Source of the DNA: Hyphomicrobiales bacterium
GTDB taxonomy: Bacteria; Pseudomonadota; Alphaproteobacteria; Rhizobiales; Rhizobiaceae
Length of the DNA stretch: 64,000 bases
Direction: 5' to 3'
Assembly: GCA_900473175.1 (NCBI GenBank)
Contig: UCKM01000014.1
Location: 1 to 64,000 of the forward strand
Notes under the pieces: model-generated
Database searches by the model: none
Told to the model about the DNA's origin: nothing
The model's input: the letters and a program-made list of their open reading frames with translations, nothing else
Shown: one piece after another, positions 1 through 64,000 of the stretch
How the letters are laid out: each line of letters starts with the position of its first letter
Numbering within the stretch: position 1 is the stretch's first letter
Position numbers and translations under genes: made by a program

Positions 1-30
1 GGGCTCGGATGTTGATTTCGTTTCTGTCAT
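1..30 (-). CDS. frcC: Start of fructose-type ABC transporter permease (partial)
   Basis: Only the first ten codons are inside the window (reading MTETKSTSEP); the gene runs off the left edge. The ATG complement at 28-30 is preceded by a GGGGAGG ribosome binding site. It follows frcB on the same strand, 94 bp downstream, which is where the permease of an frcBCA operon is expected. The identity is inferred from position and start signals, because too little protein is visible to recognise a family. Confidence 0.55.
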   Translation of the reverse strand, partial: MTETKSTSEP

Positions 31-61
31 GGGTCTGCCTCCCCTCAGTCGATAAGATATC

Positions 62-88
62 GAGAGGACGTTTTTACACCGTCCTCTC
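62..88 (-). terminator. Stem-loop between frcB and frcC
   Basis: Perfect 9-bp arms (62-70 and 80-88, GAGAGGACG against CGTCCTCTC) enclose a 9-nt loop. It lies just after the frcB stop codon and before the frcC start. There is no long U-tract on the minus strand, so it more likely stabilises or attenuates the operon mRNA than fully terminates it, allowing more binding protein than permease. Confidence 0.6.
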
Positions 89-124
89 TTTGCCTGCTTG
101 CTTTTTTGTCTACTTAAGCGGGAA

Positions 125-1159
125 CTAGCCCCAGCACTTGCTCATGCCGGTCTTGACGTCGATGGATTCAAGTCCCTTGACCGGCTTGTCGGTGACAAGG
201 GAAACACCCGTGTCGAAGAAGTCCTTGCCTTCGGTCGGCTTGGGCTTTTCGCCGGTATCAGCGAATTTCTTGATCGCCTCGATGCCGAGGGATGCCATCA
301 GCAACGGGTACTGCTGCGACGTTGCGCCGATAACGCCGGCCTCGACGTTCTTCACGCCTGGGCAGCCGCCGTCAACCGAAACGATGAGAACGTCTTTTTC
401 CTTGCCAAAGGCTTTCAGCGCCTCATAGGCACCAGCGGCAGCAGGTTCGTTGATGGTATGAACGACAGTGATGCCCGGATCCTTCTGCAGAAGGTTCTCC
501 ATCGCCTTGCGGCCGCCTTCCTCGTTGCCGTTGGTCACGTCATGGCCAACGATGCGCGGGTCCTTCTCGTCGCCGATCTTCTTGATATCGACGACATCGA
601 TGCCGAAGCCTTTCATGAAGCCCTGGTCGCGCAGGACGTCGACCGTCGGCTGCGATGGTGACAGGTCGAGGAACGCGACCTTGGCGTCCTTTGCCTTGTC
701 GCCAAGGCTTCCTGCGGCCCACTTGCCGATCAGTTCGCCGGCGAGCAGATTGTCGGTGGCGAAGGTCGCATCGGCAGCATCGGCGGGGTCGAGCGGGGTG
801 TCGAGCGCGATGACGAGGAGCCCGGCATCGCGGGCCTGCTTGACCGAGGATACGATGCCTGCCGTGTCGGAGGCGGTAATCAGGATGCCCTTCGCGCCAT
901 CGGCGATGCAGGTTTCGATAGCGGCGACCTGACTTTCGCTGTCGCCATCGATCTTGCCGGCATAGGTCTTAAGATCGACGCCCAGTTCTTTCGACTTGGC
1001 CAAGGCGCCCTCTTTCATCTTGACGAAAAACGGGTTGGTGTCCGTCTTGGTGATCAGGCACGCACCGACGCCCGCGGCTTGCGCCGGAGCGGCAAAGGAC
1101 GCAATTGCAACGGCCGCAGCGCCCAGAACGGTTGATTTCAGATAGAAACTTCTTTTCAT
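125..1159 (-). CDS. frcB: Fructose-type sugar ABC transporter substrate-binding protein
   Basis: Periplasmic binding protein of 344 residues. Residues 1-28 form a signal peptide ending PAQA, followed by a type I periplasmic-binding (Peripla_BP_4) fold. The segments [35 protein letters not shown] and [11 protein letters not shown] match the FrcB family of rhizobial fructose/mannose/ribose importers. The ATG follows a clear GGAGG site. It is the first gene of a leftward operon with the permease gene at the window edge, and it is divergent from the ROK regulator gene across a large operator-like dyad. Fructose is the most likely ligand by family resemblance; related pentoses or hexoses cannot be excluded. 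Confidence 0.85.
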
Positions 1160-1291
1160 AACACTTCCTCCAAAAAAATCGCGGCATGACGCGACGGGCC
1201 GACGCTAGTCGAGCCCTTGTTCAGCATTAACAGCTCGGACAGTTATCCTCCCGGCCAAGTGTTGCACCATAGAAAATACCACAGACCGCAA

Positions 1292-1333
1292 CCTGTCAAC
1301 ATTAATAAATCACTCTGATTTAATATTGACAGG
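1292..1333. promoter_or_regulatory. Candidate ROK-regulator operator in the frcB/frcR divergent promoter
   Basis: Arms of 14 bp at 1292-1305 (CCTGTCAACATTAA) and 1320-1333 (TTAATATTGACAGG) match at 13 of 14 positions around a 14-bp AT-rich spacer. The dyad lies in the shared 250-bp promoter region between frcB and the ROK regulator gene, close to the regulator start. It is the obvious candidate binding site for the regulator; the assignment is inferred. Confidence 0.6.
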
Positions 1334-1408
1334 TTTGGACAATATCTTCATTGTCCCCCGAACACGGAGGTGTCCCTTTTGGGTATTCGACTTTCGGAGC
1401 AGACGGGC

Positions 1409-2605
1409 ATGGGAGGAGCCAGACCGTCACCGCTTCATCATGGCACAAACCAGAGCGGCATGCGTGATCACAACGAGCGTGTGGTGCTGTCGCTGCTGCG
1501 TCAGCACGGCAGTCTTGCCAAGACGGCGATCGCTCGGATGACCGGGCTTTCGGCGCAGACGAGTTCGATCATCATGCGCATGCTCGAAGCTGACGAGCTC
1601 CTGTCGCGCGAAGAGCCGTTGCGCGGCCGTATCGGCCAGCCGCTGATCCCGATGTCGCTCAATCCCGAGGGGGCTTTTTTCATTGGCCTGAAGATCGGAC
1701 GGCGCAGCGCGGATCTGGTTCTGATCGACTTTCTCGGCAAAATCCGTGCGATGCTGCACTTGCCTTACGACTATCCTGCACCGGAACCGATTATTCGCTT
1801 CACCGCTGAAGGCGTGGCCGAAATGATGGCGGGCCTGACCGACAAGCAGCGGGACAAGATCGCCGGTATTGGAATTGCCGCGCCATTCGAGTTGTGGAAA
1901 TGGGCCGATACGCTCGGAGGCCCCCAGGACATCATGGACCAGTGGCGGGATTGCGACATTCGTGCCCGCGTCGCCGCGCTTTGCCCGTTTCCTGTCTACC
2001 TGCAAAATGACATGACGGCGGCCTGCGGCGCCGAATTGGTGTTCGGCCACACCAAGGACATCAATGATTTCGTCTATTTTTACATCGGGTCGTTCATCGG
2101 CGGCGGCATCGTCATCAACGGCGGCCTCTATGCCGGCCGCAGCGGCAACGCCGGGGCACTCGGATCGATGCCGGTGCCGGGCAACGATGGCAGCACGCGG
2201 CAATTGATCGATATTGCCTCGATTACAGCGCTTGAAAAGGTGGTGACGAAACTGGGGCGCGACCCCTCGCCGCTCTGGGCGTCACCCGAGGATTGGGGGG
2301 CAATGGGCCCCGAACTCGACCAGTGGATCGATGAGGCCGCCAAGGCCATTGCGCAGGCAGTGATAGCGTCATCCTCGGTGGTGGATTTCGAGGCGGCGAT
2401 CATCGATGGCTGGATTCCTGAAGGCGTGCGCGCGCGCATCGTCACAGCCGTGCGCGACCATGTCGGAACGTTCGACCTCGAAGGCCTGCAACTGCCGGTG
2501 ATCCTCGAAGGGACGGTTGGCCTGCACGCGCGGTCGCTCGGCGCAGCGAGCTTGCCATTGGCCGACCGCTTTCTCACCGGGCAGAAGATATACAGGAAGG
2601 ACTGA
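1409..2605 (+). CDS. frcR: ROK-family transcriptional regulator of the sugar locus
   Basis: A protein of 398 residues with an N-terminal winged helix-turn-helix (NERVVLSLLRQHGSLAKTAIARMTGLS) and a ROK sugar-kinase-like domain (GIGIAAPFE; NDMTAACGAE; GSFIGGGIVINGGLYAGRSGNAGALG). The ATG at 1409 has GGAG nine bases upstream and is preferred to a GTG at 1370 that overlaps its own purine tract. The cysteine-rich zinc motif usual in ROK proteins is missing after GALG. It is divergent from frcB and followed after 2 bp by the RbsD/FucU gene and then a kinase gene, so it probably represses the locus until sugar is present. The symbol rests on context. Confidence 0.75.
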   Translation: MGGARPSPLHHGTNQSGMRDHNERVVLSLLRQHGSLAKTAIARMTGLSAQTSSIIMRMLEADELLSREEPLRGRIGQPLIPMSLNPEGAFFIGLKIGRRSADLVLIDFLGKIRAMLHLPYDYPAPEPIIRFTAEGVAEMMAGLTDKQRDKIAGIGIAAPFELWKWADTLGGPQDIMDQWRDCDIRARVAALCPFPVYLQNDMTAACGAELVFGHTKDINDFVYFYIGSFIGGGIVINGGLYAGRSGNAGALGSMPVPGNDGSTRQLIDIASITALEKVVTKLGRDPSPLWASPEDWGAMGPELDQWIDEAAKAIAQAVIASSSVVDFEAAIIDGWIPEGVRARIVTAVRDHVGTFDLEGLQLPVILEGTVGLHARSLGAASLPLADRFLTGQKIYRKD

Positions 2606-2607
2606 AT

Positions 2608-3051
2608 ATGCTCATCGGAATTCCGCCCATGCTGGGGCCGGAACTGCTGGCCACGCTTCGCGCCATGGGCCATGGCGACGAGATCGCGCTTGTGGATGGC
2701 AATTACCCCGCGCAGGAACATGCGCGCCGCCTGATCCGGGCGGACGGCCTGCCGCTCCTTCCGCTGCTCGACGCTATTCTGCAGGTGCTCCCTGTGGACG
2801 ATTTCGTGCCGCAGGCGCTGTTTCGCGCTTCGGTCAGAGGCGATCCCGCCCTCGCCGACCCGGTGCATGACGAGATCGCCGCGATCTGTGCCCGGCGCGC
2901 GCCAGGCTTTCCGCTGATTGCGCTTGGCGGCGATGCCTTTTACGCACGTGTAAAAAATGCACACACGATTGTTGCGACAAGCGAGCCGCGGCTCTATGCA
3001 AATATTATCATCCGCAAGGGTGTCATTTATCCAGGAAAGATTGACCAATGA
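2608..3051 (+). CDS. RbsD/FucU-type sugar mutarotase
   Basis: A cytoplasmic protein of 147 residues that begins MLIGIPPMLGPELLATLRAMGHGDEI and contains IALVDGNYPA, the typical start of the RbsD/FucU family, which interconverts sugar anomers or ring forms before phosphorylation. The C-terminal segment ending YANIIIRKGVI is also typical. It lies 2 bp after the ROK regulator gene and overlaps the kinase gene by an ATGA, so the three genes are probably co-transcribed. It would supply the kinase with the correct anomer; the actual sugar is not shown. Confidence 0.82.
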   Translation: MLIGIPPMLGPELLATLRAMGHGDEIALVDGNYPAQEHARRLIRADGLPLLPLLDAILQVLPVDDFVPQALFRASVRGDPALADPVHDEIAAICARRAPGFPLIALGGDAFYARVKNAHTIVATSEPRLYANIIIRKGVIYPGKIDQ

Positions 3052-3983
3052 TTTTATGTTGCGGTGAAGCCCTGATCGACATGTTGCAGCGCAAGAGCGA
3101 AGCTGGCGAGCCGGCCTTTGCGCCTTATGTCGGCGGAGCGGTGTTCAATACGGCAATCGCGCTCGGGCGGCTCGGCGTTCCGACGGAATTCTTCTCCGGC
3201 ATCTCCTCGGACTTCTTCGGCCAGATGTTGCTCGACAGTCTTTCAACCAACTATGTCGGTACGCGCTACGCGCATATCTCACAACAGCCGACGACGCTGG
3301 CCTTCGTGCGCCTGACCGACGGCCAGGCAAATTATATGTTCTATGATGAGAACAGCGCCGGACGCTCGCTCGCAATCGAACACCTGCCGGCGCTGGGCGA
3401 TGATGTCACCGCGCTGCAGTTCGGTGCGATCAGCCTGATCCCGGAACCCTGCGGATCGACCTATGAAGTGCTGATGGCGCGCGAACACGCCAAACGTGTC
3501 ATCATCCTTGATCCCAATATCCGTCCCGGATTTATCCCCGACAAGGAAAAGCACCTTGCCCGCATGCGCCGCATGATCGCCATGACCGATATCGTGAAGA
3601 TCTCCGACGAGGACATGCGCTGGTTCGGCGAGAGCGGCACGATGGACGAGATCGCGCGGCGGTGGATCGTACCGGCAGATCAAGAGGGGCCGAAGCTCAT
3701 TCTCGTTACGCATGGTGCCGACGGTGTGACTGGCTATGCGTCGGACCTGACTGTTCATGTCGCGGCCCAGAAAGTGCCGGTCGTCGATACGGTCGGCGCC
3801 GGTGATACATTTACCGCTGGCGTGCTCGCCTCGCTGGTGGAGGCGGGATTGCTGACCAAGGCCGCGCTCACCACGCTGACCGAAGCGCAGATTCGCGATG
3901 CGCTTTTGCTCGGCGTCAAGGCCGCCGCCGTGACCGTATCCCGGGCCGGAGCAAACCCGCCATGGCGGGCGGAATTGTCGTAA
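3048..3983 (+). CDS. PfkB-family carbohydrate kinase (probable fructokinase)
   Basis: A ribokinase-fold kinase of 311 residues. The N-terminal segment MILCCGEALIDML with YVGGAVFNTAIALGRLG is PfkB signature 1, and DTVGAGDTFTAG near residue 245 is signature 2, carrying the catalytic aspartate of GAGD. The length is normal for fructokinases. It overlaps the upstream mutarotase gene by 4 bp (ATGA). Together with frcB it suggests uptake of free fructose followed by ATP-dependent phosphorylation. Substrate specificity is inferred from context. Confidence 0.82.
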   Translation: MILCCGEALIDMLQRKSEAGEPAFAPYVGGAVFNTAIALGRLGVPTEFFSGISSDFFGQMLLDSLSTNYVGTRYAHISQQPTTLAFVRLTDGQANYMFYDENSAGRSLAIEHLPALGDDVTALQFGAISLIPEPCGSTYEVLMAREHAKRVIILDPNIRPGFIPDKEKHLARMRRMIAMTDIVKISDEDMRWFGESGTMDEIARRWIVPADQEGPKLILVTHGADGVTGYASDLTVHVAAQKVPVVDTVGAGDTFTAGVLASLVEAGLLTKAALTTLTEAQIRDALLLGVKAAAVTVSRAGANPPWRAELS

Positions 3984-3992
3984 AAGCAAAAT

Positions 3993-4126
3993 TGTGCGTG
4001 GTTCGACAAGCTCACCATGAGGGAGGGGGCTGGTTTCAGGGCGCCAAGAATTGAAGCACTTTTCCGCCGCGTGGCACCCTGCCATCAACCCACTTCCCTC
4101 ATGGTGAGCTTGTCGAACCACGCACA
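3993..4126. repeat. 32-bp perfect inverted repeat, dispersed palindrome type
   Basis: The arms at 3993-4024 and 4095-4126 are exact reverse complements over 32 bp, with core TTCGACAAGCTCACCATGAG, around a 70-bp loop. The element fills the gap between the convergent kinase and oppDF-like genes, whose stops are at 3983 and 4142. This core is familiar from dispersed intergenic palindromes of alphaproteobacteria. A transcript from either side could fold into a long hairpin, so it may also end transcription in both directions. Confidence 0.75.
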
Positions 4127-4141
4127 TCAGCCCCGCAAACG

Positions 4142-5746
4142 CTACTCCAGATCGAACGCCGCCGCCATCAGCGTCTTCGTATAGGCCTGATGCGGGCTAT
4201 CGAAGATGTCCTCGGTCGGTCCCTCCTCGACGATCTTGCCGTTCTTCATCACGATCACGTAGTCGGACATGGCCTTGATGACCGCAAGGTCGTGGCTGAT
4301 GAAGATATAGGACAGGTCATGCTTGTCCTGCAGATCGCGCAGGAGCTCGATGACCTGGCCCTGCACGGAGCGGTCGAGCGCCGACGTCGGCTCATCGAGG
4401 ATGACCACTTTCGGCTTCAGGATCACGGCGCGGGCAATGGCGATGCGCTGGCGCTGGCCGCCGGAAAACTCGTGCGGATAGCGGTTGCGCGCGGCCGGAT
4501 CGAGCCCCACTTCCTTCAGCGCGGCGATGGCTCGCTTGTCGCGCTCGGCGCGCGACAGTTGCGGCTCGTGGATGAACAGGCCCTCGGTGATGATCTCGCC
4601 GACGGTCTGGCGCGGCGACAGCGACCCATAGGGGTCCTGGAACACCAGCTGCAATTCGCGGCGCAGCGGACGCATCGCCGAGCGATCGAAGTTGGAGATG
4701 TTCTTCGAGCCGAAATGATAGTGGCCGCTGCTCGGCAGGAGCCTCAGCAGAGCCCGCCCCAGCGTCGACTTGCCCGAGCCGGATTCGCCGACGATACCGA
4801 TGGTCTGGCCACGCTTGAGCCGGACCGTGACCCCGTCGACGGCGCGGAACATGGTCTTGGCGCGGGTAAAGAACCCGCCGCCAATGGCGAAATCGACGGC
4901 GACATTGCGCCCCTCAAGAATGATCGGCGCGTTGTCGGCCGGCGGCTCCTTGGTGCCGCTCGGCTCCGCGGCGAGCAGCATCTTCGTATAATCCTGCTTC
5001 GGATTTTCGAAAATGTCCTTGATGCTGCCGCGTTCCACCACGTCGCCGCGCCGCATGACGACGACACGATCGGCGAAATGCTTGACGATGCCAAGATCGT
5101 GGGTGATGAGGACGATGGCCATGCCGAAGCGCTGCTGCAACGAGCGCAACAGGTCAAGGATCTGCGCCTGGATCGTCACGTCGAGCGCTGTCGTCGGCTC
5201 ATCGGCAATCAAAAGGTCGGGCTCGTTGGCGAGCGCCATGGCGATCATGACGCGCTGGCGTTGGCCGCCCGACATTTCATGCGGATAGCTGTTGATGCGC
5301 CGTTCAGGATCGGGGATGCCGACAAGCTTGAGCAGTTCCAGCACGCGGACCTTCGCCTGCTTGAAGGAAAGCCCCTTGTGGTGCACCAGCGGCTCGGCGA
5401 TCTGGCGCCCGATCGTATAGAGCGGATCAAGCGACGTCATCGGCTCCTGGAAGATCATGGTGATCTTCGAGCCGCGCACCTCGTTGAGGCCCTTGAGCGG
5501 CAGTCCGACCAATTCCTTGCCGCGATACTTGGCCGAGCCAGTGACCCTGCCATTGTTGGCGAGGAGGCCCATGATGCCCATCATGGTCTGGCTCTTGCCG
5601 GAGCCCGATTCGCCGACCACGGCCAGCGTTTCGCCCGGCTTCACATCGAGGTCGATGGTCTTGACGGCATTGACGTCGCCGTCCGGGGTGGTGAAGTCGA
5701 CTTTCAGTCCGCGTACGGACAGTACATATTCGTTCTTGTCCGTCAT
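4142..5746 (-). CDS. Peptide ABC transporter, fused two-domain ATPase (OppDF/YejF type)
   Basis: A protein of 534 residues with two complete ABC ATPase modules. The first has Walker [10 protein letters not shown], signature SGGQRQR and Walker [13 protein letters not shown]. The second has [16 protein letters not shown] and [12 protein letters not shown]. Each module ends like the OppD/DppD family. It energises the OppBC pore at the inner face of the membrane. The ATG at 5746 begins one base after the oppC stop; an upstream in-frame ATG at 5773 would overlap oppC and is rejected. It is the last gene of a leftward oppA-B-C-DF operon. Confidence 0.88.
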
Positions 5747-5747
5747 A

Positions 5748-6887
5748 TCAGCGGTCCTTGGGGTCGAGTGCATCGCGCAGTCCGTCGCCGATGAAGTTGA
5801 GTGAGAACAGGGTGACGACGAAGAAGATCGCCGGAAAGATCAGGAACCATGGCGACGACTGCATCTTGTTGGCACCGGCCGAGATCAGAGCACCCCAACT
5901 GGTGAGCGGCTCCTGAACGCCCAATCCGAGGAAGGAAAGGAAGCTCTCGAGCAGAATGACCTTGGGCACAACCACCGTGACGAAGACGATGACCGGACCG
6001 ATGGTGTTGGGGATGATATGGCGACGTATGATCTGCCAGTCGGTGAGGCCCAGCGCCTGTGCGGCGCCGACGAATTCCCGGCGCTTGAGTGCCAGCGTCT
6101 GGCCACGCACGATGCGCGCCATGTCGAGCCATTCCACCGCCCCGATCACCAGGAAAATCAGGATGAAGCTGCGGCCGAAGAACACGACCAGGACGACGAC
6201 GAGGAAGACGAAAGGCAAGGAATAGAGTATCTCGACAAGGCGCATCATGACATTGTCGACACGCCCGCCAATATAGCCCGAGACCGCGCCATAGACGACG
6301 CCGACGACCAGCGAAACAAGGCTGGCGAGCAGGCCGACAGCAAGCGAAATCTGGCCGCCCAGCATGACGCGCGCCATCAGATCGCGGCCGTTGTCGTCGG
6401 TACCAAAGAGGAAATATTCGCGCTTCACCTCACCCGAGAGCTTCAGCGTCTTGCCATCATCCTCAGTGGCGGTGACCTGCGTATTGTCGAACTCATTGGC
6501 GCGATCGAAATAGCGGGTGACGCGCGGATCGATGGGCTGATCGGACTGGACTGTTGCGGTGAATTTATTGCCGTCGACCGCGAACTCCCCCAAATTGACG
6601 CGCGCGCGGCTTGCAACCCCCTTCATGACCTCGCTCAGCGTATCGGCCTTGGGGAACGGTTCAAGGCTCGGTCCCATGTTCACGTAGGATGGAAACACCT
6701 GATCATAGGTGTGGCTGATGAAATAGGGCCCTAGAAACGAGAAGATGGTGATGAGCGCCAGCATCACGCAGCCAGCCATCGCGGCATAGTTGCGGCGAAA
6801 GCGCAGGACCGCGAGCTGGAACAGGCTGCGCCCCTTCGACTCTTCCGGCGGGATGACGGTTGTGGGGATACCGGTCAGATCAGTCAT
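5748..6887 (-). CDS. oppC: Peptide ABC transporter permease, OppC type
   Basis: An inner-membrane permease of 379 residues. A first membrane helix (MAGCVMLALITIFSFLGPYF) is followed by a periplasmic insert of about 120 residues, then the BPD_transp_1 domain with LFGTDDNGRDLMARVMLGGQISL and the EAA-type loop GAAQALGLTDWQIIRRHIIPN. The large insert resembles the long OppC proteins of Rhizobiales. The ATG at 6887 overlaps the end of oppB by 8 bp; a longer reading frame from 7016 would run inside oppB and has no permease character. Confidence 0.87.
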   Translation of the reverse strand: MTDLTGIPTTVIPPEESKGRSLFQLAVLRFRRNYAAMAGCVMLALITIFSFLGPYFISHTYDQVFPSYVNMGPSLEPFPKADTLSEVMKGVASRARVNLGEFAVDGNKFTATVQSDQPIDPRVTRYFDRANEFDNTQVTATEDDGKTLKLSGEVKREYFLFGTDDNGRDLMARVMLGGQISLAVGLLASLVSLVVGVVYGAVSGYIGGRVDNVMMRLVEILYSLPFVFLVVVLVVFFGRSFILIFLVIGAVEWLDMARIVRGQTLALKRREFVGAAQALGLTDWQIIRRHIIPNTIGPVIVFVTVVVPKVILLESFLSFLGLGVQEPLTSWGALISAGANKMQSSPWFLIFPAIFFVVTLFSLNFIGDGLRDALDPKDR

Positions 6888-7803
6888 GACGAACCCTCGG
6901 ATCAAGAAGGCCGTAGAGAATATCGACCACAAGGTTGAAAACGATGACGAAGATCGCAACGAGCACCACGGTGCCCATGACGAGCGTATAGTCGCGGTTG
7001 ATGGCGCCGAGGACAAAATAACGTCCGACGCCCGGAATGGTGAAGATGGATTCGACGACCGCCGATCCCGTCAGCAGCGCGGCGGCGCAGGGTGCAAGAT
7101 AGGATACCACCGGCAGCAGCGCGCCGCGCATGGCATGGGTTACAACCACGACCTGCGCCGGCAGACCGTAGGCCCGGGCGGTGCGGATATGGTCGGCGTG
7201 CAGGGCCTCGATCATCGAGCCGCGCGTCAGGCGGGCGAATACCGCAAGCTGCGGCAGACCGAGGGTAATCACCGGAAGAATGAGGAATTTCAACGATCCG
7301 TCACCCCAGCCGCCGGCCGGCACCCAGGCCAGCATCAGGGCGAAGATCAGGGTCATGATCGGGCCAACGACGAAGTTCGGCACGGTTACGCCAGTGGTTG
7401 CGACCGACATGACGAGGAAATCGATAAAGCTGTTCTGCCGCAGTGCTGCGAGCGTTCCAATGGTAACACCGCCAATCAAGGCAAAAAGCAGCGCATAGGT
7501 GCCGAGTTGGATCGAATAGGGCAGACCCTTGCCGATGAGTTCGGCGATGGTGTTGTCCTTGTAGATGTAGCTCGGGCCGAAATCGCCGGTTACGGCGTTT
7601 TTCAGGTATTGGATATACTGGTTCCAAAGCGGCTGATCGAGATGGTAGGCCCGCATCAGGTTTTCCATAGTCGCGGGCGGCAGGGGTCGCTCAAGATTGA
7701 ACGGTCCCCCGGGCGCAAAGCGCATGAGGAAAAATGAGATGGTGACGACAATGAACAATGTCGGCACTGCACTCGCCAGGCGGCGAAGAACAAAATGAAA
7801 CAT
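6880..7803 (-). CDS. oppB: Peptide ABC transporter permease, OppB type
   Basis: An inner-membrane permease of 307 residues, the normal OppB length. The N-terminus FVLRRLASAVPTLFIVVTISFFLMRFAPGGPF is diagnostic of OppB/DppB, and the cytoplasmic coupling loop reads RTARAYGLPAQVVVVTHAMRGALLP. It pairs with OppC to form the pore. It is separated from oppA by 232 bp that include a strong stem-loop, and overlaps oppC by 8 bp. Confidence 0.88.
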   Translation of the reverse strand: MFHFVLRRLASAVPTLFIVVTISFFLMRFAPGGPFNLERPLPPATMENLMRAYHLDQPLWNQYIQYLKNAVTGDFGPSYIYKDNTIAELIGKGLPYSIQLGTYALLFALIGGVTIGTLAALRQNSFIDFLVMSVATTGVTVPNFVVGPIMTLIFALMLAWVPAGGWGDGSLKFLILPVITLGLPQLAVFARLTRGSMIEALHADHIRTARAYGLPAQVVVVTHAMRGALLPVVSYLAPCAAALLTGSAVVESIFTIPGVGRYFVLGAINRDYTLVMGTVVLVAIFVIVFNLVVDILYGLLDPRVRHD

Positions 7804-7999
7804 CGAGTTAGTCTCTTCTTCTTGTAGGTGCGGGCGTCAAGAACGAGATGGTCTTTCTCAATTCTTGAAGACTGCATCATCACGTCGCACGGCGCAAATA
7901 ATTCCGCTCCGCCGATCCTCTTCGGGATCACCGGTATGGCATTCTCAAACTGTGAATTGCTGTTGGAACGTGTCGCATTGCGAGCCGAGCAAACGAAAG

Positions 8000-8029
8000 G
8001 CGCGCAACCCGGCTACCCGGATTGCGCGC
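8000..8029 (-). terminator. Stem-loop between oppA and oppB
   Basis: Arms of 13 bp (8000-8012 and 8017-8029, GCGCGCAA(C/T)CCGG) pair at 12 positions around a 4-nt loop. It lies 7 bp after the oppA stop codon. On the minus strand it is followed by CTTTCGTTT, a weak U-rich tail, so it probably acts as a partial terminator or 3'-end stabiliser that raises oppA mRNA above the permease genes. Confidence 0.65.
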
Positions 8030-8035
8030 ACACTC

Positions 8036-9631
8036 TTATTCGACGCTCAGATATTTGCTCAGGTGCTCATTGTTGGCGTTGTCGCCCCAACCCTTGACCT
8101 TGTCGGCGACGAGCCAGAGGTTGGCGTCGTTCATCAGCGGTGCGATCGGCTGGTCGCGCATGATCAGCGCTTCGGCTTCATGCAGGATCTTGGAACGGGC
8201 CGCAGGATCGCGCTCCTCGTAGGACTTCTTCATCAGAGCATCGAATTCCGCGTTTTCATAGTGCCCGTAATTGAAGGTCTTGTTGGTGCTGACGTTGAGG
8301 TTGAGGAAGTTTTCAGCGTCGGCATAATCCGCGGTCCAGCCGGCACGTGCGACGTTGAACTTGCCGCCTTCCTGCAGGTAGGCATAGTGCGACGAGATAT
8401 CGAGGTTCATCAGCGTCACATTGGCACCAAAAGTCTTCTTCCACATGTCGGCGACAGCTGTGGCCACCTTCTGGTGGTTCGGATTGGTGTTGTAACGGAT
8501 TTCGATATTGAGCGGCTTGCCGCCCTCACCGTAGCCTGCCGCTTTCATCAATTCGACGGCCTTGTCTTCGCGGTCGAGCTGCGACATGCCGGCAAAATCA
8601 GCCTTGGATGGTTCGCCGTAGTTTTCGAAACCAGGAGGAACCAGCGAATAGACCGGAATCTTGGTGCCGTCGTAGATGTCCTTGGCGAGGAAGTCGCGGT
8701 CGACCGACATCGACAGCGCCTGACGTACACGAACGTCGTTGAACGGCTCGGTACGCGTATCGAACGGATAATAGTAAGTCGCAGCCGCTGGCGTCACATG
8801 CACCTGCTTGGGGTTGGCATCGCGCAGGCGCTTGATCTGGTCGGAAGAGAAATTATAGACGAGATCGAGTTCGCCGGCCTCATAACGGCGCAAGCCCGCT
8901 GCCTGGTCCTCGAGCGGGTAGAAGATCACCTTGTCGAGCTTGACGTTGGCTGCGTCCCAATAGTTCTCGTTCTTGACCACGGTCAAATGATCGTTCGGAA
9001 CATGCTCGACGAGCTTGAATGCGCCATTGCCGACGAGCTTGCCGGGCTTGACGAAATCCGCACCGTTCTTCTCGAAGCTTGCCTTGTTGACCGGCAGCGC
9101 CGACTGATGCGACAGGAGCTCGATGAAGAAGGGCGTCGGCCGTTCCAGCGTAATTTCGAGGGTCTTGTCGTTGACAGCCTTCATGCCGAGCTGGTCAACC
9201 GGCAACTTGCCCTTGTTGATGGCTTCAGCATTCTTGATCGGGTAGAGGATGTTGGCATAGCCCGCGGCCGTCTTCGGATCTTCTTCGCGCTGCATCGAGA
9301 AAATGAAATCTTCAGCGACGACCGGCGAACCATCCGACCACTTGGCGTTGTCACGCAGCTTGAAGGTGTAGACGAGGCCGTCATCGGAGACGGTCCAGCT
9401 TTCGGCAACGCCCGGTACGATCTTGCCCTTGGCGTCGTAGATGGTCAGACCTTCATAGAGATCCTTGAGGATGAATGCTTCGATGTCGATGGATGTCTGC
9501 GACTGATCGAGGGTTTGCGGCTCGCCGCTATTGCCACGATGGAGCACGGCTTCAGCCAGCGCCGGGCTTGCGGCCAGCATGAGTGATCCAAGCAGCACGG
9601 CCGCACGGATATTGAATTTCGTAAAGGTCAT
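8036..9631 (-). CDS. oppA: Peptide ABC transporter substrate-binding protein, OppA type
   Basis: A periplasmic protein of 531 residues with a signal peptide (residues 1-26, ending SPALA) and an SBP_bac_5 fold. Typical family segments are NSGEPQTLDQSQTSIDIEAFILKD, FKLRDNAKWSDGSPVVAEDF and VRQALSMSVDRDFLAKDIY. It captures oligopeptides for the OppBC pore. It is the first gene of the operon. Upstream, 9632-10080 is non-coding on both strands and should hold its promoter. Confidence 0.88.
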   Translation of the reverse strand: MTFTKFNIRAAVLLGSLMLAASPALAEAVLHRGNSGEPQTLDQSQTSIDIEAFILKDLYEGLTIYDAKGKIVPGVAESWTVSDDGLVYTFKLRDNAKWSDGSPVVAEDFIFSMQREEDPKTAAGYANILYPIKNAEAINKGKLPVDQLGMKAVNDKTLEITLERPTPFFIELLSHQSALPVNKASFEKNGADFVKPGKLVGNGAFKLVEHVPNDHLTVVKNENYWDAANVKLDKVIFYPLEDQAAGLRRYEAGELDLVYNFSSDQIKRLRDANPKQVHVTPAAATYYYPFDTRTEPFNDVRVRQALSMSVDRDFLAKDIYDGTKIPVYSLVPPGFENYGEPSKADFAGMSQLDREDKAVELMKAAGYGEGGKPLNIEIRYNTNPNHQKVATAVADMWKKTFGANVTLMNLDISSHYAYLQEGGKFNVARAGWTADYADAENFLNLNVSTNKTFNYGHYENAEFDALMKKSYEERDPAARSKILHEAEALIMRDQPIAPLMNDANLWLVADKVKGWGDNANNEHLSKYLSVE

Positions 9632-10080
9632 TTTTCTTTTCCTTCCCCTCTAAGAGAATTGCGAAGGCATGAACAAATGACAAAATTCTCCCAAAGGCAA
9701 GGAGGGGATAATGCTTTCGTTGTAATATTTTCGTCTGATGGGAATTACGGGTACGTCAAAAAATTGTTGCACCATATGGACCAAATCGCCATTTGGCGGC
9801 GTTTTTAGCCTCGAATGCGGCAAATCCGGTGAGGGTTAGAATTCTCACCTATTGTGTGGAAAACTCGGTCTAGCGGGTCCTGGCGTGAACCTCAAGCGCC
9901 CTTCCGCGGTCCGACTGTTGATCCAAAATCGGACGGCGATCAGACCTCGAATGGCGCGATGTCGTTCGGCGATAGCGCCCGCGCTGGTCTGATTTGCCCG
10001 GCATGGCGTATATTGTCGGTTGAGTCGCTCTTTCCTTCTTGAGCGAGAACGGGCTCGACAGACTGAAAGGGTTGGTTTGC
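9632..10080. other. Non-coding 449-bp interval upstream of oppA
   Basis: No convincing gene is seen on either strand. It must carry the leftward oppA promoter and the rightward promoter of the DUF1295 gene. A small dyad CCAAATCGCCATTTGG at 9781-9796 has 6-bp perfect arms and is followed on the plus strand by GCGTTTTT. It could be an operator or a weak plus-strand terminator; nothing here decides between them. Confidence 0.4.
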
Positions 10081-10875
10081 ATGCCGGTCGCCATCCTCAT
10101 TATTGCAACGATTGCCTTATCGTTGATCATGGCCGCGGCCTGGCTTATGCAGCGCGCAACGGGTAATGGCGGCTGGGCCGATGTGTTCTGGGCCTTTGGC
10201 GTCGGCACGAGCGGGATAATTGCAGTACTCGCCTCCAGCGACATGGTTTCACCGGCACGACAATATCTGGTCGTGACGCTGCTCGCCATCTGGTCGTTGC
10301 GCCTTGGCGGCCACATCCTGTCGCGCACCCGCAAGAGCCATGACGACCCGCGCTATGTGAAATTGCGGGAAGAATGGGGCGCGCTTGCCAATTCGCGAAT
10401 GTTCTTCTTCCTGCAAAGCCAGGCCTTTATCGGCGCAATGCTGGTCATCTGCGTCTATGTCGCGGCTGCTCGTCCCGATGCCGATCTCGAATTTCCCGAT
10501 TATGTGGGCGCATTGATCATGCTGATTGCGGTCGCCGGAGAAGCCATCGCCGACTTGCAACTGAAACGCTTCGGCAAGGACCCGGCCAATCGCGGCAAGA
10601 TTTGCGACGTGGGACTTTGGGCCTGGTCACGACATCCCAACTATTTCTTCGAATGGCTGGCCTGGACGTCCTATGTGCTGATCGGCGCCGATTTCGACGG
10701 CGATTACGTGCACGGCTGGCTGACACTGACCGCCCCGGTACTGATGTATGTATTGTTGCGCCACGTGTCTGGCGTGCCTCCGCTGGAGGAGCACATGCTG
10801 GCGTCGCGCGGTAACGCCTTTCGCGCCTACCAGCGCCGCACCAGCGTTTTTTTCCCGATGCCGCCGAAGGGATGA
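10081..10875 (+). CDS. DUF1295 / steroid 5-alpha-reductase-like membrane protein
   Basis: An integral membrane protein of 264 residues with about six hydrophobic segments. The C-terminal signature GLWAWSRHPNYFFEWLAWTSYVLIG and the nearby GVPPLEEHMLASRGNAFRAYQRRTSVFFP define the DUF1295 family, related to the C-terminal half of steroid 5-alpha reductases and isoprenylcysteine methyltransferases. The ATG at 10081 has GAAAGGG upstream and begins at the first membrane helix; a TTG at 10039 would add a hydrophilic leader and is less likely. The bacterial substrate is not known. It stands alone between the opp operon and a TA pair. Confidence 0.75.
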   Translation: MPVAILIIATIALSLIMAAAWLMQRATGNGGWADVFWAFGVGTSGIIAVLASSDMVSPARQYLVVTLLAIWSLRLGGHILSRTRKSHDDPRYVKLREEWGALANSRMFFFLQSQAFIGAMLVICVYVAAARPDADLEFPDYVGALIMLIAVAGEAIADLQLKRFGKDPANRGKICDVGLWAWSRHPNYFFEWLAWTSYVLIGADFDGDYVHGWLTLTAPVLMYVLLRHVSGVPPLEEHMLASRGNAFRAYQRRTSVFFPMPPKG

Positions 10876-10889
10876 TACGAAGGTCGTGA

Positions 10890-10919
10890 TTGACTGCTTT
10901 GCTTTCTATTATAGAATGC
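10890..10919 (+). promoter_or_regulatory. Promoter with overlapping palindromic operator of the ParC/ParE-type TA pair
   Basis: A candidate -35 TTGACT (10890-10895) and -10 TAGAAT (10912-10917) are 16 bp apart. The -10 lies in a 19-bp palindrome at 10901-10919 (GCTTTCTATTATAGAATGC, one mismatched pair). Operators overlapping the -10 are usual for TA operons, whose antitoxins repress their own promoters. Confidence 0.55.
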
Positions 10920-10952
10920 AAGGCATGTAATAATAAATTGCGAGGTCGTACG

Positions 10953-11420
10953 ATGTCCGGTGATACCATAGACCATGCGACACTGTCGCGATTGGCAGGC
11001 GCTGGCGCTCTGAAAGAAACCCATGTCATCGGCCAACCGGGTGGCTGGGCGATCAGAGTTCGCTTTGGGACTTCGACACGTACGCTTGCCGCCCAACGCA
11101 GCCGGCAGATCAGATTGTTCCGCACCATAGAGACTTTGGTTTCCTATCTCAAAGGTATGGGAATCTCGCATTTTGACGTGGATGCGGCAGAATATGAGCC
11201 TGATGGCGGGCGGGACGGCTCGCGTCCTGATCGCTCCGACGCCATGAAACGGGTTCACGAAGCCGCCGAATACGATGCCTGGTTTCGAAAGCAGGTTGCA
11301 CAGGCGTTGCAGGAAGCTGACAACCCCGCCACTGAATGGACATCCCATGACGTAATCGAAGAGGATATGGAGCAACAACGCGCCGACTTGTTGGCCCGTA
11401 TTGAAAGCAATGCTAAGTGA
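10953..11420 (+). CDS. TA antitoxin with ParC-like N-domain and PaaA-like C-domain
   Basis: A protein of 155 residues. The N-terminal 85 residues (VIGQPGGWAIRVRFG, then LAAQRSRQIRLFRTIETLVSYLKGMGISHFDVDA) resemble the ParC partition-associated proteins of IncP-type plasmids. The C-terminal part (YDAWFRKQVAQALQEADNP and an acidic helical tail) resembles PaaA-type ParE antitoxins. The ATG at 10953 has a GAGG site; an upstream in-frame start at 10890 lies inside the operator-promoter. The last codons overlap the toxin start as GTGA. Function is inferred from the pairing with the downstream toxin and from domain resemblance. Confidence 0.7.
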   Translation: MSGDTIDHATLSRLAGAGALKETHVIGQPGGWAIRVRFGTSTRTLAAQRSRQIRLFRTIETLVSYLKGMGISHFDVDAAEYEPDGGRDGSRPDRSDAMKRVHEAAEYDAWFRKQVAQALQEADNPATEWTSHDVIEEDMEQQRADLLARIESNAK

Positions 11421-11704
11421 AGCTTGCATGGTTGGCTTCGGCGCGTATTGGTCGTGCGGAAGCCATTTCCTACATTGCACAGCGAAATCCGCGTGCCGCT
11501 CTTGCACAACTCGATGAAGTACAGCGTCAGCTTCGCCTGCTGCAGAGCCACCCGGAAATGGGCCGGCCAGGTAGAATGCCGGGCAGCCGTGAATTGGTGA
11601 TCGGCAGGACGCCCTTTATCGTAGTTTACCGTGTCATGCCGGGACGTGTGGAAATACTGAATTTTCTGCATGGCGCACAGAAATGGCCACCAGATGGGGA
11701 CTGA
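11417..11704 (+). CDS. RelE/ParE-family toxin
   Basis: A basic protein of 95 residues with the ParE pattern: an N-terminal strand, helices IGRAEAISYIAQRNPRAALAQLDEVQRQLRLLQSHPEMGRPGRMPGSRELVIGRTPFIVVYRV, and a C-terminal strand ending ILNFLHGAQKWP. Arginines in GRPGRMPGSREL and the VYRV strand are hallmarks of the family. ParE proteins poison gyrase and RelE proteins cleave mRNA; this one looks ParE-like. It starts with GTG overlapping the antitoxin stop by 4 bp. Confidence 0.82.
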   Translation: MKLAWLASARIGRAEAISYIAQRNPRAALAQLDEVQRQLRLLQSHPEMGRPGRMPGSRELVIGRTPFIVVYRVMPGRVEILNFLHGAQKWPPDGD

Positions 11705-11739
11705 TCCAGGGAATTCAGACACCGGGGCTAAGTTGTGGA

Positions 11740-13365
11740 TCAATCGACGGCTTCTGAATCGCGCAACAGCGCTTCCAGCGTCTCCAGCCGGTCCGCCTCG
11801 CTTGGCGGCTTGTCCCAGCGCAGGCGCGAGATGCGGGGAAAACGCATGGCAACGCCCGATTTGTGGCGTTTCGAACGGTTGAGGCCCTCAAAGGCGACCT
11901 CCAGCACAAGGCCATGGTTCGGCTCGGCGCGTACGGAGCGGACCGGCCCGAAGCGCTCGGTCGTGTTGTTGCGCACGAAGGCATCGAGCTGCTTCAATTC
12001 CTCGTCGGTGAAGCCGAAATAGGCCTTGCCGACCGGAACGAGGTGCGGCTCGGATTCCGGACCCGTCCACACCGCGAACGTGTAGTCGGAATAATAGCTC
12101 GATCGTTTTCCGTGGCCACGCTGGGCGTAGACCAACACCGCATCGATGGTGAAGGGATCACGCTTCCACTTGAACCACGGACCCTTGGGGCGTCCGGGCA
12201 CATAGGCCGAGCTGCGCTGCTTCAGCATCAGCCCTTCGATGATCGGGTGCGGCGGGCTGCGCCGCAGCTCGACGAGGTCTTCGAACGTGGCATAGGGCAC
12301 AAGCGGCGAGAGGTCGAAGCGGGCTGGATCGAGCTTCTTGACGAAGGCTTCAAGCCGCGCGCGGCGTTCGCTGAACGGCATGGGCCGAATGTCGTCGTCG
12401 CCGTCGAAAAGCAGATCGTAGAGACGCACAAAAGCCGGGTGACTTTCCAATTGCTTGACAGAAACCGTCTTGCGGTTGAGGCGCTGCTGCAAATCGCCGA
12501 AAGCGCCGATCTCGACGCCGGCATCGGCACTGCGCCCGATCAGAAGCTCGCCGTCGAGCGTGCCGTTAAAATCCATGGCGTCGGCGATATCTGGAAAGGC
12601 GTGGGAGATATCGTCGCCGGTGCGGGAATAAATCCGGCGCTGACCGCCTTCGGCAGTGAGCTGTACGCGGATGCCGTCCCATTTCCACTCGGCAGCATAT
12701 TCCTCGGCATTGATCCGCGGATGGTCCGGCTCTTCCAGCGGCGTCGACAGCATGACCGGGCGAAACGGCGCGGCGCCAAGACTTTGCGGCTTTTCGGCCG
12801 CATTTTCGAGCCAGGCGAACAATTCCAGAAAAGGCGGCTTCATACCGTGCCACAGCTCCTCGATTTCGGTGACATCGACAGCGCCGAACTGTGCCAGAGC
12901 CTGCTTGGCGAGGCGCGCCGATACGCCAATGCGCAGGCCGCCGGTCGCCAGCTTGATCAGCGCGTAGCGGGCGGAGGCATCGAGCTGATCGAGCCAGCGC
13001 TCGACCAGCCGGACGGCATCGCTGCGCGAGGCCCGTTCGAGCGCAGTGATGACGTCGCCAAGCGACGGCGCAGCATTGGCGCGGACGGGCTCATTGGCGG
13101 ACCAGACCAGCGAGATCGTCTCGGCAAGATCGCCCACATAATCATAGGAATAGGCAAAGAGCTGCTCGTCGATGCGCTCGGTGACAAGCCCGCGCAGCAT
13201 GGCTGGCTTGACGTTGGCGATGTTGAGATCACCGGTGATCGCAGCCAGTGCGAGGCCGCGATCCGGATCCGGCGTCGCGCGGAAATAGTCGACAAGCAGC
13301 GTGATCTTGCCATTGCGCGCGGGGGTCAGAACCAGCCTATCGAGGAGCGCTGCAAACTCTTCCAT
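11740..13365 (-). CDS. ATP-dependent DNA ligase of the ligase-associated DNA damage response set
   Basis: A protein of 541 residues: an N-terminal DNA-binding helical domain (1-200), an adenylation domain with nucleophile lysine 228 in EWKWDGIR (motif I), DGELLIG near 271 (motif III), EGLMLKQ (motif IV) and WFKWKRDP (motif V), then an OB-fold domain. The length and linkage match the ligase of the four-gene bacterial set with an MBL-fold exonuclease, a DEXH helicase and PdeM. It seals nicks using ATP, unlike NAD-dependent LigA. Its ATG overlaps the exonuclease stop by one base (TGATG), so the two are translationally coupled. Confidence 0.9.
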   Translation of the reverse strand: MEEFAALLDRLVLTPARNGKITLLVDYFRATPDPDRGLALAAITGDLNIANVKPAMLRGLVTERIDEQLFAYSYDYVGDLAETISLVWSANEPVRANAAPSLGDVITALERASRSDAVRLVERWLDQLDASARYALIKLATGGLRIGVSARLAKQALAQFGAVDVTEIEELWHGMKPPFLELFAWLENAAEKPQSLGAAPFRPVMLSTPLEEPDHPRINAEEYAAEWKWDGIRVQLTAEGGQRRIYSRTGDDISHAFPDIADAMDFNGTLDGELLIGRSADAGVEIGAFGDLQQRLNRKTVSVKQLESHPAFVRLYDLLFDGDDDIRPMPFSERRARLEAFVKKLDPARFDLSPLVPYATFEDLVELRRSPPHPIIEGLMLKQRSSAYVPGRPKGPWFKWKRDPFTIDAVLVYAQRGHGKRSSYYSDYTFAVWTGPESEPHLVPVGKAYFGFTDEELKQLDAFVRNNTTERFGPVRSVRAEPNHGLVLEVAFEGLNRSKRHKSGVAMRFPRISRLRWDKPPSEADRLETLEALLRDSEAVD

Positions 13366-14381
13366 CAGTCGCCCTCGTCTTCGTAGCCGACGAGATGCAG
13401 AGGCCGCGCCGCGAAATCGTTGAGATCGCACCAGCGCACAAGCGCTTCCTCGCGGCCATGGGTGACCCAGACCTGTTCTGGCCCTAACTCGGTAATCGTC
13501 TGCGTGAGTTCGTCCCAGTCACAGTGGTCGGACAGGATGATCGGCAACTCGACGCCCTGCTGGCGGGCCCGCTGGCGGATGCGCATCCAGCCGGAAGCAA
13601 AACACGATACGGGGTCGGGAAAGCGCCGCGCCCAGCGGTCGAGAAAGGCGGATGGCGGGCCGATGATGATGCTGCCGGCAAAGTCCGCCGTGCTGCCGGG
13701 CTCGGTCGTTGCCGGCGAAAGCGGCCCGAGATCGATGCCTTGCGACTGATAATAGTCGCAGAGCTTCGCCAGCGCGCCGTGGATATGGATGGTCCGGTCG
13801 TAGCCGGCATCGCGCAGCATGCGGATGACCCGCTGCGCCTTGCCGAGCGCGTAGGCGCCGACGAGATGCGAGCGCTCAGGAAACTGCTCGACGGATTTCA
13901 GCAGCTTGGCAATCTCGTCGCGGCTGTCCGGGTGGCGGAAGACCGGCAGCGCGAACGTCGCCTCGGTAATGAACACATCGCAAACAACCGGTTCAAAGCC
14001 AAGGCAGGTCGGATCGGGACGGCGCTTGTAGTCGCCGGAAGCGACGATGCGCATGCCGTCCTTTTCGACGGCGATCTGGGCGGAGCCGAGCACATGGCCC
14101 GCCGGATGGAAACTGACGGTCACGCCGTTGATTTCGGTCGAAGTACCAAGCTCGGCCGCTTGGCTTTCGCCGGCGAAGTTTGGCCCGTAACGCAGGCCCA
14201 TTATGTCGAGTGTCTGACGCGTTGCCATGACCCGGGAATGGCCGGAACGGGCATGGTCGGAATGGCCGTGGGTGATGAGCGCCCGGTCAACGGGGCGCAC
14301 CGGATCGATATAGAAATCGCCCGCCGGCGAATAGAGACCAGCTGGCGTCGAGCAAAGCAGGGCTTCGGGCCGGGTCAGCAT
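13365..14381 (-). CDS. Ligase-associated DNA damage response exonuclease (metallo-beta-lactamase fold)
   Basis: A protein of 338 residues of the SNM1/CPSF-like MBL group. The metal motif HGHSDHARSGH lies at residues 38-48, followed by HPAGHVLGSAQI, VASGDYKRRPDP and the C-terminal SDHCDWDEL and WVTHGREEALVRW segments of the beta-CASP family. It probably trims DNA ends before ligation. The start is placed at the ATG at 14381. A longer frame from 14441 would take its first 13 residues (MWGRCPAGQRGVP) from a dispersed repeat, and the same peptide appears in front of an unrelated gene at 38153, so that extension is judged an artefact. No strong ribosome binding site is visible. Confidence 0.88.
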   Translation of the reverse strand: MLTRPEALLCSTPAGLYSPAGDFYIDPVRPVDRALITHGHSDHARSGHSRVMATRQTLDIMGLRYGPNFAGESQAAELGTSTEINGVTVSFHPAGHVLGSAQIAVEKDGMRIVASGDYKRRPDPTCLGFEPVVCDVFITEATFALPVFRHPDSRDEIAKLLKSVEQFPERSHLVGAYALGKAQRVIRMLRDAGYDRTIHIHGALAKLCDYYQSQGIDLGPLSPATTEPGSTADFAGSIIIGPPSAFLDRWARRFPDPVSCFASGWMRIRQRARQQGVELPIILSDHCDWDELTQTITELGPEQVWVTHGREEALVRWCDLNDFAARPLHLVGYEDEGD

Positions 14382-14405
14382 CGTTGGCCACAAAGAGCGC
14401 CACGG

Positions 14406-14565
14406 CACCCCCCTCTGTCCCGCCGGACATCTCCCCCACAAGGGGGGAGATCGAACGGATAGAGACTAATCGGCCCATCCGTCCCTGTCCCCGAATGATG
14501 GAACCCTTGATGCACGCTGATCTCCCCCCTTGTGGGGGAGATGTCCGGCAGGACAGAGGGGGGTG
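14406..14565. repeat. RIME-like mosaic inverted repeat between exonuclease and helicase genes
   Basis: Arms at 14406-14452 and 14519-14565 match as inverted repeats at 46 of 47 positions, separated by 66 bp. Each arm holds a smaller palindrome around CTCCCCCACAAGGGGGGAG and a CTGTCC(C/T)GCCGGACAT module. Partial copies of the same modules occur at 38119-38395. The sequence style matches the intergenic mosaic elements (RIME) of rhizobia. It is non-coding and sits in the divergent gap of the DNA repair set. Confidence 0.78.
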
Positions 14566-14620
14566 GGTATGCCATCATTGACTCATTAGATCACTTCGCC
14601 ACAGCGACAATGAGCATAGG

Positions 14621-14646
14621 GCGCATTTGGCTCCGCGCAAATGCGC
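14621..14646 (+). other. Hairpin in the leader of the repair helicase gene
   Basis: Perfect 9-bp arms GCGCATTTG (14621-14629) and CAAATGCGC (14638-14646) enclose 8 nt, 47 bp before the helicase start codon. It could be a 5'-UTR structure or a protein site. No LexA-type GTTC-N7-GTTC box was found in this gap. Confidence 0.4.
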
Positions 14647-14693
14647 AGAAAGAAAACTTGGCGCTTTGAACCCATACCACTACATTTGCCGCG

Positions 14694-17213
14694 GTGAGCA
14701 CCCGCAAAGCAACCATCGCCGCGACCGGCACTTCCCTTCTGCCTCCACCCTTCCTGCACTGGTTTCAGGCAAAGGGCTGGACGCCGCGTGCACATCAACT
14801 GGCATTGCTTGACGAAGCCCAGGCGGGCAATTCCGCGCTTCTGATTGCGCCGACCGGCGCCGGCAAGACGCTCGCCGGTTTTCTTCCGGCACTTGTAGAC
14901 CTCGCCGGCCGCGGCAAAAGCAATGCGACCAGCCGCGGCGTTCACACACTCTATATCTCGCCGCTCAAGGCGCTTGCCGTCGATATCCATCGCAACCTCG
15001 AAAAGCCGATCGAAGAGATCGGTCTTGATGTTTCCCTCGAAACCCGCACCGGCGACACACCGGCGCACAAGCGTCAGCGGCAGAAGCTGTCACCGCCCGA
15101 CATTTTGCTGACGACGCCGGAACAGCTGGCGCTGTTGATCGCGAGCAGGGATGCAGGTCGGTTCTTCGAGGATCTGCGCTATGTGATCTTCGATGAATTG
15201 CATTCGCTGGTCACCTCGAAACGCGGCCACCTTCTTTCGCTTGGGCTCGCACGCTTGCGCCGCCTGCAACCGGGCGTGCAGACGATCGGCCTGTCGGCCA
15301 CCGTGGCCGATCCTGATGCATTGCGGCGCTGGCTCCTGCCGCAGACCGAACTTGCGCCCATGGCAAGTCTTGTCACCGTGGAGGGCGGAGCGAGGCCGCA
15401 CATTACGATCCTTGCAACCGAGGACCACGTGCCCTGGGCCGGACACTCGGCGGTCTACGCCATTCCCGGCATTTACGACGCGATCAAGCGGCACGGCACG
15501 ACGCTGATCTTCGTCAATACACGCAGCCAGGCGGAGCGGCTGTTCCACGATCTGTGGATGTCGAACGAGGACAATCTGCCGATCGCGCTGCATCATGGTT
15601 CGCTCGATGTCAGCAAACGCCGCAAGGTCGAGCAGGCGATGGCTGCCAATGCGCTGCGTGCGGTGGTCGCAACGTCGACGCTCGATCTCGGCATCGACTG
15701 GGGCGATGTCGACCTTGTCATCCATGTCGGGGCGCCGAAAGGCGCAAGCCGCCTTGCCCAGCGGATCGGCCGCTCCAATCACCGCATGGACGAGCCATCG
15801 CGCGCTATCCTCGTGCCGGCCAACCGCTTCGAGGTGATGGAATGCCAGGCGGCGCTCGATGCCAATTATATCGGCGCACAGGACACACCGCCGCTTGGCG
15901 AAGGCTCGCTCGACGTGCTGGCGCAGCATGTGCTCGGCATGGCCTGCGCCCAACCCTTCCGCGCCGACGACCTTTACGCGGAAGTGACAACCGCCCTGCC
16001 CTATTCGGGCCTGCCGCGCGAGACATTCGACCGGATTGTCGAATTCGTCGCGACGGGCGGCTATGCGTTGAAAAGCTATGAGCGCTTTGCCAAGATCCGT
16101 CAGACGATTGATGGCACATGGCGCGTGACGCATCCACGCTTTGCCCAGCAATATCGTCTCAATGTCGGCACCATCATTGAAGCCCCGAGCCTCAATGTGC
16201 GGCTTACCCGCCAACGGGGCAAAGGTGGGAATGTGCGGGGCGGGCCGGTACTCGGCAAGGTGGAGGAATATTTCGTGGAGGCCCTGAGCCCCGGGGACAC
16301 GTTCTTCTTCTCCGGTCGCGTGCTGCGCTTTGAGGGAATTCGCGAGAACGAGTGCATGGTATCCAAGGCGGATGGGTTCGACGCCAAGATTCCTGCCTAT
16401 GCTGGCGGCAAGTTTCCACTGACCACCTATCTCGCCGATCAGGTTCGCGCCATGCTGGCCGATCCGGCGCGATGGGGTGCCCTTCCCGACCAGGTGAGCG
16501 ACTGGCTGCGCATCCAGAAGGATCGGTCAATCATACCCCAGCCCGGCAGCCTGCTGGTCGAGACCTTCCCGCGCGGCGAACGGTCCTACATGGTCACCTA
16601 CCCTTTCGAAGGCAGACTCGCCCACCAGACGCTCGGCATGCTGCTGACACGCCGTCTCGAGCGCGCCAAGGCACGGCCGCTCGGCTTCGTCGCTACCGAC
16701 TACGCGCTCACCATCTGGGGCATGCGCGACATGGGGCGTATGTTCAAGAACGGTGAACTGCCGCTTTCGGAACTTTTCGACGAGGACATGCTCGGCGATG
16801 ACCTTGAAGCCTGGCTTGCGGAAAGCTGGATGCTTAAACGCACCTTCCGCAATTGTGCCCTGATCTCCGGTCTTGTCGAAAAGCGTCATCCCGGGCAGGA
16901 AAAGACCGGACGGCAGGTCACGGTGTCCACCGATCTGATTTACGACGTGCTGCGGGAACACGAGCCCGATCATATCCTCATTCAGGCGACGCGCGCCGAT
17001 GCTGCCACAGGCCTTCTCGACATTCGCCGTCTTGCCGATATGCTAGGGCGAATCAAGGGCCACATCATCCATAGGGATCTCGACCAGATTTCGCCGCTGG
17101 CTGTGCCGGTGATGATGGAAATCGGCAAGGAACGGGTTCCGGGTGAGGCACATGAAAGGCTGCTCGAAGAGATCGCCGACGAGCTCAGCCGCGAGATGAT
17201 GGATCATAAATGA
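14694..17213 (+). CDS. Ligase-associated DNA damage response DEXH helicase (Lhr-like)
   Basis: A superfamily 2 helicase of 839 residues. Walker A APTGAGKT is at residues 52-59, DELH at 167-170, SATV near 200, the RIGRSNHR motif VI near 360, followed by a winged-helix and Lhr-type C-terminal core. It is shorter than full Lhr (about 1500 residues), as is usual for the helicase of the ligase-linked set. It should translocate on single-stranded DNA and unwind duplexes or RNA:DNA hybrids. The GTG start at 14694 has no clear ribosome binding site. It overlaps pdeM by 4 bp and is divergent from the ligase-exonuclease pair. Confidence 0.9.
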   Translation: MSTRKATIAATGTSLLPPPFLHWFQAKGWTPRAHQLALLDEAQAGNSALLIAPTGAGKTLAGFLPALVDLAGRGKSNATSRGVHTLYISPLKALAVDIHRNLEKPIEEIGLDVSLETRTGDTPAHKRQRQKLSPPDILLTTPEQLALLIASRDAGRFFEDLRYVIFDELHSLVTSKRGHLLSLGLARLRRLQPGVQTIGLSATVADPDALRRWLLPQTELAPMASLVTVEGGARPHITILATEDHVPWAGHSAVYAIPGIYDAIKRHGTTLIFVNTRSQAERLFHDLWMSNEDNLPIALHHGSLDVSKRRKVEQAMAANALRAVVATSTLDLGIDWGDVDLVIHVGAPKGASRLAQRIGRSNHRMDEPSRAILVPANRFEVMECQAALDANYIGAQDTPPLGEGSLDVLAQHVLGMACAQPFRADDLYAEVTTALPYSGLPRETFDRIVEFVATGGYALKSYERFAKIRQTIDGTWRVTHPRFAQQYRLNVGTIIEAPSLNVRLTRQRGKGGNVRGGPVLGKVEEYFVEALSPGDTFFFSGRVLRFEGIRENECMVSKADGFDAKIPAYAGGKFPLTTYLADQVRAMLADPARWGALPDQVSDWLRIQKDRSIIPQPGSLLVETFPRGERSYMVTYPFEGRLAHQTLGMLLTRRLERAKARPLGFVATDYALTIWGMRDMGRMFKNGELPLSELFDEDMLGDDLEAWLAESWMLKRTFRNCALISGLVEKRHPGQEKTGRQVTVSTDLIYDVLREHEPDHILIQATRADAATGLLDIRRLADMLGRIKGHIIHRDLDQISPLAVPVMMEIGKERVPGEAHERLLEEIADELSREMMDHK

Positions 17214-17923
17214 ACGTGGCACTTCAGACGACGAAGACAGCGCACGGCACGGCACAGATCGCCATCGCCGGGCATCGGGCAGTCTGCGATCCGTCGGGCG
17301 CGCTCTATCTCGAAGACGACCGGATCCTTATCGTCTCGGACCTGCATTTCGAGAAGGGTTCATCCTTTGCGCGGCGCGGCATGATGCTCCCGCCCTATGA
17401 CACAGCATCGACACTGGCGGCGCTAGCCAAGGTCATTGTCCGCTACCAGCCCGCCTCAGTCATCAGCCTCGGCGACAGTTTTCATGATGGTCAGGCAGCG
17501 GCGCGCCTGCCGGCGCTTTATGCGGCGGAGCTCGCCGTACTGATGGCGCGTCGCGAATGGATCTGGATCACCGGCAACCACGATCCAGACCACCCGGCCG
17601 ACCTGCCGGGCGAGACTTTCACGGAGCTTGCAGTCGGCAATCTCGTCTTTAGGCACGAACCGTCGAAGCAGGCCTGCCGCGGCGAGATCGCAGGACACCT
17701 GCACCCTGCGGCAAAGGTCGTGCGGCGCGGACAGGCTGTGCAGCGGCGCTGCTTCGTCAGCGACCACTCGCGGCTGATCATGCCGGCGTTCGGCGCCTAT
17801 ACGGGCGGCATGAACATACTGAGCCGCGCTTTCCACGGGCTCTTCGACGTACAGGCCATTACCGCGTATATGCTTGGCCATGGACGCGTCTATCCGATGG
17901 TTTCAAAGGCGCTTTATCTTTAA
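17210..17923 (+). CDS. pdeM: Ligase-associated DNA damage response phosphoesterase PdeM
   Basis: A calcineurin-like metallophosphoesterase of 237 residues. Metal motifs are SDLHFEKG (D44, H46), LGDSFHD (D89), GNHD (122-125) and GHLHPAAK near 177. It is the fourth member of the ligase-associated set and probably a DNA phosphodiesterase or endonuclease. Its ATG overlaps the helicase stop as ATGA, so both come from one transcript. The C-terminal segment AFGAYTGGMNIL is typical of the family. Confidence 0.87.
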   Translation: MNVALQTTKTAHGTAQIAIAGHRAVCDPSGALYLEDDRILIVSDLHFEKGSSFARRGMMLPPYDTASTLAALAKVIVRYQPASVISLGDSFHDGQAAARLPALYAAELAVLMARREWIWITGNHDPDHPADLPGETFTELAVGNLVFRHEPSKQACRGEIAGHLHPAAKVVRRGQAVQRRCFVSDHSRLIMPAFGAYTGGMNILSRAFHGLFDVQAITAYMLGHGRVYPMVSKALYL

Positions 17924-17973
17924 ATTTGATGGTTGTTCACAGTTTTGCCAAGGCCGTTCATTGGAGGTGCAAC

Positions 17974-18192
17974 ATGATCACCAGCAAGTTGAACAGCAAG
18001 GCGCAGACCACAATTCCGAAAGCGGTTCGCAATGCGCTGCATCTGAAGCCTGGCGACGAAATCGCCTACGAGATCGAGGAGGGCCGCGTGATCCTGATGC
18101 GGACGGAAACGAACGCGCCAAGCGATGACCCGTTTGCCACTTTCTCGGAGTGGGACGGCGACGCCGACCGCAATGCCTATGCCGACCTTTAA
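17974..18192 (+). CDS. AbrB/MazE-type antitoxin-like regulator, apparently orphan
   Basis: A protein of 72 residues with a swapped-hairpin AbrB DNA-binding domain: ITSKLNSKAQTTIPKAVRNALHLKPGDEIAYEIEEGRVIL. The C-terminus (DDPFATFSEWDGDADRNAYADL) is the acidic toxin-binding type of tail seen in MazE-like antitoxins. The ATG has GGAGG seven bases upstream. The expected downstream toxin frame survives only as an 18-codon stub beginning at 18179, so the antitoxin seems to have outlived its partner. Confidence 0.78.
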   Translation: MITSKLNSKAQTTIPKAVRNALHLKPGDEIAYEIEEGRVILMRTETNAPSDDPFATFSEWDGDADRNAYADL

Positions 18193-18235
18193 GGCTGGCC
18201 ACGTTGCTCGCGTCCCCTTTCCCTCGAAAAACTGA
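18179..18235 (+). pseudogene. Remnant of a MazF/PemK-type toxin gene
   Basis: A short frame overlaps the antitoxin end and reads MPTFKAGHVARVPFPSKN before a TGA at 18233. MPTF-x-AG-x-V-x-RVPFP is the usual beginning of the toxins that follow this kind of AbrB antitoxin, which continue for about 100 residues. Here the frame breaks off right after PFP, and no MazF-like sequence continues in any frame before the next gene at 18251. It is read as a toxin gene lost by deletion. The family call rests on 15 residues plus position. Confidence 0.5.
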
Positions 18236-18250
18236 CGACCGGCCCAGAAG

Positions 18251-18532
18251 CTAGCGTTTCTTGGCAAGGTCGTAGACAGCGCCGCGCTCTCGCTTGCCTA
18301 CCGCAACCACGACAATTGTGACCGTCTCGTCACTGACGCGGTAGACCAACCTATAGCCTGCTTGTCTCAGTTTTATTTTGTAGTAATCGGGCATACCGCG
18401 CAGCGCGGCGCTCGCCACGCGCGGACCTTCGAGCCGTTCCTTTAATTTCTTCACAAATTGCTGGCGCAACGTCGCGCCAAGCTTGTCCCATTCCTTGCGA
18501 GCAGAAGGCAGAAACTCAAGCCTAAAGGTCAT
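18251..18532 (-). CDS. RelE-family toxin
   Basis: A basic protein of 93 residues: MTFRLEFLPSARKEWDKLGATLRQQFVKKLKERLEGPRV, then LRGMPDYYKIKLRQAGYRLVYRVSDETVTIVVVAVGKRERGAVY. This is the standard RelE/StbE pattern of a ribosome-dependent mRNA interferase, with the typical Lys/Arg and C-terminal Tyr positions. The ATG at 18532 lies inside the end of the antitoxin gene (11-bp overlap); a longer frame upstream to 18601 would run through the antitoxin gene. Confidence 0.87.
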   Translation of the reverse strand: MTFRLEFLPSARKEWDKLGATLRQQFVKKLKERLEGPRVASAALRGMPDYYKIKLRQAGYRLVYRVSDETVTIVVVAVGKRERGAVYDLAKKR

Positions 18533-18767
18533 CAAGATCGACCGGAACGCCTCGCTCGTTGGCGCGCGACTTGATAATCTCGGCAAGATAGAGATCGTCA
18601 AGCTGGTCGAGCATCGCCTCGTAAATATCCGGCGGGACCATATAAGCCATTATTCGATTATGATTGAGCACGGCCACGGCTTCACCGTTGGCGTCATTCA
18701 TGACGGCTGTCGGGCTTTTTTTAAGATCGGATACGCTCACGGCGACGGGCGCCTCGACACGTTGCAT
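18522..18767 (-). CDS. RelB/Phd-family antitoxin
   Basis: A protein of 81 residues starting MQRVEAPVAVSVSDLKKSPTAVMNDANGEAVAVLNHNRIMAYMVPP, the Phd/YefM fold, followed by an acidic toxin-binding tail (LDDLYLAEIIKSRANERGVPVDLDDL). The ATG at 18767 has GGAG six bases upstream and is preferred to one four codons earlier. It overlaps the relE-type toxin gene and probably represses this promoter with it. Confidence 0.87.
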   Translation of the reverse strand: MQRVEAPVAVSVSDLKKSPTAVMNDANGEAVAVLNHNRIMAYMVPPDIYEAMLDQLDDLYLAEIIKSRANERGVPVDLDDL

Positions 18768-18790
18768 AACACACTCCAAATGTCCTCAAC

Positions 18791-18826
18791 TTCAGTATCA
18801 ATACAGATATGATATTTCGTACTGAA
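18791..18826 (-). promoter_or_regulatory. Inverted repeat upstream of the RelBE-type operon
   Basis: Perfect 7-bp arms TTCAGTA (18791-18797) and TACTGAA (18820-18826) flank 22 AT-rich bases directly upstream of the antitoxin start. The spacing and location suit cooperative binding by an antitoxin-toxin complex over the promoter. Confidence 0.45.
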
Positions 18827-18845
18827 TTTAAAGTCATCCATGTGG

Positions 18846-19307
18846 TCAAATCGGCAGCCGGCCGTCTTCCTTCAATGTATCCAGCACGATGGCGGTTTTG
18901 ACATTCTGCACGGATTCATGCGGCAGCAGCACCTCATTGACGAAGGCGGACAGCGCCCTCAGATCCGGTGTCACCACCTTGATGAAATAGTCCATCTCGC
19001 CGGTCAATGCATGGGCCTCCATGACCTGCGGCAGTTTCGAGATAAGGTCGGAGAAGCGCTGGGCATTGTCACGGTTATGCGTCGCGAGCGTTACCGAGAT
19101 GATATTGACGATGCCAAGGCCGAGCTTTTCCCGGTCGATCTCAGCGCGATAGCCACGAATATACCCTTCCTCTTCAAGCCGTGATCTGCGGCGCGAGCAT
19201 TGCGATGGCGAAAGGTTGATCCGCTCGGAAAGTTCATTGTTGGTGAGCCGTCCATCTTCCTGAAGATTAAACAGTATCTTGCGATCGAAGGCGTCAAGCT
19301 GCTCCAT
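18846..19307 (-). CDS. Lrp/AsnC-family transcriptional regulator
   Basis: A protein of 153 residues: an N-terminal helix-turn-helix (LDAFDRKILFNLQEDGRLTNNELSERINLSPSQCSRRRSRLEEEGYI) and a C-terminal RAM ligand-binding domain (VNIISVTLATHNRDNAQRFSDLISKLPQVMEAHALTGEMDYFIKVV). It is divergent from hppD with a 121-bp shared promoter region, the arrangement of an amino-acid-responsive activator of hppD. Tyrosine, phenylalanine or a derived keto acid would be the natural effector; this is inferred. Confidence 0.87.
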   Translation of the reverse strand: MEQLDAFDRKILFNLQEDGRLTNNELSERINLSPSQCSRRRSRLEEEGYIRGYRAEIDREKLGLGIVNIISVTLATHNRDNAQRFSDLISKLPQVMEAHALTGEMDYFIKVVTPDLRALSAFVNEVLLPHESVQNVKTAIVLDTLKEDGRLPI

Positions 19308-19428
19308 TCACGCATCCTTTACCGCATTCTTGCACGAAACATGCAAATTATACCGTATCAAAGCAGCAAAATGCAAGCATTGTGCGGCCAATCTGCGCGA
19401 TAATGGGATTGACCTGATGGAGGATAAG

Positions 19429-20541
19429 ATGGGCCCGTTTCCGCATGACGCACCGAAAGCCGTGATCAGCAAGGATAATCCTGCCGGTACCGACGGTTTC
19501 GAATTCGTTGAATTTGCTCATCCCGAACCCGAAAAGCTGGAAGAGCTGTTTGAGCGCATGGGCTATGTGCCAGTCGCCCGTCACAAGACCAAGAAAATAG
19601 CCGTCTGGCGGCAGGGGGATATCAATTACATCCTCAACGCCGAGCCTGGTTCCCACGCCACGAAGTTCGTCGACAAGCACGGACCTTGCGCGCCTTCGAT
19701 GGCATGGCGCGTCGTCGATGCGAAGCATGCTTTCAACCATGCCGTAGCGAAGGGTGCGACGCCTTACGAAGGTGACGACAAGACGCTGGATGTTCCGGCC
19801 ATCGTCGGCATTGGCGGCTCGCTGCTCTACTTCATCGAGACCTATGGCGAGCGGGGCTCCGTCTATGATACCGAATTCGAATGGCTGGGCGAACGCGACC
19901 CGAAGCCGAAAGGCGTCGGTTTCTATTATCTCGATCATCTTACCCACAATGTCTATCGCGGCAACATGGACAAGTGGTGGGCCTTCTACCGCGAGCTCTT
20001 CGGCTTCAAGCAGATTCATTTCTTCGACATCGCCGGCAAGCTGACCGGCCTTGTCTCACGGGCCATCACCTCGCCCTGCGGCAAAATCCGCATTCCGCTC
20101 AATGAATCAACCGACGACAAGAGCCAGATCGAGGAATATCTGCGCAAGTACAAGGGCGAAGGCATCCAGCATATCGCCGTCGGCACTGAAGCGATCTATG
20201 ACGCCACCGACAAGCTCGACGAGAATGGCCTGAAGTTCATGCCCGGCCCGCCGGAGACCTACTACGAGAAGTCGCACGACCGGGTGAACGGGCACGACGA
20301 GCCGATCGATCGCATGAAAAAACACGGCATCCTGATCGACGGCGAGGGCGTGATCGATGGCGGCATGACCAAGATCCTGCTGCAGATATTCTCCAAAACA
20401 GTCATCGGCCCGATCTTCTTCGAGTTCATCCAGCGCAAGGGCGACGAAGGTTTTGGCGAGGGCAATTTTCGCGCGCTGTTTGAATCGATCGAGGAAGACC
20501 AGATCCGCCGCGGCGTGATCAAGATAGAGGCTGCGGAATAG
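19429..20541 (+). CDS. hppD: 4-hydroxyphenylpyruvate dioxygenase
   Basis: A non-heme iron dioxygenase of 370 residues that converts 4-hydroxyphenylpyruvate to homogentisate. It has two vicinal-oxygen-chelate halves. The iron ligands are predicted as H170 (LDHLTHNV), H248 (GIQHIA) and E332 (FFEFIQRKG), and GFGEGNFRALFESIEEDQ is the conserved C-terminal segment. The ATG at 19429 has GGAGG five bases upstream; an ATG at 19417 is less well placed. It is divergent from the Lrp gene, and the remaining homogentisate genes lie 0.7 kb downstream on the opposite strand. Confidence 0.95.
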   Translation: MGPFPHDAPKAVISKDNPAGTDGFEFVEFAHPEPEKLEELFERMGYVPVARHKTKKIAVWRQGDINYILNAEPGSHATKFVDKHGPCAPSMAWRVVDAKHAFNHAVAKGATPYEGDDKTLDVPAIVGIGGSLLYFIETYGERGSVYDTEFEWLGERDPKPKGVGFYYLDHLTHNVYRGNMDKWWAFYRELFGFKQIHFFDIAGKLTGLVSRAITSPCGKIRIPLNESTDDKSQIEEYLRKYKGEGIQHIAVGTEAIYDATDKLDENGLKFMPGPPETYYEKSHDRVNGHDEPIDRMKKHGILIDGEGVIDGGMTKILLQIFSKTVIGPIFFEFIQRKGDEGFGEGNFRALFESIEEDQIRRGVIKIEAAE

Positions 20542-20570
20542 GAAATCAGCAGGCATTGCAATGGGCTCAA

Positions 20571-20594
20571 TTATGACCTAAATTCTGGTCATAA
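20571..20594 (+). promoter_or_regulatory. Operator-like inverted repeat of the Phd-VapC pair
   Basis: Perfect 8-bp arms TTATGACC (20571-20578) and GGTCATAA (20587-20594) flank 8 bp and end within the ribosome binding site AAGGAG of the antitoxin gene. This is the typical place for autorepression by a Phd-type antitoxin. Confidence 0.55.
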
Positions 20595-20604
20595 GGAGTT
20601 TGCT

Positions 20605-20835
20605 GTGAATATTTCCATCGCTGAGGCAAAGGCCAAATTTTCCGAACTCGTCGCCCGCGCGCAATCGGGTGAAGAGATCGTGCTGACGCGTCATGGCAAG
20701 GCGGTTGCAACCATTTCGCCACTGCCCAGCCAGAATGTGAAGCCAGGCGGCCTTATCGGCTCCATGAAGGGACGGGTTCATTTTTCGGACGATTTTGATG
20801 ATCTTGGTCCGGAGTGGGACGAATATCTCAAGTGA
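20605..20835 (+). CDS. Phd/YefM-family antitoxin
   Basis: A protein of 76 residues: MNISIAEAKAKFSELVARAQSGEEIVLTRHGKAVATISPLP is the classical Phd N-terminal dimerisation and DNA-binding fold, followed by a tail ending DFDDLGPEWDEYLK that would wrap the toxin. GTG start with AAGGAG upstream. Its stop overlaps the PIN toxin start as GTGA. It should neutralise the VapC-like partner and repress the promoter. Confidence 0.88.
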   Translation: MNISIAEAKAKFSELVARAQSGEEIVLTRHGKAVATISPLPSQNVKPGGLIGSMKGRVHFSDDFDDLGPEWDEYLK

Positions 20836-21212
20836 GCCGCCCACTCTACCTCATCGATACCCATGTTCTCCTCTGGGCTGTCGATGACGATCCGCGCCTT
20901 TCGGAGCAGCAAAGGACGATCATGCATCATGGCGAAGGGCTGATCATCAGTGCAGTGTCGATCTGGGAGATCGCCATCAAGCGAGCCTTGGGCAAACTCA
21001 CGCTCGCTGGCAACATCGTCGATACGGTGAGAGCGCACAATATCCCGTTCCTGGCTGTCAATGAACTGCACGCTGCGCGGACAGAGCAACTTGGCGACCA
21101 TCACCGCGACCCGTTCGACCGCTTGCTTATCGCGCAAGCCCAGATCGAGAACCTCACAATCCTGACATCGGACGCGATCTTCGCCCGATATGATGTGGTT
21201 GTAATCGGATAA
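20832..21212 (+). CDS. VapC-like PIN-domain toxin
   Basis: A PIN-domain ribonuclease of 126 residues. Acidic residues lie in YLIDTHVLLWAVDDDPRL, SIWEIAIKRALGKL, DPFDRLLIAQA and ILTSDAIFARYDV, as expected for the magnesium site. The GTG at 20832 overlaps the antitoxin stop. The pairing of a Phd-type antitoxin with this PIN subgroup is common in Rhizobiales. It ends 14 bp from the convergent maiA gene. Confidence 0.88.
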   Translation: MSRPLYLIDTHVLLWAVDDDPRLSEQQRTIMHHGEGLIISAVSIWEIAIKRALGKLTLAGNIVDTVRAHNIPFLAVNELHAARTEQLGDHHRDPFDRLLIAQAQIENLTILTSDAIFARYDVVVIG

Positions 21213-21226
21213 ATTCCGCCGCCCCC

Positions 21227-21874
21227 TCAATCAGCCGGTTTTACCCGGTCCGGATGCGCGGCGGCAAAAGCGTCGATTGTTTCGCAATGTTCGACAATCG
21301 CGTTGATGCGTTTGAGATCATCGATCTTCGCACCCCATCGCCTGGCATTATAAACCTGGGGGACGAGGCAGAAATCTGCCATGCCTGGCGCCTCACCATG
21401 GCAGAATGCGCCCGTATCCGGATGGTCCAGCATCGCCTCGAAGGCGGAAAGACCCTCGCCGATGAACTTGCGCATCCAGGCTGCGCGGGTTTCTTCGCCG
21501 CCCCCCGCCAATTGCGTCACATGCGTGGTGACGCCCAGATTGCAGACCGGATGGATTTCCATAGCGATCGCATGGGAAAGTGCCCGTACGCGTTGACGCC
21601 CGACGGGATCGCCGGGCAGAAATCCGGCGTCGGGATAAATCTCGTCGAGATATTCGATGATGGCGAGCGATTGCGTCATCATGTGCCCGTCCATCGCCAG
21701 GGTCGGGACAAGGCCTTGCGGATTGCGGCAGAGATGATCGAGGTGCTTGTGCTCCTGCTTCAAGAGATCGACGTGGACGCTGTCATACTCAAGTCCAAGC
21801 AGGTTGAGCGCGATGCGAACCCGGTAGCTGGCGGACGAGCGCCAGTAATCATAAAGGATAGCTTTAGCGCCCAT
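21227..21874 (-). CDS. maiA: Maleylacetoacetate isomerase (zeta-class glutathione transferase)
   Basis: A protein of 215 residues with an N-terminal thioredoxin-fold GST domain. The zeta-class signature SSASYRVRIALNLLGLEY is at the N-terminus, followed by NPQGLVPTL and QSLAIIEYLDE and an all-helical C-terminal domain. It isomerises maleylacetoacetate to fumarylacetoacetate with glutathione. The ATG at 21874 lies 11 bp inside the end of fahA. It is the third gene of the hmgA-fahA-maiA operon. Confidence 0.9.
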   Translation of the reverse strand: MGAKAILYDYWRSSASYRVRIALNLLGLEYDSVHVDLLKQEHKHLDHLCRNPQGLVPTLAMDGHMMTQSLAIIEYLDEIYPDAGFLPGDPVGRQRVRALSHAIAMEIHPVCNLGVTTHVTQLAGGGEETRAAWMRKFIGEGLSAFEAMLDHPDTGAFCHGEAPGMADFCLVPQVYNARRWGAKIDDLKRINAIVEHCETIDAFAAAHPDRVKPAD

Positions 21875-22877
21875 TATGCGTGACCTGCTGCTCGATGGCA
21901 CCAAAGATCGAATGGCCATAATTGTCCTTCATCTCGATGCGGACAGTGTCGCCGAAGCGCATGAACGTCGTCAAAGGTTTGCCTTCCTTGATCGTCTCGA
22001 TCATGCGGATTTCGGCAATGCAGGAGTAGCCGGCGCCACCTTCCTCAACCGGTCTGCCGGGTCCGCCGTCGAGCTTGTTAGATACGGTGCCGGACCCGAT
22101 AATCGTGCCGGCGCCAAGCGGCCGGGTTCTTGCAGCGTGCGCAATGAGCGTCGGAAAATCGAAGGTCATGTCGATGCCCGCATTGGCACGGCCGAACGGC
22201 TTGCCATTGAGATCGACGATGAGTGGCAGATGGACCTTGCCCCCATCCCAGGCATCGCCCAATTCGTCGGGCGTGACGGCAACGGGCGAGAAAGCCGAAG
22301 AGGGTTTCGACTGGAAGAAGCCGAACCCCTTGGCGAGTTCCGCCGGAATAAGACCGCGCAGGCTGACGTCGTTGACCAGCATTATGAGCTGGATCGCGGC
22401 CCGCGCCTCATCGATGCTGGCGCCCATGCGCACATCATCGATGATCACCGCCACTTCGCCCTCCATGTCGATGCCATAGGCTTCATCCGCCATGCGGATC
22501 GGCTCGCGGGGGCCGAGAAAACTGTCGGAGCCACCCTGATAGATCAGCGGCTCTGTCCAGAAGCTCTCCGGCATCTCGGCATTGCGCGCCTTGCGCACCA
22601 GTTCCACATGATTGACGTAGGCCGATCCATCCGCCCACTGGTAGGCGCGCGGCAACGGCGACAAGGCATCATGCTCATGGAAGCGTTCCGTCGGCACCGC
22701 GCCGATTTCGAGACTTGTGGCCAGTGCCGCAAGATGCGGCGCGATGCGGGACCAGTTGTCGAGGGCAGACTGCAGAGTCGGGGTCAGGAACGAGGCATCC
22801 GTGTAGCGGGTCAGGTCCTTCGAGACGAGAACCAGCCTGCCGTCACGCGTGCCATTGTTGAGGGAAGCGAGCTTCAT
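21864..22877 (-). CDS. fahA: Fumarylacetoacetate hydrolase family protein
   Basis: A protein of 337 residues with the FAH catalytic fold: YGIDMEGEVAVIIDDVRMG, IMLVNDVSLRGL, KPSSAFSPVAVTPDELG and GTIIGSGTVSNK contain the metal-binding acidic residues and the active-site region. It cleaves fumarylacetoacetate to fumarate and acetoacetate, the last step of tyrosine breakdown. Its ATG follows the hmgA stop directly (TAAATG), and it overlaps maiA by 11 bp. Confidence 0.9.
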   Translation of the reverse strand: MKLASLNNGTRDGRLVLVSKDLTRYTDASFLTPTLQSALDNWSRIAPHLAALATSLEIGAVPTERFHEHDALSPLPRAYQWADGSAYVNHVELVRKARNAEMPESFWTEPLIYQGGSDSFLGPREPIRMADEAYGIDMEGEVAVIIDDVRMGASIDEARAAIQLIMLVNDVSLRGLIPAELAKGFGFFQSKPSSAFSPVAVTPDELGDAWDGGKVHLPLIVDLNGKPFGRANAGIDMTFDFPTLIAHAARTRPLGAGTIIGSGTVSNKLDGGPGRPVEEGGAGYSCIAEIRMIETIKEGKPLTTFMRFGDTVRIEMKDNYGHSIFGAIEQQVTHNGR

Positions 22878-24206
22878 TTACTGCTTGATCTCCTCTGACC
22901 AGTCGCCCTCCGGCGTTCCATTGAAACGTTTGCGCAGGTCCTTCCAGCAATCGGCATAATTATCCTGCAGCGACGGCGCCTGCGCCGCAAAGCGGGTGAG
23001 ATGCTGCGGAAAGCGGGTCTCGAACATGAAGGCAAGCGTGTTCTCAAGCCGCTGCGGCTTGAGTTCGACTGTCGATGCCTTGTTGAAACCCATCGTGTCG
23101 GGTCCATGCGGTAGCATCATGTTGTGCAGGCTCATGCCGCCTGGCACGAACCCCTCCTCCTTGGCGTCGTATTGACCATACACCAGGCCCATGAATTCCG
23201 ACATGATGTTGCGATGGTACCAGGGCGGGCGGAAGCTATGCTCCGCCACCAGCCAGCGCGGCGGAAAAATCACGAAATCCACATTCGCTGTGCCCTCTTC
23301 ACCCGACGGCGCGGTGAGCACGGTGAAAATCGAAGGATCCGGGTGGTCGAACAGGATTGCGCCGACCGGCGAGAAAGTGCGCAGGTCATATTTATATGGG
23401 GCGTAATTGCCATGCCAGGCGACGACGTCGAGCGGGGAGTGGTCGAGCGTGGTTTCATAGAACTTGCCGCACCATTTGACATGCAGGCGGCACGGCACTT
23501 CCTTGTCCTCGAAGGCTGCGACCGGCGTCTTGAAATCGCGGGGATTGGCAAGGCAATTGGCGCCGATCGGGCCGCGATCCGGCAGCGCGAATTTCGCGCC
23601 GTAGTTCTCGCAGATATACCCGCGGGCTTCGCCGTCGAGGGCCTTGACCTTGACCACCATGCCGCGCGGAATGATGCAGATCTCCGACGGCTCGATATCG
23701 ATGATGCCCATCTCCGTGAAGACGCTGACCCTGCCCTTTTCCGGCACCAGTAGCATCTCGCCGTCGGCATTGAAGAAGTAATCGTCTTCCATGTCGCGAT
23801 TGAATGCATAGACGTGTGCCGACATCCCCACCTGACCGTGCACGTCGCCAGCCGTCGTCATGGTGCGGATGCCATCGATGAAATTAACCGGTTCTGCCGG
23901 CATGGGCGTGGGGTTCCAGCGCAACTGACCGATCGGCAATTCATGGTCATCGAGATTGGGGGCAGTCTTCCAGTGCTCGCGCTTTACCGGTGCGAACCGG
24001 CCGCTGTGCTTGACTGAAGGGCGGATGCGATAGAGCCAGGACCGTTCGTTGATGCCGCGCGGGGCGGTGAAGGGCGAGCCGGACAGCTGTTCGGCATAAA
24101 GCCCATAGGTGCAGCGTTGCGGCGAATTCTGGCCCTGCGGCAAAGCACCCGGAAGTGATTCCGTTTCGAAGTCATTGCCGAAGCCCGGCATGTATTGAAG
24201 AGCCAT
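22878..24206 (-). CDS. hmgA: Homogentisate 1,2-dioxygenase
   Basis: A ring-cleaving iron dioxygenase of 442 residues, converting homogentisate to maleylacetoacetate. It begins [23 protein letters not shown] with [25 protein letters not shown], diagnostic of HmgA. The iron site is in [29 protein letters not shown] and [12 protein letters not shown]. First gene of the operon; the ATG at 24206 has GGAGG upstream. It is divergent from a MarR-family regulator gene. Confidence 0.95.
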
Positions 24207-24226
24207 GATCAATCCTCCAATCAATT

Positions 24227-24259
24227 TAGTTGCAATTGTGACGATCTATTTTGTAACTA
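24227..24259. promoter_or_regulatory. Candidate MarR operator in the hmgA divergent promoter
   Basis: Arms TAGTTGCAA (24227-24235) and TTGTAACTA (24251-24259) match at 8 of 9 positions, 24 bp apart, in the 78 bp between hmgA and the MarR-type gene. It is the best candidate for autoregulated, inducer-controlled repression of both genes. Confidence 0.45.
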
Positions 24260-24284
24260 TCAATGGCAAATGGAACCAAACACC

Positions 24285-24743
24285 ATGGACAAGCAATCGG
24301 CCCCGCCGCTTTTACTGGAAGAGTTCATCCCCTACCGGCTCAACAAGGCGGCCGAGGCGGTAAGCCAGCGTTTCGCCGGCCTTTACCGCGATCAGTACGG
24401 GCTGACGCGCCCGGAATGGCGCTCGCTCGCAACGCTCGGCCAGTTCGGCGTTTTGACGGCCACCGCCATCGGCGCACATTCTTCCATGCACAAGACCAAG
24501 GTGTCGCGTGCCGTCTTCGCCTTGGAGAAACGCCACTGGCTGCGGCGCATGCGCGACGAGACTGACCGGCGCATCGAGAACCTTGAGCTCACGCCCGCTG
24601 GGCGAAAAGCCTATGTCGAGTTGGCCAAGGTCGCGCATGCTTTCGAAGCGGAACTGCTTGCTTCGCTCGGACCACGTGGCGAAACGGAACTGAAGGCGGG
24701 GCTGGCGGCGCTGGAAGGCTATTATCGGAAAGCGAAGTGTTGA
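24285..24743 (+). CDS. MarR-family transcriptional regulator of homogentisate genes
   Basis: A winged-helix protein of 152 residues: YRLNKAAEAVSQRFAGLYRDQYGLTRPEWRSLATLGQFGVLTATAIGAHSSMHKTKVSRAVFALEKRHWLRRMRDETDRRIENLELTPAGRKAY is the full MarR pattern, including the recognition helix and wing. It is divergent from hmgA, so it probably controls hmgA-fahA-maiA with homogentisate or another aromatic acid as inducer. The start at 24285 has a weak GGAA upstream; 24270 is an alternative. Confidence 0.82.
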   Translation: MDKQSAPPLLLEEFIPYRLNKAAEAVSQRFAGLYRDQYGLTRPEWRSLATLGQFGVLTATAIGAHSSMHKTKVSRAVFALEKRHWLRRMRDETDRRIENLELTPAGRKAYVELAKVAHAFEAELLASLGPRGETELKAGLAALEGYYRKAKC

Positions 24744-24766
24744 ACCTCCAGGGCCGTTGCGCTATA

Positions 24767-24792
24767 TGATGCATGATGTTTGATGCGTGATG
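24767..24792 (+). promoter_or_regulatory. Direct repeats upstream of the VapBC pair
   Basis: TGATGCATGATG (24767-24778) is repeated as TGATGCGTGATG (24781-24792), 11 of 12 identical and 14 bp apart, ending next to the ribosome binding site of the antitoxin gene. This suits autoregulation by a ribbon-helix-helix antitoxin. Confidence 0.4.
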
Positions 24793-24803
24793 CAGGAAAT
24801 ACG

Positions 24804-25031
24804 ATGCGAACCACCTTATCTATAGATGACGATGTCCTCGCGGCGGCCAAAGGATTGGCAGATCGCCAGCAGAAGACGCTTGGTGAAGTCATTTCGGCGC
24901 TTGCGAGAAAGTCGTTGCAAAACCCTGAGGCCAGCAAGAGCAAGCGCAACGGCATTCCCTTGCTTGCGGTAAAAAACAGCACACCTGTCACGATGGAGTT
25001 GGTCAATCAATTGCGCGATGAATTGCCCTGA
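24804..25031 (+). CDS. VapB-type ribbon-helix-helix antitoxin
   Basis: A protein of 75 residues. MRTTLSIDDDVLAAAKGLADRQQKTLGEVISALARKSLQ is a typical ribbon-helix-helix domain, followed by a toxin-binding tail. The ATG at 24804 has AGGAA upstream. Its stop overlaps the PIN toxin start by one base (TGATG), so expression is coupled. Confidence 0.87.
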   Translation: MRTTLSIDDDVLAAAKGLADRQQKTLGEVISALARKSLQNPEASKSKRNGIPLLAVKNSTPVTMELVNQLRDELP

Positions 25032-25462
25032 TGGCTTTTCTGCTTGATGTGAACGTGCTTGTCGCGCTGCTTGATCCTGCACACGTGCACCATGATCCAG
25101 CGCATGAGTGGTTTGCAATTGTAGGGACAAGAGGCTTTGCAACCTGTCCCCTCACGGAAAATGGCGTGCTGCGAATTGTCGGAAATCCGCGCTATCCGAA
25201 CTCACCGGGTACGCCGGCAGTGGTGGCGGCCATGTTGGGTGAGTTGCGCAGCCTGAACCATCACGTCTTTTGGCCGGACGATATCAGCCTGCTGGACCCG
25301 AGCATTGTTGATCCCGCACGAATACTGAGTTTTGCACAAGTGACCGATACCTATCTTCTAGCCCTCGCAAAGGCGAACAATGGACAACTCGCGACCTTTG
25401 ATCGACGCCTGGTCGCGGACGCAGTCAGCGGCGGCCGCAGACATCTGCACATCTTGAGATGA
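25031..25462 (+). CDS. VapC-type PIN-domain toxin
   Basis: A PIN-domain protein of 143 residues. FLLDVNVLVALLDPAHVHHDPAHEWF carries the first acidic residue, CPLTENGVLRIVGNPRY is characteristic of this VapC subgroup (also called TA system VapC toxin with an N-R-I-N-P-like segment), and TDTYLLALAKANNGQLATFDRRL holds the C-terminal acidic residues. It is a probable RNase. It is convergent with the ABC-2 transporter operon, 21 bp away. Confidence 0.88.
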   Translation: MAFLLDVNVLVALLDPAHVHHDPAHEWFAIVGTRGFATCPLTENGVLRIVGNPRYPNSPGTPAVVAAMLGELRSLNHHVFWPDDISLLDPSIVDPARILSFAQVTDTYLLALAKANNGQLATFDRRLVADAVSGGRRHLHILR

Positions 25463-25483
25463 CAGAGCCTTTCCAGCAAGCCT

Positions 25484-26245
25484 CTAACTCTTCAACCTAT
25501 AGCCGGTCCTGAAGATCCAGCGCAGGATCAGCATGCAAGCGATAAGAAACAGCGCCGTCATGGCAATGCTGGTGCCGATATGCACGTCCGACAATCCAAA
25601 AAAGCTCCAGCGGAAACCGCTGATCAGATAAACCACCGGGTTAAGGAGCGTCACCTTCTGCCAGAAGGGTGGCAGCATATCGATGGAATAGAAGCTGCCG
25701 CCGAGGAAGGTGAGCGGCGTGATGATCATCATCGGTACGAGCTGCAGCTTTTCAAATCCGTCGGCCCAGATGCCGATGATAAATCCGAACATGCTGAACG
25801 TGACGGCCGTCAGAACCAGGAAGAGCAACATGACAAAGGGATGCTCGATGCGCAGCGGCACGAACAGCGACGCCGTGCCGAGGATGATCACGCCGAGAAT
25901 GATCGACTTGGTTGCAGCGGCGCCAACATAGGCGACGACGATTTCCACATAGGAGACCGGAGCCGAGAGCAGCTCGTAGATCGTGCCGACAAATTTCGGG
26001 AAGTAGATTCCGAAGGAGGCATTCGAAATGCTCTGCGTCAACAGCGACAGCATGATAAGGCCGGGAACGATGAAGGCGCCGTAGCTGACGCCGCCGATCT
26101 CCGGGATGCGCCCGCCGATGGCCGAGCCGAAGACGACGAAGTAAAGGCTGGTGGAGAGTACCGGCGAGATGACGCTCTGCATGATCGTGCGCCAGGTGCG
26201 GTGCATCTCGAACAGGTAGATTGCCTTGACGGCGTAGAGGTTCAT
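25484..26245 (-). CDS. ABC-2 type transporter permease
   Basis: An inner-membrane protein of 253 residues with about six transmembrane segments and the ABC-2 export-permease pattern ([48 protein letters not shown]). It resembles E. coli YadH and NodJ. It overlaps its ATPase gene by 4 bp. It probably exports a lipid, polysaccharide or drug; the substrate is not indicated by neighbours. Confidence 0.82.
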
Positions 26246-27168
26246 TTGCGTTCCCTCACCAGGTTGACGAAGATTTCCTCAAGCGAGCTTTCCCTTGTCT
26301 GGATATCGCTGAAGCGGACAGCCGCCTGGTCGAGGGACTTCAGCAGCGCGGTAATTCCGGTACGCTCCTTGCGCGTGTCGTAGTGATAGATCAGTTCGGA
26401 GCCGTCGGGAGACAATTCGAGATCGTAGTTCGCCAGCTCTTGCGGAATGCTCGCGCGTTTTTCCTGAAGCAGAAGCCGCAGTTCCTTCTTGCCGAGTGAG
26501 CGCATGAGCGCGTCTTTTTCCTCGACCAGAATGATTTCGCCATGGCTGATGACGCCGATGCGGTCGGCCATCTGTTCGGCTTCTTCGATATAATGCGTCG
26601 TCAGGATGATGGTGACGCCGGCCTCGCGCAGCGCACGCACGACGTTCCACATGTCACGGCGCAACTCCACGTCGACACCTGCCGTCGGCTCGTCGAGAAA
26701 CAGGATCTCGGGTTCATGCGACAGCGCCTTCGCGATCATGACGCGGCGCTTCATGCCGCCCGAAAGCGTGATGATCTTCGAGTCCTTCTTGTCCCACAGC
26801 GAAAGCTCCTTCAGGATCTTCTCGATATGGGCCGGATTGGCCCGCTTGCCGAACAGGCCCCGGCTGAAGCTCACCGTGGCCCAAACGGTCTCGAATGCAT
26901 CCGTGGTCAATTCCTGCGGCACGAGGCCGATCTTGGAACGGGCCGCACGGTACTCCCTGATGATGTCGCGGCCATCGGCAAGAATCGTCCCCGATGTCGG
27001 GTTGACGATGCCGCAGATCGTGCTGATCAGCGTCGTCTTGCCCGCGCCGTTTGGCCCGAGCAGAGCGAAGATTTCGCCATGGTGAATGTCGAGATTGATG
27101 TTCTTCAGCGCTTCAAAACCGGACTCATAGGTCTTGTACAGGCTGGAGACGGAAATGGCTGAGGTCAT
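26242..27168 (-). CDS. ABC-2 type transporter ATP-binding protein
   Basis: An ABC ATPase of 308 residues: Walker [13 protein letters not shown], signature [10 protein letters not shown], Walker [18 protein letters not shown]. The C-terminal extension of about 80 residues after [10 protein letters not shown] matches the YadG/NodI group. It forms an exporter with the overlapping permease gene. The ribosome binding site at the ATG is weak. Confidence 0.85.
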
Positions 27169-27331
27169 GAAGGTACCCGGAAGGAATTTTCGGCTTGGAT
27201 GGGACGAGCGAAACGAATCCTGTGACGTCGACCGCCATTGGGAATGGTGTTCCTTATATGGGGTAGCGACGCGATTTTCAAACCGGTCGCCGACAATTCA
27301 TGCCAGCAGCGTATAGAGGTCATAAAGGCAG

Positions 27332-27355
27332 GAAGCCCGGTATGAGCCGGACTTC
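27332..27355 (-). terminator. Probable terminator of the Fsr-type exporter gene
   Basis: On the minus strand GAAGUCCGG pairs with CCGGGCUUC (9 bp, one G-U) around a 6-nt loop. It begins 8 bp after the stop codon of the MFS gene. The following tail CCTGCCTTTA is only weakly U-rich. Confidence 0.5.
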
Positions 27356-27362
27356 TCACAGA

Positions 27363-28583
27363 TCAGGCAGGCACCGGTTCACCCCGCACTTGCCGCATAC
27401 TCGGCAGGAAGATCGTCAGAAGCCCGAGAAATGGCAGGAACGAGCAGACCATGTAGACATAGTCTATCCCCTTGGCATCGGCGACGAACCCAAGCACTGC
27501 GGCAGCAATCCCCGCCATGCCGAAAGCGAAGCCGAAGAAGATGCCGGCGATCATGCCGACACGTCCCGGCACCAGTTCCTGCGCAAACACCACGATCGCG
27601 GGAAAGGCGGAGGAGAGGATCAAGCCGATCATGACGGTAAGGACGCCGGTCCAGAACAGGTTGGCGTAGGGCATCATCAGCGTGAACGGAAGAACGCCAA
27701 GGATCGAGAACCAGATCACCGCCTTTGTGCCGATCCTGTCGCCGATCGGTCCGCCGACAATGGTTCCGACCGCGGCCGCGCCGAGGAACAGGAAGAGCAT
27801 CATTTGCGACTGCTGCACCGAAATGCCGAACTTGTGGATCACATAGAAGGTGTAATAGCTCGAGATGCTGGCGAGATAGATGTTCTTCGTGAAGACAAGC
27901 AGCGTGAGGATGATCAGCGACATGGCGACCTTGCCGCGCGGCAGCTTCAACTGTTTGCTGGCTGCCGGCCTGTTGGCATTGGCCGCCCGGTAACGCTGGT
28001 ACCAGTTGCCGACCTGATAGAGCACGATCATGCCAATGAGGGCCGCTGCAGAAAACCAGGCAATGCTCTGCTGGCCGCGCGGCAGAACGATGAAGGCGGC
28101 GAGCAACGGACCAAGGGCCGTGCCGAAATTTCCCCCGACCTGAAAGAACGACTGGGCAAGGCCATGGCGCCCGCCGGATGCAAGGCGGGCAACGCGCGAG
28201 GATTCCGGGTGGAAGATCGACGAGCCAATGCCGATGAAGGCGGCGCCGGCAAGAAGCATGGCATAGTGGGTCGCGATCGAAAGCAGCCCGAGCCCGACCA
28301 GGGAGAACGCCATGCCAACAGGGAGCGAATAGGGCATCGGGTGCTTGTCGGTATAGGTGCCGACGACCGGCTGCAGCAGCGATGCGGTCACCTGGAAAGT
28401 AAGGGTGAGGAAACCGATCTGCTTGAAATCGAGGCCGTAATTCTGCTTGAGCATCGGATAGATGGCGGCAAGCAGCGACTGCATCATGTCATTGAGCAGA
28501 TGGCAGAAGCTGACGGCGAAAATGATGGCAAAGACAGTGGTTTCAGCGGCGGTCCGCTGCGCGGGCATGGCGGTATCGGTCAT
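27363..28583 (-). CDS. fsr: MFS exporter, fosmidomycin-resistance (Fsr) type
   Basis: A protein of 406 residues with twelve predicted membrane helices. The N-terminal motif SFCHLLNDMMQSLLAAIYPMLKQNYGLDFKQIGFLTLTFQVTASLLQPVVGTYTDK is characteristic of Fsr-type major facilitator exporters, and FIGIGSSIFHPESSRVARLASGGRHGLAQSFFQVGGNFG is the matching second motif. It is divergent from an AraC-family gene 130 bp away that probably regulates it. The natural substrate is unknown. Confidence 0.85.
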   Translation of the reverse strand: MTDTAMPAQRTAAETTVFAIIFAVSFCHLLNDMMQSLLAAIYPMLKQNYGLDFKQIGFLTLTFQVTASLLQPVVGTYTDKHPMPYSLPVGMAFSLVGLGLLSIATHYAMLLAGAAFIGIGSSIFHPESSRVARLASGGRHGLAQSFFQVGGNFGTALGPLLAAFIVLPRGQQSIAWFSAAALIGMIVLYQVGNWYQRYRAANANRPAASKQLKLPRGKVAMSLIILTLLVFTKNIYLASISSYYTFYVIHKFGISVQQSQMMLFLFLGAAAVGTIVGGPIGDRIGTKAVIWFSILGVLPFTLMMPYANLFWTGVLTVMIGLILSSAFPAIVVFAQELVPGRVGMIAGIFFGFAFGMAGIAAAVLGFVADAKGIDYVYMVCSFLPFLGLLTIFLPSMRQVRGEPVPA

Positions 28584-28679
28584 CAGGCGTTTCCATCGAA
28601 GTCACGGGCAATGTCGCAACGGCTGCGTCGCCCTTAACGCAACTGATATATCGGTTGCGCCAAACCTGCTTTCGTGGTT

Positions 28680-28710
28680 TGGTCCAATTCTTACGAGACT
28701 GGGCCAAATC
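28680..28710 (+). promoter_or_regulatory. Direct repeats in the fsr/AraC divergent promoter
   Basis: TGGTCCAATTC (28680-28690) and TGGGCCAAATC (28700-28710) are 9 of 11 identical and 20 bp apart, just upstream of the AraC-family start at 28714. Tandem sites two helical turns apart are typical for AraC proteins. Confidence 0.45.
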
Positions 28711-28713
28711 TTC

Positions 28714-29525
28714 ATGCGCTACCAGACCTTTGCCGCACGCAATGCCGCCGGACTTGAACTTGCCGATCTGCATCGGACGCGGCTCGACTGGCTGGATCAG
28801 GCGGAAGGCGATGTCTTCGCGCTCGCCACCCTCTATCCCTCCGGCTACCATATTCCCGATCACCACCATAACCAGTCGCAATTGCTGCATGCGATCACCG
28901 GCGTTGCGATGGTGACGACCAGGTTCGGCCGCTGGATGGTGCCGCCGCATCATGCGCTGTGGCTGCCGGCTGGTGTCGAACACGCGGTCGACATGCTCGG
29001 CGACGTCTCCATGCATTCGATCTATGTGCGGCCCGGCGCAGTCGACGGGCTGAAAAGCCATTTGCATGTGGTCGGATTGACGCCGCTGATGGACAATCTC
29101 ATCCGCGAGGCTGTCGTCGTGCCTGCCGACGCGGAAGTCGATCAGCGGACGATGTACGTCATGGGACTGTTGCTGCACGAAATTCCAAACCTCGAGGAGC
29201 GGCCGCTGGGCCTGCCCTTTCCGGAAGACCGGCGGCTCGCGGCGCTCTGCCGGGGCTTCTTGAAGGATCCATCCCCACACACCAACATCGACAACTGGGC
29301 TGCCCGCCTCGGCATGAGCCGACGGACCTTCACCCGGATGTTCCGGCGCGAGACCGGCCTCAGCCTCTCCACATGGCGGCAGCAGGCCTGCCTGCTCTCA
29401 GCCCTGCCGCGCCTTACCGAGGGCGAGCCGGTGACCAGCGTCGCGCTCGATCTCGGCTATAGCAGCGTTCCGGCCTTCACGACCATGTTCAAGCGCATGC
29501 TCGGCGCCCCGCCGCGCCATTATCT

Positions 29526-29541
<16 letters not shown>
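28714..29541 (+). CDS. AraC-family transcriptional regulator
   Basis: A protein of 275 residues with an N-terminal cupin ([49 protein letters not shown]) and a C-terminal double helix-turn-helix ([61 protein letters not shown]). It is divergent from the Fsr-type exporter gene, its likely target. The gene end overlaps the convergent metH end by 16 bp. The ATG at 28714 has no strong ribosome binding site. Confidence 0.87.
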
Positions 29542-33314
<3,773 letters not shown>

Positions 33315-33362
33315 GACTTAACACGCCTCACAAATCCAGGATTTGGATGAGGTGCGACAGTC

Positions 33363-33382
33363 ACATAAAGATATCTTTATGT
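33363..33382 (-). promoter_or_regulatory. Perfect 20-bp palindrome in the metH promoter
   Basis: ACATAAAGAT (33363-33372) is followed immediately by its exact reverse complement (33373-33382), about 50 bp upstream of the metH start. An ATAAAGATATCTTTAT-like core is the style of site bound by ArsR-type regulators. SahR, an S-adenosylhomocysteine-responsive ArsR protein controlling methionine-cycle genes in Proteobacteria, is one possible binder. This regulator assignment is inference; no such gene is in the window. Confidence 0.6.
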
Positions 33383-33449
33383 CAACAAGTCAGTTCTATT
33401 GGCGGCATGAAATGTCGCAACGATGCGGCAGTTCTGCGGCCTTGTGTAC

Positions 33450-33483
33450 CGGCAATTTGCCGCCTATATTAAGGCATATTGCC
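33450..33483 (+). promoter_or_regulatory. Twin palindromes upstream of the Xre-RES TA pair
   Basis: CGGCAATTTGCCG (33450-33462) and GGCATATTGCC (33473-33483) share a GGCA-N3-TGCC-like core 22 bp apart. The second ends only 13 bp before the antitoxin ATG. Two equally spaced half-turn sites suit dimers of the Xre-type antitoxin repressing its promoter. Confidence 0.5.
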
Positions 33484-33496
33484 GTCGGAGCAGAGC

Positions 33497-33934
33497 ATGT
33501 CGAAAACGATCGTTGAAGAAGTGGCGCGAAAACTCGGTGGTGCCCCCGTCTTGGGATCCGACGTGCATTCGCAGGCGGATTTGGCAATGGCGGTGCGCAA
33601 CAGGCTACCCTTGAGCGCACTCATAGGCTTGGCCCTTGCGGGTCTGAGCAATCAGGAGATCGAAGAGTTCGTCATACCTCAGCGTACGCGGCGCCATCGC
33701 GCCGACACGAAGCAACCACTCACCGTTGATGAGTCTGACAAGGCCGTGCGGCTGATGCGCATTCAGACCCTTGCAGAAACGACATTCGGTGACAAGGACA
33801 AGGCAAATCGCTGGCTGCGGCGCACTTTGAACGAGCTTGGCGGGGTATCGCCGCTGGTAATTGCGCAGACCGAGGCCGGTGCGCGGGTCATTGAGACAAT
33901 CCTCGGCAAGATTGCCTGGGGTGCAGCGGCCTGA
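33497..33934 (+). CDS. Xre/MbcA/ParS-type antitoxin (DUF2384)
   Basis: A protein of 145 residues with an N-terminal Xre-like helical region and the C-terminal DUF2384 toxin-binding domain (AETTFGDKDKANRWLRRTLNELGGVSPLVIAQTEAGARVIETILGKIAWG). The ATG at 33497 has CGGAG six bases upstream. Its stop overlaps the RES toxin start (TGATG). It should both block the NAD-consuming toxin and repress the operon. Confidence 0.87.
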   Translation: MSKTIVEEVARKLGGAPVLGSDVHSQADLAMAVRNRLPLSALIGLALAGLSNQEIEEFVIPQRTRRHRADTKQPLTVDESDKAVRLMRIQTLAETTFGDKDKANRWLRRTLNELGGVSPLVIAQTEAGARVIETILGKIAWGAAA

Positions 33935-34395
33935 TGCACTTATGGCGATTGTCGGGCAAACAGCATGCCGAAGCGTTTGACGGAGGCTATGGGCTGCTGT
34001 TTGACGGGCGCTGGAATTCCATCGGCCATGCCGTGACATATTGTGCAACGTCGCCCGCGCTGTGCGTGCTTGATAAACTCGTCCATATCGAAGATCCGGC
34101 ACTTCTGCCTGAGCTTGTCATGGTCACCTATCTCGCTCCTGATGATATGGCGATAGAGGCGGTCAATGTTGAATTGCTGCCGCCCGATTGGCGATCGCAG
34201 GAGTCGCTGACGCAGCAAATGGGCGACGACTGGCACGATGAAAAGTCATCGGTTCTGCTGAGCGTCCCATCGGCAATCGTGCCGATCCGTGGCTCGCCTG
34301 ATGTAAATGTGCTGATCAATCATACGCATCCCAGGGCATCCGAGATCAAAATCGCCGGGTTGAGATCGTTTACACTCGATGCGCGACTCCTGTAG
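33934..34395 (+). CDS. RES-domain toxin (NAD-degrading type)
   Basis: A protein of 153 residues. MHLWRLSGKQHAEAFDGGYGLLFDGRWNSIGHAVTYCATSPALCVLDKLVHIED contains the conserved Arg and the GRWN-GxxVxY core of RES domains, followed by the C-terminal VLINHTHP-x-ASEI segment. RES toxins are related to ADP-ribosyltransferases and degrade NAD or modify targets. It is coupled to the Xre antitoxin gene by a one-base overlap. Confidence 0.88.
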   Translation: MHLWRLSGKQHAEAFDGGYGLLFDGRWNSIGHAVTYCATSPALCVLDKLVHIEDPALLPELVMVTYLAPDDMAIEAVNVELLPPDWRSQESLTQQMGDDWHDEKSSVLLSVPSAIVPIRGSPDVNVLINHTHPRASEIKIAGLRSFTLDARLL

Positions 34396-34434
34396 CAACC
34401 CTCAGTTTGTCCGCTTGCCAACTGCCACATAAAA

Positions 34435-34458
34435 GAAAAGGCCCCTCAGGACCTTTTC
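34435..34458. terminator. Bidirectional intrinsic terminator
   Basis: GAAAAGGCCC (34435-34444) pairs with GGACCTTTTC (34449-34458), 9 of 10, over the loop CTCA. A-rich sequence flanks on the left and CCAGCTTTTA on the right, so it can end transcription of the RES toxin gene (plus) and of the sugar-binding-protein gene (minus), whose stops are at 34395 and 34488. Confidence 0.7.
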
Positions 34459-34487
34459 CAGCTTTTAGTTGGTCAACTGACCTTTGA

Positions 34488-35432
34488 TCAGAAGGGCGAA
34501 TCCGGGAAATAGAATTCCTTGGCGTTATCCTTGGTGACCAACGTCGCATCAAGGATGTATTTGCCGCGCACCGGAACCTGGTCGTAGAAGTTGGCAACCG
34601 TGAGTTCCATGGCAGTTGCCACCATTGAAGGCGGATAGAGCACATTGATCGGTGTCATCTTGTCGCCGTCGGCAACGCGCTTGATCATGTCCTTCATACC
34701 GGCGCCGCCGATGACCAGCTTGATGTCCGTGCGCTTGGCCTGATCGATGGCTTCAAGAACGCCCACCGCCATGTCATCGTCCTGGCACCATACGGCGTCG
34801 ATCTTCGGGAACTTGGTAAGATAGTCCTGCATGATCTTGAAGGCATCATCGCGTGACCAGTTGCCGAACTGCTTGTCGAGAACCTTGATGCCGCTACCGG
34901 CGATCGCCTCGTCGAAGCCCTTTTGGCGCTCTTCATCGATGACGATCGGCAGACCGCGAATGACGACGACGTCGCCGGTCTTGAGCGTGTCCTTGAGGTA
35001 TTCGCCTGCAACGCGGCCCAGTTCCGGATTATTGCCCGCAACATAGAGATCCTGAATGCTCGGATCGGAGAGGGCACGGTCGACGACGGTGACGAAGATG
35101 CCCTTTTCCTTGACCGCGCGGATCGGATCGGTGAGTTCGTCGGAATTATGCGGCAGCGTCACAAGCGCGTCGATGCCCTGCGTCGTCAGGTCTTCCAATG
35201 CATTGGCCTGCGAAGCGCCATCCGGCGAGGTCTTGATGGTGATCTTCAGGCCAGGATGAGCGGCTTCGAGAAGCTTGGCGGCACGTTCGGCGTGATAGAC
35301 GACGCCGCCGGTCCAGCCATGGTCGGCCGCCGGAATGGACACGGCAATATTGACCTTCTTGTCCTGGGCGTAGGCGAAGGTCATCGTCGAAGCGATTGCC
35401 GCCCCGACAAGACCGATCAAGAGTTTACGCAT
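34488..35432 (-). CDS. Sugar ABC transporter substrate-binding protein (RbsB-like)
   Basis: A periplasmic binding protein of 314 residues with signal peptide 1-22 (ending FAYA) and a Peripla_BP_4 fold: VNIAVSIPAADHGWTGGVVYHAERAAKLLE, GIDALVTLPHNSDEL, FVTVVDRALSD and DAVWCQDDDMAVGVLEAI. It is the last gene of the leftward importer set (ATPase, permease, binding protein), behind a GGGAG site. The ligand is probably a sugar or polyol handled by the neighbouring dehydrogenase and isomerase. Confidence 0.87.
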   Translation of the reverse strand: MRKLLIGLVGAAIASTMTFAYAQDKKVNIAVSIPAADHGWTGGVVYHAERAAKLLEAAHPGLKITIKTSPDGASQANALEDLTTQGIDALVTLPHNSDELTDPIRAVKEKGIFVTVVDRALSDPSIQDLYVAGNNPELGRVAGEYLKDTLKTGDVVVIRGLPIVIDEERQKGFDEAIAGSGIKVLDKQFGNWSRDDAFKIMQDYLTKFPKIDAVWCQDDDMAVGVLEAIDQAKRTDIKLVIGGAGMKDMIKRVADGDKMTPINVLYPPSMVATAMELTVANFYDQVPVRGKYILDATLVTKDNAKEFYFPDSPF

Positions 35433-35510
35433 TTGTCTTCTCCCAATTTATTGCTCGGGCCTTCATTGCGGCTCGGTGGGTGGCCCTGTTCCCCCGTCCG
35501 GTTTTGAAGA

Positions 35511-35525
35511 GGCGGCAACGCCGCC
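35511..35525 (-). other. Short GC-rich hairpin ahead of the sugar-binding-protein gene
   Basis: GGCGGC (35511-35516) and GCCGCC (35520-35525) form a perfect stem with a 3-nt loop, 16 bp after the permease stop and 78 bp before the binding-protein start. No U-tract follows, so it is a possible mRNA-processing boundary rather than a terminator. Confidence 0.4.
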
Positions 35526-35541
35526 CCTCAATCTCGCTGCT

Positions 35542-36555
35542 TCATGCCTTCTTCTTCTGCAGCGTGCGCTGCACCAGCATGGCGATGATGATGATCGTGC
35601 CTTGGACCGCGCCGATCAGGTATTCGCTGACGATGTTGGAAAGCACCATGATATTGCCCACCACCTCCAGCATGAAGGCGCCGCAGATCGTGCCCCAGAT
35701 GCGCCCGACGCCGCCACGCAGCGCCGTACCGCCGATGACCACTGCAGTGATCGCCTGCAACTCCCACAGCATGCCCGTCGTCGTTGTCGCAGCACCAAGG
35801 CGCGGCACGTAGACCACCACGGCAATCGCGACGCAGATGCCCTGCAGGATATAGGTCATTGCCCGCACGCGATTGACATGGATGCCGGAATAGCGCGCCA
35901 CGTCTTCATTAGAGCCGACAGCGATCACATGGCGCCCGAACGAGGTCTTGTAGAGGATGAATGCGCCGAGGGCCCCCGCGGCGATGATAATCCAGACTGG
36001 GATCGGCAGGCCTAGGAACACGCCCGTATACATCGGGCGGAACATGTTGCGCATGGCGATCGACTTCATGGCGATCGAGCCGCCATCGGCGAGCCAGACG
36101 GTGACCGAGCGGAAGATCGCCATGGTGCCAAGGGTGACGATGAAAGGCTCGATCTTGCCGATGGTAATGACAGCGCCATTGAGAAGCCCAGCGAAAGCGC
36201 CGACACCGATGGCAACGACGACGCCCGCCGCAAGCATCGCCATGTCGCCATCAACGGCGCCTGAGTTCAGGAACAGGATCATGATGCCGGCGACGAGTGC
36301 GGCCATCGAGCCAACCGAAAGGTCAAGACCGCCTGCCGAGATGACAAAGGTTGCGCCCACCGCGATAATGGCGATGAAAGACGAACGCGTCAGCACGTTG
36401 AGCAGATTGTCAACCGACAGGAAGTTCGGATTGACCAGCGCACCGAGGATGAACAGGGCTGCAAGCGCAAGGAATGGTGCTACCGCCGTCTTGTCGAGAT
36501 CCGCCATCTTGCGGCCAAAACCGCGCGTGTCGGTGATTGCTTTTGTATCGCTCAT
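35542..36555 (-). CDS. Sugar ABC transporter permease (RbsC-like)
   Basis: An inner-membrane permease of 337 residues of the BPD_transp_2 family: FIAIIAVGATFVISAGGLDLSVGSMAALVAGI and GAVITIGKIEPFIVTLGTMAIFRSVTVWLADG are its standard motifs, with GRHVIAVGSNEDVARYSGI near residue 215. About ten hydrophobic segments. It overlaps the ATPase gene upstream by 4 bp (ATGA). Confidence 0.88.
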   Translation of the reverse strand: MSDTKAITDTRGFGRKMADLDKTAVAPFLALAALFILGALVNPNFLSVDNLLNVLTRSSFIAIIAVGATFVISAGGLDLSVGSMAALVAGIMILFLNSGAVDGDMAMLAAGVVVAIGVGAFAGLLNGAVITIGKIEPFIVTLGTMAIFRSVTVWLADGGSIAMKSIAMRNMFRPMYTGVFLGLPIPVWIIIAAGALGAFILYKTSFGRHVIAVGSNEDVARYSGIHVNRVRAMTYILQGICVAIAVVVYVPRLGAATTTTGMLWELQAITAVVIGGTALRGGVGRIWGTICGAFMLEVVGNIMVLSNIVSEYLIGAVQGTIIIIAMLVQRTLQKKKA

Positions 36556-38111
36556 GCGTTCCCCGCACTGTAAAGCTCTGCTTCATTGATCTTGACGCCA
36601 GTGGCGTAGACGACGATCTCGTTTTCGGTCATCGCTTCACCGGTCACTTCGCCGACAATGCGCGACGAACGCATGACGAGAATCCGGTGGCAGATGCCGA
36701 TGAGTTCCTGCATTTCGGACGAAATGACGACGACCGATTTGCCGGCCTTCGCGAGGTCGGCAATAAACCTGTAGATCTGTTCCTTGGTGCCGATGTCGAT
36801 ACCACGCGTCGGTTCATCGATGATGACGATGCCGGGCTCGAGCAGCATCATCTTCGCCAGAAGCAGCTTCTGCTGATTGCCGCCCGAAAGCTGACCGGCA
36901 AGCAGATCGCGCCGCCGCGCCCTGATGTCGAAATCGGTGATGGCCTTGTCGAGGCTCTTGTCCTCGCGCTTGCGTTCGATGAGCGGGCCCCGTGTGAATT
37001 TCTCAAGCGTTGCCAATGTCAGATTGGTGCGCAGGTCTTGCGCCAAAAGCAATCCTTTGCCCTTGCGGTCTTCGCTCAGGTAGACGATGCCCGCCGCCAT
37101 GCTGTCACGCACATTGTGGAATTTGACCGGCTTGCCATTCAGCTTGATCTCGCCATGGGCGGTGCGCAGACCGACGAGCCCCTCGAAGAGTTCGGTGCGC
37201 CCTGCGCCGATCAATCCGGCAAAGCCGAGGATCTCGCCCTTGCGCAGGGTAAAGCTGCAATCGCGCGCATAGGCCGGCACATCGAAATTCTTGACGTCCA
37301 GTACGTTCTGGCGCGTCGCGGTGTCCTCCCGTTCAGGATAGAGCTGCGACATGTCCCGCCCGACCATCAACCTTGCCATGTCGACCGGTTGGAGTTCCGC
37401 GGCACTGCGCGTCGCAATGAGCTTGCCATCGCGCAACACGGTGATGCGGTCGGCGATCGCGCCGACTTCCGGCAGGCGGTGCGAGATGTAGAGGACCGCA
37501 ACGCCCTTGTCGCGCAGGTCGCGGATCACCTTCAAAAGCGCTTCGGTCTCGAAGGGCGTGAGCGAGGCGGTGGGCTCGTCGAAGATGACGACCCGGTGCG
37601 GGACCTGCAAGGCGCGGGCAATCTGCACCAGTTGCCGGCGCGCGATGGAAAGGCGGGCAATCTGTGTTGTCGGATCGATCTCCGCTCCAAGACTGCGCAC
37701 CGCCTCGGCGGATTGCCGGTTCATCTCGCGATCGTTGACCATGAGTCCGCGCTTCAGTTCGCGGCCCATGAAAATGTTCTGCGCCACCGTCAGGTCAGGC
37801 GCCAGCAGGATTTCCTGATGCACCAGGACGAGGCCGCGATGCTCCGCATCGACTGGTCCGCTGAAAGTGACCGGCTCGCCATCGATGGCAACGGTGCCGC
37901 GCGTCGGCGCAAGGTGGCCGCTGAGCAGCTTCATCAATGTCGACTTGCCGGCGCCGTTTTCGCCGATGATCGCATGGACTTCGCCCGGCATGACGCTGAG
38001 CGTGATATCCGTCAGTACTTCGACCGGCCCGAAGGCCTTGGCGATGCCGCGCGCTTCGAGCACTGGGATGGGAGTATCGATGACGTTTGGCGATGCTGGA
38101 GCGACGCTCAT
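36552..38111 (-). CDS. Sugar ABC transporter ATP-binding protein (RbsA-like)
   Basis: A protein of 519 residues with two ABC modules. Module 1 has GENGAGKST, LSIARRQLVQIARAL and VVIFDEPTASLT; module 2 has the degenerate Walker A GLIGAGRTE, LSGGNQQKLLLAKMM and IVIIDEPTRGID, the usual RbsA/MglA asymmetry. The start is placed at the ATG at 38111. The frame extends upstream to 38153, but those residues (MWGRCPAGQRGVPV) come from the adjacent mosaic repeat and duplicate the extension seen before the exonuclease gene. Confidence 0.88.
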   Translation of the reverse strand: MSVAPASPNVIDTPIPVLEARGIAKAFGPVEVLTDITLSVMPGEVHAIIGENGAGKSTLMKLLSGHLAPTRGTVAIDGEPVTFSGPVDAEHRGLVLVHQEILLAPDLTVAQNIFMGRELKRGLMVNDREMNRQSAEAVRSLGAEIDPTTQIARLSIARRQLVQIARALQVPHRVVIFDEPTASLTPFETEALLKVIRDLRDKGVAVLYISHRLPEVGAIADRITVLRDGKLIATRSAAELQPVDMARLMVGRDMSQLYPEREDTATRQNVLDVKNFDVPAYARDCSFTLRKGEILGFAGLIGAGRTELFEGLVGLRTAHGEIKLNGKPVKFHNVRDSMAAGIVYLSEDRKGKGLLLAQDLRTNLTLATLEKFTRGPLIERKREDKSLDKAITDFDIRARRRDLLAGQLSGGNQQKLLLAKMMLLEPGIVIIDEPTRGIDIGTKEQIYRFIADLAKAGKSVVVISSEMQELIGICHRILVMRSSRIVGEVTGEAMTENEIVVYATGVKINEAELYSAGNA

Positions 38112-38118
38112 GACAGGT

Positions 38119-38395
38119 ACCCCCCTTTGTCCTGCCGGACATCTCCCCCACAAGGGAAACGGCTATCGCATATGAAAGAACTTCGCGCATATGGAGCCGT
38201 CCTCATCCTCCCCACAATGGGGGAGGGTAAGGCGCGGCTCCATTTCCGACCACCGTGCCGGCCGCAAGGGGGGAGATCGAATCGGCATCGATGTGCTCGC
38301 TTGATCTTCAACATTGGAGATCGTTGAAGACGCTCATGATAGCTGATCTCCCCCCTTGTGGAGGAGATGGCTGGCAAGCCGGAGAAGGGTGAGAT
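38119..38395. repeat. RIME-like mosaic repeat inside the sugar catabolic locus
   Basis: This interval carries several modules: a left arm with CCTGCCGGACATCTCCCCCA (38131-38150), a central palindrome CTCCCCACAATGGGGGAG (38207-38225), a GCAAGGGGGGAGATCGAA piece and a degenerate right arm with GATCTCCCCCCTTGTGGAGG (38345-38364). The modules match parts of the 14406-14565 repeat in both orientations. It separates the dehydrogenase and ATPase genes and is otherwise non-coding. Confidence 0.72.
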
Positions 38396-38406
38396 CAAGT
38401 CCGCCA

Positions 38407-39579
38407 TCACACCTTGGTCCAGACACCGCCTGCCTTTGACGATTTCACCGCGGCGTCGATGAATTCCATGCCTGCCAAGCCGTCTTCGACGGTCGGGAAG
38501 ATGACATCCTTCGGCACCTTCTTGCCGGTGCGCGCAGCGATGATCGCCTGGGCGGCTTCGGTATAGATATTGGCGAAGCCTTCGAGATAGCCCTCGGGAT
38601 GGCCACCGGGAACACGGGTCACGCGACCCGCTTCCGGCGAGGCGCCTGCGCCACCCCGCGTCAGGAGTTGCTTCGGCTTGCCGAAGGGCGTGTACCAGAG
38701 ATAGTTCGGATCGGCCTGCGTCCATTCGAGACCGCCCTTGGTGCCATAGACGCGCAGCTTCAATCCGTTCTCATTGCCGGGAGCGACCTGGCTCGCCCAG
38801 ATCATGCCCTTGGCGCCGCCCTCGAAACGCATGAGAATCTGTACGTCGTCATCGAGCACCCTGCCCTCGCCAAAGCTGGTCAATTCGGCGCAAAGCTGCT
38901 TCAGCTTCAGGCCCGATACGAAACAGGCAAGATTATAGGCGTGGGTGCCGATATCGCCGATGGCGCCGCCCGCGCCGGAACGCTTCGGATCGACGCGCCA
39001 CTCCGCCTGCTTGGAACCGGTGGCTTCAGTCTTTTCGGTCATCCAGTCCTGCGGATATTCGGCCTGAACCAGCCGCAGCGTGCCAAGCACACCCTTTTCC
39101 ACCATGGCACGGGCCTGACGGATCATCGGGTAGCCGGTGTAATTGTGGGTGAGCATGAAAAGCTTGCCGGATTTCTTGACGAGCGCCACCAGGTCCCTCG
39201 CGTCCTTGACTGTCGTCGTCAGCGGCTTGTCGCAGATTACGTGGATGCCAGCCTTGAGGAACGCCTTGGCCGCTGGCGCATGCATATGGTTTGGCGTTAC
39301 GATCGAGACGGCCTCGATGCCGTCGGGACGCTTGGCCTCGGCCTTGGCCATCTCTTCAAACGAGGTATAGGCCCGGTCATCGGCAATGCCGATTTCCCTC
39401 GCCGAAGCCTTGGCGCGGGCCGGGTCCGATGAAAGCGCGCCCGCCACGAGTTCGTACTGGTCGTCCATGCGCAGCGCAATGCGATGCACCGCGCCGATGA
39501 AGGCTCCCTGCCCGCCGCCGACCATGCCGATGCGGATGCGCCAGCTGGCCGGCTTTTCTTTGGATGCGCCTATGGCCAT
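38407..39579 (-). CDS. Gfo/Idh/MocA-family dehydrogenase
   Basis: An NAD(P)-dependent oxidoreductase of 390 residues. IGMVGGGQGAFIGAVHR is the Rossmann nucleotide-binding motif, CDKPLTTT replaces the common EKP motif, and GGAIGDIGTHAYNLACFVSG contains the catalytic-region aspartate and histidine. It probably oxidises a sugar or polyol. It lies 10 bp after the TIM-barrel isomerase gene in the same operon and before a sugar importer. The substrate is not known. Confidence 0.86.
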   Translation of the reverse strand: MAIGASKEKPASWRIRIGMVGGGQGAFIGAVHRIALRMDDQYELVAGALSSDPARAKASAREIGIADDRAYTSFEEMAKAEAKRPDGIEAVSIVTPNHMHAPAAKAFLKAGIHVICDKPLTTTVKDARDLVALVKKSGKLFMLTHNYTGYPMIRQARAMVEKGVLGTLRLVQAEYPQDWMTEKTEATGSKQAEWRVDPKRSGAGGAIGDIGTHAYNLACFVSGLKLKQLCAELTSFGEGRVLDDDVQILMRFEGGAKGMIWASQVAPGNENGLKLRVYGTKGGLEWTQADPNYLWYTPFGKPKQLLTRGGAGASPEAGRVTRVPGGHPEGYLEGFANIYTEAAQAIIAARTGKKVPKDVIFPTVEDGLAGMEFIDAAVKSSKAGGVWTKV

Positions 39580-39589
39580 CGTCTGTCCC

Positions 39590-40645
39590 TCACTTCAATC
39601 CAAGAATACGGCGATTGGCGGCATCGTCCGTGCCAGCCCCGGCAAAATCGTCGAACGCTCGTTCGGTCACGCGGATCAGATGCGCATTGATGAATTCAGC
39701 GCCTTCGCGTGCGCCATCCTCCGGATGCTTGAGCGCGCACTCCCATTCGAGCACGGCCCAGCCGTCGAAATCGTAAGCCGTGAGCTTGGAGAACACCGCG
39801 CCGAAATCCACCTGCCCATCGCCGAGCGAACGGAAGCGGCCGGCACGATTGACCCAGGACTGATAGCCGCCATAGACGCCCTGGCGCCCGGTCGGATTGA
39901 ACTCGGCATCCTTGACGTGAAACGCCTTGATACGCTCGTGGTAGATATCGATGTAATCCAGATAATCGAGCTGCTGCAGCACGAAATGGGAAGGATCGTA
40001 GAGCAGATTGGCACGCGGATGATTGTTCACCCGCTCAAGGAACATCTCGTAGGTGATGCCATCATGCAGGTCCTCGCCCGGATGGATTTCATAGGCGGCG
40101 TCGATGCCCTGTTCGTCGAGATAATTGAGGATCGGCGTCCAGCGCTTGGCGAGTTCGTCGAAAGCGGCTTCCACCAGACCCGCCGGACGCTGCGGAAACG
40201 GATAGATGAACGGCCATGCGAGTGCGCCGGAAAAAGTCGGCATTGATTTGAGGCCGAGATGTTTCGAGGCACGCGCGGCGCGCTTCAGCTGATCCACCGC
40301 CCATTCCTGCCGGGCCTTGGGATTGCCGTGCACCTCGGGCGCGGCAAAGCCGTCCATCAATTCATCATAGACCGGATGGACCGCGACGAGCTGGCCTTGC
40401 AGATGCGTTGCAAGCTCTGTGATGGTGAGGCCGTGCGAAGCCGCGGTGCCGGCCAGTTCATCACAATAATCCTTGGAATCCGATGCCTTCTTCAGATCGA
40501 TCAGGCGCCCGTCCCACGCGGGAATCTGGACGCCCTTATAACCGAGCGACGCCGCCCAGGCGCAAATGGCATCGAAGGAATTGAACGGCGCCGCATCGCC
40601 CGCAAACTGTGCGAGAAAAATGGCTGGTCCCTTGATCGTCTTCAT
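39590..40645 (-). CDS. Sugar phosphate isomerase/epimerase (xylose-isomerase-like TIM barrel)
   Basis: A protein of 351 residues of the AP_endonuc_2 fold. Metal-binding segments are YEIHPGEDLHDG, NLLYDPSHFVLQQLDYLDYI and IKAFHVKDAEF, with WAVLEWECAL near the C-terminus. It begins KGPAIFLAQFAGDAAPFNSFDAICAWAASLGYKGVQIPAWD. GGAGGAG precedes the ATG. It probably isomerises or epimerises the product of the neighbouring Gfo/Idh enzyme. Confidence 0.86.
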   Translation of the reverse strand: MKTIKGPAIFLAQFAGDAAPFNSFDAICAWAASLGYKGVQIPAWDGRLIDLKKASDSKDYCDELAGTAASHGLTITELATHLQGQLVAVHPVYDELMDGFAAPEVHGNPKARQEWAVDQLKRAARASKHLGLKSMPTFSGALAWPFIYPFPQRPAGLVEAAFDELAKRWTPILNYLDEQGIDAAYEIHPGEDLHDGITYEMFLERVNNHPRANLLYDPSHFVLQQLDYLDYIDIYHERIKAFHVKDAEFNPTGRQGVYGGYQSWVNRAGRFRSLGDGQVDFGAVFSKLTAYDFDGWAVLEWECALKHPEDGAREGAEFINAHLIRVTERAFDDFAGAGTDDAANRRILGLK

Positions 40646-40671
40646 GAAATCTCCTCCTTCAATGTCTGGCG

Positions 40672-41697
40672 TCAGGGCATGTTGTCCCTGAGGAAAATGT
40701 CGATGCGGATATGTTCCTGGCCGGGAACGATGGGACGTCCCTCGCGCAGCGCTGTCAGGATGCGCGCGGTGCTGCGCGCCATGTGACCAGCGTCCTGGTT
40801 GATGAGCGCATCGACAGTGCCGCGCACCAGATGGCGGCGCGTCGAAGGCGTCAGTTCATGGGCAACGAAGATAACGTCGGATACGTGATTGGTGGCTTCA
40901 AGCGCGGCAATGACGCCGGCCTGGCCGCCGCCCGCGTTGTATATCGCAACAAGATCCGGATGATCCTTCAACAAGGAGCGGGCGACCGCCTCAACGCGCG
41001 CGTTCTCGTCGCGGGCCTCGCGTACCGGCAAAACTTCAAGATTGGCATATTCGCGCGAGATGATCTGTTCGAAGCCGAATTGCCGCTCGATATGATCGCG
41101 CAGGGCCAGCGACCCGGCGATCATCCCGACCTTACCCTGGCGCGGTCCGACGAAACGGCCGATCAATGAGGCCGCGGTGCGGCCGGCGGCAAAATTGTCG
41201 ATGCCGACATAATGGGCCCGGCGCGAATTCGGCACATCCGAAACAAGGGTCAAGACGACGACCCCGGCGTCAGCCAGCGCATTGATCGCCTCGGTAACCG
41301 CAGGATGATCAAGCGCGACGACGGCAACGCCGTCTATGCCCGAAGGCAATTTCTCGAGTGCTCCTGCCACCGCCATGCCGTCGAATGTATCGACATGCTG
41401 GATCGACAGACGCACACGCTCCTGCAAATGCCGCTCGCGGGTGGCGCGGAACTCGGCGGCGAGGTTCTGCATGAACTCGTTTTCGCCGCTCGGCAGGATG
41501 ATGCGGAAATCATAATCGCGGCCGCGGGCAAGCCGCGAGGCGTGCGGATCGGGCAGGAAACCAAGCTGTTTGATGGCCGCGTTCACGCGCTCGATGGTGC
41601 GCGCATGCACACCAATCCTCCCGTTCACGACGCGATCAACCGTTGCAAGACTGACACCGGCTTCGCGGGCGACGTCTTCAAGCGTCATCTTCCCCAC
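40672..41697 (-). CDS. LacI-family transcriptional regulator of the sugar locus
   Basis: A protein of 341 residues with an N-terminal LacI helix-turn-helix and hinge (MTLEDVAREAGVSLATVDRVVNGRIGVHARTIERVNAAIKQLGF) and a periplasmic-binding-like effector domain. The GTG at 41697 follows GGAGGAG and is preferred; an ATG three codons later lacks its own site. It is the first gene of the leftward locus. It would repress the isomerase, dehydrogenase and importer genes until the sugar appears. Confidence 0.87.
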   Translation of the reverse strand: MGKMTLEDVAREAGVSLATVDRVVNGRIGVHARTIERVNAAIKQLGFLPDPHASRLARGRDYDFRIILPSGENEFMQNLAAEFRATRERHLQERVRLSIQHVDTFDGMAVAGALEKLPSGIDGVAVVALDHPAVTEAINALADAGVVVLTLVSDVPNSRRAHYVGIDNFAAGRTAASLIGRFVGPRQGKVGMIAGSLALRDHIERQFGFEQIISREYANLEVLPVREARDENARVEAVARSLLKDHPDLVAIYNAGGGQAGVIAALEATNHVSDVIFVAHELTPSTRRHLVRGTVDALINQDAGHMARSTARILTALREGRPIVPGQEHIRIDIFLRDNMP

Positions 41698-41786
41698 GAG
41701 AACTCTCCTCCGATCAAAGTATTAGATCAGGGAAATGAGGTGTGCAACTCTTTTTGATTGGTTTTGATGGGAATTTTAAATGGCCA

Positions 41787-43937
41787 TCACCAGGTGAAAT
41801 AATGCGCTTTCAGCAGTGCCTTTCGCCCTTCGCCGTACGAACAGACGAGCAGGCCCTGGCAGCCGGATACATAATCCTTGTCAAACAGGTTGGTAACATT
41901 GAGATCTACGCCCCAATTGTCCTTCTGGTATCCAAGCTTCACGTCGAACAGTGTTGCGTCCGGTACTTTCAGGGTGTTGAGCGCATCCGCGTAGCTCGAG
42001 CCCACGTAGCGAACGCCGCCGCCGAGCGAAAGCCCCTGAAGGCTTCCGTCGAGGAACGTATATTGCGTGAACAGCGACGCCTGCAGAGCGGGGATCAGAT
42101 AGGGCCGCTTGCCGACGAGGTCCGCGGTCGCATCGTCCTTGACTTCCATATCGAGCGCGGTGAACGCCGCAGTCAGCTTCCACGCCTCGGTCAAGTTTGC
42201 CTCTGCCTCCAGTTCGAAGCCGCGCGAATTGACCTTGCCCACCTGGTACTGAGCCATGAATGGACCGGTCAGGACGTTCTCCTTGGTCAGATCAAACAGC
42301 GAGGCCGTGATGAGGCCGTCGAACATTGTCGGCCGATATTTTACGCCGACTTCATATTGCTGACCGGTTTCGGGTTCGAGGAAGTCGAGATTCGAATCGA
42401 CGCCGATCAATGGATTGAAGAACGTCGCAACGCTCGCATAGGGCGTAATTCCATTGTCGAACTCATAGGCTAGACCGGCCCGTCCACTGGCGGCCCCGTC
42501 ATGGCCGTCATAGGACGGCGTTCCGGTGGCATCCGTTGTTACATAGTCATAGCGGCCGTTCAACGTGACGATCCATCCATCACCGAAGCGCAACTGGTCC
42601 TGCGCGTAGACGCCGACCTGGTTCCGCTTCAGCTCCTGATCGATATAGGGAGCGAACATCGGACCTTGCGTTTCTCCGTAGACCGGATCGACCGCGCTGA
42701 TCGGCGTGGAACCGCCGGTCGCCTGGGTCTGGTCGATATTGAAGTACTTGTATTCCACGCCGAAGAGGAGCGTGTGTTCGATCGCACCGGTTTTGACGGT
42801 GCCTTCCAGCTGGTTGTCGACCAGGAACGTATTGACGGTCGTGTCGTGGAGGAAATTGATCCGGGAAAGATCGTAATTGTCGCCGACCGGTTCATTGGAG
42901 AAGGGAACATATCCAAAGGGATAGAGCTGGTGTTCCCGAATGGTGCCGTAGCCGTAGCGCAGATTTTGTCTTACGGTCCAATCATTGTCGAATGTGTGTT
43001 CAAGCTCGTAGCCGATGGAGGCCTGCTCGCGATTGTAGTCGTCGATGGACGGTTCGGTGAAATTGGATTTCCGGTCGATCCGGCCAAAGGGAGCGTCGAC
43101 CACTGTGCCGAAATAGGGCAGGAAGCTGCCGCCGCCATGCGTCTCGTCAAGGTGGGTATAGTTGGCAAGGACTGTGAACCTGGTTGCGTCATCGGGTTTC
43201 CACGTCACACTCGGCGAGATGGCGCCAAGGAACTCCTTGGAAAAGTCCGTGTAGTTATCGCCGCCCTGGATCTTGCCGTTGACACGGTAGTCCACGACGT
43301 CGGAGGCCTTGTCGCCGATATCGAAACCCAGATAGCCATTGCCATAGCTGTTGATGCCGGTTTCAACATAGCGCAGGCGCTCGCCCGTCGGCTTTTTTGA
43401 GATGTAGTTGACGATGCCGCCCGGATTGCTGCCGCCGTAAAGAACGGAGGCCGGGCCCTTCAGCACATCGATCCGTTCAATCCCAAAGGAATCGATAAAG
43501 AAGCCGCCAAATCCAAAGCCGAAGTTCTGCAAGCCGTCGAGATATATGCCGGTCTGCGTCGCATCGAAGCCGCGGATGTAGATCCAGTTCGTGTCATTGT
43601 CCGCACCAAAGGGCTGCGCGAAAACGCCGGCGCTATAACGCAATGCCTCATCGACTTTCTGGGCGCCCTGATCGTCCATCTGCTCACGTCCGACGACGGA
43701 AACGGCCTGTGGGATGGCTTCGATCGCTGTATTTGTCTTGGAACCGGTGGCAGAGCGTTTGGCAACATAGCCGTCGATAGGACCGGTCGGATCGGAAGCG
43801 CCTCCATCAATGACAATCGTATTGAGCTGAACAGAAGGTTCACTGCTTTGTGCGTTGGCTCCGGTTGAAGACAGACACATGATCGCCGTTGCGCTCCAAA
43901 ACAGAGCAGTACCGGTCTTCTCAAAAAACCCACTCAT
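41787..43937 (-). CDS. TonB-dependent siderophore receptor (ferrichrome type)
   Basis: An outer-membrane receptor of 716 residues. Residues 1-28 are a signal peptide, followed by the plug domain (IPQAVSVVGREQMDDQGAQKVDEALRYSAGVFAQPFG; IYIRGFDATQTGIYLDGLQ; GPASVLYGGSNPGGIVNYISKKP) and a 22-strand barrel ending in HYFTW with the C-terminal aromatic residue needed for assembly. It matches FhuA/FoxA/FhuE-type ferric-siderophore receptors. The ATG at 43937 begins the signal peptide. A TGA-N9-TCA box lies 84 bp upstream. Confidence 0.9.
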   Translation of the reverse strand: MSGFFEKTGTALFWSATAIMCLSSTGANAQSSEPSVQLNTIVIDGGASDPTGPIDGYVAKRSATGSKTNTAIEAIPQAVSVVGREQMDDQGAQKVDEALRYSAGVFAQPFGADNDTNWIYIRGFDATQTGIYLDGLQNFGFGFGGFFIDSFGIERIDVLKGPASVLYGGSNPGGIVNYISKKPTGERLRYVETGINSYGNGYLGFDIGDKASDVVDYRVNGKIQGGDNYTDFSKEFLGAISPSVTWKPDDATRFTVLANYTHLDETHGGGSFLPYFGTVVDAPFGRIDRKSNFTEPSIDDYNREQASIGYELEHTFDNDWTVRQNLRYGYGTIREHQLYPFGYVPFSNEPVGDNYDLSRINFLHDTTVNTFLVDNQLEGTVKTGAIEHTLLFGVEYKYFNIDQTQATGGSTPISAVDPVYGETQGPMFAPYIDQELKRNQVGVYAQDQLRFGDGWIVTLNGRYDYVTTDATGTPSYDGHDGAASGRAGLAYEFDNGITPYASVATFFNPLIGVDSNLDFLEPETGQQYEVGVKYRPTMFDGLITASLFDLTKENVLTGPFMAQYQVGKVNSRGFELEAEANLTEAWKLTAAFTALDMEVKDDATADLVGKRPYLIPALQASLFTQYTFLDGSLQGLSLGGGVRYVGSSYADALNTLKVPDATLFDVKLGYQKDNWGVDLNVTNLFDKDYVSGCQGLLVCSYGEGRKALLKAHYFTW

Positions 43938-44020
43938 TTCAATCCCTTTTTTGAAAGCCGCTTGCCTGTTCCCGGTACCGTTCGATCGAGCCGTCGTGCG
44001 GATTTTCATACCGGGATATA

Positions 44021-44041
44021 AGTTGAGTACATATATCAACT
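44021..44041 (-). promoter_or_regulatory. Candidate RirA iron box of the siderophore receptor gene
   Basis: AGTTGA-N9-TCAACT is a perfect palindrome whose inner part is TGA-N9-TCA (44024-44038), the consensus of the iron-responsive operator bound by RirA in rhizobia. It lies 84 bp upstream of the receptor start. Confidence 0.65.
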
Positions 44042-44123
44042 TTTATGTTTTGGATTGAAGGATACTGTTGGGCTTTGAATGTTTTTGGGCCGTTCTTGAT
44101 GCGGCAAGCCCACGCTTTCCGCA

Positions 44124-45008
44124 TCAATTAGTCTGGGATCGCTGCCATGCGGCGGGCGTAACGCCAACAATGCTTTTGAAAACGCGTGTCAGATGGGCCT
44201 GGTCAGAAAACCCTGCCGCAGAGGCCACACGCGTCAGCGTTACGCCTTCTCTCTGCAGAAGGCCTTGGACCCTTCGGATACGGGCATTCATCTGCCAGCG
44301 ATGCGGGGACGACCCGGTCGATGCCTTGAATGCATGGCTGAAATAGGACTGCGACAGGCCCGCGAGCTCCGCAAGCTCCTGCAGGCGAATGTTTTGCAGG
44401 CAATTGTCCTCGATGTAGTTTGTGATCATCCCGAGCTGACGGGGCGAGAGCTGGCTGCGCTGCCTCCTGATCGGTTGACAGATCCCAAAGAGCTCCGTGA
44501 AAAGCGCAAGCGTGAGGCCATCGCCGTAGAGGTCGTGCAGAGGCTGATCGCTAAGGCATTCGGCTGCGATCAGGCCGGCCAAAGATGCGATACGCTCGCT
44601 GAAAAACATGAGGCGGGGCGTCGACAGCTTTTCATCCAGAACTTCGTCCGGAAAGCGACGCTTGAACGTATTGATATCGAAGTGCAGGTCCAGATGGCGC
44701 AGATAGTCGACATCATGTACACGCCCCCAGACTGGCAGCCCGGCAGGAATATAGCTCATGGCATTGGGCGCCGTGCACCGCGGTGGAATGAGCGCCGAAG
44801 AATCGGTTCCCACACCGAACGTCCCCGGTCCGGCTTTGTCGAGTATCACAAAGAGCCGCGGCGCTTCCGAAACATATTCGCCAGATGCATGCGACGTGCA
44901 ACGAACCGACCACACGTCGGCGATCACGCCGGTCCACGACCGCCATTTCAATTCGCCGATAACGGACACGCCCTCGACACGACTGGTCATCCTCGGATGA
45001 AAAGTCAT
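44124..45008 (-). CDS. AraC-family regulator of siderophore uptake
   Basis: A protein of 294 residues. The C-terminal AraC domain reads NYIEDNCLQNIRLQELAELAGLSQSYFSHAFKASTGSSPHRWQMNARIRRVQGLL and VASAAGFSDQAHLTRVFKSIVGVTPAAWQ. It lies between the siderophore-interacting-protein gene (9 bp upstream, same strand) and the receptor gene (same strand), resembling the RhrA-type activators next to siderophore receptors. It would activate the receptor when ferric siderophore is available; this is inferred. Confidence 0.85.
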   Translation of the reverse strand: MTFHPRMTSRVEGVSVIGELKWRSWTGVIADVWSVRCTSHASGEYVSEAPRLFVILDKAGPGTFGVGTDSSALIPPRCTAPNAMSYIPAGLPVWGRVHDVDYLRHLDLHFDINTFKRRFPDEVLDEKLSTPRLMFFSERIASLAGLIAAECLSDQPLHDLYGDGLTLALFTELFGICQPIRRQRSQLSPRQLGMITNYIEDNCLQNIRLQELAELAGLSQSYFSHAFKASTGSSPHRWQMNARIRRVQGLLQREGVTLTRVASAAGFSDQAHLTRVFKSIVGVTPAAWQRSQTN

Positions 45009-45017
45009 ACGGTGCAC

Positions 45018-46082
45018 CTAACCTTCAAATCCCTGTCTCCAATAAGAGACGACAAGGTGTTGCTCGCGCCGGAGCTTAAGGTCTTTGCGGACGTAGTTTC
45101 GTATGGCTTTGAAGGCCGCGAACTCGCAGCCGCTCCAGACGAATACGCCCGAGCGGTCGTGAGGCAATTCGGCGGCCTTCACGGCATCCTGCAGCAGTGT
45201 TGTTGTGCCCGGCTGGCTTCCGCGCCGGTGCAGCCAGACAAGATCGACTGCACATGAGGCAGGCAAAGGCTGCTCATCGGCAGGGCTGTCCACCTCAATA
45301 CGGACTACGGCTTTCACGTGCTTTGGCAGACGTTCAAGTATCCGGCCGATCGCTGGAATTGCCGTGTCGTCTCCAGCAAGCAGATACCAATCGGCCTCAC
45401 CCGCATCCCCTCCGCCCGGACCCGTCATGCCGACCAGGTCGCCTTCGTCGGCATTCAGTGCCCAGGCCGATCCCGGCGTGCCGTCATGGAGGACGATGTC
45501 AATATCGACCAAACCCCGTTCTGCGTCGATATTACGGATCGTATAGACCCGCGAAACAAGTTTGAAATCACCATCCGGCCAAACTGGCCGGCCATCCTCG
45601 CCGATCACAGGCCATTGCGGATTGTCAATACAAGCCGGCGGAAAGAGCAGGTGGACATGGAGTCCGCCACGTTCGAAGCGATGGAGATCCCTGCCCCGCA
45701 GCGTCACGCGCCGCATACTCGGCGTAATATTCCTGGCCGAGACAACGCGCATCTCGCGAAAAAACGGGGGAATGCTGCCTGCAGCGCCATCACCGACCCA
45801 GACGATCTTCGGATTGTCGTTTCGAGCGAATTCCAGAACGTGGTTGGCGATCGCGTACTTCATATAGGCGAGGCCGGTTTCGTCCTCGCCTTCGGCGGTG
45901 AATAGCAGACTTTGATTGTCGGCCTTGACGGTCGCGCGACCGAATGAAAGCTCGATGCAGCCGGCGTTGCCGGATTTGGTCACCCTGCCGTGCTCGGCAA
46001 AATAGTCGGTCAACTGGTCGAGATACTTGTTCGGCGTTGGCAGAACAACGCGTGCCGTTGCACTCAAATGGGTCCCGGGCAT
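45018..46082 (-). CDS. Siderophore-interacting protein (ferric-siderophore reductase)
   Basis: A protein of 354 residues. An N-terminal DUF2218 domain (residues 1-95; VVLPTPNKYLDQLTDYFAEHGRV) precedes the FAD-binding domain (MRRVTLRGRDLHRFERGGLHVHLLFPP; RVYTIRNIDAERGLVDIDIVLHDGTPGSAWALNADEGDLVGMTGPGG) and a C-terminal SIP domain (VFVWSGCEFAAFKAIRNYVRKDLKL). The family reduces ferric siderophores to release iron in the cytoplasm. The ATG at 46082 follows AGAGG. It is the first gene of a leftward operon with the AraC gene, with an iron box upstream. Confidence 0.88.
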   Translation of the reverse strand: MPGTHLSATARVVLPTPNKYLDQLTDYFAEHGRVTKSGNAGCIELSFGRATVKADNQSLLFTAEGEDETGLAYMKYAIANHVLEFARNDNPKIVWVGDGAAGSIPPFFREMRVVSARNITPSMRRVTLRGRDLHRFERGGLHVHLLFPPACIDNPQWPVIGEDGRPVWPDGDFKLVSRVYTIRNIDAERGLVDIDIVLHDGTPGSAWALNADEGDLVGMTGPGGGDAGEADWYLLAGDDTAIPAIGRILERLPKHVKAVVRIEVDSPADEQPLPASCAVDLVWLHRRGSQPGTTTLLQDAVKAAELPHDRSGVFVWSGCEFAAFKAIRNYVRKDLKLRREQHLVVSYWRQGFEG

Positions 46083-46152
46083 GCCTACCTCTGACGAATG
46101 CGGCGCTCTACAGCAGCCGTCCCTACAAACGCCAACTGCATAAACGACATTA

Positions 46153-46170
46153 ACTTGATGAATCAAGTCA
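46153..46170 (-). promoter_or_regulatory. Candidate RirA iron box of the siderophore-interacting-protein gene
   Basis: TGA-N9-TCA lies at 46156-46170, overlapping a perfect 16-bp palindrome ACTTGATGAATCAAGT (46153-46168), 71 bp upstream of the gene. This matches the RirA operator pattern. Confidence 0.6.
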
Positions 46171-46314
46171 TATTAAATTATCTTTAGAGGGCAAGGCTGA
46201 AAACCGATGTCGGCAGGAAATCAAAATGCAGACGACCTGCCTCGGTTGGGCAATCCGGAGTGCTGGCGCGGGACGCGCGGCTCGGACCTGTCTGGTCACA
46301 TGGGACCAGGAATC

Positions 46315-46345
46315 GCCCCGGCGCAGCCTGTCGCCGCGCCGGGGC
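46315..46345 (-). terminator. Probable terminator of glnII
   Basis: Perfect 10-bp GC-rich arms GCCCCGGCGC (46315-46324) and GCGCCGGGGC (46336-46345) flank 11 nt, 9 bp after the glnII stop. No U-tract follows on the minus strand, so termination may need Rho or be partial. Confidence 0.5.
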
Positions 46346-46354
46346 AATGCTCGA

Positions 46355-47401
46355 TTATTCCGCAGCGGCAAGCTGCTGTTCACGCTCGACGGGAACCGAA
46401 GCAATGGTCTTCAGGATCTGCGAGGCGATCTCGTAGGGATTGCCCTGCGAGTTCGGACGGCGATCTTCGAGATAGCCGCGATAGCCATTATTGACGAAGC
46501 TGTGCGGAACGCGGATCGATGCGCCGCGGTCGGCAATGCCATAGCTGAACTGGTGGATCGACTGGGTCTCGTGCTTGCCGGTCAGGCGCATGTGGTTGTC
46601 CGGACCATAGACGGCAATGTGATCGGCGCGCGCCGCTTCGAATGCAGCCATCAGATCTTCGAAATATTCCTTGCCGCCGACTTCACGCATGTAGGTCGTT
46701 GAGAAGTTGGCATGCATGCCGGAGCCGTTCCAGTCGGTGTCGCCGAGCGGCTTGCAGTGCCACTCGATATCGATGCCGTATTTCTCGGTGAGGCGCAGCA
46801 TCAGATAGCGTGCGAGCCAGACTTCGTCAGCGGCTTTCCTGGAGCCCTTGCCGAATACCTGGAACTCCCACTGGCCCTTGGCGACTTCCGCGTTGATGCC
46901 CTCGTGGTTGATGCCGGCCGCAAGGCAAATGTCGAGATGCTCCTCGACGATCTTGCGGGCGATGTCACCGACATTGCTATAACCGACGCCCGTATAGTAG
47001 GGCCCCTGCGGCGCTGGGTAGCCGGCTTCCGGGAAGCCGAGCGGACGGCCGTTCTTGTAGAAGAAGTATTCCTGCTCGAAGCCGAACCATGCGCCTTCAT
47101 CGTCAAGGATGGTTGCGCGCTTGTTCGACGGATGCGGCGTGACACCATCGGGCATCATGACTTCGCACATGACGAGAACACCGTTCGTGCGCTCGGTGTC
47201 CGGATAGACGGCGACGGGCTTGAGAACGCAGTCGGAGCTGCGGCCTTCGGCCTGCATGGTCGAGCTGCCATCAAAGCCCCACAGGGGAAGCTGGTCGAGC
47301 GTGGGGAATTCGGCGAATTCCTTGATCTGCGTCTTGCCGCGCAGATTTTGTACCGGTTCATAACCATCGAGCCAGATGTACTCGAGCTTGTATTTTGTCA
47401 T
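46355..47401 (-). CDS. glnII: Glutamine synthetase II
   Basis: A protein of 348 residues of the eukaryote-like GSII class, shorter than bacterial GSI (about 470). YIWLDGYEPVQNLRGKT begins the beta-grasp domain, GINHEGINAEVAKGQWEFQV and NGSGMHANFST are the ATP and glutamate site motifs, and DRGASIRVP is the C-terminal signature. It makes glutamine from glutamate and ammonium under nitrogen limitation. Rhizobia carry it beside GSI. A sigma54-type promoter lies 87 bp upstream. Confidence 0.95.
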   Translation of the reverse strand: MTKYKLEYIWLDGYEPVQNLRGKTQIKEFAEFPTLDQLPLWGFDGSSTMQAEGRSSDCVLKPVAVYPDTERTNGVLVMCEVMMPDGVTPHPSNKRATILDDEGAWFGFEQEYFFYKNGRPLGFPEAGYPAPQGPYYTGVGYSNVGDIARKIVEEHLDICLAAGINHEGINAEVAKGQWEFQVFGKGSRKAADEVWLARYLMLRLTEKYGIDIEWHCKPLGDTDWNGSGMHANFSTTYMREVGGKEYFEDLMAAFEAARADHIAVYGPDNHMRLTGKHETQSIHQFSYGIADRGASIRVPHSFVNNGYRGYLEDRRPNSQGNPYEIASQILKTIASVPVEREQQLAAAE

Positions 47402-47487
47402 TTTGCGTTTCTCTCACTCGTGAATAAGCCTGATCCTGCTGCAAAGTGCTCGCTGACGTCGCGCGACTTGCTGGATAATTTCTTAAA

Positions 47488-47503
47488 AGCAAATTACATG
47501 CCA
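47488..47503 (-). promoter_or_regulatory. Sigma54 promoter of glnII
   Basis: On the minus strand TGGCATGTAATTTGCT fits the -24/-12 consensus TGGCAC-N5-TTGCA/T with exactly 10 bp between the GG and GC pairs. It is well placed for transcription of glnII, whose NtrC/RpoN dependence is established in rhizobia. I did not find a convincing NtrC palindrome in the remaining gap. Confidence 0.7.
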
Positions 47504-47707
47504 ATTCGCCGGCGAAGTGATTGGCGACATTTGCAAGAGCCAAATCTGTCTCTCAAGACCTATTTTTGTGGGTTTGAGCTTGGGGATTCGATCAGCGCGC
47601 GATCTGAGGTGAACGCGAGACGATTATTTCGCGCTCATAATTTCGACTTTGGATTGATGCTGCCTTGGGCAATTGCCAAAAATTTGTGCAGCGCGGCATT
47701 GGCCTGC

Positions 47708-50700
47708 CTATTCGGCTGGAGACGGGGCTCGCGTGCCCCTGATGCTTTTTCCCAGCCTGCCCAGCAGGCGCTGCAGGTCTTCCATGTAAAGGAAGATCAC
47801 CGGCGTGATGAACAGGGTAAGGACCTGCGAGACAACAAGCCCGCCTACGACCGCCACACCGAGCGGCTGGCGCAGTTCGGAACTCGCCCCTGCCCCGATA
47901 GCGATGGGGATGGTGCCCATCAGCGCGGCGAAGGTCGTCATCATGATCGGTCTGAATCGAACGAGGCAGGCTTCACGTATCGCATCAAATGAAGCTTCCC
48001 CTGCCCTTTGCCGAGCCAGGGCAAAATCGATCATCATGATGGCGTTCTTCTTGACGATGCCGATCAGCATCAGGATGCCGATGATCGCGATGACGCTGAG
48101 GTCGTAGCCAAACAGTTCAAGCGTTGCGAGTGCGCCTGCTGCGGCAGCGGGCAAACCGGTCAGGATGGTGAGCGGGTGCACGAAACTCTCATAGAGAATG
48201 CCAAGCACGATATAGATCGTGAGGATTGCGGCGCCCACGAGCAGACCCTGATTGGCGAGCGATTGCTCGAACACTTTTGCCGTGCCGGTAAAGCTCGAGG
48301 TAATCGTCGCCGGAACACCAAGCTGTGTTTTCAGGGCATCGAGTTCCTGGACGGCTTGCCCGAGGGCAACTCCCTGCGGCAGGTTGAAGGAAATCGTCAC
48401 TGCGGGCAGCTGACCGAGCTGATTGACCGCAAGCAGCCCGGTCTTGCGCTCAACCCGTGCGAAGGCCGAAAGCGGTATCAGCTTGTTGGTCGTGGTGGAG
48501 CGAATTTGCATCTGGTCGAGCTTGTCCGCGGTCCACGGAATGTCCGGATCGAGCTCCAATATGACCTGGTAGCTGTCACCCGTCGCAAATATCGTCGATG
48601 CCTGATTGGTCCCGAATCCATAATAGAGCGTGTTGCGCAACTGGTCGGAATTGATGCCGAGCAGCTGCGCCTTGTCCTCGTCGATCACCAGATTGGCCTG
48701 CAACGCATTGTTCTGCAGATTGCTCGATACGTCGACAAAGGTCTGCCGTTCCTGCTGCATCGCCAGCAGCATCTTTTGCGACCAGGGATAAAGATCGGTC
48801 GAACTGACGCTCTGCAGCACATATTGATACTGGGCATTGGACGAGACACCGCCAATCCGCAGATTCTGCACGGCGATTGGATAACTGGTGATCCCGGGAA
48901 TTTTTGCCAGCGTCTGACGCAGATCCCGCAGCAGCGGCTCCAGAGCCTGCCGTTCCGATTTGGGCTTCAATTCGACGAACAGCCGTCCCTGATTGAGGCT
49001 GGCGGAGTTGAAGCCGCCGCCGACGTTCGAGACGACATGCGTGACATAGGGGCGGCTCGATATGGCGTCTGCGACCTGCTTTTGCAGGGCGACCATTGCG
49101 TCAAACGATATGTCCTGGCGGGCTTCGGTCGATATCGACAATTGCCCGATATCCTCGGTCGGCAGAAACCCCTTATTGATGGTGGAAAAGAGATAGGCAG
49201 TGGCAACGACGGTCAAAAGGAAAATGGCAAGGATCAGCGGCCTTGCACGCAGGCACAGATCAAGGATCCGGGCATAGCCGCCCTGGACACTGTCAAAGAT
49301 CCGTTCGGTCAGCGCCTTCTTGCCATCGTCGTCATGCTTCTCAGCGCGCAAATGGCTGCACAGCATCGGCGTCAACGTCAGCGATATGAGCGCCGAGGCG
49401 ATGATCGCCACGGTTACGACCACGGCAAATTCGTTGAAGATGCGCCCGACCACGCCGCCCATCAGCAGGATGGGGAGGAAGACCGCAACCAGCGATGTCG
49501 TGATCGAAATGATGGTGAAGCCGATCTCTTCGCTGCCCTTCAACGCCGCTTCGCGCGGCGTCATGCCGTCCTCGATGTGCCGCGTTATATTTTCGAGCAT
49601 GACGATCGCGTCATCGACGACCAGTCCCACGGAAAGCGTGAGGCCGAGAAGCGAAATATTGTCGATGGAAAAGCCAAGGACATACATGGCGCCCAGCGTC
49701 GCGATCAGTGACAGCGGCACGGCGACAACCGGGATCAGGGTTGCAGACAGCCGGCGCAGGAACACGAATATGACGAGGATCACCAGGCCAATGGTGAGCA
49801 TCAGAGTGAACTGAACATCGGATACCGCCTGCCGGATCGAGGCAGAACGGTCGTTCAGGAGATGGATGCTGGCCGACGGCCCAAGGTCCTGCTCGAACTG
49901 CGGCAGGATCGCCCTGACCCGGTCCACCACGTCGACGGTATTGGCGCCCGGCTGGCGCAAGACTGCGAGCACCAGAGCCGGCTTGCCGTCATACCGGCTC
50001 TCGGTCTGTGTGGTTGCGACGGAATCAACGACGCGCGCAACATCGCCGAGCCGTACCAGCTTGCCGTTCGGCGCGGCAACGATGATCTGGCGAAACGTGT
50101 CGGCATTCTGCGCCTGTGTGTCGGCCTCGATCGCCATCTGCTGCGTCGGGCTGGAAATCGTGCCAACCGGCGCAATGGAATTCTTGGCCGCGACGGCATT
50201 GGTCAGTTCATCGAGGCCGATACCCCGTGCGGTCGCCGCGTTGGGATCGACCTCGACCCGCACCGCATATTGCTTGGCGCCGAAGACCTGCACCTCGCCG
50301 ACGCCATTGATCGTTGAAAAGGCTGGCGACATGACATTCTCGGCATAATCGTCGAGCTTCGACAGTTGCATCGTGTCGCTCTGCAGCGCCACAAGCACGA
50401 CCGGCGCATCCGCAGGATTGGATTTGCGGTAGCTCGGCGGTGTCGTCATGTTCGATGGCAGCCGGCGCAGCGTACTCGCGATTGCCGCTTCGACATCGGC
50501 TGCCGCCTGGTCGATATTGCGGTTGAGATCGAATTCGAGCGTGATCTGTGTCGAGCCAAGCGTGCTGGTCGCGCTGATCGTCGAAATGGCCTGGATGGTG
50601 GAGAATTCTTTGATCAGCGGCGTCGCAACGGCGTTGGCCATGGTGTCGGGAGACGCGCCAGGCAATTTCGCCGAGACTGTGACAATCGGAAAGTCGACTT

Positions 50701-50815
50701 CCGGCAGGGCCGCCACGGGCAGGAATTTGTACGCAAAGAGCCCTGAAGCGGCCAGTGCAACGGAAAGCAGAATTGTTGCTATGGGGCGCCGGATGAAGAT
50801 CGACGAGATGTTCAT
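47708..50815 (-). CDS. RND multidrug efflux transporter (HAE1/MdtB type)
   Basis: An inner-membrane pump of 1035 residues. MNISSIFIRRPIATILLSVALAASGLFAYKFLPVAALPEVDFPIVTV is the standard N-terminus; GLVVDDAIVMLENITRHIEDG carries the proton-relay aspartates of TM4, and the C-terminal half repeats the fold. It resembles MdtB/MdtC/MuxB. It overlaps the adaptor gene by 4 bp and has no outer-membrane channel gene nearby, so it probably uses one encoded elsewhere. Confidence 0.9.
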   Translation of the reverse strand: MNISSIFIRRPIATILLSVALAASGLFAYKFLPVAALPEVDFPIVTVSAKLPGASPDTMANAVATPLIKEFSTIQAISTISATSTLGSTQITLEFDLNRNIDQAAADVEAAIASTLRRLPSNMTTPPSYRKSNPADAPVVLVALQSDTMQLSKLDDYAENVMSPAFSTINGVGEVQVFGAKQYAVRVEVDPNAATARGIGLDELTNAVAAKNSIAPVGTISSPTQQMAIEADTQAQNADTFRQIIVAAPNGKLVRLGDVARVVDSVATTQTESRYDGKPALVLAVLRQPGANTVDVVDRVRAILPQFEQDLGPSASIHLLNDRSASIRQAVSDVQFTLMLTIGLVILVIFVFLRRLSATLIPVVAVPLSLIATLGAMYVLGFSIDNISLLGLTLSVGLVVDDAIVMLENITRHIEDGMTPREAALKGSEEIGFTIISITTSLVAVFLPILLMGGVVGRIFNEFAVVVTVAIIASALISLTLTPMLCSHLRAEKHDDDGKKALTERIFDSVQGGYARILDLCLRARPLILAIFLLTVVATAYLFSTINKGFLPTEDIGQLSISTEARQDISFDAMVALQKQVADAISSRPYVTHVVSNVGGGFNSASLNQGRLFVELKPKSERQALEPLLRDLRQTLAKIPGITSYPIAVQNLRIGGVSSNAQYQYVLQSVSSTDLYPWSQKMLLAMQQERQTFVDVSSNLQNNALQANLVIDEDKAQLLGINSDQLRNTLYYGFGTNQASTIFATGDSYQVILELDPDIPWTADKLDQMQIRSTTTNKLIPLSAFARVERKTGLLAVNQLGQLPAVTISFNLPQGVALGQAVQELDALKTQLGVPATITSSFTGTAKVFEQSLANQGLLVGAAILTIYIVLGILYESFVHPLTILTGLPAAAAGALATLELFGYDLSVIAIIGILMLIGIVKKNAIMMIDFALARQRAGEASFDAIREACLVRFRPIMMTTFAALMGTIPIAIGAGASSELRQPLGVAVVGGLVVSQVLTLFITPVIFLYMEDLQRLLGRLGKSIRGTRAPSPAE

Positions 50816-52053
50816 CTCTCAACCTTTTGCGGTGCCACACCATTATCCTGCGATGGCGTCGCCTGTGCTTCCTTCGTTGTGGTCTGCACTGTCGCGCCAT
50901 CCTGGAGATGCAACTGGCCATCCACGACAACCTGATCTCCGGGCTGGACGCCGGAAGCGATTACCGCCGTATCGCCAGCCGTATTGGCAAGGGCAACGGT
51001 CTGCATCGCAACTGTCTTGTCGGGGTGGACAAGGAAGACGAAGGAGCCGTTGCTGCCTTGCTGCACGGCGATGAGCGGGACGGTCGTCGCATCCTTTTGC
51101 AGGCTGAGGTCGACCACGGCCGTGACATACTGGCCCGGCCAGAGGGCGCCATCGCTATTGGCAACGTCGGCCTTGAGAACGACCGTGCCCGATGCGGTGT
51201 CGACGCTTGAATCGATGAAGTTCAACTGGCCCGTCGCGACCGTGGCGTCACTGCCGGGCAGCTTGATCTGGACGGTCGCCGGATTGTTCGCGACTGCCGC
51301 CCTGACGGCCGCCAGATCGCTCTCAGCCAAGGTGAACGAGACGCGCAGCGGCGCCATCCGCGTGATGGTCAAGAGGCCGCCGGTCGTGTCGCTGGTGCGA
51401 ACCAGATTGCCGACAGACGTATTGACGACGCCAACCCGCCCGTCGATGGGCGCCGTGATTGTCATATAGGACAGTTGCACCTGGTCGGCGGCAATCTGCG
51501 CCTTGTCCATGTTGATCATCGCTTCGAGCACCTTGACCGCCGCATCCAACTGGTAGACTTGCTGGTTGGTGTCGATGCGCTGCTTGGCAAGGTCCTGCGC
51601 GCCCGAAAGGTCGAGTTGGGCAGCAACGAGACTGGCTTGATCCTTGGCCAGCGCGGCCTGATCCTTGTCGATGGTGGCGCGGATGGCCCGGTCATCGAGC
51701 TTGAAGAGCACGTCCCCCGTTTTGACCATCTGGCCGTCGGTGACGCTGCGGGTGACGACGATCCCATCGATCTGCGGCCGGACGGCAACCGTTTCGACCG
51801 GCTCGATCGTGCCGACGACGGTCTTGGTCACCGGAACGTCCTCTTTCCTGGCGGCGGCGACGACCACCAGGGGAACGGCAGCGCCGCGCTTCTTGGCCTT
51901 TGCCGGCGCAGCGGTCTTGTCGGCGGTGACCGAGGCTGTTGGTATCGCGGTAATATCGGGCGCCGAAGCGCGCAACGACAATTCGGGATAGGCGAGGAAG
52001 TAGCCGACGCCGATGATGACTGGAACAGCGATCACAAGGCCGATACGCTTCAT
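50812..52053 (-). CDS. RND efflux periplasmic adaptor (MdtA-like)
   Basis: A membrane-fusion protein of 413 residues: one N-terminal membrane anchor (KRIGLVIAVPVIIGVGYFLAYPELS), a lipoyl/hairpin region (PQIDGIVVTRSVTDGQMVKTGDVLFKLDDRAIRATIDKDQAALAKDQASL; MTITAPIDGRVGVVNTSVGNLV) and a beta-barrel C-terminal part. The ATG at 52053 begins the anchor; a frame to 52113 would run into the operator. It is the first gene of the efflux operon. Confidence 0.88.
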   Translation of the reverse strand: MKRIGLVIAVPVIIGVGYFLAYPELSLRASAPDITAIPTASVTADKTAAPAKAKKRGAAVPLVVVAAARKEDVPVTKTVVGTIEPVETVAVRPQIDGIVVTRSVTDGQMVKTGDVLFKLDDRAIRATIDKDQAALAKDQASLVAAQLDLSGAQDLAKQRIDTNQQVYQLDAAVKVLEAMINMDKAQIAADQVQLSYMTITAPIDGRVGVVNTSVGNLVRTSDTTGGLLTITRMAPLRVSFTLAESDLAAVRAAVANNPATVQIKLPGSDATVATGQLNFIDSSVDTASGTVVLKADVANSDGALWPGQYVTAVVDLSLQKDATTVPLIAVQQGSNGSFVFLVHPDKTVAMQTVALANTAGDTAVIASGVQPGDQVVVDGQLHLQDGATVQTTTKEAQATPSQDNGVAPQKVER

Positions 52054-52111
52054 GACAAATTGTCTTCCTCGGGGTGCAGCAACCATCTCAGCACTAATCC
52101 CTCTACGGACC

Positions 52112-52134
52112 ATTACAAATTATAGTTTTGTAAT
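52112..52134 (-). promoter_or_regulatory. Operator-like dyad of the RND efflux operon
   Basis: Perfect 8-bp arms ATTACAAA (52112-52119) and TTTGTAAT (52127-52134) flank 7 bp, 59 bp upstream of the adaptor gene. The length suits a TetR- or MarR-type repressor, which is not encoded nearby. Confidence 0.6.
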
Positions 52135-52428
52135 GATTGGGGCCCGCATTGCTGCATGCCCCACGCCAGCTATAGGCGCCAATTGGGTTTTTCGCAGGGC
52201 ACGCGCCCGGCGATCAATTTCTCTTCACGCATATGTTACAGCGTTGCCATAAGCCGCAACGCTAGTTTGCGCGGAAACCTCGATCCCACGACCGTCGTTC
52301 CGGCCGCGCCTGCTTCGACCTAGCGAAGCAGGAATGCGTGCATAGAAAACTTTTCGCTTGTCACCACACTGTTATAAACAGACAGTAGAAGAAAAATAAT
52401 GCGCAGCTGTGCATTCGGGGAAGAAACA
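52135..52428. other. Non-coding gap with three hairpins or palindromes
   Basis: No gene is seen. Features: AGCGTTGC/GCAACGCT stem (52240-52263), CCTGCTTCG/CGAAGCAGG stem (52309-52332, 9-bp perfect arms, 6-nt loop) and a 13-bp palindrome CTGTTATAAACAG (52369-52381) close to the promoter of the ABC operon. The last may be the operator of the LacI-family regulator encoded at 56499; the stems lack U-tracts. Confidence 0.45.
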
Positions 52429-53538
52429 ATGGCTTTAAGTGCTTTTCTCAAGGTCGAGAATATCAGCGTCGGCTACGGCGCGACGACTGTCCTGGACAAG
52501 CTTGATCTGGGGATCGGGAAGGGCGAATTCGTTGCCCTGCTCGGCTCGTCCGGGTGCGGAAAGACCACCCTTCTGCGCACGATTGCCGGTTTCGCCAAGC
52601 CCTTTGTCGGTTCGATCCAGGTTGCGGGCCGCGATGTCACGCAAATGCCTCCTGACAAGCGGGGCATGGCTCTGGTCTTCCAGTCCTATGCGCTGTGGCC
52701 TCACATGACAGTAGCACAAAACATCGGCTACGGATTGAAACTGCAGAAGCGCCCGCGTGGTGACATCGAGGCGCGGGTGACGGAAATGCAGAACCTGCTC
52801 GGTCTTTCCGGACTTGGCAACCGCAAGCCCGGTCAGCTTTCCGGTGGACAAAGGCAACGGGTGGCGCTGGGCCGCGCGCTGGCGATTGATCCGGAAATTC
52901 TTCTGCTTGACGAGCCGCTGTCCAATCTCGACGCACGCATCCGGCTGACGGTGCGCCACGAAATCCGCTCGCTGCAGAAACGTCTTGGCATCACCGCGAT
53001 CCACGTCACCCATGACCGCGAGGAAGCCATGGTGATGGCCGACCGGATCGTCATCATGAATGCCGGACGGATCGAACAGCAGGGCACACCCGAAGAGGTT
53101 TACAACAAGCCCGCCTCCCCCTTCGTCGCGGCCTTCATGGGCGCCGAGAATCTGCTGAGCATGCGGGCCAAACTGCAAAGTGATCAGATCGAACTTGTTG
53201 AGGGTGAATTCAACGCCGCCGCTGTTACCCCCCAGAGCGGGCGCGCTTTGACGAGTGGTGCCGTCGACGTGCGGTTTCGCGCCGAAGCGGCCCGTCTTGC
53301 CCGGAGCGGTGATCGGACTGTCCTCGATCCCGGGGCGCTGGAACTGCGTGGCCAAGTGGCGAGCGTCAGCTATCCGGGCGGTCACTGGCGCCATGCCGTG
53401 CGCCTGGGCGATCACGAGATCCTTGTCGATGCCAATTCGCCATTCGACCAGGGCGAAACAGTGAAGGTGCGCATACCGGCCGAGGCTCTGTTCATCTTCA
53501 ACACAGCCGCGGCTACGGCCGACGCCCAACCACATTGA
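52429..53538 (+). CDS. ABC importer ATP-binding protein (PotA/FbpC type)
   Basis: An ABC ATPase of 369 residues: Walker A LLGSSGCGKTT, signature [15 protein letters not shown], Walker B ILLLDEPLSNLD, then the switch histidine in ITAIHVTHDREEA and a C-terminal TOBE-like domain. It is of the spermidine/iron/phosphonate (PotA/FbpC/PhnT) group. The ATG at 52429 follows GGGGAAG. It is the first gene of an operon with a binding protein, two permeases, a LacI regulator and a phosphoesterase. Confidence 0.85.
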   Translation: MALSAFLKVENISVGYGATTVLDKLDLGIGKGEFVALLGSSGCGKTTLLRTIAGFAKPFVGSIQVAGRDVTQMPPDKRGMALVFQSYALWPHMTVAQNIGYGLKLQKRPRGDIEARVTEMQNLLGLSGLGNRKPGQLSGGQRQRVALGRALAIDPEILLLDEPLSNLDARIRLTVRHEIRSLQKRLGITAIHVTHDREEAMVMADRIVIMNAGRIEQQGTPEEVYNKPASPFVAAFMGAENLLSMRAKLQSDQIELVEGEFNAAAVTPQSGRALTSGAVDVRFRAEAARLARSGDRTVLDPGALELRGQVASVSYPGGHWRHAVRLGDHEILVDANSPFDQGETVKVRIPAEALFIFNTAAATADAQPH

Positions 53539-53626
53539 GAAATTGGCGGCCGGGCAACCGGTTGTCATTGAATACTGCTAACCACGAATACTGCTAACCA
53601 CTCATTTTTCGATCAAGGAGCTACCT

Positions 53627-54763
53627 ATGAAAAGACTTCTACAGGCTTCTCTCATCCTCGGACTTGCGGCGACGCCAGCCGCCGCGGCCGATCTTACGGT
53701 TCTGACCGCCGGGGACCAGAACATGGTCGACTACGTCAACGACTATCTTGGACCACTCTTCGAGAAGGAAAATCCGGGCATGAAGGTGCGCGTGGTTGGA
53801 ACGGGTCCCGGTGACGCCGGCTCGCAGAAGATCGTCGAGCGTTTCGATGCGCAGGCCAAGGCCAATACCGAGAAATGGGACGCGGACGTTGCTGTCATCC
53901 ACGAGAAGTTCGCCGGGCCGTTGGTCAAGGACGGATACCTCGAATCCTACCGTTCCAAGATCGCTTCCGGCGCAATGGTCACCAGTGAAAAGGCCAAGAT
54001 GGCGCTGGGTTCGGACGTCGATGGCTATGTCATGCCGATGTTTTCCAGCCAGACCGCCATCGCCTACAATCCGTCCGTCATTCCCAATCCGCCCAAGAGT
54101 TACGAGGAACTCGTCGCTTGGGCCAAGCAGAATCCGAAGCAGTTCGGCTATAACGGCATCAAGGGCGGTGCCTCCGGCGTCAGCTTCGTCATGGGCTGGA
54201 TCTACGCCTTTGGCGATGGCGATGCCAACAAGCTGATGAACGGGCCGTTTGACGAGGCGGAGACAACGAAGTGGGACAAGGCTTTTGCGGGTCTGAAAGA
54301 CTTCACCACAAACGCTGTTCTCACCCCAGGGAATGCCGGTACGCTCGATATGCTAAGCCGCGGCGAGATCGCCATGGGTCCAGTCTGGGTGGACATGTTC
54401 TATTCCTGGAAGGCCGATGGCAAACTGCCGCCGGAAATGAAGCTGTTCCTGCCAGCACCGGGCATGCCCGGGCAACCGATGCACTATGTGATCCCGGCGA
54501 AGAGCCCGAACACGGAACTGGCGGAGAAGTTCGTCGCACTCGCCACCAGCCCCAAGGTGCAGGCTGACGGCATCGTCAAGCGCTTCAACTGGTATCCCGG
54601 CATCGACGCGAAGTTCGTGCAGCCGGAACTCGACAAGGCGAGCTGGGACAAGCTGTTCGTTGACATCTCCCCGGACGACCTTGCCAGCAAGGGCAAGCCC
54701 TTCCCTATCGCTCCCTATAACAAGGCAATTCTGGAGGCCTACGAAAAGAATGTAGCCAACTAA
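53627..54763 (+). CDS. ABC importer substrate-binding protein, polyamine/iron/phosphonate group
   Basis: A periplasmic protein of 378 residues with a signal peptide (1-20, ending PAAA). ADLTVLTAGDQNMVDYVNDYLGPLFEKENPGMKVRVVGTGPGDAGSQKI is the N-terminal lobe of an SBP_bac_1/6/8 (type II) fold; AEKFVALATSPKVQADGIVKRFNWYPG is near the C-terminus. The ligand cannot be read from sequence. Linkage to a phosphodiesterase suggests an organophosphate, but polyamines or sugars remain possible. Confidence 0.82.
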   Translation: MKRLLQASLILGLAATPAAAADLTVLTAGDQNMVDYVNDYLGPLFEKENPGMKVRVVGTGPGDAGSQKIVERFDAQAKANTEKWDADVAVIHEKFAGPLVKDGYLESYRSKIASGAMVTSEKAKMALGSDVDGYVMPMFSSQTAIAYNPSVIPNPPKSYEELVAWAKQNPKQFGYNGIKGGASGVSFVMGWIYAFGDGDANKLMNGPFDEAETTKWDKAFAGLKDFTTNAVLTPGNAGTLDMLSRGEIAMGPVWVDMFYSWKADGKLPPEMKLFLPAPGMPGQPMHYVIPAKSPNTELAEKFVALATSPKVQADGIVKRFNWYPGIDAKFVQPELDKASWDKLFVDISPDDLASKGKPFPIAPYNKAILEAYEKNVAN

Positions 54764-54781
54764 GTTTTACCAGCATCGGAT

Positions 54782-54798
54782 CGCCAGTTCGGCTGGCG
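54782..54798 (+). terminator. Stem-loop after the substrate-binding-protein gene
   Basis: CGCCAG (54782-54787) and CTGGCG (54793-54798) form a perfect 6-bp stem with loop TTCGG, 18 bp after the stop codon and ahead of the permease gene. There is no U-tract; it probably stabilises the upstream mRNA end. Confidence 0.5.
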
Positions 54799-54826
54799 GT
54801 CCCCCTCCCCTCCTCCGGGATCCTCC

Positions 54827-55648
54827 ATGCAGAAGCGTCTTCTTGCCATTCTCCTTGTCCTGCCGGCACTGACCATGATCGTGCTGTTTTTCATCGTGCC
54901 ACTGTTTGCTTCGATCGTCGGTGCATTCGAGATCGGTGATACGTTCGGTCTCGGAAATTTCACGAAGTCGTTTGAGCTCTATTCGAAAGACATGATATTC
55001 TCGCTTGTCATTGTCGGGATTTCGGCGGCGTTCATCGGCCTTTTCTCGGTCGCCATTGGCGGCTATCTCATCCTCGGCGAGAACCCGCGCGCCGTGGCGC
55101 TGCTGCGTTGGCTCTATCGCTGGCCGATGTTCATTCCGTTCATCGTCGTCGGCCAGGTCATGCGCACTTTCCTCGCCAAGAACGGTCTGATGAACAATAT
55201 TTTTGTCAGCCTCGGCCTGCTGACGCCGTTGCAGACGGTCGGCTTCCTCGACTGGCGCGGCATCGTCATCGCTTTCGTCTGGAAACAGACGCCGTTCGTT
55301 ACCCTGCTCGTCGCCGGTGCCATGGCTTCGCTCGATCGCAGCACCATCGAAGCGGCGCGTAATCTCGGGGCCTCGCGGTTGCGAATCCTGATCGAGATCG
55401 TGTTGCCGCAGATCGCCGGCACGCTCCTGGTCGGCCTGATCCTGTCCTTCGTTACGATGATGTCGGTGCTGTCCGTTCCACTGATGATCAACGCACAATC
55501 ACCCACGATGCTGACGGCGGACATTGCCTTCCGCATCAATGCCCATGGCGACTATGGCGTGGCCAATGCGCTCGGCATGATCTCGCTCCTGCTGACGGCA
55601 GGCGTTGCTCTGATATATCTGAGGCAGACGGTAAGGGAGCGCTCATGA
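54827..55648 (+). CDS. ABC importer permease (first)
   Basis: An inner-membrane permease of 273 residues with about six helices and the BPD_transp_1 EAA loop EAARNLGASRLRILIEIVLPQIAGT. The N-terminus MQKRLLAILLVLPALTMIVLFFIVPLFASIVGAFEIGD is typical of PotB/ThiP-type permeases. The ATG follows a CTCCGGGATCCTCC stretch without a strong site. It overlaps the second permease gene by 4 bp. Confidence 0.85.
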   Translation: MQKRLLAILLVLPALTMIVLFFIVPLFASIVGAFEIGDTFGLGNFTKSFELYSKDMIFSLVIVGISAAFIGLFSVAIGGYLILGENPRAVALLRWLYRWPMFIPFIVVGQVMRTFLAKNGLMNNIFVSLGLLTPLQTVGFLDWRGIVIAFVWKQTPFVTLLVAGAMASLDRSTIEAARNLGASRLRILIEIVLPQIAGTLLVGLILSFVTMMSVLSVPLMINAQSPTMLTADIAFRINAHGDYGVANALGMISLLLTAGVALIYLRQTVRERS

Positions 55649-56457
55649 TGGTCCGCATCGATCTTTGGTGGCTGCCGCGCGCGTTTGTACTGGGGCTGCT
55701 GGCCTTTGTCATTTTCGGGCCGTTGACCAACCTCGTTCTATGGACCGTGGCGGAGAAATGGTATTTCCCGCATATGCTGCCGCTCGAGTACGGCGTGAGC
55801 TTTTGGCAGCGGGTGTTTTCGCCGCGCGGCAATGCCATGGAATCGCTGGGGACGAGTGTCCTTATCGCCACGCTGACGGTTATCGCTTCGCTGGCGCTGG
55901 CCATACCCGCCGGATACGCACTGTCGCGATTGAAGCTGCCTTTCCGCGGCCTCATCCTCCTCGCGTTCCTGATCCCGCAGGCCTTCCCCAACCTGCCGGT
56001 CTATGTGAACATCGCACGGTTCTTCTATCAGATCGGCCTCAATGGCACGATTCCAGGCGTGGTGATGGTGCATGTGACCCATGGGCTGGTCTTCGCGGTG
56101 TGGATTGCGACAGCGGCGTTCTCCGCGGTGGAAATCGACCTCGAGGACGCCGCACGTTCGATCGGCGCTGGTCCTATCCAGGCCTTTCGCGATGTAACGC
56201 TACCCCTCGCCGCGCCGGGCTTGATGGCGAGCGCGATCTTTGTCTTTCTGGAATCGCTCGACGAGTTCACCGGCAGCTATTTTGTCGGTGCGCCCGATGT
56301 AACCACTCTGCCGCTCCTGCTCTATACCGCGGGTGCCGGGGGCAATTATCAGATCGCTTCCATCACGGCGCTGCTGTTGCTCGTCCCATCGATTGGCTTC
56401 ATGCTGGTCGTGGAGCGATTCTTGCGCGCCGATGTACTTTCCAAGGTCGGGCATTAG
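55645..56457 (+). CDS. ABC importer permease (second)
   Basis: An inner-membrane permease of 270 residues, PotC-like, with EAA loop DAARSIGAGPIQAFRDVTLPLAAPG and a large first periplasmic loop. It forms a heterodimer with the previous permease. GGGAGC precedes its ATG, and the 4-bp overlap (ATGA) indicates coupling. Confidence 0.85.
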   Translation: MMVRIDLWWLPRAFVLGLLAFVIFGPLTNLVLWTVAEKWYFPHMLPLEYGVSFWQRVFSPRGNAMESLGTSVLIATLTVIASLALAIPAGYALSRLKLPFRGLILLAFLIPQAFPNLPVYVNIARFFYQIGLNGTIPGVVMVHVTHGLVFAVWIATAAFSAVEIDLEDAARSIGAGPIQAFRDVTLPLAAPGLMASAIFVFLESLDEFTGSYFVGAPDVTTLPLLLYTAGAGGNYQIASITALLLLVPSIGFMLVVERFLRADVLSKVGH

Positions 56458-56498
56458 AAGCCTTTCTGACCTTCTCGACAGGTTTTACGGGGGATATT

Positions 56499-57536
56499 GT
56501 GGGGAGTTCCAAGGGCAAAAAGACGTCGAAGGGCGACAAGCAATATGTCAGCGCCCTGCAGGTGGCAAAGCATGCCGGCGTATCGCGTTCGGCGGTTTCG
56601 CGCGCCTTTACGCCTGGCGCCAGTGTTTCGGCCAAGAAACGCGAAAGGATCATGGAAGCCGCGGAAGCGCTTGGCTATCAGGTCAATGATCTGGCGCGGG
56701 GTCTCCTCGCCCGCAAGAGCCGCCTTGTGGGGCTTGTCGTCACCAATCCGGAACTCGGCTACCGGGCGCACCTTGTCGCCGCACTGACCAAGGCACTCAT
56801 TCACCGGGGCAGCGTGCCGATCGTCATCAACACCGGGCGGACCGAAGAGGAACTGGTTGCGGCACAAAAGACGTTGTTTGGCTACCGCGCCGAGGCGACG
56901 ATCATTCTGTCGGGCTCTCCGCCCTCCGCCTTCGTCGAGCTTGCCCGCCGCAATGGCCAACCGCTCATTGTCCTTGGACGCTCCGAAACCGGCGCGGACG
57001 ACGTGAATATCGACAATGAAGGAGCCGGCCGGGAGGCGGCACGGTTTTTCCTTGGCGGCGGCGCCAAGCGACTTGGCTTTGCCGGAGCGCTGTCACGCAC
57101 GCCGACAACAGTCGAGCGGGAACATGGCTTCCGTCATGAAGGCGAATTGCACGGGGCTGCTGTAATGATCGGAAACGGCAGCAATTCGAACTATGCCGGG
57201 GGGCAGGAAGCGGCACAGCAACTGTTCGCCGGTGCGCAAAAACCGGACGCTGTGTTTTGCGTGAACGATCTGGTGGCCTTCGGGCTGATCGACTATGTGC
57301 GCCGGCATACGGCCCTGTCCATTCCCGGCGATGTTTCAGTTATCGGCTTTGACGACATCCCCGAAGCCCGGTGGGATGCTTACAATCTGACCACTTTCCA
57401 GCAGGACGCAACGACGATGGCGGCGCATGCGGTGGCGCTTCTCGACCGCCGGGAAGCTGATCCGGACTGCCCACCCGCCCATGAACGCCTGGGCACGCGG
57501 CTCATCCTGCGCGGCAGTGCGCGTACTCCCGCTTGA
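56499..57536 (+). CDS. LacI-family transcriptional regulator of the importer operon
   Basis: A protein of 345 residues: YVSALQVAKHAGVSRSAVSRAFTPGASVSAKKRERIMEAAEALGYQVNDLARGLLARKS is the LacI helix-turn-helix and hinge, followed by a periplasmic-binding-like effector domain (LVGLVVTNPELGYRAHL; DAVFCVNDLVAFGLIDYVRR; VIGFDDIPEARWDAYNLTTF). The GTG at 56499 has GGGGGA upstream. An open frame extends upstream through the permease gene from 55665, but that stretch is the shadow frame of the permease. It is unusual in lying inside the operon it probably controls. Confidence 0.85.
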   Translation: MGSSKGKKTSKGDKQYVSALQVAKHAGVSRSAVSRAFTPGASVSAKKRERIMEAAEALGYQVNDLARGLLARKSRLVGLVVTNPELGYRAHLVAALTKALIHRGSVPIVINTGRTEEELVAAQKTLFGYRAEATIILSGSPPSAFVELARRNGQPLIVLGRSETGADDVNIDNEGAGREAARFFLGGGAKRLGFAGALSRTPTTVEREHGFRHEGELHGAAVMIGNGSNSNYAGGQEAAQQLFAGAQKPDAVFCVNDLVAFGLIDYVRRHTALSIPGDVSVIGFDDIPEARWDAYNLTTFQQDATTMAAHAVALLDRREADPDCPPAHERLGTRLILRGSARTPA

Positions 57537-57568
57537 TTTCCATCCTCCTGAACTTCCGAGGCCTTTCC

Positions 57569-58342
57569 ATGAAAATAATCCAGGTGACCGATTTGCATCT
57601 CGTAGCGCCCGGCGAGACCTTGTGCGGCCTCGACCCGTTGGCGCGGCTCCAGGCCTGCATCGCGGATATCAACAGCAACCATGCCGACGCCGGGCTCGTC
57701 ATCTTCACCGGCGATCTGAGTGAGACCGGGGCGGAGGTTACCTACCGGTTCCTGGCGGATGCCTTGACGAAGCTCACGCTGCCTTTCCGGCTGATGCTGG
57801 GCAACCATGATGATCGAAATGTCTTTCTGCATGTCTTCGACGGCATTCCAACGGAAGGGGGGTTCGTGCAAAGCGTCGAAGATACCGCCGAGGGGCGGCT
57901 AATCCTGCTCGATACGCTTTTGCCTGGAAAGCCCGAGGGCAAGCTTGACGACGCGCGTTTGACGTGGCTGCGCCAGCGGCTTCAGGAGGCGAGGGGCAGG
58001 CCGGTATACCTTTTCTCACACCACCCGCCCTTTCCCATTCACATGCCGCTGCTCGACCGTATGGGCATCATTGAGGCCGAGCCGCTACACGCGCTGTTGG
58101 TGGAACACGGCGATGTGCGCCACATTTTTGCCGGGCATGCGCACAGGCCTATCGCTGGGAGCTGGCGGGGCATACCTGTGAGTGTCTTGCGCAGCACCAA
58201 CCATCAGTCGGCGCTCGATTTCTCACCGGACCGGATTGCAACGACGCACGAGCCCCCGGCCTATGCAGTGATCTTCATCGATAGGAACGGCGTGATCGCG
58301 CATTTCCATGACTTCCTCGACGAGACGGCCGCCTATCGCTGA
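57569..58342 (+). CDS. Calcineurin-like phosphodiesterase (class III cyclic-nucleotide/glycerophosphodiester PDE type)
   Basis: A metallophosphoesterase of 257 residues. Metal motifs: VTDLHL near residue 8, TGDLSETG, LGNHDD, HHPPFP and GHAHRP. The length and spacing match the CpdA/GpdQ family, which hydrolyse cyclic nucleotides or glycerophosphodiesters. The ATG at 57569 follows GAGG. It is last in the operon after the importer and LacI genes, so its substrate may be the imported compound. The end overlaps the convergent AraC gene by 10 bp. Confidence 0.82.
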   Translation: MKIIQVTDLHLVAPGETLCGLDPLARLQACIADINSNHADAGLVIFTGDLSETGAEVTYRFLADALTKLTLPFRLMLGNHDDRNVFLHVFDGIPTEGGFVQSVEDTAEGRLILLDTLLPGKPEGKLDDARLTWLRQRLQEARGRPVYLFSHHPPFPIHMPLLDRMGIIEAEPLHALLVEHGDVRHIFAGHAHRPIAGSWRGIPVSVLRSTNHQSALDFSPDRIATTHEPPAYAVIFIDRNGVIAHFHDFLDETAAYR

Positions 58343-58794
58343 CCGCCGTCGCCTTTGCCGGTTTGAGCCCGAATTTCCTCTGACGGCACGCGGGAGAACA
58401 TTGTGCGGTAGAGTTTGGAAAACCGGCCGGGATTGGTGAAATGAAACCGGGCCGCGACGTCCCGCACCGATGCAGCTTTTCCTTCCAAGATCAATTCGCG
58501 TGCGGCGGCCACGCGGAAGCTCATCAGGATTTTGACGGGGGTATCGCCATGGTACTTTCGAAACAGCCGCTGCAAGGAGCGCACCGTCAGCCCGGCAACA
58601 GCGGCGATATCTGCGATCGTGATCGGATTGTAGAGATTTTCGCGAATGAACGCTTCCGCAAGCTTCAATTGCCGCTGGGAATCTTTGGTCGGGGTGGCAA
58701 TTGGAAGAACATTCGGGCTCACAAATTGGCTGGTCTGCGCATCGGCCGGGCCAGAGGCTCTCCGCTCAGTTTCATGGGGCGTGTTATCGGTCAT
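58333..58794 (-). CDS. Short AraC-family regulator (DNA-binding domain only)
   Basis: A protein of 153 residues consisting of a low-complexity N-terminus (about 45 residues) and one AraC double helix-turn-helix (LAEAFIRENLYNPITIADIAAVAGLTVRSLQRLFRKYHGDTPVKILMSFRVAAARELILEG; VRDVAARFHFTNPGRFSKLYRTMFSRVPSEE). No ligand-binding domain is present, unlike the other two AraC proteins here. The ATG at 58794 is chosen; an earlier in-frame start at 58824 is possible. The target is unknown. Confidence 0.8.
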   Translation of the reverse strand: MTDNTPHETERRASGPADAQTSQFVSPNVLPIATPTKDSQRQLKLAEAFIRENLYNPITIADIAAVAGLTVRSLQRLFRKYHGDTPVKILMSFRVAAARELILEGKAASVRDVAARFHFTNPGRFSKLYRTMFSRVPSEEIRAQTGKGDGGQR

Positions 58795-58951
58795 TCTGGA
58801 TAACCCTGATCTGGTGCTGCTCAATCAATATGGTACGATGCAATCAATGGTAGTATTTGATTTTGTTTAAACGCGTGATTGCAGTGACGATAAATCAGCT
58901 GAAATCATTTGGAAATTCGACCTTAGAACTATTCGGCGGTCAATTTATTGT

Positions 58952-58967
58952 GTTGACAGCTGTCAAC
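58952..58967. promoter_or_regulatory. 16-bp palindrome, copy 1
   Basis: GTTGACAGCTGTCAAC is a perfect palindrome. The identical 16 bp recur at 59021, 69 bp away. Both lie in the gap between the short AraC gene and the L,D-transpeptidase gene. Confidence 0.7.
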
Positions 58968-59020
58968 TCTGAGGCCGTGCAATCTGTGATTGATTTTGGG
59001 GTGGTGCCCCCAGACGGCCG

Positions 59021-59036
59021 GTTGACAGCTGTCAAC
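59021..59036. promoter_or_regulatory. 16-bp palindrome, copy 2
   Basis: An exact second copy of GTTGACAGCTGTCAAC, 111 bp upstream of the L,D-transpeptidase start. Two identical sites 69 bp apart suggest cooperative binding or looping by one dimeric regulator. Confidence 0.7.
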
Positions 59037-59146
59037 GCCGTTGCCTGCTGCAAGGGTTAAGCCAGCCGGCTTCGCGATTCACTTTTTATAAACCACACTT
59101 CCTTACAATTTGCGGCAATTGCCACTAACTGTAAGCGAGTACCTCA

Positions 59147-59887
59147 GTGTCCCAGCGTAAACAGGCAGTCACATCCGCACTGCAGATACCGGCGATTTCC
59201 CGCCGCCAGATTCTGCTAGGCCTCGGCACCATCGCCGCGGCAGGCATGACCGGATGCACGCAGACGACATTCGAACTGCCGGAGATGAATATCGACCCGC
59301 TGCCGACCAGCGGAATTCGCCCGCAAATCAGCATCGACAAAGCGGTGACGCTTCCTGACGTAATGTATGCGGCCGTGCAGGAGGGGCCCTACTCGCTGCC
59401 AGCGGTACCCTATCAAAAGGTTCCGGCGCAATTCCGCCGGCAGATCGTGGTCGATCCGACCGGCGAGCGGCCCGGCACCATCGTTGTGAGCTTGCAGGAT
59501 CATTTCCTCTACCTCGTTCAGCCGGGCGGCGACGCCATCCGCTATGGTGTCGGTATCGGCAAGGCGGGGTTCCTGTGGAGCGGCCGAGCCAACATCCAAT
59601 ACAAGAAGGAATGGCCGCGCTGGACACCGCCACGCGAAATGATCGGCCGCAAGCCGGAACTTGCTAAATTCGAGAATGGCATGGAGCCCGGCCCGCAGAA
59701 CCCACTGGGCGCGCGTGCCCTCTATATTTTCAAGGATGGCGTCGATACCGGCTACCGCATCCACGGTTCGCCCGAGTGGTGGTCCATCGGCCAGTCCATG
59801 TCATCAGGCTGCGTACGCCTGATCAATCAGGACATTATCGACCTTTACAACCGCGTGCCGGGCAAGGCGACAGTTGTAGTTGGCTAA
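59147..59887 (+). CDS. L,D-transpeptidase (YkuD/ErfK family) lipoprotein
   Basis: A protein of 246 residues. The N-terminal RRQILLGLGTIAAAGMTGC has a twin-arginine-like start and a lipobox (AGMTGC, lipidated Cys about residue 37). The YkuD catalytic domain follows: IVVSLQDHFLYLVQPGG and, near the C-terminus, HGSPEWWSIGQSMSSGCVRL with the catalytic cysteine. It would form 3-3 peptidoglycan cross-links or attach proteins to peptidoglycan. GTG start with only a weak site. It is monocistronic behind two identical palindromes. Confidence 0.88.
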   Translation: MSQRKQAVTSALQIPAISRRQILLGLGTIAAAGMTGCTQTTFELPEMNIDPLPTSGIRPQISIDKAVTLPDVMYAAVQEGPYSLPAVPYQKVPAQFRRQIVVDPTGERPGTIVVSLQDHFLYLVQPGGDAIRYGVGIGKAGFLWSGRANIQYKKEWPRWTPPREMIGRKPELAKFENGMEPGPQNPLGARALYIFKDGVDTGYRIHGSPEWWSIGQSMSSGCVRLINQDIIDLYNRVPGKATVVVG

Positions 59888-60026
59888 GGCCCTCGAACCG
59901 TCTAAGATGGCATTAGTAGGTGTCGAGCTTATCCACCTGATTCGTTTTCCGACGAATGCCGTATCCGAACAACGGTAGTTATCTCTGCTATAGCTTCTGT
60001 TTAATCAATCGTTTACCATAATTTCA

Positions 60027-61226
60027 ATGGTTTATGATTCTGCTCAACTGCCCATCAATGAACTGTTTGCGCCTGTCGTTGCAGCGGAGGACGCGTTGGC
60101 GCGCCTCGATGAAAGGGTGGGGCGCAAGGGTGACATTGCGGAGGCCGCCAACCGCCGGTCCCGGGACGAGTTGCTGCGTGAAGGAGAGGGCTGGATCGCC
60201 CGCTCGCATTTCCTGGAGGCATGCAACGCCCTTTGGCTCGCCGGCGAACTTGTCCATGTCGAAGATCTGGTGCTGCATGACGCCCGCATGGACATCCGCA
60301 CACCGACCCATGAACTGACGCGGTCGCACGCGATCCTGCGCAGCCGCCGCCAGATCGCAGCCAGACCACCAGGGTGGGCGCTCAGTCCGAATGGCATTGC
60401 AGCGCTGCGCGGCCGCGAAGGCCCCGACATTTTGATACGGACGGCTGAAACGGCGTCGCCTGTTCGGCCAGCGCCAAGCGCCAACGACGAAACCAGAACA
60501 TTGGCCGAGAACGAATTCGAGGATGGACTTGCCCGCCTCGATGCCTTGCTCAATCGCTCGTCCAAACTTCTGACGCAGTCAACACCGGCCGCCCCATCAA
60601 GGAAGGGGAGGGGTGAGCAGGTACCCGAGCCCGCAGAGACCACGCCGGACGGCGACCCGCTGGTCTACGATCCGGATTGGGATGAAGATGCGCGGCTCGA
60701 CCAATGGTTCAACGTGAATGAACGAAGCCGGGAGCTGCCGCCCTTGCTGGCAGCAGCCGTCGTTTGGGATGCCTGGGAGGAATTGGAGCCCTTGCAACAC
60801 CAGCATTGGCTTGGCCCTATGCTGGTTTCGGCCATGTTGCGCGAACGCGGAAAGACCAGATCGCATCTGGCTGCCTTCAATGCGGGCTTGCGCTCCATTC
60901 CGCGCGAACGCCGCCGTGCCCGGGATCGCACCACGCGGCTCCTTGCGTTCCTCGAAGCGGTGCATGGATCGAGCATGGCCGGCCTTAAGGAGGTCGAACG
61001 ACTGAGTCTGGCGCGCATGCAGATGGAGCGCAAACTAAAGGACCGCCGCTCGACGTCGAGTCTGCCCGGCATGATCGATCTCATCTTGTCGCGACCGATG
61101 GTGTCGACCGCCTTGATCGCAAAGGAACTCAAGGTTACGCAGCGCGGCGCGCTCAATCTCGTGGCCGAACTTGGCGTTCGGGAAATGACGGGCAGGGGGC
61201 GTTACCGCGCCTGGGGCATCGTCTGA
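60027..61226 (+). CDS. RHE_PE00001-family protein with C-terminal HTH (DUF1612-type)
   Basis: A protein of 399 residues of the rhizobial RHE_PE00001/DUF1612 family. It begins with a helical region (APVVAAEDALARLDERVGRKGDIAEAANRRSRDELLREGEGWIARSHFLEACNALWLAGELVHVEDLVLHDA), has a middle part rich in charged residues, and ends in a helix-turn-helix (LPGMIDLILSRPMVSTALIAKELKVTQRGALNLVAELGVREMTGRGRYRAWGI). The first ATG at 60027 lacks a good ribosome binding site. No enzyme motif is visible. Relatives are often on rhizobial plasmids; the function is not known. Confidence 0.7.
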   Translation: MVYDSAQLPINELFAPVVAAEDALARLDERVGRKGDIAEAANRRSRDELLREGEGWIARSHFLEACNALWLAGELVHVEDLVLHDARMDIRTPTHELTRSHAILRSRRQIAARPPGWALSPNGIAALRGREGPDILIRTAETASPVRPAPSANDETRTLAENEFEDGLARLDALLNRSSKLLTQSTPAAPSRKGRGEQVPEPAETTPDGDPLVYDPDWDEDARLDQWFNVNERSRELPPLLAAAVVWDAWEELEPLQHQHWLGPMLVSAMLRERGKTRSHLAAFNAGLRSIPRERRRARDRTTRLLAFLEAVHGSSMAGLKEVERLSLARMQMERKLKDRRSTSSLPGMIDLILSRPMVSTALIAKELKVTQRGALNLVAELGVREMTGRGRYRAWGIV

Positions 61227-61266
61227 ATTCGCATCGGACCCCCAATCCGCTGCCTCATAAATTAGT

Positions 61267-61281
61267 TGATTATTTTACTCA
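61267..61281 (+). promoter_or_regulatory. Candidate RirA iron box of exbB-exbD-tonB
   Basis: TGA-N9-TCA at 61267-61281, 108 bp before exbB. The same pattern precedes the siderophore receptor and siderophore-interacting-protein genes. The flanking symmetry is poorer than at those two sites. Confidence 0.5.
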
Positions 61282-61388
61282 TAAATACTAAGCCCCTTGC
61301 GACCCGACACAGAGCCGCGCTTCTGGAACCTCGTCCCATCACGGAATTCCACTTCCAAGCGTCGCATGTTTTGAAGGAAGGCGGAGCA

Positions 61389-62330
61389 ATGCAAGGACAG
61401 ACGCGAGTACATTCCAAAGGCGGCGCCTTCACCGTCCATGCAAAGGCGGCAATGTTCGCCTGCGCAATTCTTGGCTCCGGGTTGGCCTACTCGCCAGTCC
61501 ACGCTGAGGAACCGGCACCTGCGCCACAGATCGAGGCTGCGCCGTACTCCGCACCGACGCCCGCACCCGCATCGCGAACCGCCGTCGCCGCGCAGCCCGG
61601 GCAGCAGGTGGCCGGCACACTGCCGCACAATCTCTCGCCATGGGGCATGTTCATGGCGGCGGATTGGGTGGTCAAAGCGGTGATGATCGGACTGGCGTTC
61701 GCGTCTCTTGTCACCTGGACGGTATGGCTCGCCAAGACACTGGAGCTTGCCGGAGCACGCATACGCGGCCATCGTGCCGTGAACGTCATAGCAAATGCCC
61801 GCACCTTGCTCGATGCCGAACGGGCAATGGAAGGGCGCAAGGGGACAGGCGCGATGCTCATCCACGCGGCACGCGAGGAGGTACGTCTTTCCTCAGACGC
61901 TCAATCACATGCCGGCGCCGACGGTCTGAAAGAACGCGTTGCTTCGCGCCTTCACCGCATCGAGACACAAGCCGGTCGCCGCATGAGCCGCGGCACGGGC
62001 GTTCTCGCGACCATCGGTTCCACCGCGCCTTTTGTCGGGCTGTTCGGGACTGTATGGGGCATCATGAATGCCTTCATCGGCATTTCAGAATCGCAGACGA
62101 CCAATCTCGCCATCGTTGCGCCGGGCATTGCCGAAGCGCTGCTCGCAACCGCCATCGGCCTTGTCGCCGCTATTCCCGCCGTCGTCATCTACAACGTATT
62201 TGCACGGTCGATCACTGGCTATCGGCAATTGCTGGCGGATGCAACGGCCGGTGTCGAGCGGCTCGTCAGCCGCGATGCGGACTATGCATTGGTGCCGAAA
62301 ACGCAGCACTCACGCGCAGCAGCAGAGTAG
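61389..62330 (+). CDS. exbB: TonB-system energiser ExbB
   Basis: A protein of 313 residues. A cleavable-looking N-terminus (ending AYSPVHA) and an Ala/Pro-rich stretch precede the three ExbB helices (WVVKAVMIGLAFASLVTWTVWLAKTL; TIGSTAPFVGLFGTVWGIMNAFIGI; GIAEALLATAIGLVAAIPAVVIYNVF). The long N-terminus is usual in alphaproteobacteria. The ATG at 61389 follows AAGGAAGGCGGAG; an earlier frame start at 61266 is less likely. First gene of the operon. Confidence 0.92.
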   Translation: MQGQTRVHSKGGAFTVHAKAAMFACAILGSGLAYSPVHAEEPAPAPQIEAAPYSAPTPAPASRTAVAAQPGQQVAGTLPHNLSPWGMFMAADWVVKAVMIGLAFASLVTWTVWLAKTLELAGARIRGHRAVNVIANARTLLDAERAMEGRKGTGAMLIHAAREEVRLSSDAQSHAGADGLKERVASRLHRIETQAGRRMSRGTGVLATIGSTAPFVGLFGTVWGIMNAFIGISESQTTNLAIVAPGIAEALLATAIGLVAAIPAVVIYNVFARSITGYRQLLADATAGVERLVSRDADYALVPKTQHSRAAAE

Positions 62331-62342
62331 GCGATCAGGACC

Positions 62343-62795
62343 ATGGCCGGCGGCATCAGGCACAATAGCTCCGACGACGAACTCCACGAGAACCACGAAA
62401 TCAACGTGACGCCGTTCATCGACGTCGTGCTGGTGCTGCTCATCATCTTCATGGTGGCGGCTCCACTCGCGACCGTCGACATCAATGTGGACCTTCCGGC
62501 ATCGACTGCAACCAAGGCACCGCGACCCGACCAGCCAGTCTATGTGACCCTCAAGGACGACAAGACCATCGCGATCGGCGATGACACGGTAACGCGCGAT
62601 ACGCTCGGCAGTTTTCTCGACCAACATACCAAGAGCAACAGGGAAACGCGCATCTTCCTGCGCGCTGACAGGGCAGTCGATTATGGTGCGCTGATGGATC
62701 TGATGAACACGCTACGTGACAGCGGCTATCTCAAGATAGCGCTGGTCGGGCTTGAGAGCGTACCCGCAGCCACCCCGAGCGGAAGCATAGAATAA
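62343..62795 (+). CDS. exbD: TonB-system energiser ExbD
   Basis: A protein of 150 residues with a single N-terminal membrane helix (INVTPFIDVVLVLLIIFMVAAPLATVDINVDLP) carrying the conserved proton-path aspartate (FIDV), then a periplasmic domain ending in the typical VDYGALMDLMNTLRDSGYLKIALVGLE. It works with ExbB to energise TonB. It overlaps tonB by one base (TAATG). Confidence 0.92.
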   Translation: MAGGIRHNSSDDELHENHEINVTPFIDVVLVLLIIFMVAAPLATVDINVDLPASTATKAPRPDQPVYVTLKDDKTIAIGDDTVTRDTLGSFLDQHTKSNRETRIFLRADRAVDYGALMDLMNTLRDSGYLKIALVGLESVPAATPSGSIE

Positions 62796-63679
62796 TGTTC
62801 GCCGGCCCAAGCGCAGCGAGGGGAGGGTGGATCGATTGGCGCGAGATCGGTCTTTGGTCGGCAGCCGGACTTGTCGTCGCAAGTCTCCACGCCGGCAGCG
62901 CCTGGTATGTACAGAACTATCAACCCGTTGACAGGGGCGGTGATATCGCAGCCACGGTCGTGATCGACATGGAGCCGCTCCCTGCGCCAGTGGTGGCCGA
63001 GCCGGTCAAGGAAGAAGTTGCGCCCGTCGAACCGCAGCCGGTAAAACTTGACCCCGTACCGCAGGAAGCCACTGCGCCCGAGCCCGTTGAGGACATTCAA
63101 CCGGAGCCGGAACAGGTTCAGCCAGCCGAAGAGGCGATGAAACAACCCGAGCCCGATATGGCCGATGCGGTCACGCCGGAGCCAGAAGCGGTCGAAGAAG
63201 TGGTGGAGGAGACTGTCGAACTCCCCAAAGCGGAGGTACCTCTGCCTGTTGTAAGGCCGACGCCGGAGACTCCCGATGTGCCAAAAAAGCGGGTCGCCAA
63301 GAAGGCTGATCCCAAGCCGGTGCAACAAAAACCAACTGCACGTGCAGTGGATACGCAGGTGACAGAAGCCAAACAGCCACCGAGCGTCTCCAGCGCGGCA
63401 TCCGCCCGGCAAGCGGAACGTTGGTCGACGCGCATTCAATCCTATCTCACTCGCCGCACAAGAGGAGCGCGGACGGCTGGCAAAGGAACTGTGAGCGTGC
63501 GCTTCGTCGTCACGCGGGACGGGAATATCATATCGGCGAGCGTCGCAGGCAGTTCTGGTTCACCTCAGCTTGATCAAACCGTCGTCGATGCCGTTCGGCG
63601 CGCATCGCCGGTTCCATCCGCCCCCGCGGAGGTCGCGGTGTCCAGGCAGAGCTTTACCGTCCCGTTCGAAATCCGGTAG
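62795..63679 (+). CDS. tonB: TonB
   Basis: A protein of 294 residues. Membrane anchor near residues 18-40 (GLWSAAGLVVASLHAGSAWYV), a long Pro/Glu/Val-rich periplasmic spacer, and a C-terminal TonB domain (GTVSVRFVVTRDGNIISASVAGSSGSPQLDQTVVDAVRRASP ... FTVPFEI). It transmits the proton-motive energy of ExbBD to outer-membrane receptors such as the one at 41787. The gene ends directly against the convergent GMC oxidoreductase gene. Confidence 0.9.
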   Translation: MFAGPSAARGGWIDWREIGLWSAAGLVVASLHAGSAWYVQNYQPVDRGGDIAATVVIDMEPLPAPVVAEPVKEEVAPVEPQPVKLDPVPQEATAPEPVEDIQPEPEQVQPAEEAMKQPEPDMADAVTPEPEAVEEVVEETVELPKAEVPLPVVRPTPETPDVPKKRVAKKADPKPVQQKPTARAVDTQVTEAKQPPSVSSAASARQAERWSTRIQSYLTRRTRGARTAGKGTVSVRFVVTRDGNIISASVAGSSGSPQLDQTVVDAVRRASPVPSAPAEVAVSRQSFTVPFEIR

Positions 63680-64000
63680 CTATCCGCCCGCGATCATCTG
63701 CGCGGCCTTCTCGGCGATCATGAGGGTCGGGGAATTGGTGTTGCCGGAGGTGATCGATGGCATGATCGATGCGTCCGCCACCCTCAGCCCCTCGATGCCG
63801 CGCACACGCAGTTGTGGATCAACCACCGACTCCGGATCGGCGCCCATGCGGCAGGTGCCGACCGGATGAAAGATGGTGGTGCCAATGGCTCCAGCGGCTT
63901 CAATCAATTCCGTTTCGGTTTGATAGCCTGGGCCCGGCTTGAACTCCTCCGGATGGAAGCGCTGCAGCGGTTCTTGCGCCACGATATTGCGCGTGATGCG
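63680..64000 (-). CDS. GMC-family oxidoreductase, C-terminal part (partial)
   Basis: The last 106 codons are in the window; the gene continues beyond the right edge. The segment [61 protein letters not shown] is the conserved GMC_oxred_C region, with the catalytic His of HPVGTCRMG and the Asn of GNTN. Choline dehydrogenase, alcohol dehydrogenase and polyethylene-glycol dehydrogenase all belong to this family. The stop touches the tonB stop. Confidence 0.9.

Follow-up and report, generated by a model that had tools for sequence, protein, structure and literature searches.

The window, by which we mean the whole 64-kb stretch analysed here, covers the opening 64 kb of C26, a contig of 175,805 bases that may be only part of its replicon. 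An AraC-type HTH protein gene on the minus strand (58333 to 58824, PF12833) is separated from the L,D-transpeptidase gene ykuD on the plus strand (59147 to 59887, YkuD domain PF03734, GTG start at 59147) by an unstranded intergenic region (58825 to 59146) with a G+C content of 45.7%, compared to 59.1% for contig C26. A RHE_PE00001 family gene with DUF1612 and HTH_13 follows ykuD on the plus strand (60027 to 61226). Two candidate parS copies, neither assigned to a strand, lie in the intergenic region at positions 58952 to 58967 and 59021 to 59036, and each is the perfect palindrome GTTGACAGCTGTCAAC. Closer to ykuD is the plus-strand block TTTATAAACCACACTTCC (59085 to 59102), which was found at -58 to -63 of ykuD in all 18 loci of the core Phyllobacterium group. 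The original prediction was right about the types of both flanking genes and about the location of the palindromes between them. Its gap length of 352 bp was replaced by 322 bp when starts at 58824 and at the GTG at 59147 were used, the difference being due to the choice of start codon.

The two GTTGACAGCTGTCAAC copies are 69 bp apart, start to start, and are identical and perfect over 16 bp, in agreement with the earlier description. They were the only matches to the 16-mer at three or fewer mismatches in the 64-kb window, where 0.17 matches were expected from shuffles, and a chance repeat is indeed unlikely. The 14-bp core of the word was found at just two places in the whole assembly (4,879,185 bases, 4.88 Mb). 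At two or fewer mismatches, the 16-mer matched 13 places in the assembly, both exact copies included; a reversed control word matched eight. No sigma-70-like promoter passed a consensus scan of positions 58780 to 59200, which bears out the previous statement that the palindromes are not accompanied by a promoter.

A full-text search of the open literature for the 16 letters returned a match in PMC9040568 only. This paper gives GTTGACAGCTGTCAAC as the parS of pAMI4, a repABC megaplasmid of Paracoccus aminophilus, and the evidence described there consists of a RepB gel shift, incompatibility, and stabilisation in cis (PMC9040568). Both copies in the window have the same letters as this RepB-bound site, and both fit the repABC parS consensus GTTNNCNGCNGNNAAC as quoted in PMC9040568. 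Deletion of the distal three-parS cluster of pAMI4 is described as having lowered plasmid stability and dispersed the RepB signal (PMC9040568). When the pAMI4 DNA was re-read, we counted four exact 16-mers, one between repB and repC and three at the distal locus. According to the passages of PMC9040568 on this subject, published Rhizobiales parS sites are nearly always within or adjoining repABC, and exceptions exist.

Contig C26 carries repA, repB, and repC in line on its minus strand at about 166.6–170.5 kb. The products RepA (TIGR03453), RepB (TIGR03454), and RepC (NF040974) all scored above the NCBIfam cut-offs. The repB gene, at about 168.1–169.2 kb, is 109 kb from the palindrome pair. 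The rest of C26, including the repABC region, contained no further match to the 16-mer at two or fewer mismatches and one place at three mismatches. Another perfect GTTN4GCN4AAC palindrome was found neither on C26 nor on two complete Phyllobacterium replicons, and thus the pair represents the only such candidates on C26. Cumulative GC skew of C26 and the two complete replicons had no extremum at the pair and no clear origin–terminus pattern. The density of GANTC (CcrM) sites near the pair was ordinary, with the fraction of 2-kb windows that were as dense or denser amounting to 0.22 for C26 and to 0.11 and 0.25 for the two complete replicons.

We assessed conservation of the palindromes in genomes and in 65 fetched ykuD loci. 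The core word was present in all 20 same-genus genomes (the window's included), in six of the 51 genomes from the rest of the family, and in none of the 48 from other families in the order. Both sites were detected upstream of ykuD in 16 of the 65 loci, all of them from the core Phyllobacterium group, which comprises 18 loci (the window, L049–L064, and L073). Together with the window, there were 17 loci with the pair: 11 with both sites exact and six with one site exact and the other at one mismatch. The core-group member P. endophyticum (L057) had no palindrome at ykuD. No site at three or fewer mismatches was detected in 48 of the 65 loci, mostly from Brucella, Bartonella, Mesorhizobium, and their relatives. 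P. leguminum (L065) and P. salinisoli (L107), which bear the genus name, possessed neither the sites nor the block at -61, and the tally becomes 17 of 20 when they are counted. The expectation that the 16-mer would be found upstream of transpeptidase orthologues held for these 17 of 20 Phyllobacterium-type loci and failed for the 48. Ten genomes whose ykuD loci had no pair were searched whole; the exact word was recovered in P. endophyticum and Pseudaminobacter salicylatoxidans, while the whole genomes of P. leguminum and P. salinisoli, which keep ykuD, contained no 16-mer anywhere.

In the 17 loci with the pair, both sites were kept at 15–16 of 16 bases. Their start-to-start spacing varied between 36 and 272 bp and the spacer could not be aligned; the 16-mers formed nearly invariant columns. 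In the aligned loci, the ykuD-proximal site began 93–136 bp from the start of the gene. A lack of conservation or a random placement in coding regions, either of which had been named as fatal to a functional role, was not seen; conservation of the sites is strong and of the kind expected for a centromere. Block TTTATAAACCACACTTCC behaved differently from the palindromes. It was present at two or fewer mismatches in 18 of 18 core-group loci and had at least five mismatches in the other 48 loci. The block was also kept at about -61 in P. endophyticum (TTTATAAACCACATCTGC at -61), whose ykuD is without a palindrome; the likely ykuD promoter region has no need of the palindromes. In our view, the block probably belongs to the promoter or leader of ykuD, independently of parS.

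The palindromes follow RepB, not ykuD. A RepB of the C26 type (59–78% identity) was detected in 19 of the 20 same-genus genomes, the window's counted. The pair and this RepB were on one contig in 13 of the 19 genomes, 51–265 kb apart in contig coordinates, and on separate draft contigs in the remaining six; some of the drafts and complete records in these counts are the same assemblies. Six complete Phyllobacterium replicons, ranging in size from 286 kb to 1.59 Mb, each had the pair in front of ykuD as their sole match at one or fewer mismatches, and the RepB, 59–78% identical to that of C26, was 77–166 kb away by record coordinates. For NZ_CP017944.1, the distance between the pair and RepB was 132 kb in one direction and about 154 kb in the opposite direction. 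NZ_CP104967.1 encodes a second RepB, which is 36% identical. Two of the six replicons have been described as repABC plasmids (PMC12451606); a term search of the main text of that paper returned no mention of parS. The record NZ_CP088275.1 (L151, 519,835 bp) is named pT1293a in the record and pT1293c in the species paper.

The single same-genus genome without a C26-type RepB was that of P. endophyticum (G006, best match 50%), and this exception to the co-inheritance with the cognate RepB is also the genome with a lone detached copy of the word. Its one 16-mer (C6:388420) adjoins an AraC-type gene, and its ykuD (C6:567.1–567.8 kb) is located beside a RHE_PE00001 gene about 179 kb from the 16-mer.

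Outside the genus, we detected 25 exact copies of the 16-mer in 14 genomes (six of the family and eight of 397 order genomes, the window's own left out), a count that omits Pseudaminobacter G472. Of these copies, 21, in 11 of the 14 genomes, were within 4 kb of repABC genes, and several were immediately upstream of repA or at the repA–repB junction. The proposed search of related genomes for the 16-mer and its downstream genes yielded, outside the genus, neighbours that were mostly repABC. The four copies off repABC were the two of G047, one in G314, and one in G342; the G342 copy is within a reading frame on a 4.87-Mb contig. The flanks of the two 16-mers of G047 (C1:558652 and C23:220017; L027 and L168) were unlike each other, and no RepB gene was found near them. 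G064 has three copies beside a RHE_PE00001 gene and a repABC operon with a RepB from a different parS clade; the C26-clade RepB of this genome is encoded on another contig than the 16-mers. A further copy is present in G472 at the repA–repB junction of an operon whose RepA, RepB, and RepC share 83, 55, and 55% identity with the C26 proteins; a RHE_PE00001 gene is immediately past its repC. Relatives of the RHE_PE00001 gene of the window thus adjoin repABC operons with GTTGACAGCTGTCAAC in G064 (50% identity) and G472 (48% identity), and the presence of this gene near GTTGACAGCTGTCAAC may be left over from an ancestral repABC gene order. The RHE_PE00001 family genes are at positions 60027–61226 of the window, L165:7415–8620, and L286:1841–3100.

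The relationships among the RepB proteins were assessed with a maximum-likelihood tree of 44 rows, from which L115 and L140, with no RepB match, and G472 were left out. All 44 rows came from genomes or records picked for holding the 16-mer, and for this reason only operons carrying the word themselves bear on the clade. The tree came with a long-branch warning for rows that included pAMI4, G449, G065, and G047. The 19 Phyllobacterium RepBs formed one group (support 100/100), nested in a clade of 26 rows (97/87) together with G028, G033, G042, G065, G217, G152, and G064-C13. The first six of these seven have GTTGACAGCTGTCAAC at their own operon. The RepBs of replicons with the words GTTCTCAGCTGAGAAC and GTTGTCCGCGGACAAC formed separate clades of three rows each (100/100 and 99/98, respectively). 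pAMI4 with G449, and the trio G420, G396, and G455, possessed the same 16-mer and distant RepBs. The word is therefore used by more than one RepB lineage and does not identify any single RepB.

Taken together, the comparisons make it very probable that the pair is parS, i.e., the centromere-like sites of a secondary replicon of the repABC type that includes C26, detached from the operon in Phyllobacterium. This reading is based on identity to a validated parS, the co-occurrence with one RepB type, the proximity to repABC outside the genus, the position, and the conservation. With similarly high confidence, ykuD and the AraC-type gene can be regarded as neighbours of the sites and not as their targets, although the distance of 93–136 bp leaves room for the proximal site to have an effect on ykuD. 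Several points count against the parS reading: the pair is 51–265 kb from repABC, unlike nearly all published Rhizobiales parS; pair and RepB are on separate draft contigs in six same-genus genomes; four of the 25 copies outside the genus are off repABC; the copies of G064 adjoin an operon with a RepB of a different clade; the word also goes with distant RepBs; and ykuD is retained with no copy of the word in P. leguminum and P. salinisoli. The original prediction had interpreted the palindromes as regulator sites and not promoters; the appearance of a protein-binding site stands, whereas the tie to transpeptidase regulation is not supported, given the exact match to a repABC parS, the RepB-linked distribution, and the -61 block, which all 18 core-group loci retain, that of P. 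endophyticum with no palindrome included.

In ParAB–parS systems, RepB dimers bind parS, spread along the adjoining DNA, and build a partition complex, which RepA then moves. From the sequence comparisons, we infer that the pair serves as the functional centromere of the replicon and that the RepB of C26 binds the 16-mers. In such a scheme, RepB (ParB family), encoded 109 kb away, would occupy each 16-mer in dimeric form and seed a partition complex there, and RepA (ParA family ATPase), encoded in the same operon, would move the sister copies apart. Detachment of parS would remove RepB–parS contacts from repABC autoregulation, and the origin region would be copied before the centromere.

We weighed this reading against several others. 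An operator pair for a transcription factor controlling ykuD, perhaps together with the divergent AraC-type gene, was the initial view, and it would account for the divergent intergenic location, for the pair preceding ykuD in 17 of the 20 loci of Phyllobacterium type, and for the proximal site being 93–136 bp from the ykuD start. Sites of this kind could be expected to stay with their target gene, but the pair was kept in 16 of the 65 ykuD loci, all from the core Phyllobacterium group, and was missing at three or fewer mismatches in the remaining 49, one of which is that of P. endophyticum. The 48 loci with no site at this threshold include P. leguminum and P. salinisoli, the palindrome of G006 is about 179 kb from ykuD while the -61 block is kept, and neither the spacing nor the phasing of the sites is conserved. 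Given also that the word is mostly at repABC outside the genus and that its full length equals a published parS, we regard an operator as extremely unlikely. Among specific regulators, LdtR deserved attention because, in Liberibacter and Sinorhizobium, this MarR-family protein activates an L,D-transpeptidase gene, and in related Rhizobiales it controls the L,D-transpeptidase gene ldtP (PMC3999280, PMC5481520). The footprinted LdtR site in these papers, ATATTCCTTGTATTTTAA, is AT-rich and by eye unlike the 16-mer, and the gene beside ykuD is of the AraC type, not MarR; an LdtR/MarR operator was rejected because its site is AT-rich, and the chance that the pair represents LdtR sites is close to nil. 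A MarR-family scan of the genome returned 38 matches. Crp/Fnr, TetR, and GntR operators, suggested by the shape of the half-site, were dropped once the link to RepB was found.

Two further explanations accept the sites as parS in origin. Dual use, with RepB spreading from parS to dampen or time ykuD and so linking partition to the cell envelope, would fit the presence of one site close to ykuD in 17 loci, and RepB and parS are described as joining in repABC autoregulation in some replicons (PMC4492784). Set against this are the separation of ykuD from the site in G006, the absence of a fixed geometry, and the description of TA1 plasmids in which parS is not mandatory for strong repABC repression (PMC4492784), and we find dual use unlikely. 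Alternatively, the pair could be a relic, an ex-centromere kept by chance while another site near repABC acts as the functional parS. The distance of 109 kb to repABC and the lone detached 16-mer of G006, a genome without a C26-type RepB, could be explained in this way. A relic would not be expected to retain 15–16 of 16 bases at both sites in 17 loci with a changing spacer between them, and no other perfect GTTN4GCN4AAC palindrome is available on C26 or the two complete replicons; we consider it very unlikely.

If the pair is parS, its closest counterparts are parSBC and 3parS of pAMI4, with an identical 16-mer, and the parS sites of A. vitis chromosome 2. The canonical Rhizobiales positions are upstream of repA, at the repA–repB junction, or in repB, and GTTGACAGCTGTCAAC occupies such positions in G028, G033, G042, G065, G217, G152, and G472; the pair in the window differs from these by its position. 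Like the pAMI4 cluster, it consists of several intergenic copies off the operon, with the partition proteins coming from repABC. pAMI4 has one parS between repB and repC as described, whereas the C26 operon has none, and the pAMI4 cluster comprises three copies in a 2-kb region 11.5 kb from repC, compared to two copies within 322 bp at 109 kb here. The sequences of the two RepBs are distant in the RepB tree. A GANTC cluster is described in print for 3parS of pAMI4, whereas the pair has no unusual GANTC density. On A. vitis chromosome 2, similarly to C26, two far-off parS repeats are combined with an operon without parS and are kept among relatives (PMC9040568). The A. vitis repeats are 30–90 kb downstream of repC in a non-coding region of 1.5–2.4 kb (PMC9040568), whereas the pair is 51–265 kb off in the short gap between the AraC-type gene and ykuD, and the likeness is drawn from the published description. 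A degenerate third site is described for A. vitis chromosome 2, while no third site at two or fewer mismatches was detected on C26. In being A+T-richer than its contig, the intergenic region in the window resembles the published detached parS loci.

Detachment as such therefore has precedents in pAMI4 and A. vitis chromosome 2; a Phyllobacterium precedent was not found in the literature. In the open literature, no paper was found that joins Phyllobacterium with parS and centromere. The published parS survey was not among the literature on Phyllobacterium and repABC, and its supplementary tables may list Phyllobacterium replicons. The parS reading would correct a tempting misreading of palindromes before a cell-wall gene. 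It would also mean that centromeres at a distance from repABC, an exception that has received little study, are found across most of a genus for which complete genomes exist.

A second parS-like word was detected in the source genome (G000), where contig C25 has a pair of GTTCTCAGCTGAGAAC at 23917 and 23965, 48 bp apart (C25:23917–23980; L160:4918–4981). The RepB gene of C25 is 253 kb from this pair, and none of these parS words was found in the 15 kb read around the C25 repABC operon. GTTCTCAGCTGAGAAC was present in 13 of the 20 same-genus genomes, partly as scattered single copies. In G007 (two copies) and G013 (one copy) it immediately precedes repA, and the distance from the pair to RepB is 185 kb in G006 and 267 kb in G014. 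The RepBs of G000, G006, and G007 form one clade; G013 and G014 are outside the tree. As judged from the letters, a single RepB lineage has the putative GTTCTCAGCTGAGAAC parS adjacent to the operon in one genome and detached in two. Because this second replicon type includes adjacent as well as detached parS, moving parS within one genus becomes a way to test why some repABC replicons detach their centromere. We tentatively propose, as a possibility rather than an expectation, that Phyllobacterium detached centromeres more than once (the nearly genus-wide GTTGACAGCTGTCAAC and the GTTCTCAGCTGAGAAC type), as a selected trait of large domesticated replicons that would uncouple segregation from repABC autoregulation and put off duplication of the centromere after initiation. 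Contig C20 of G000 (L162) contains GTTGTCCGCGGACAAC palindromes at 5608 and 7694, inside repB and upstream of repA, which are probably the parS sites for a further repABC replicon in this cell.
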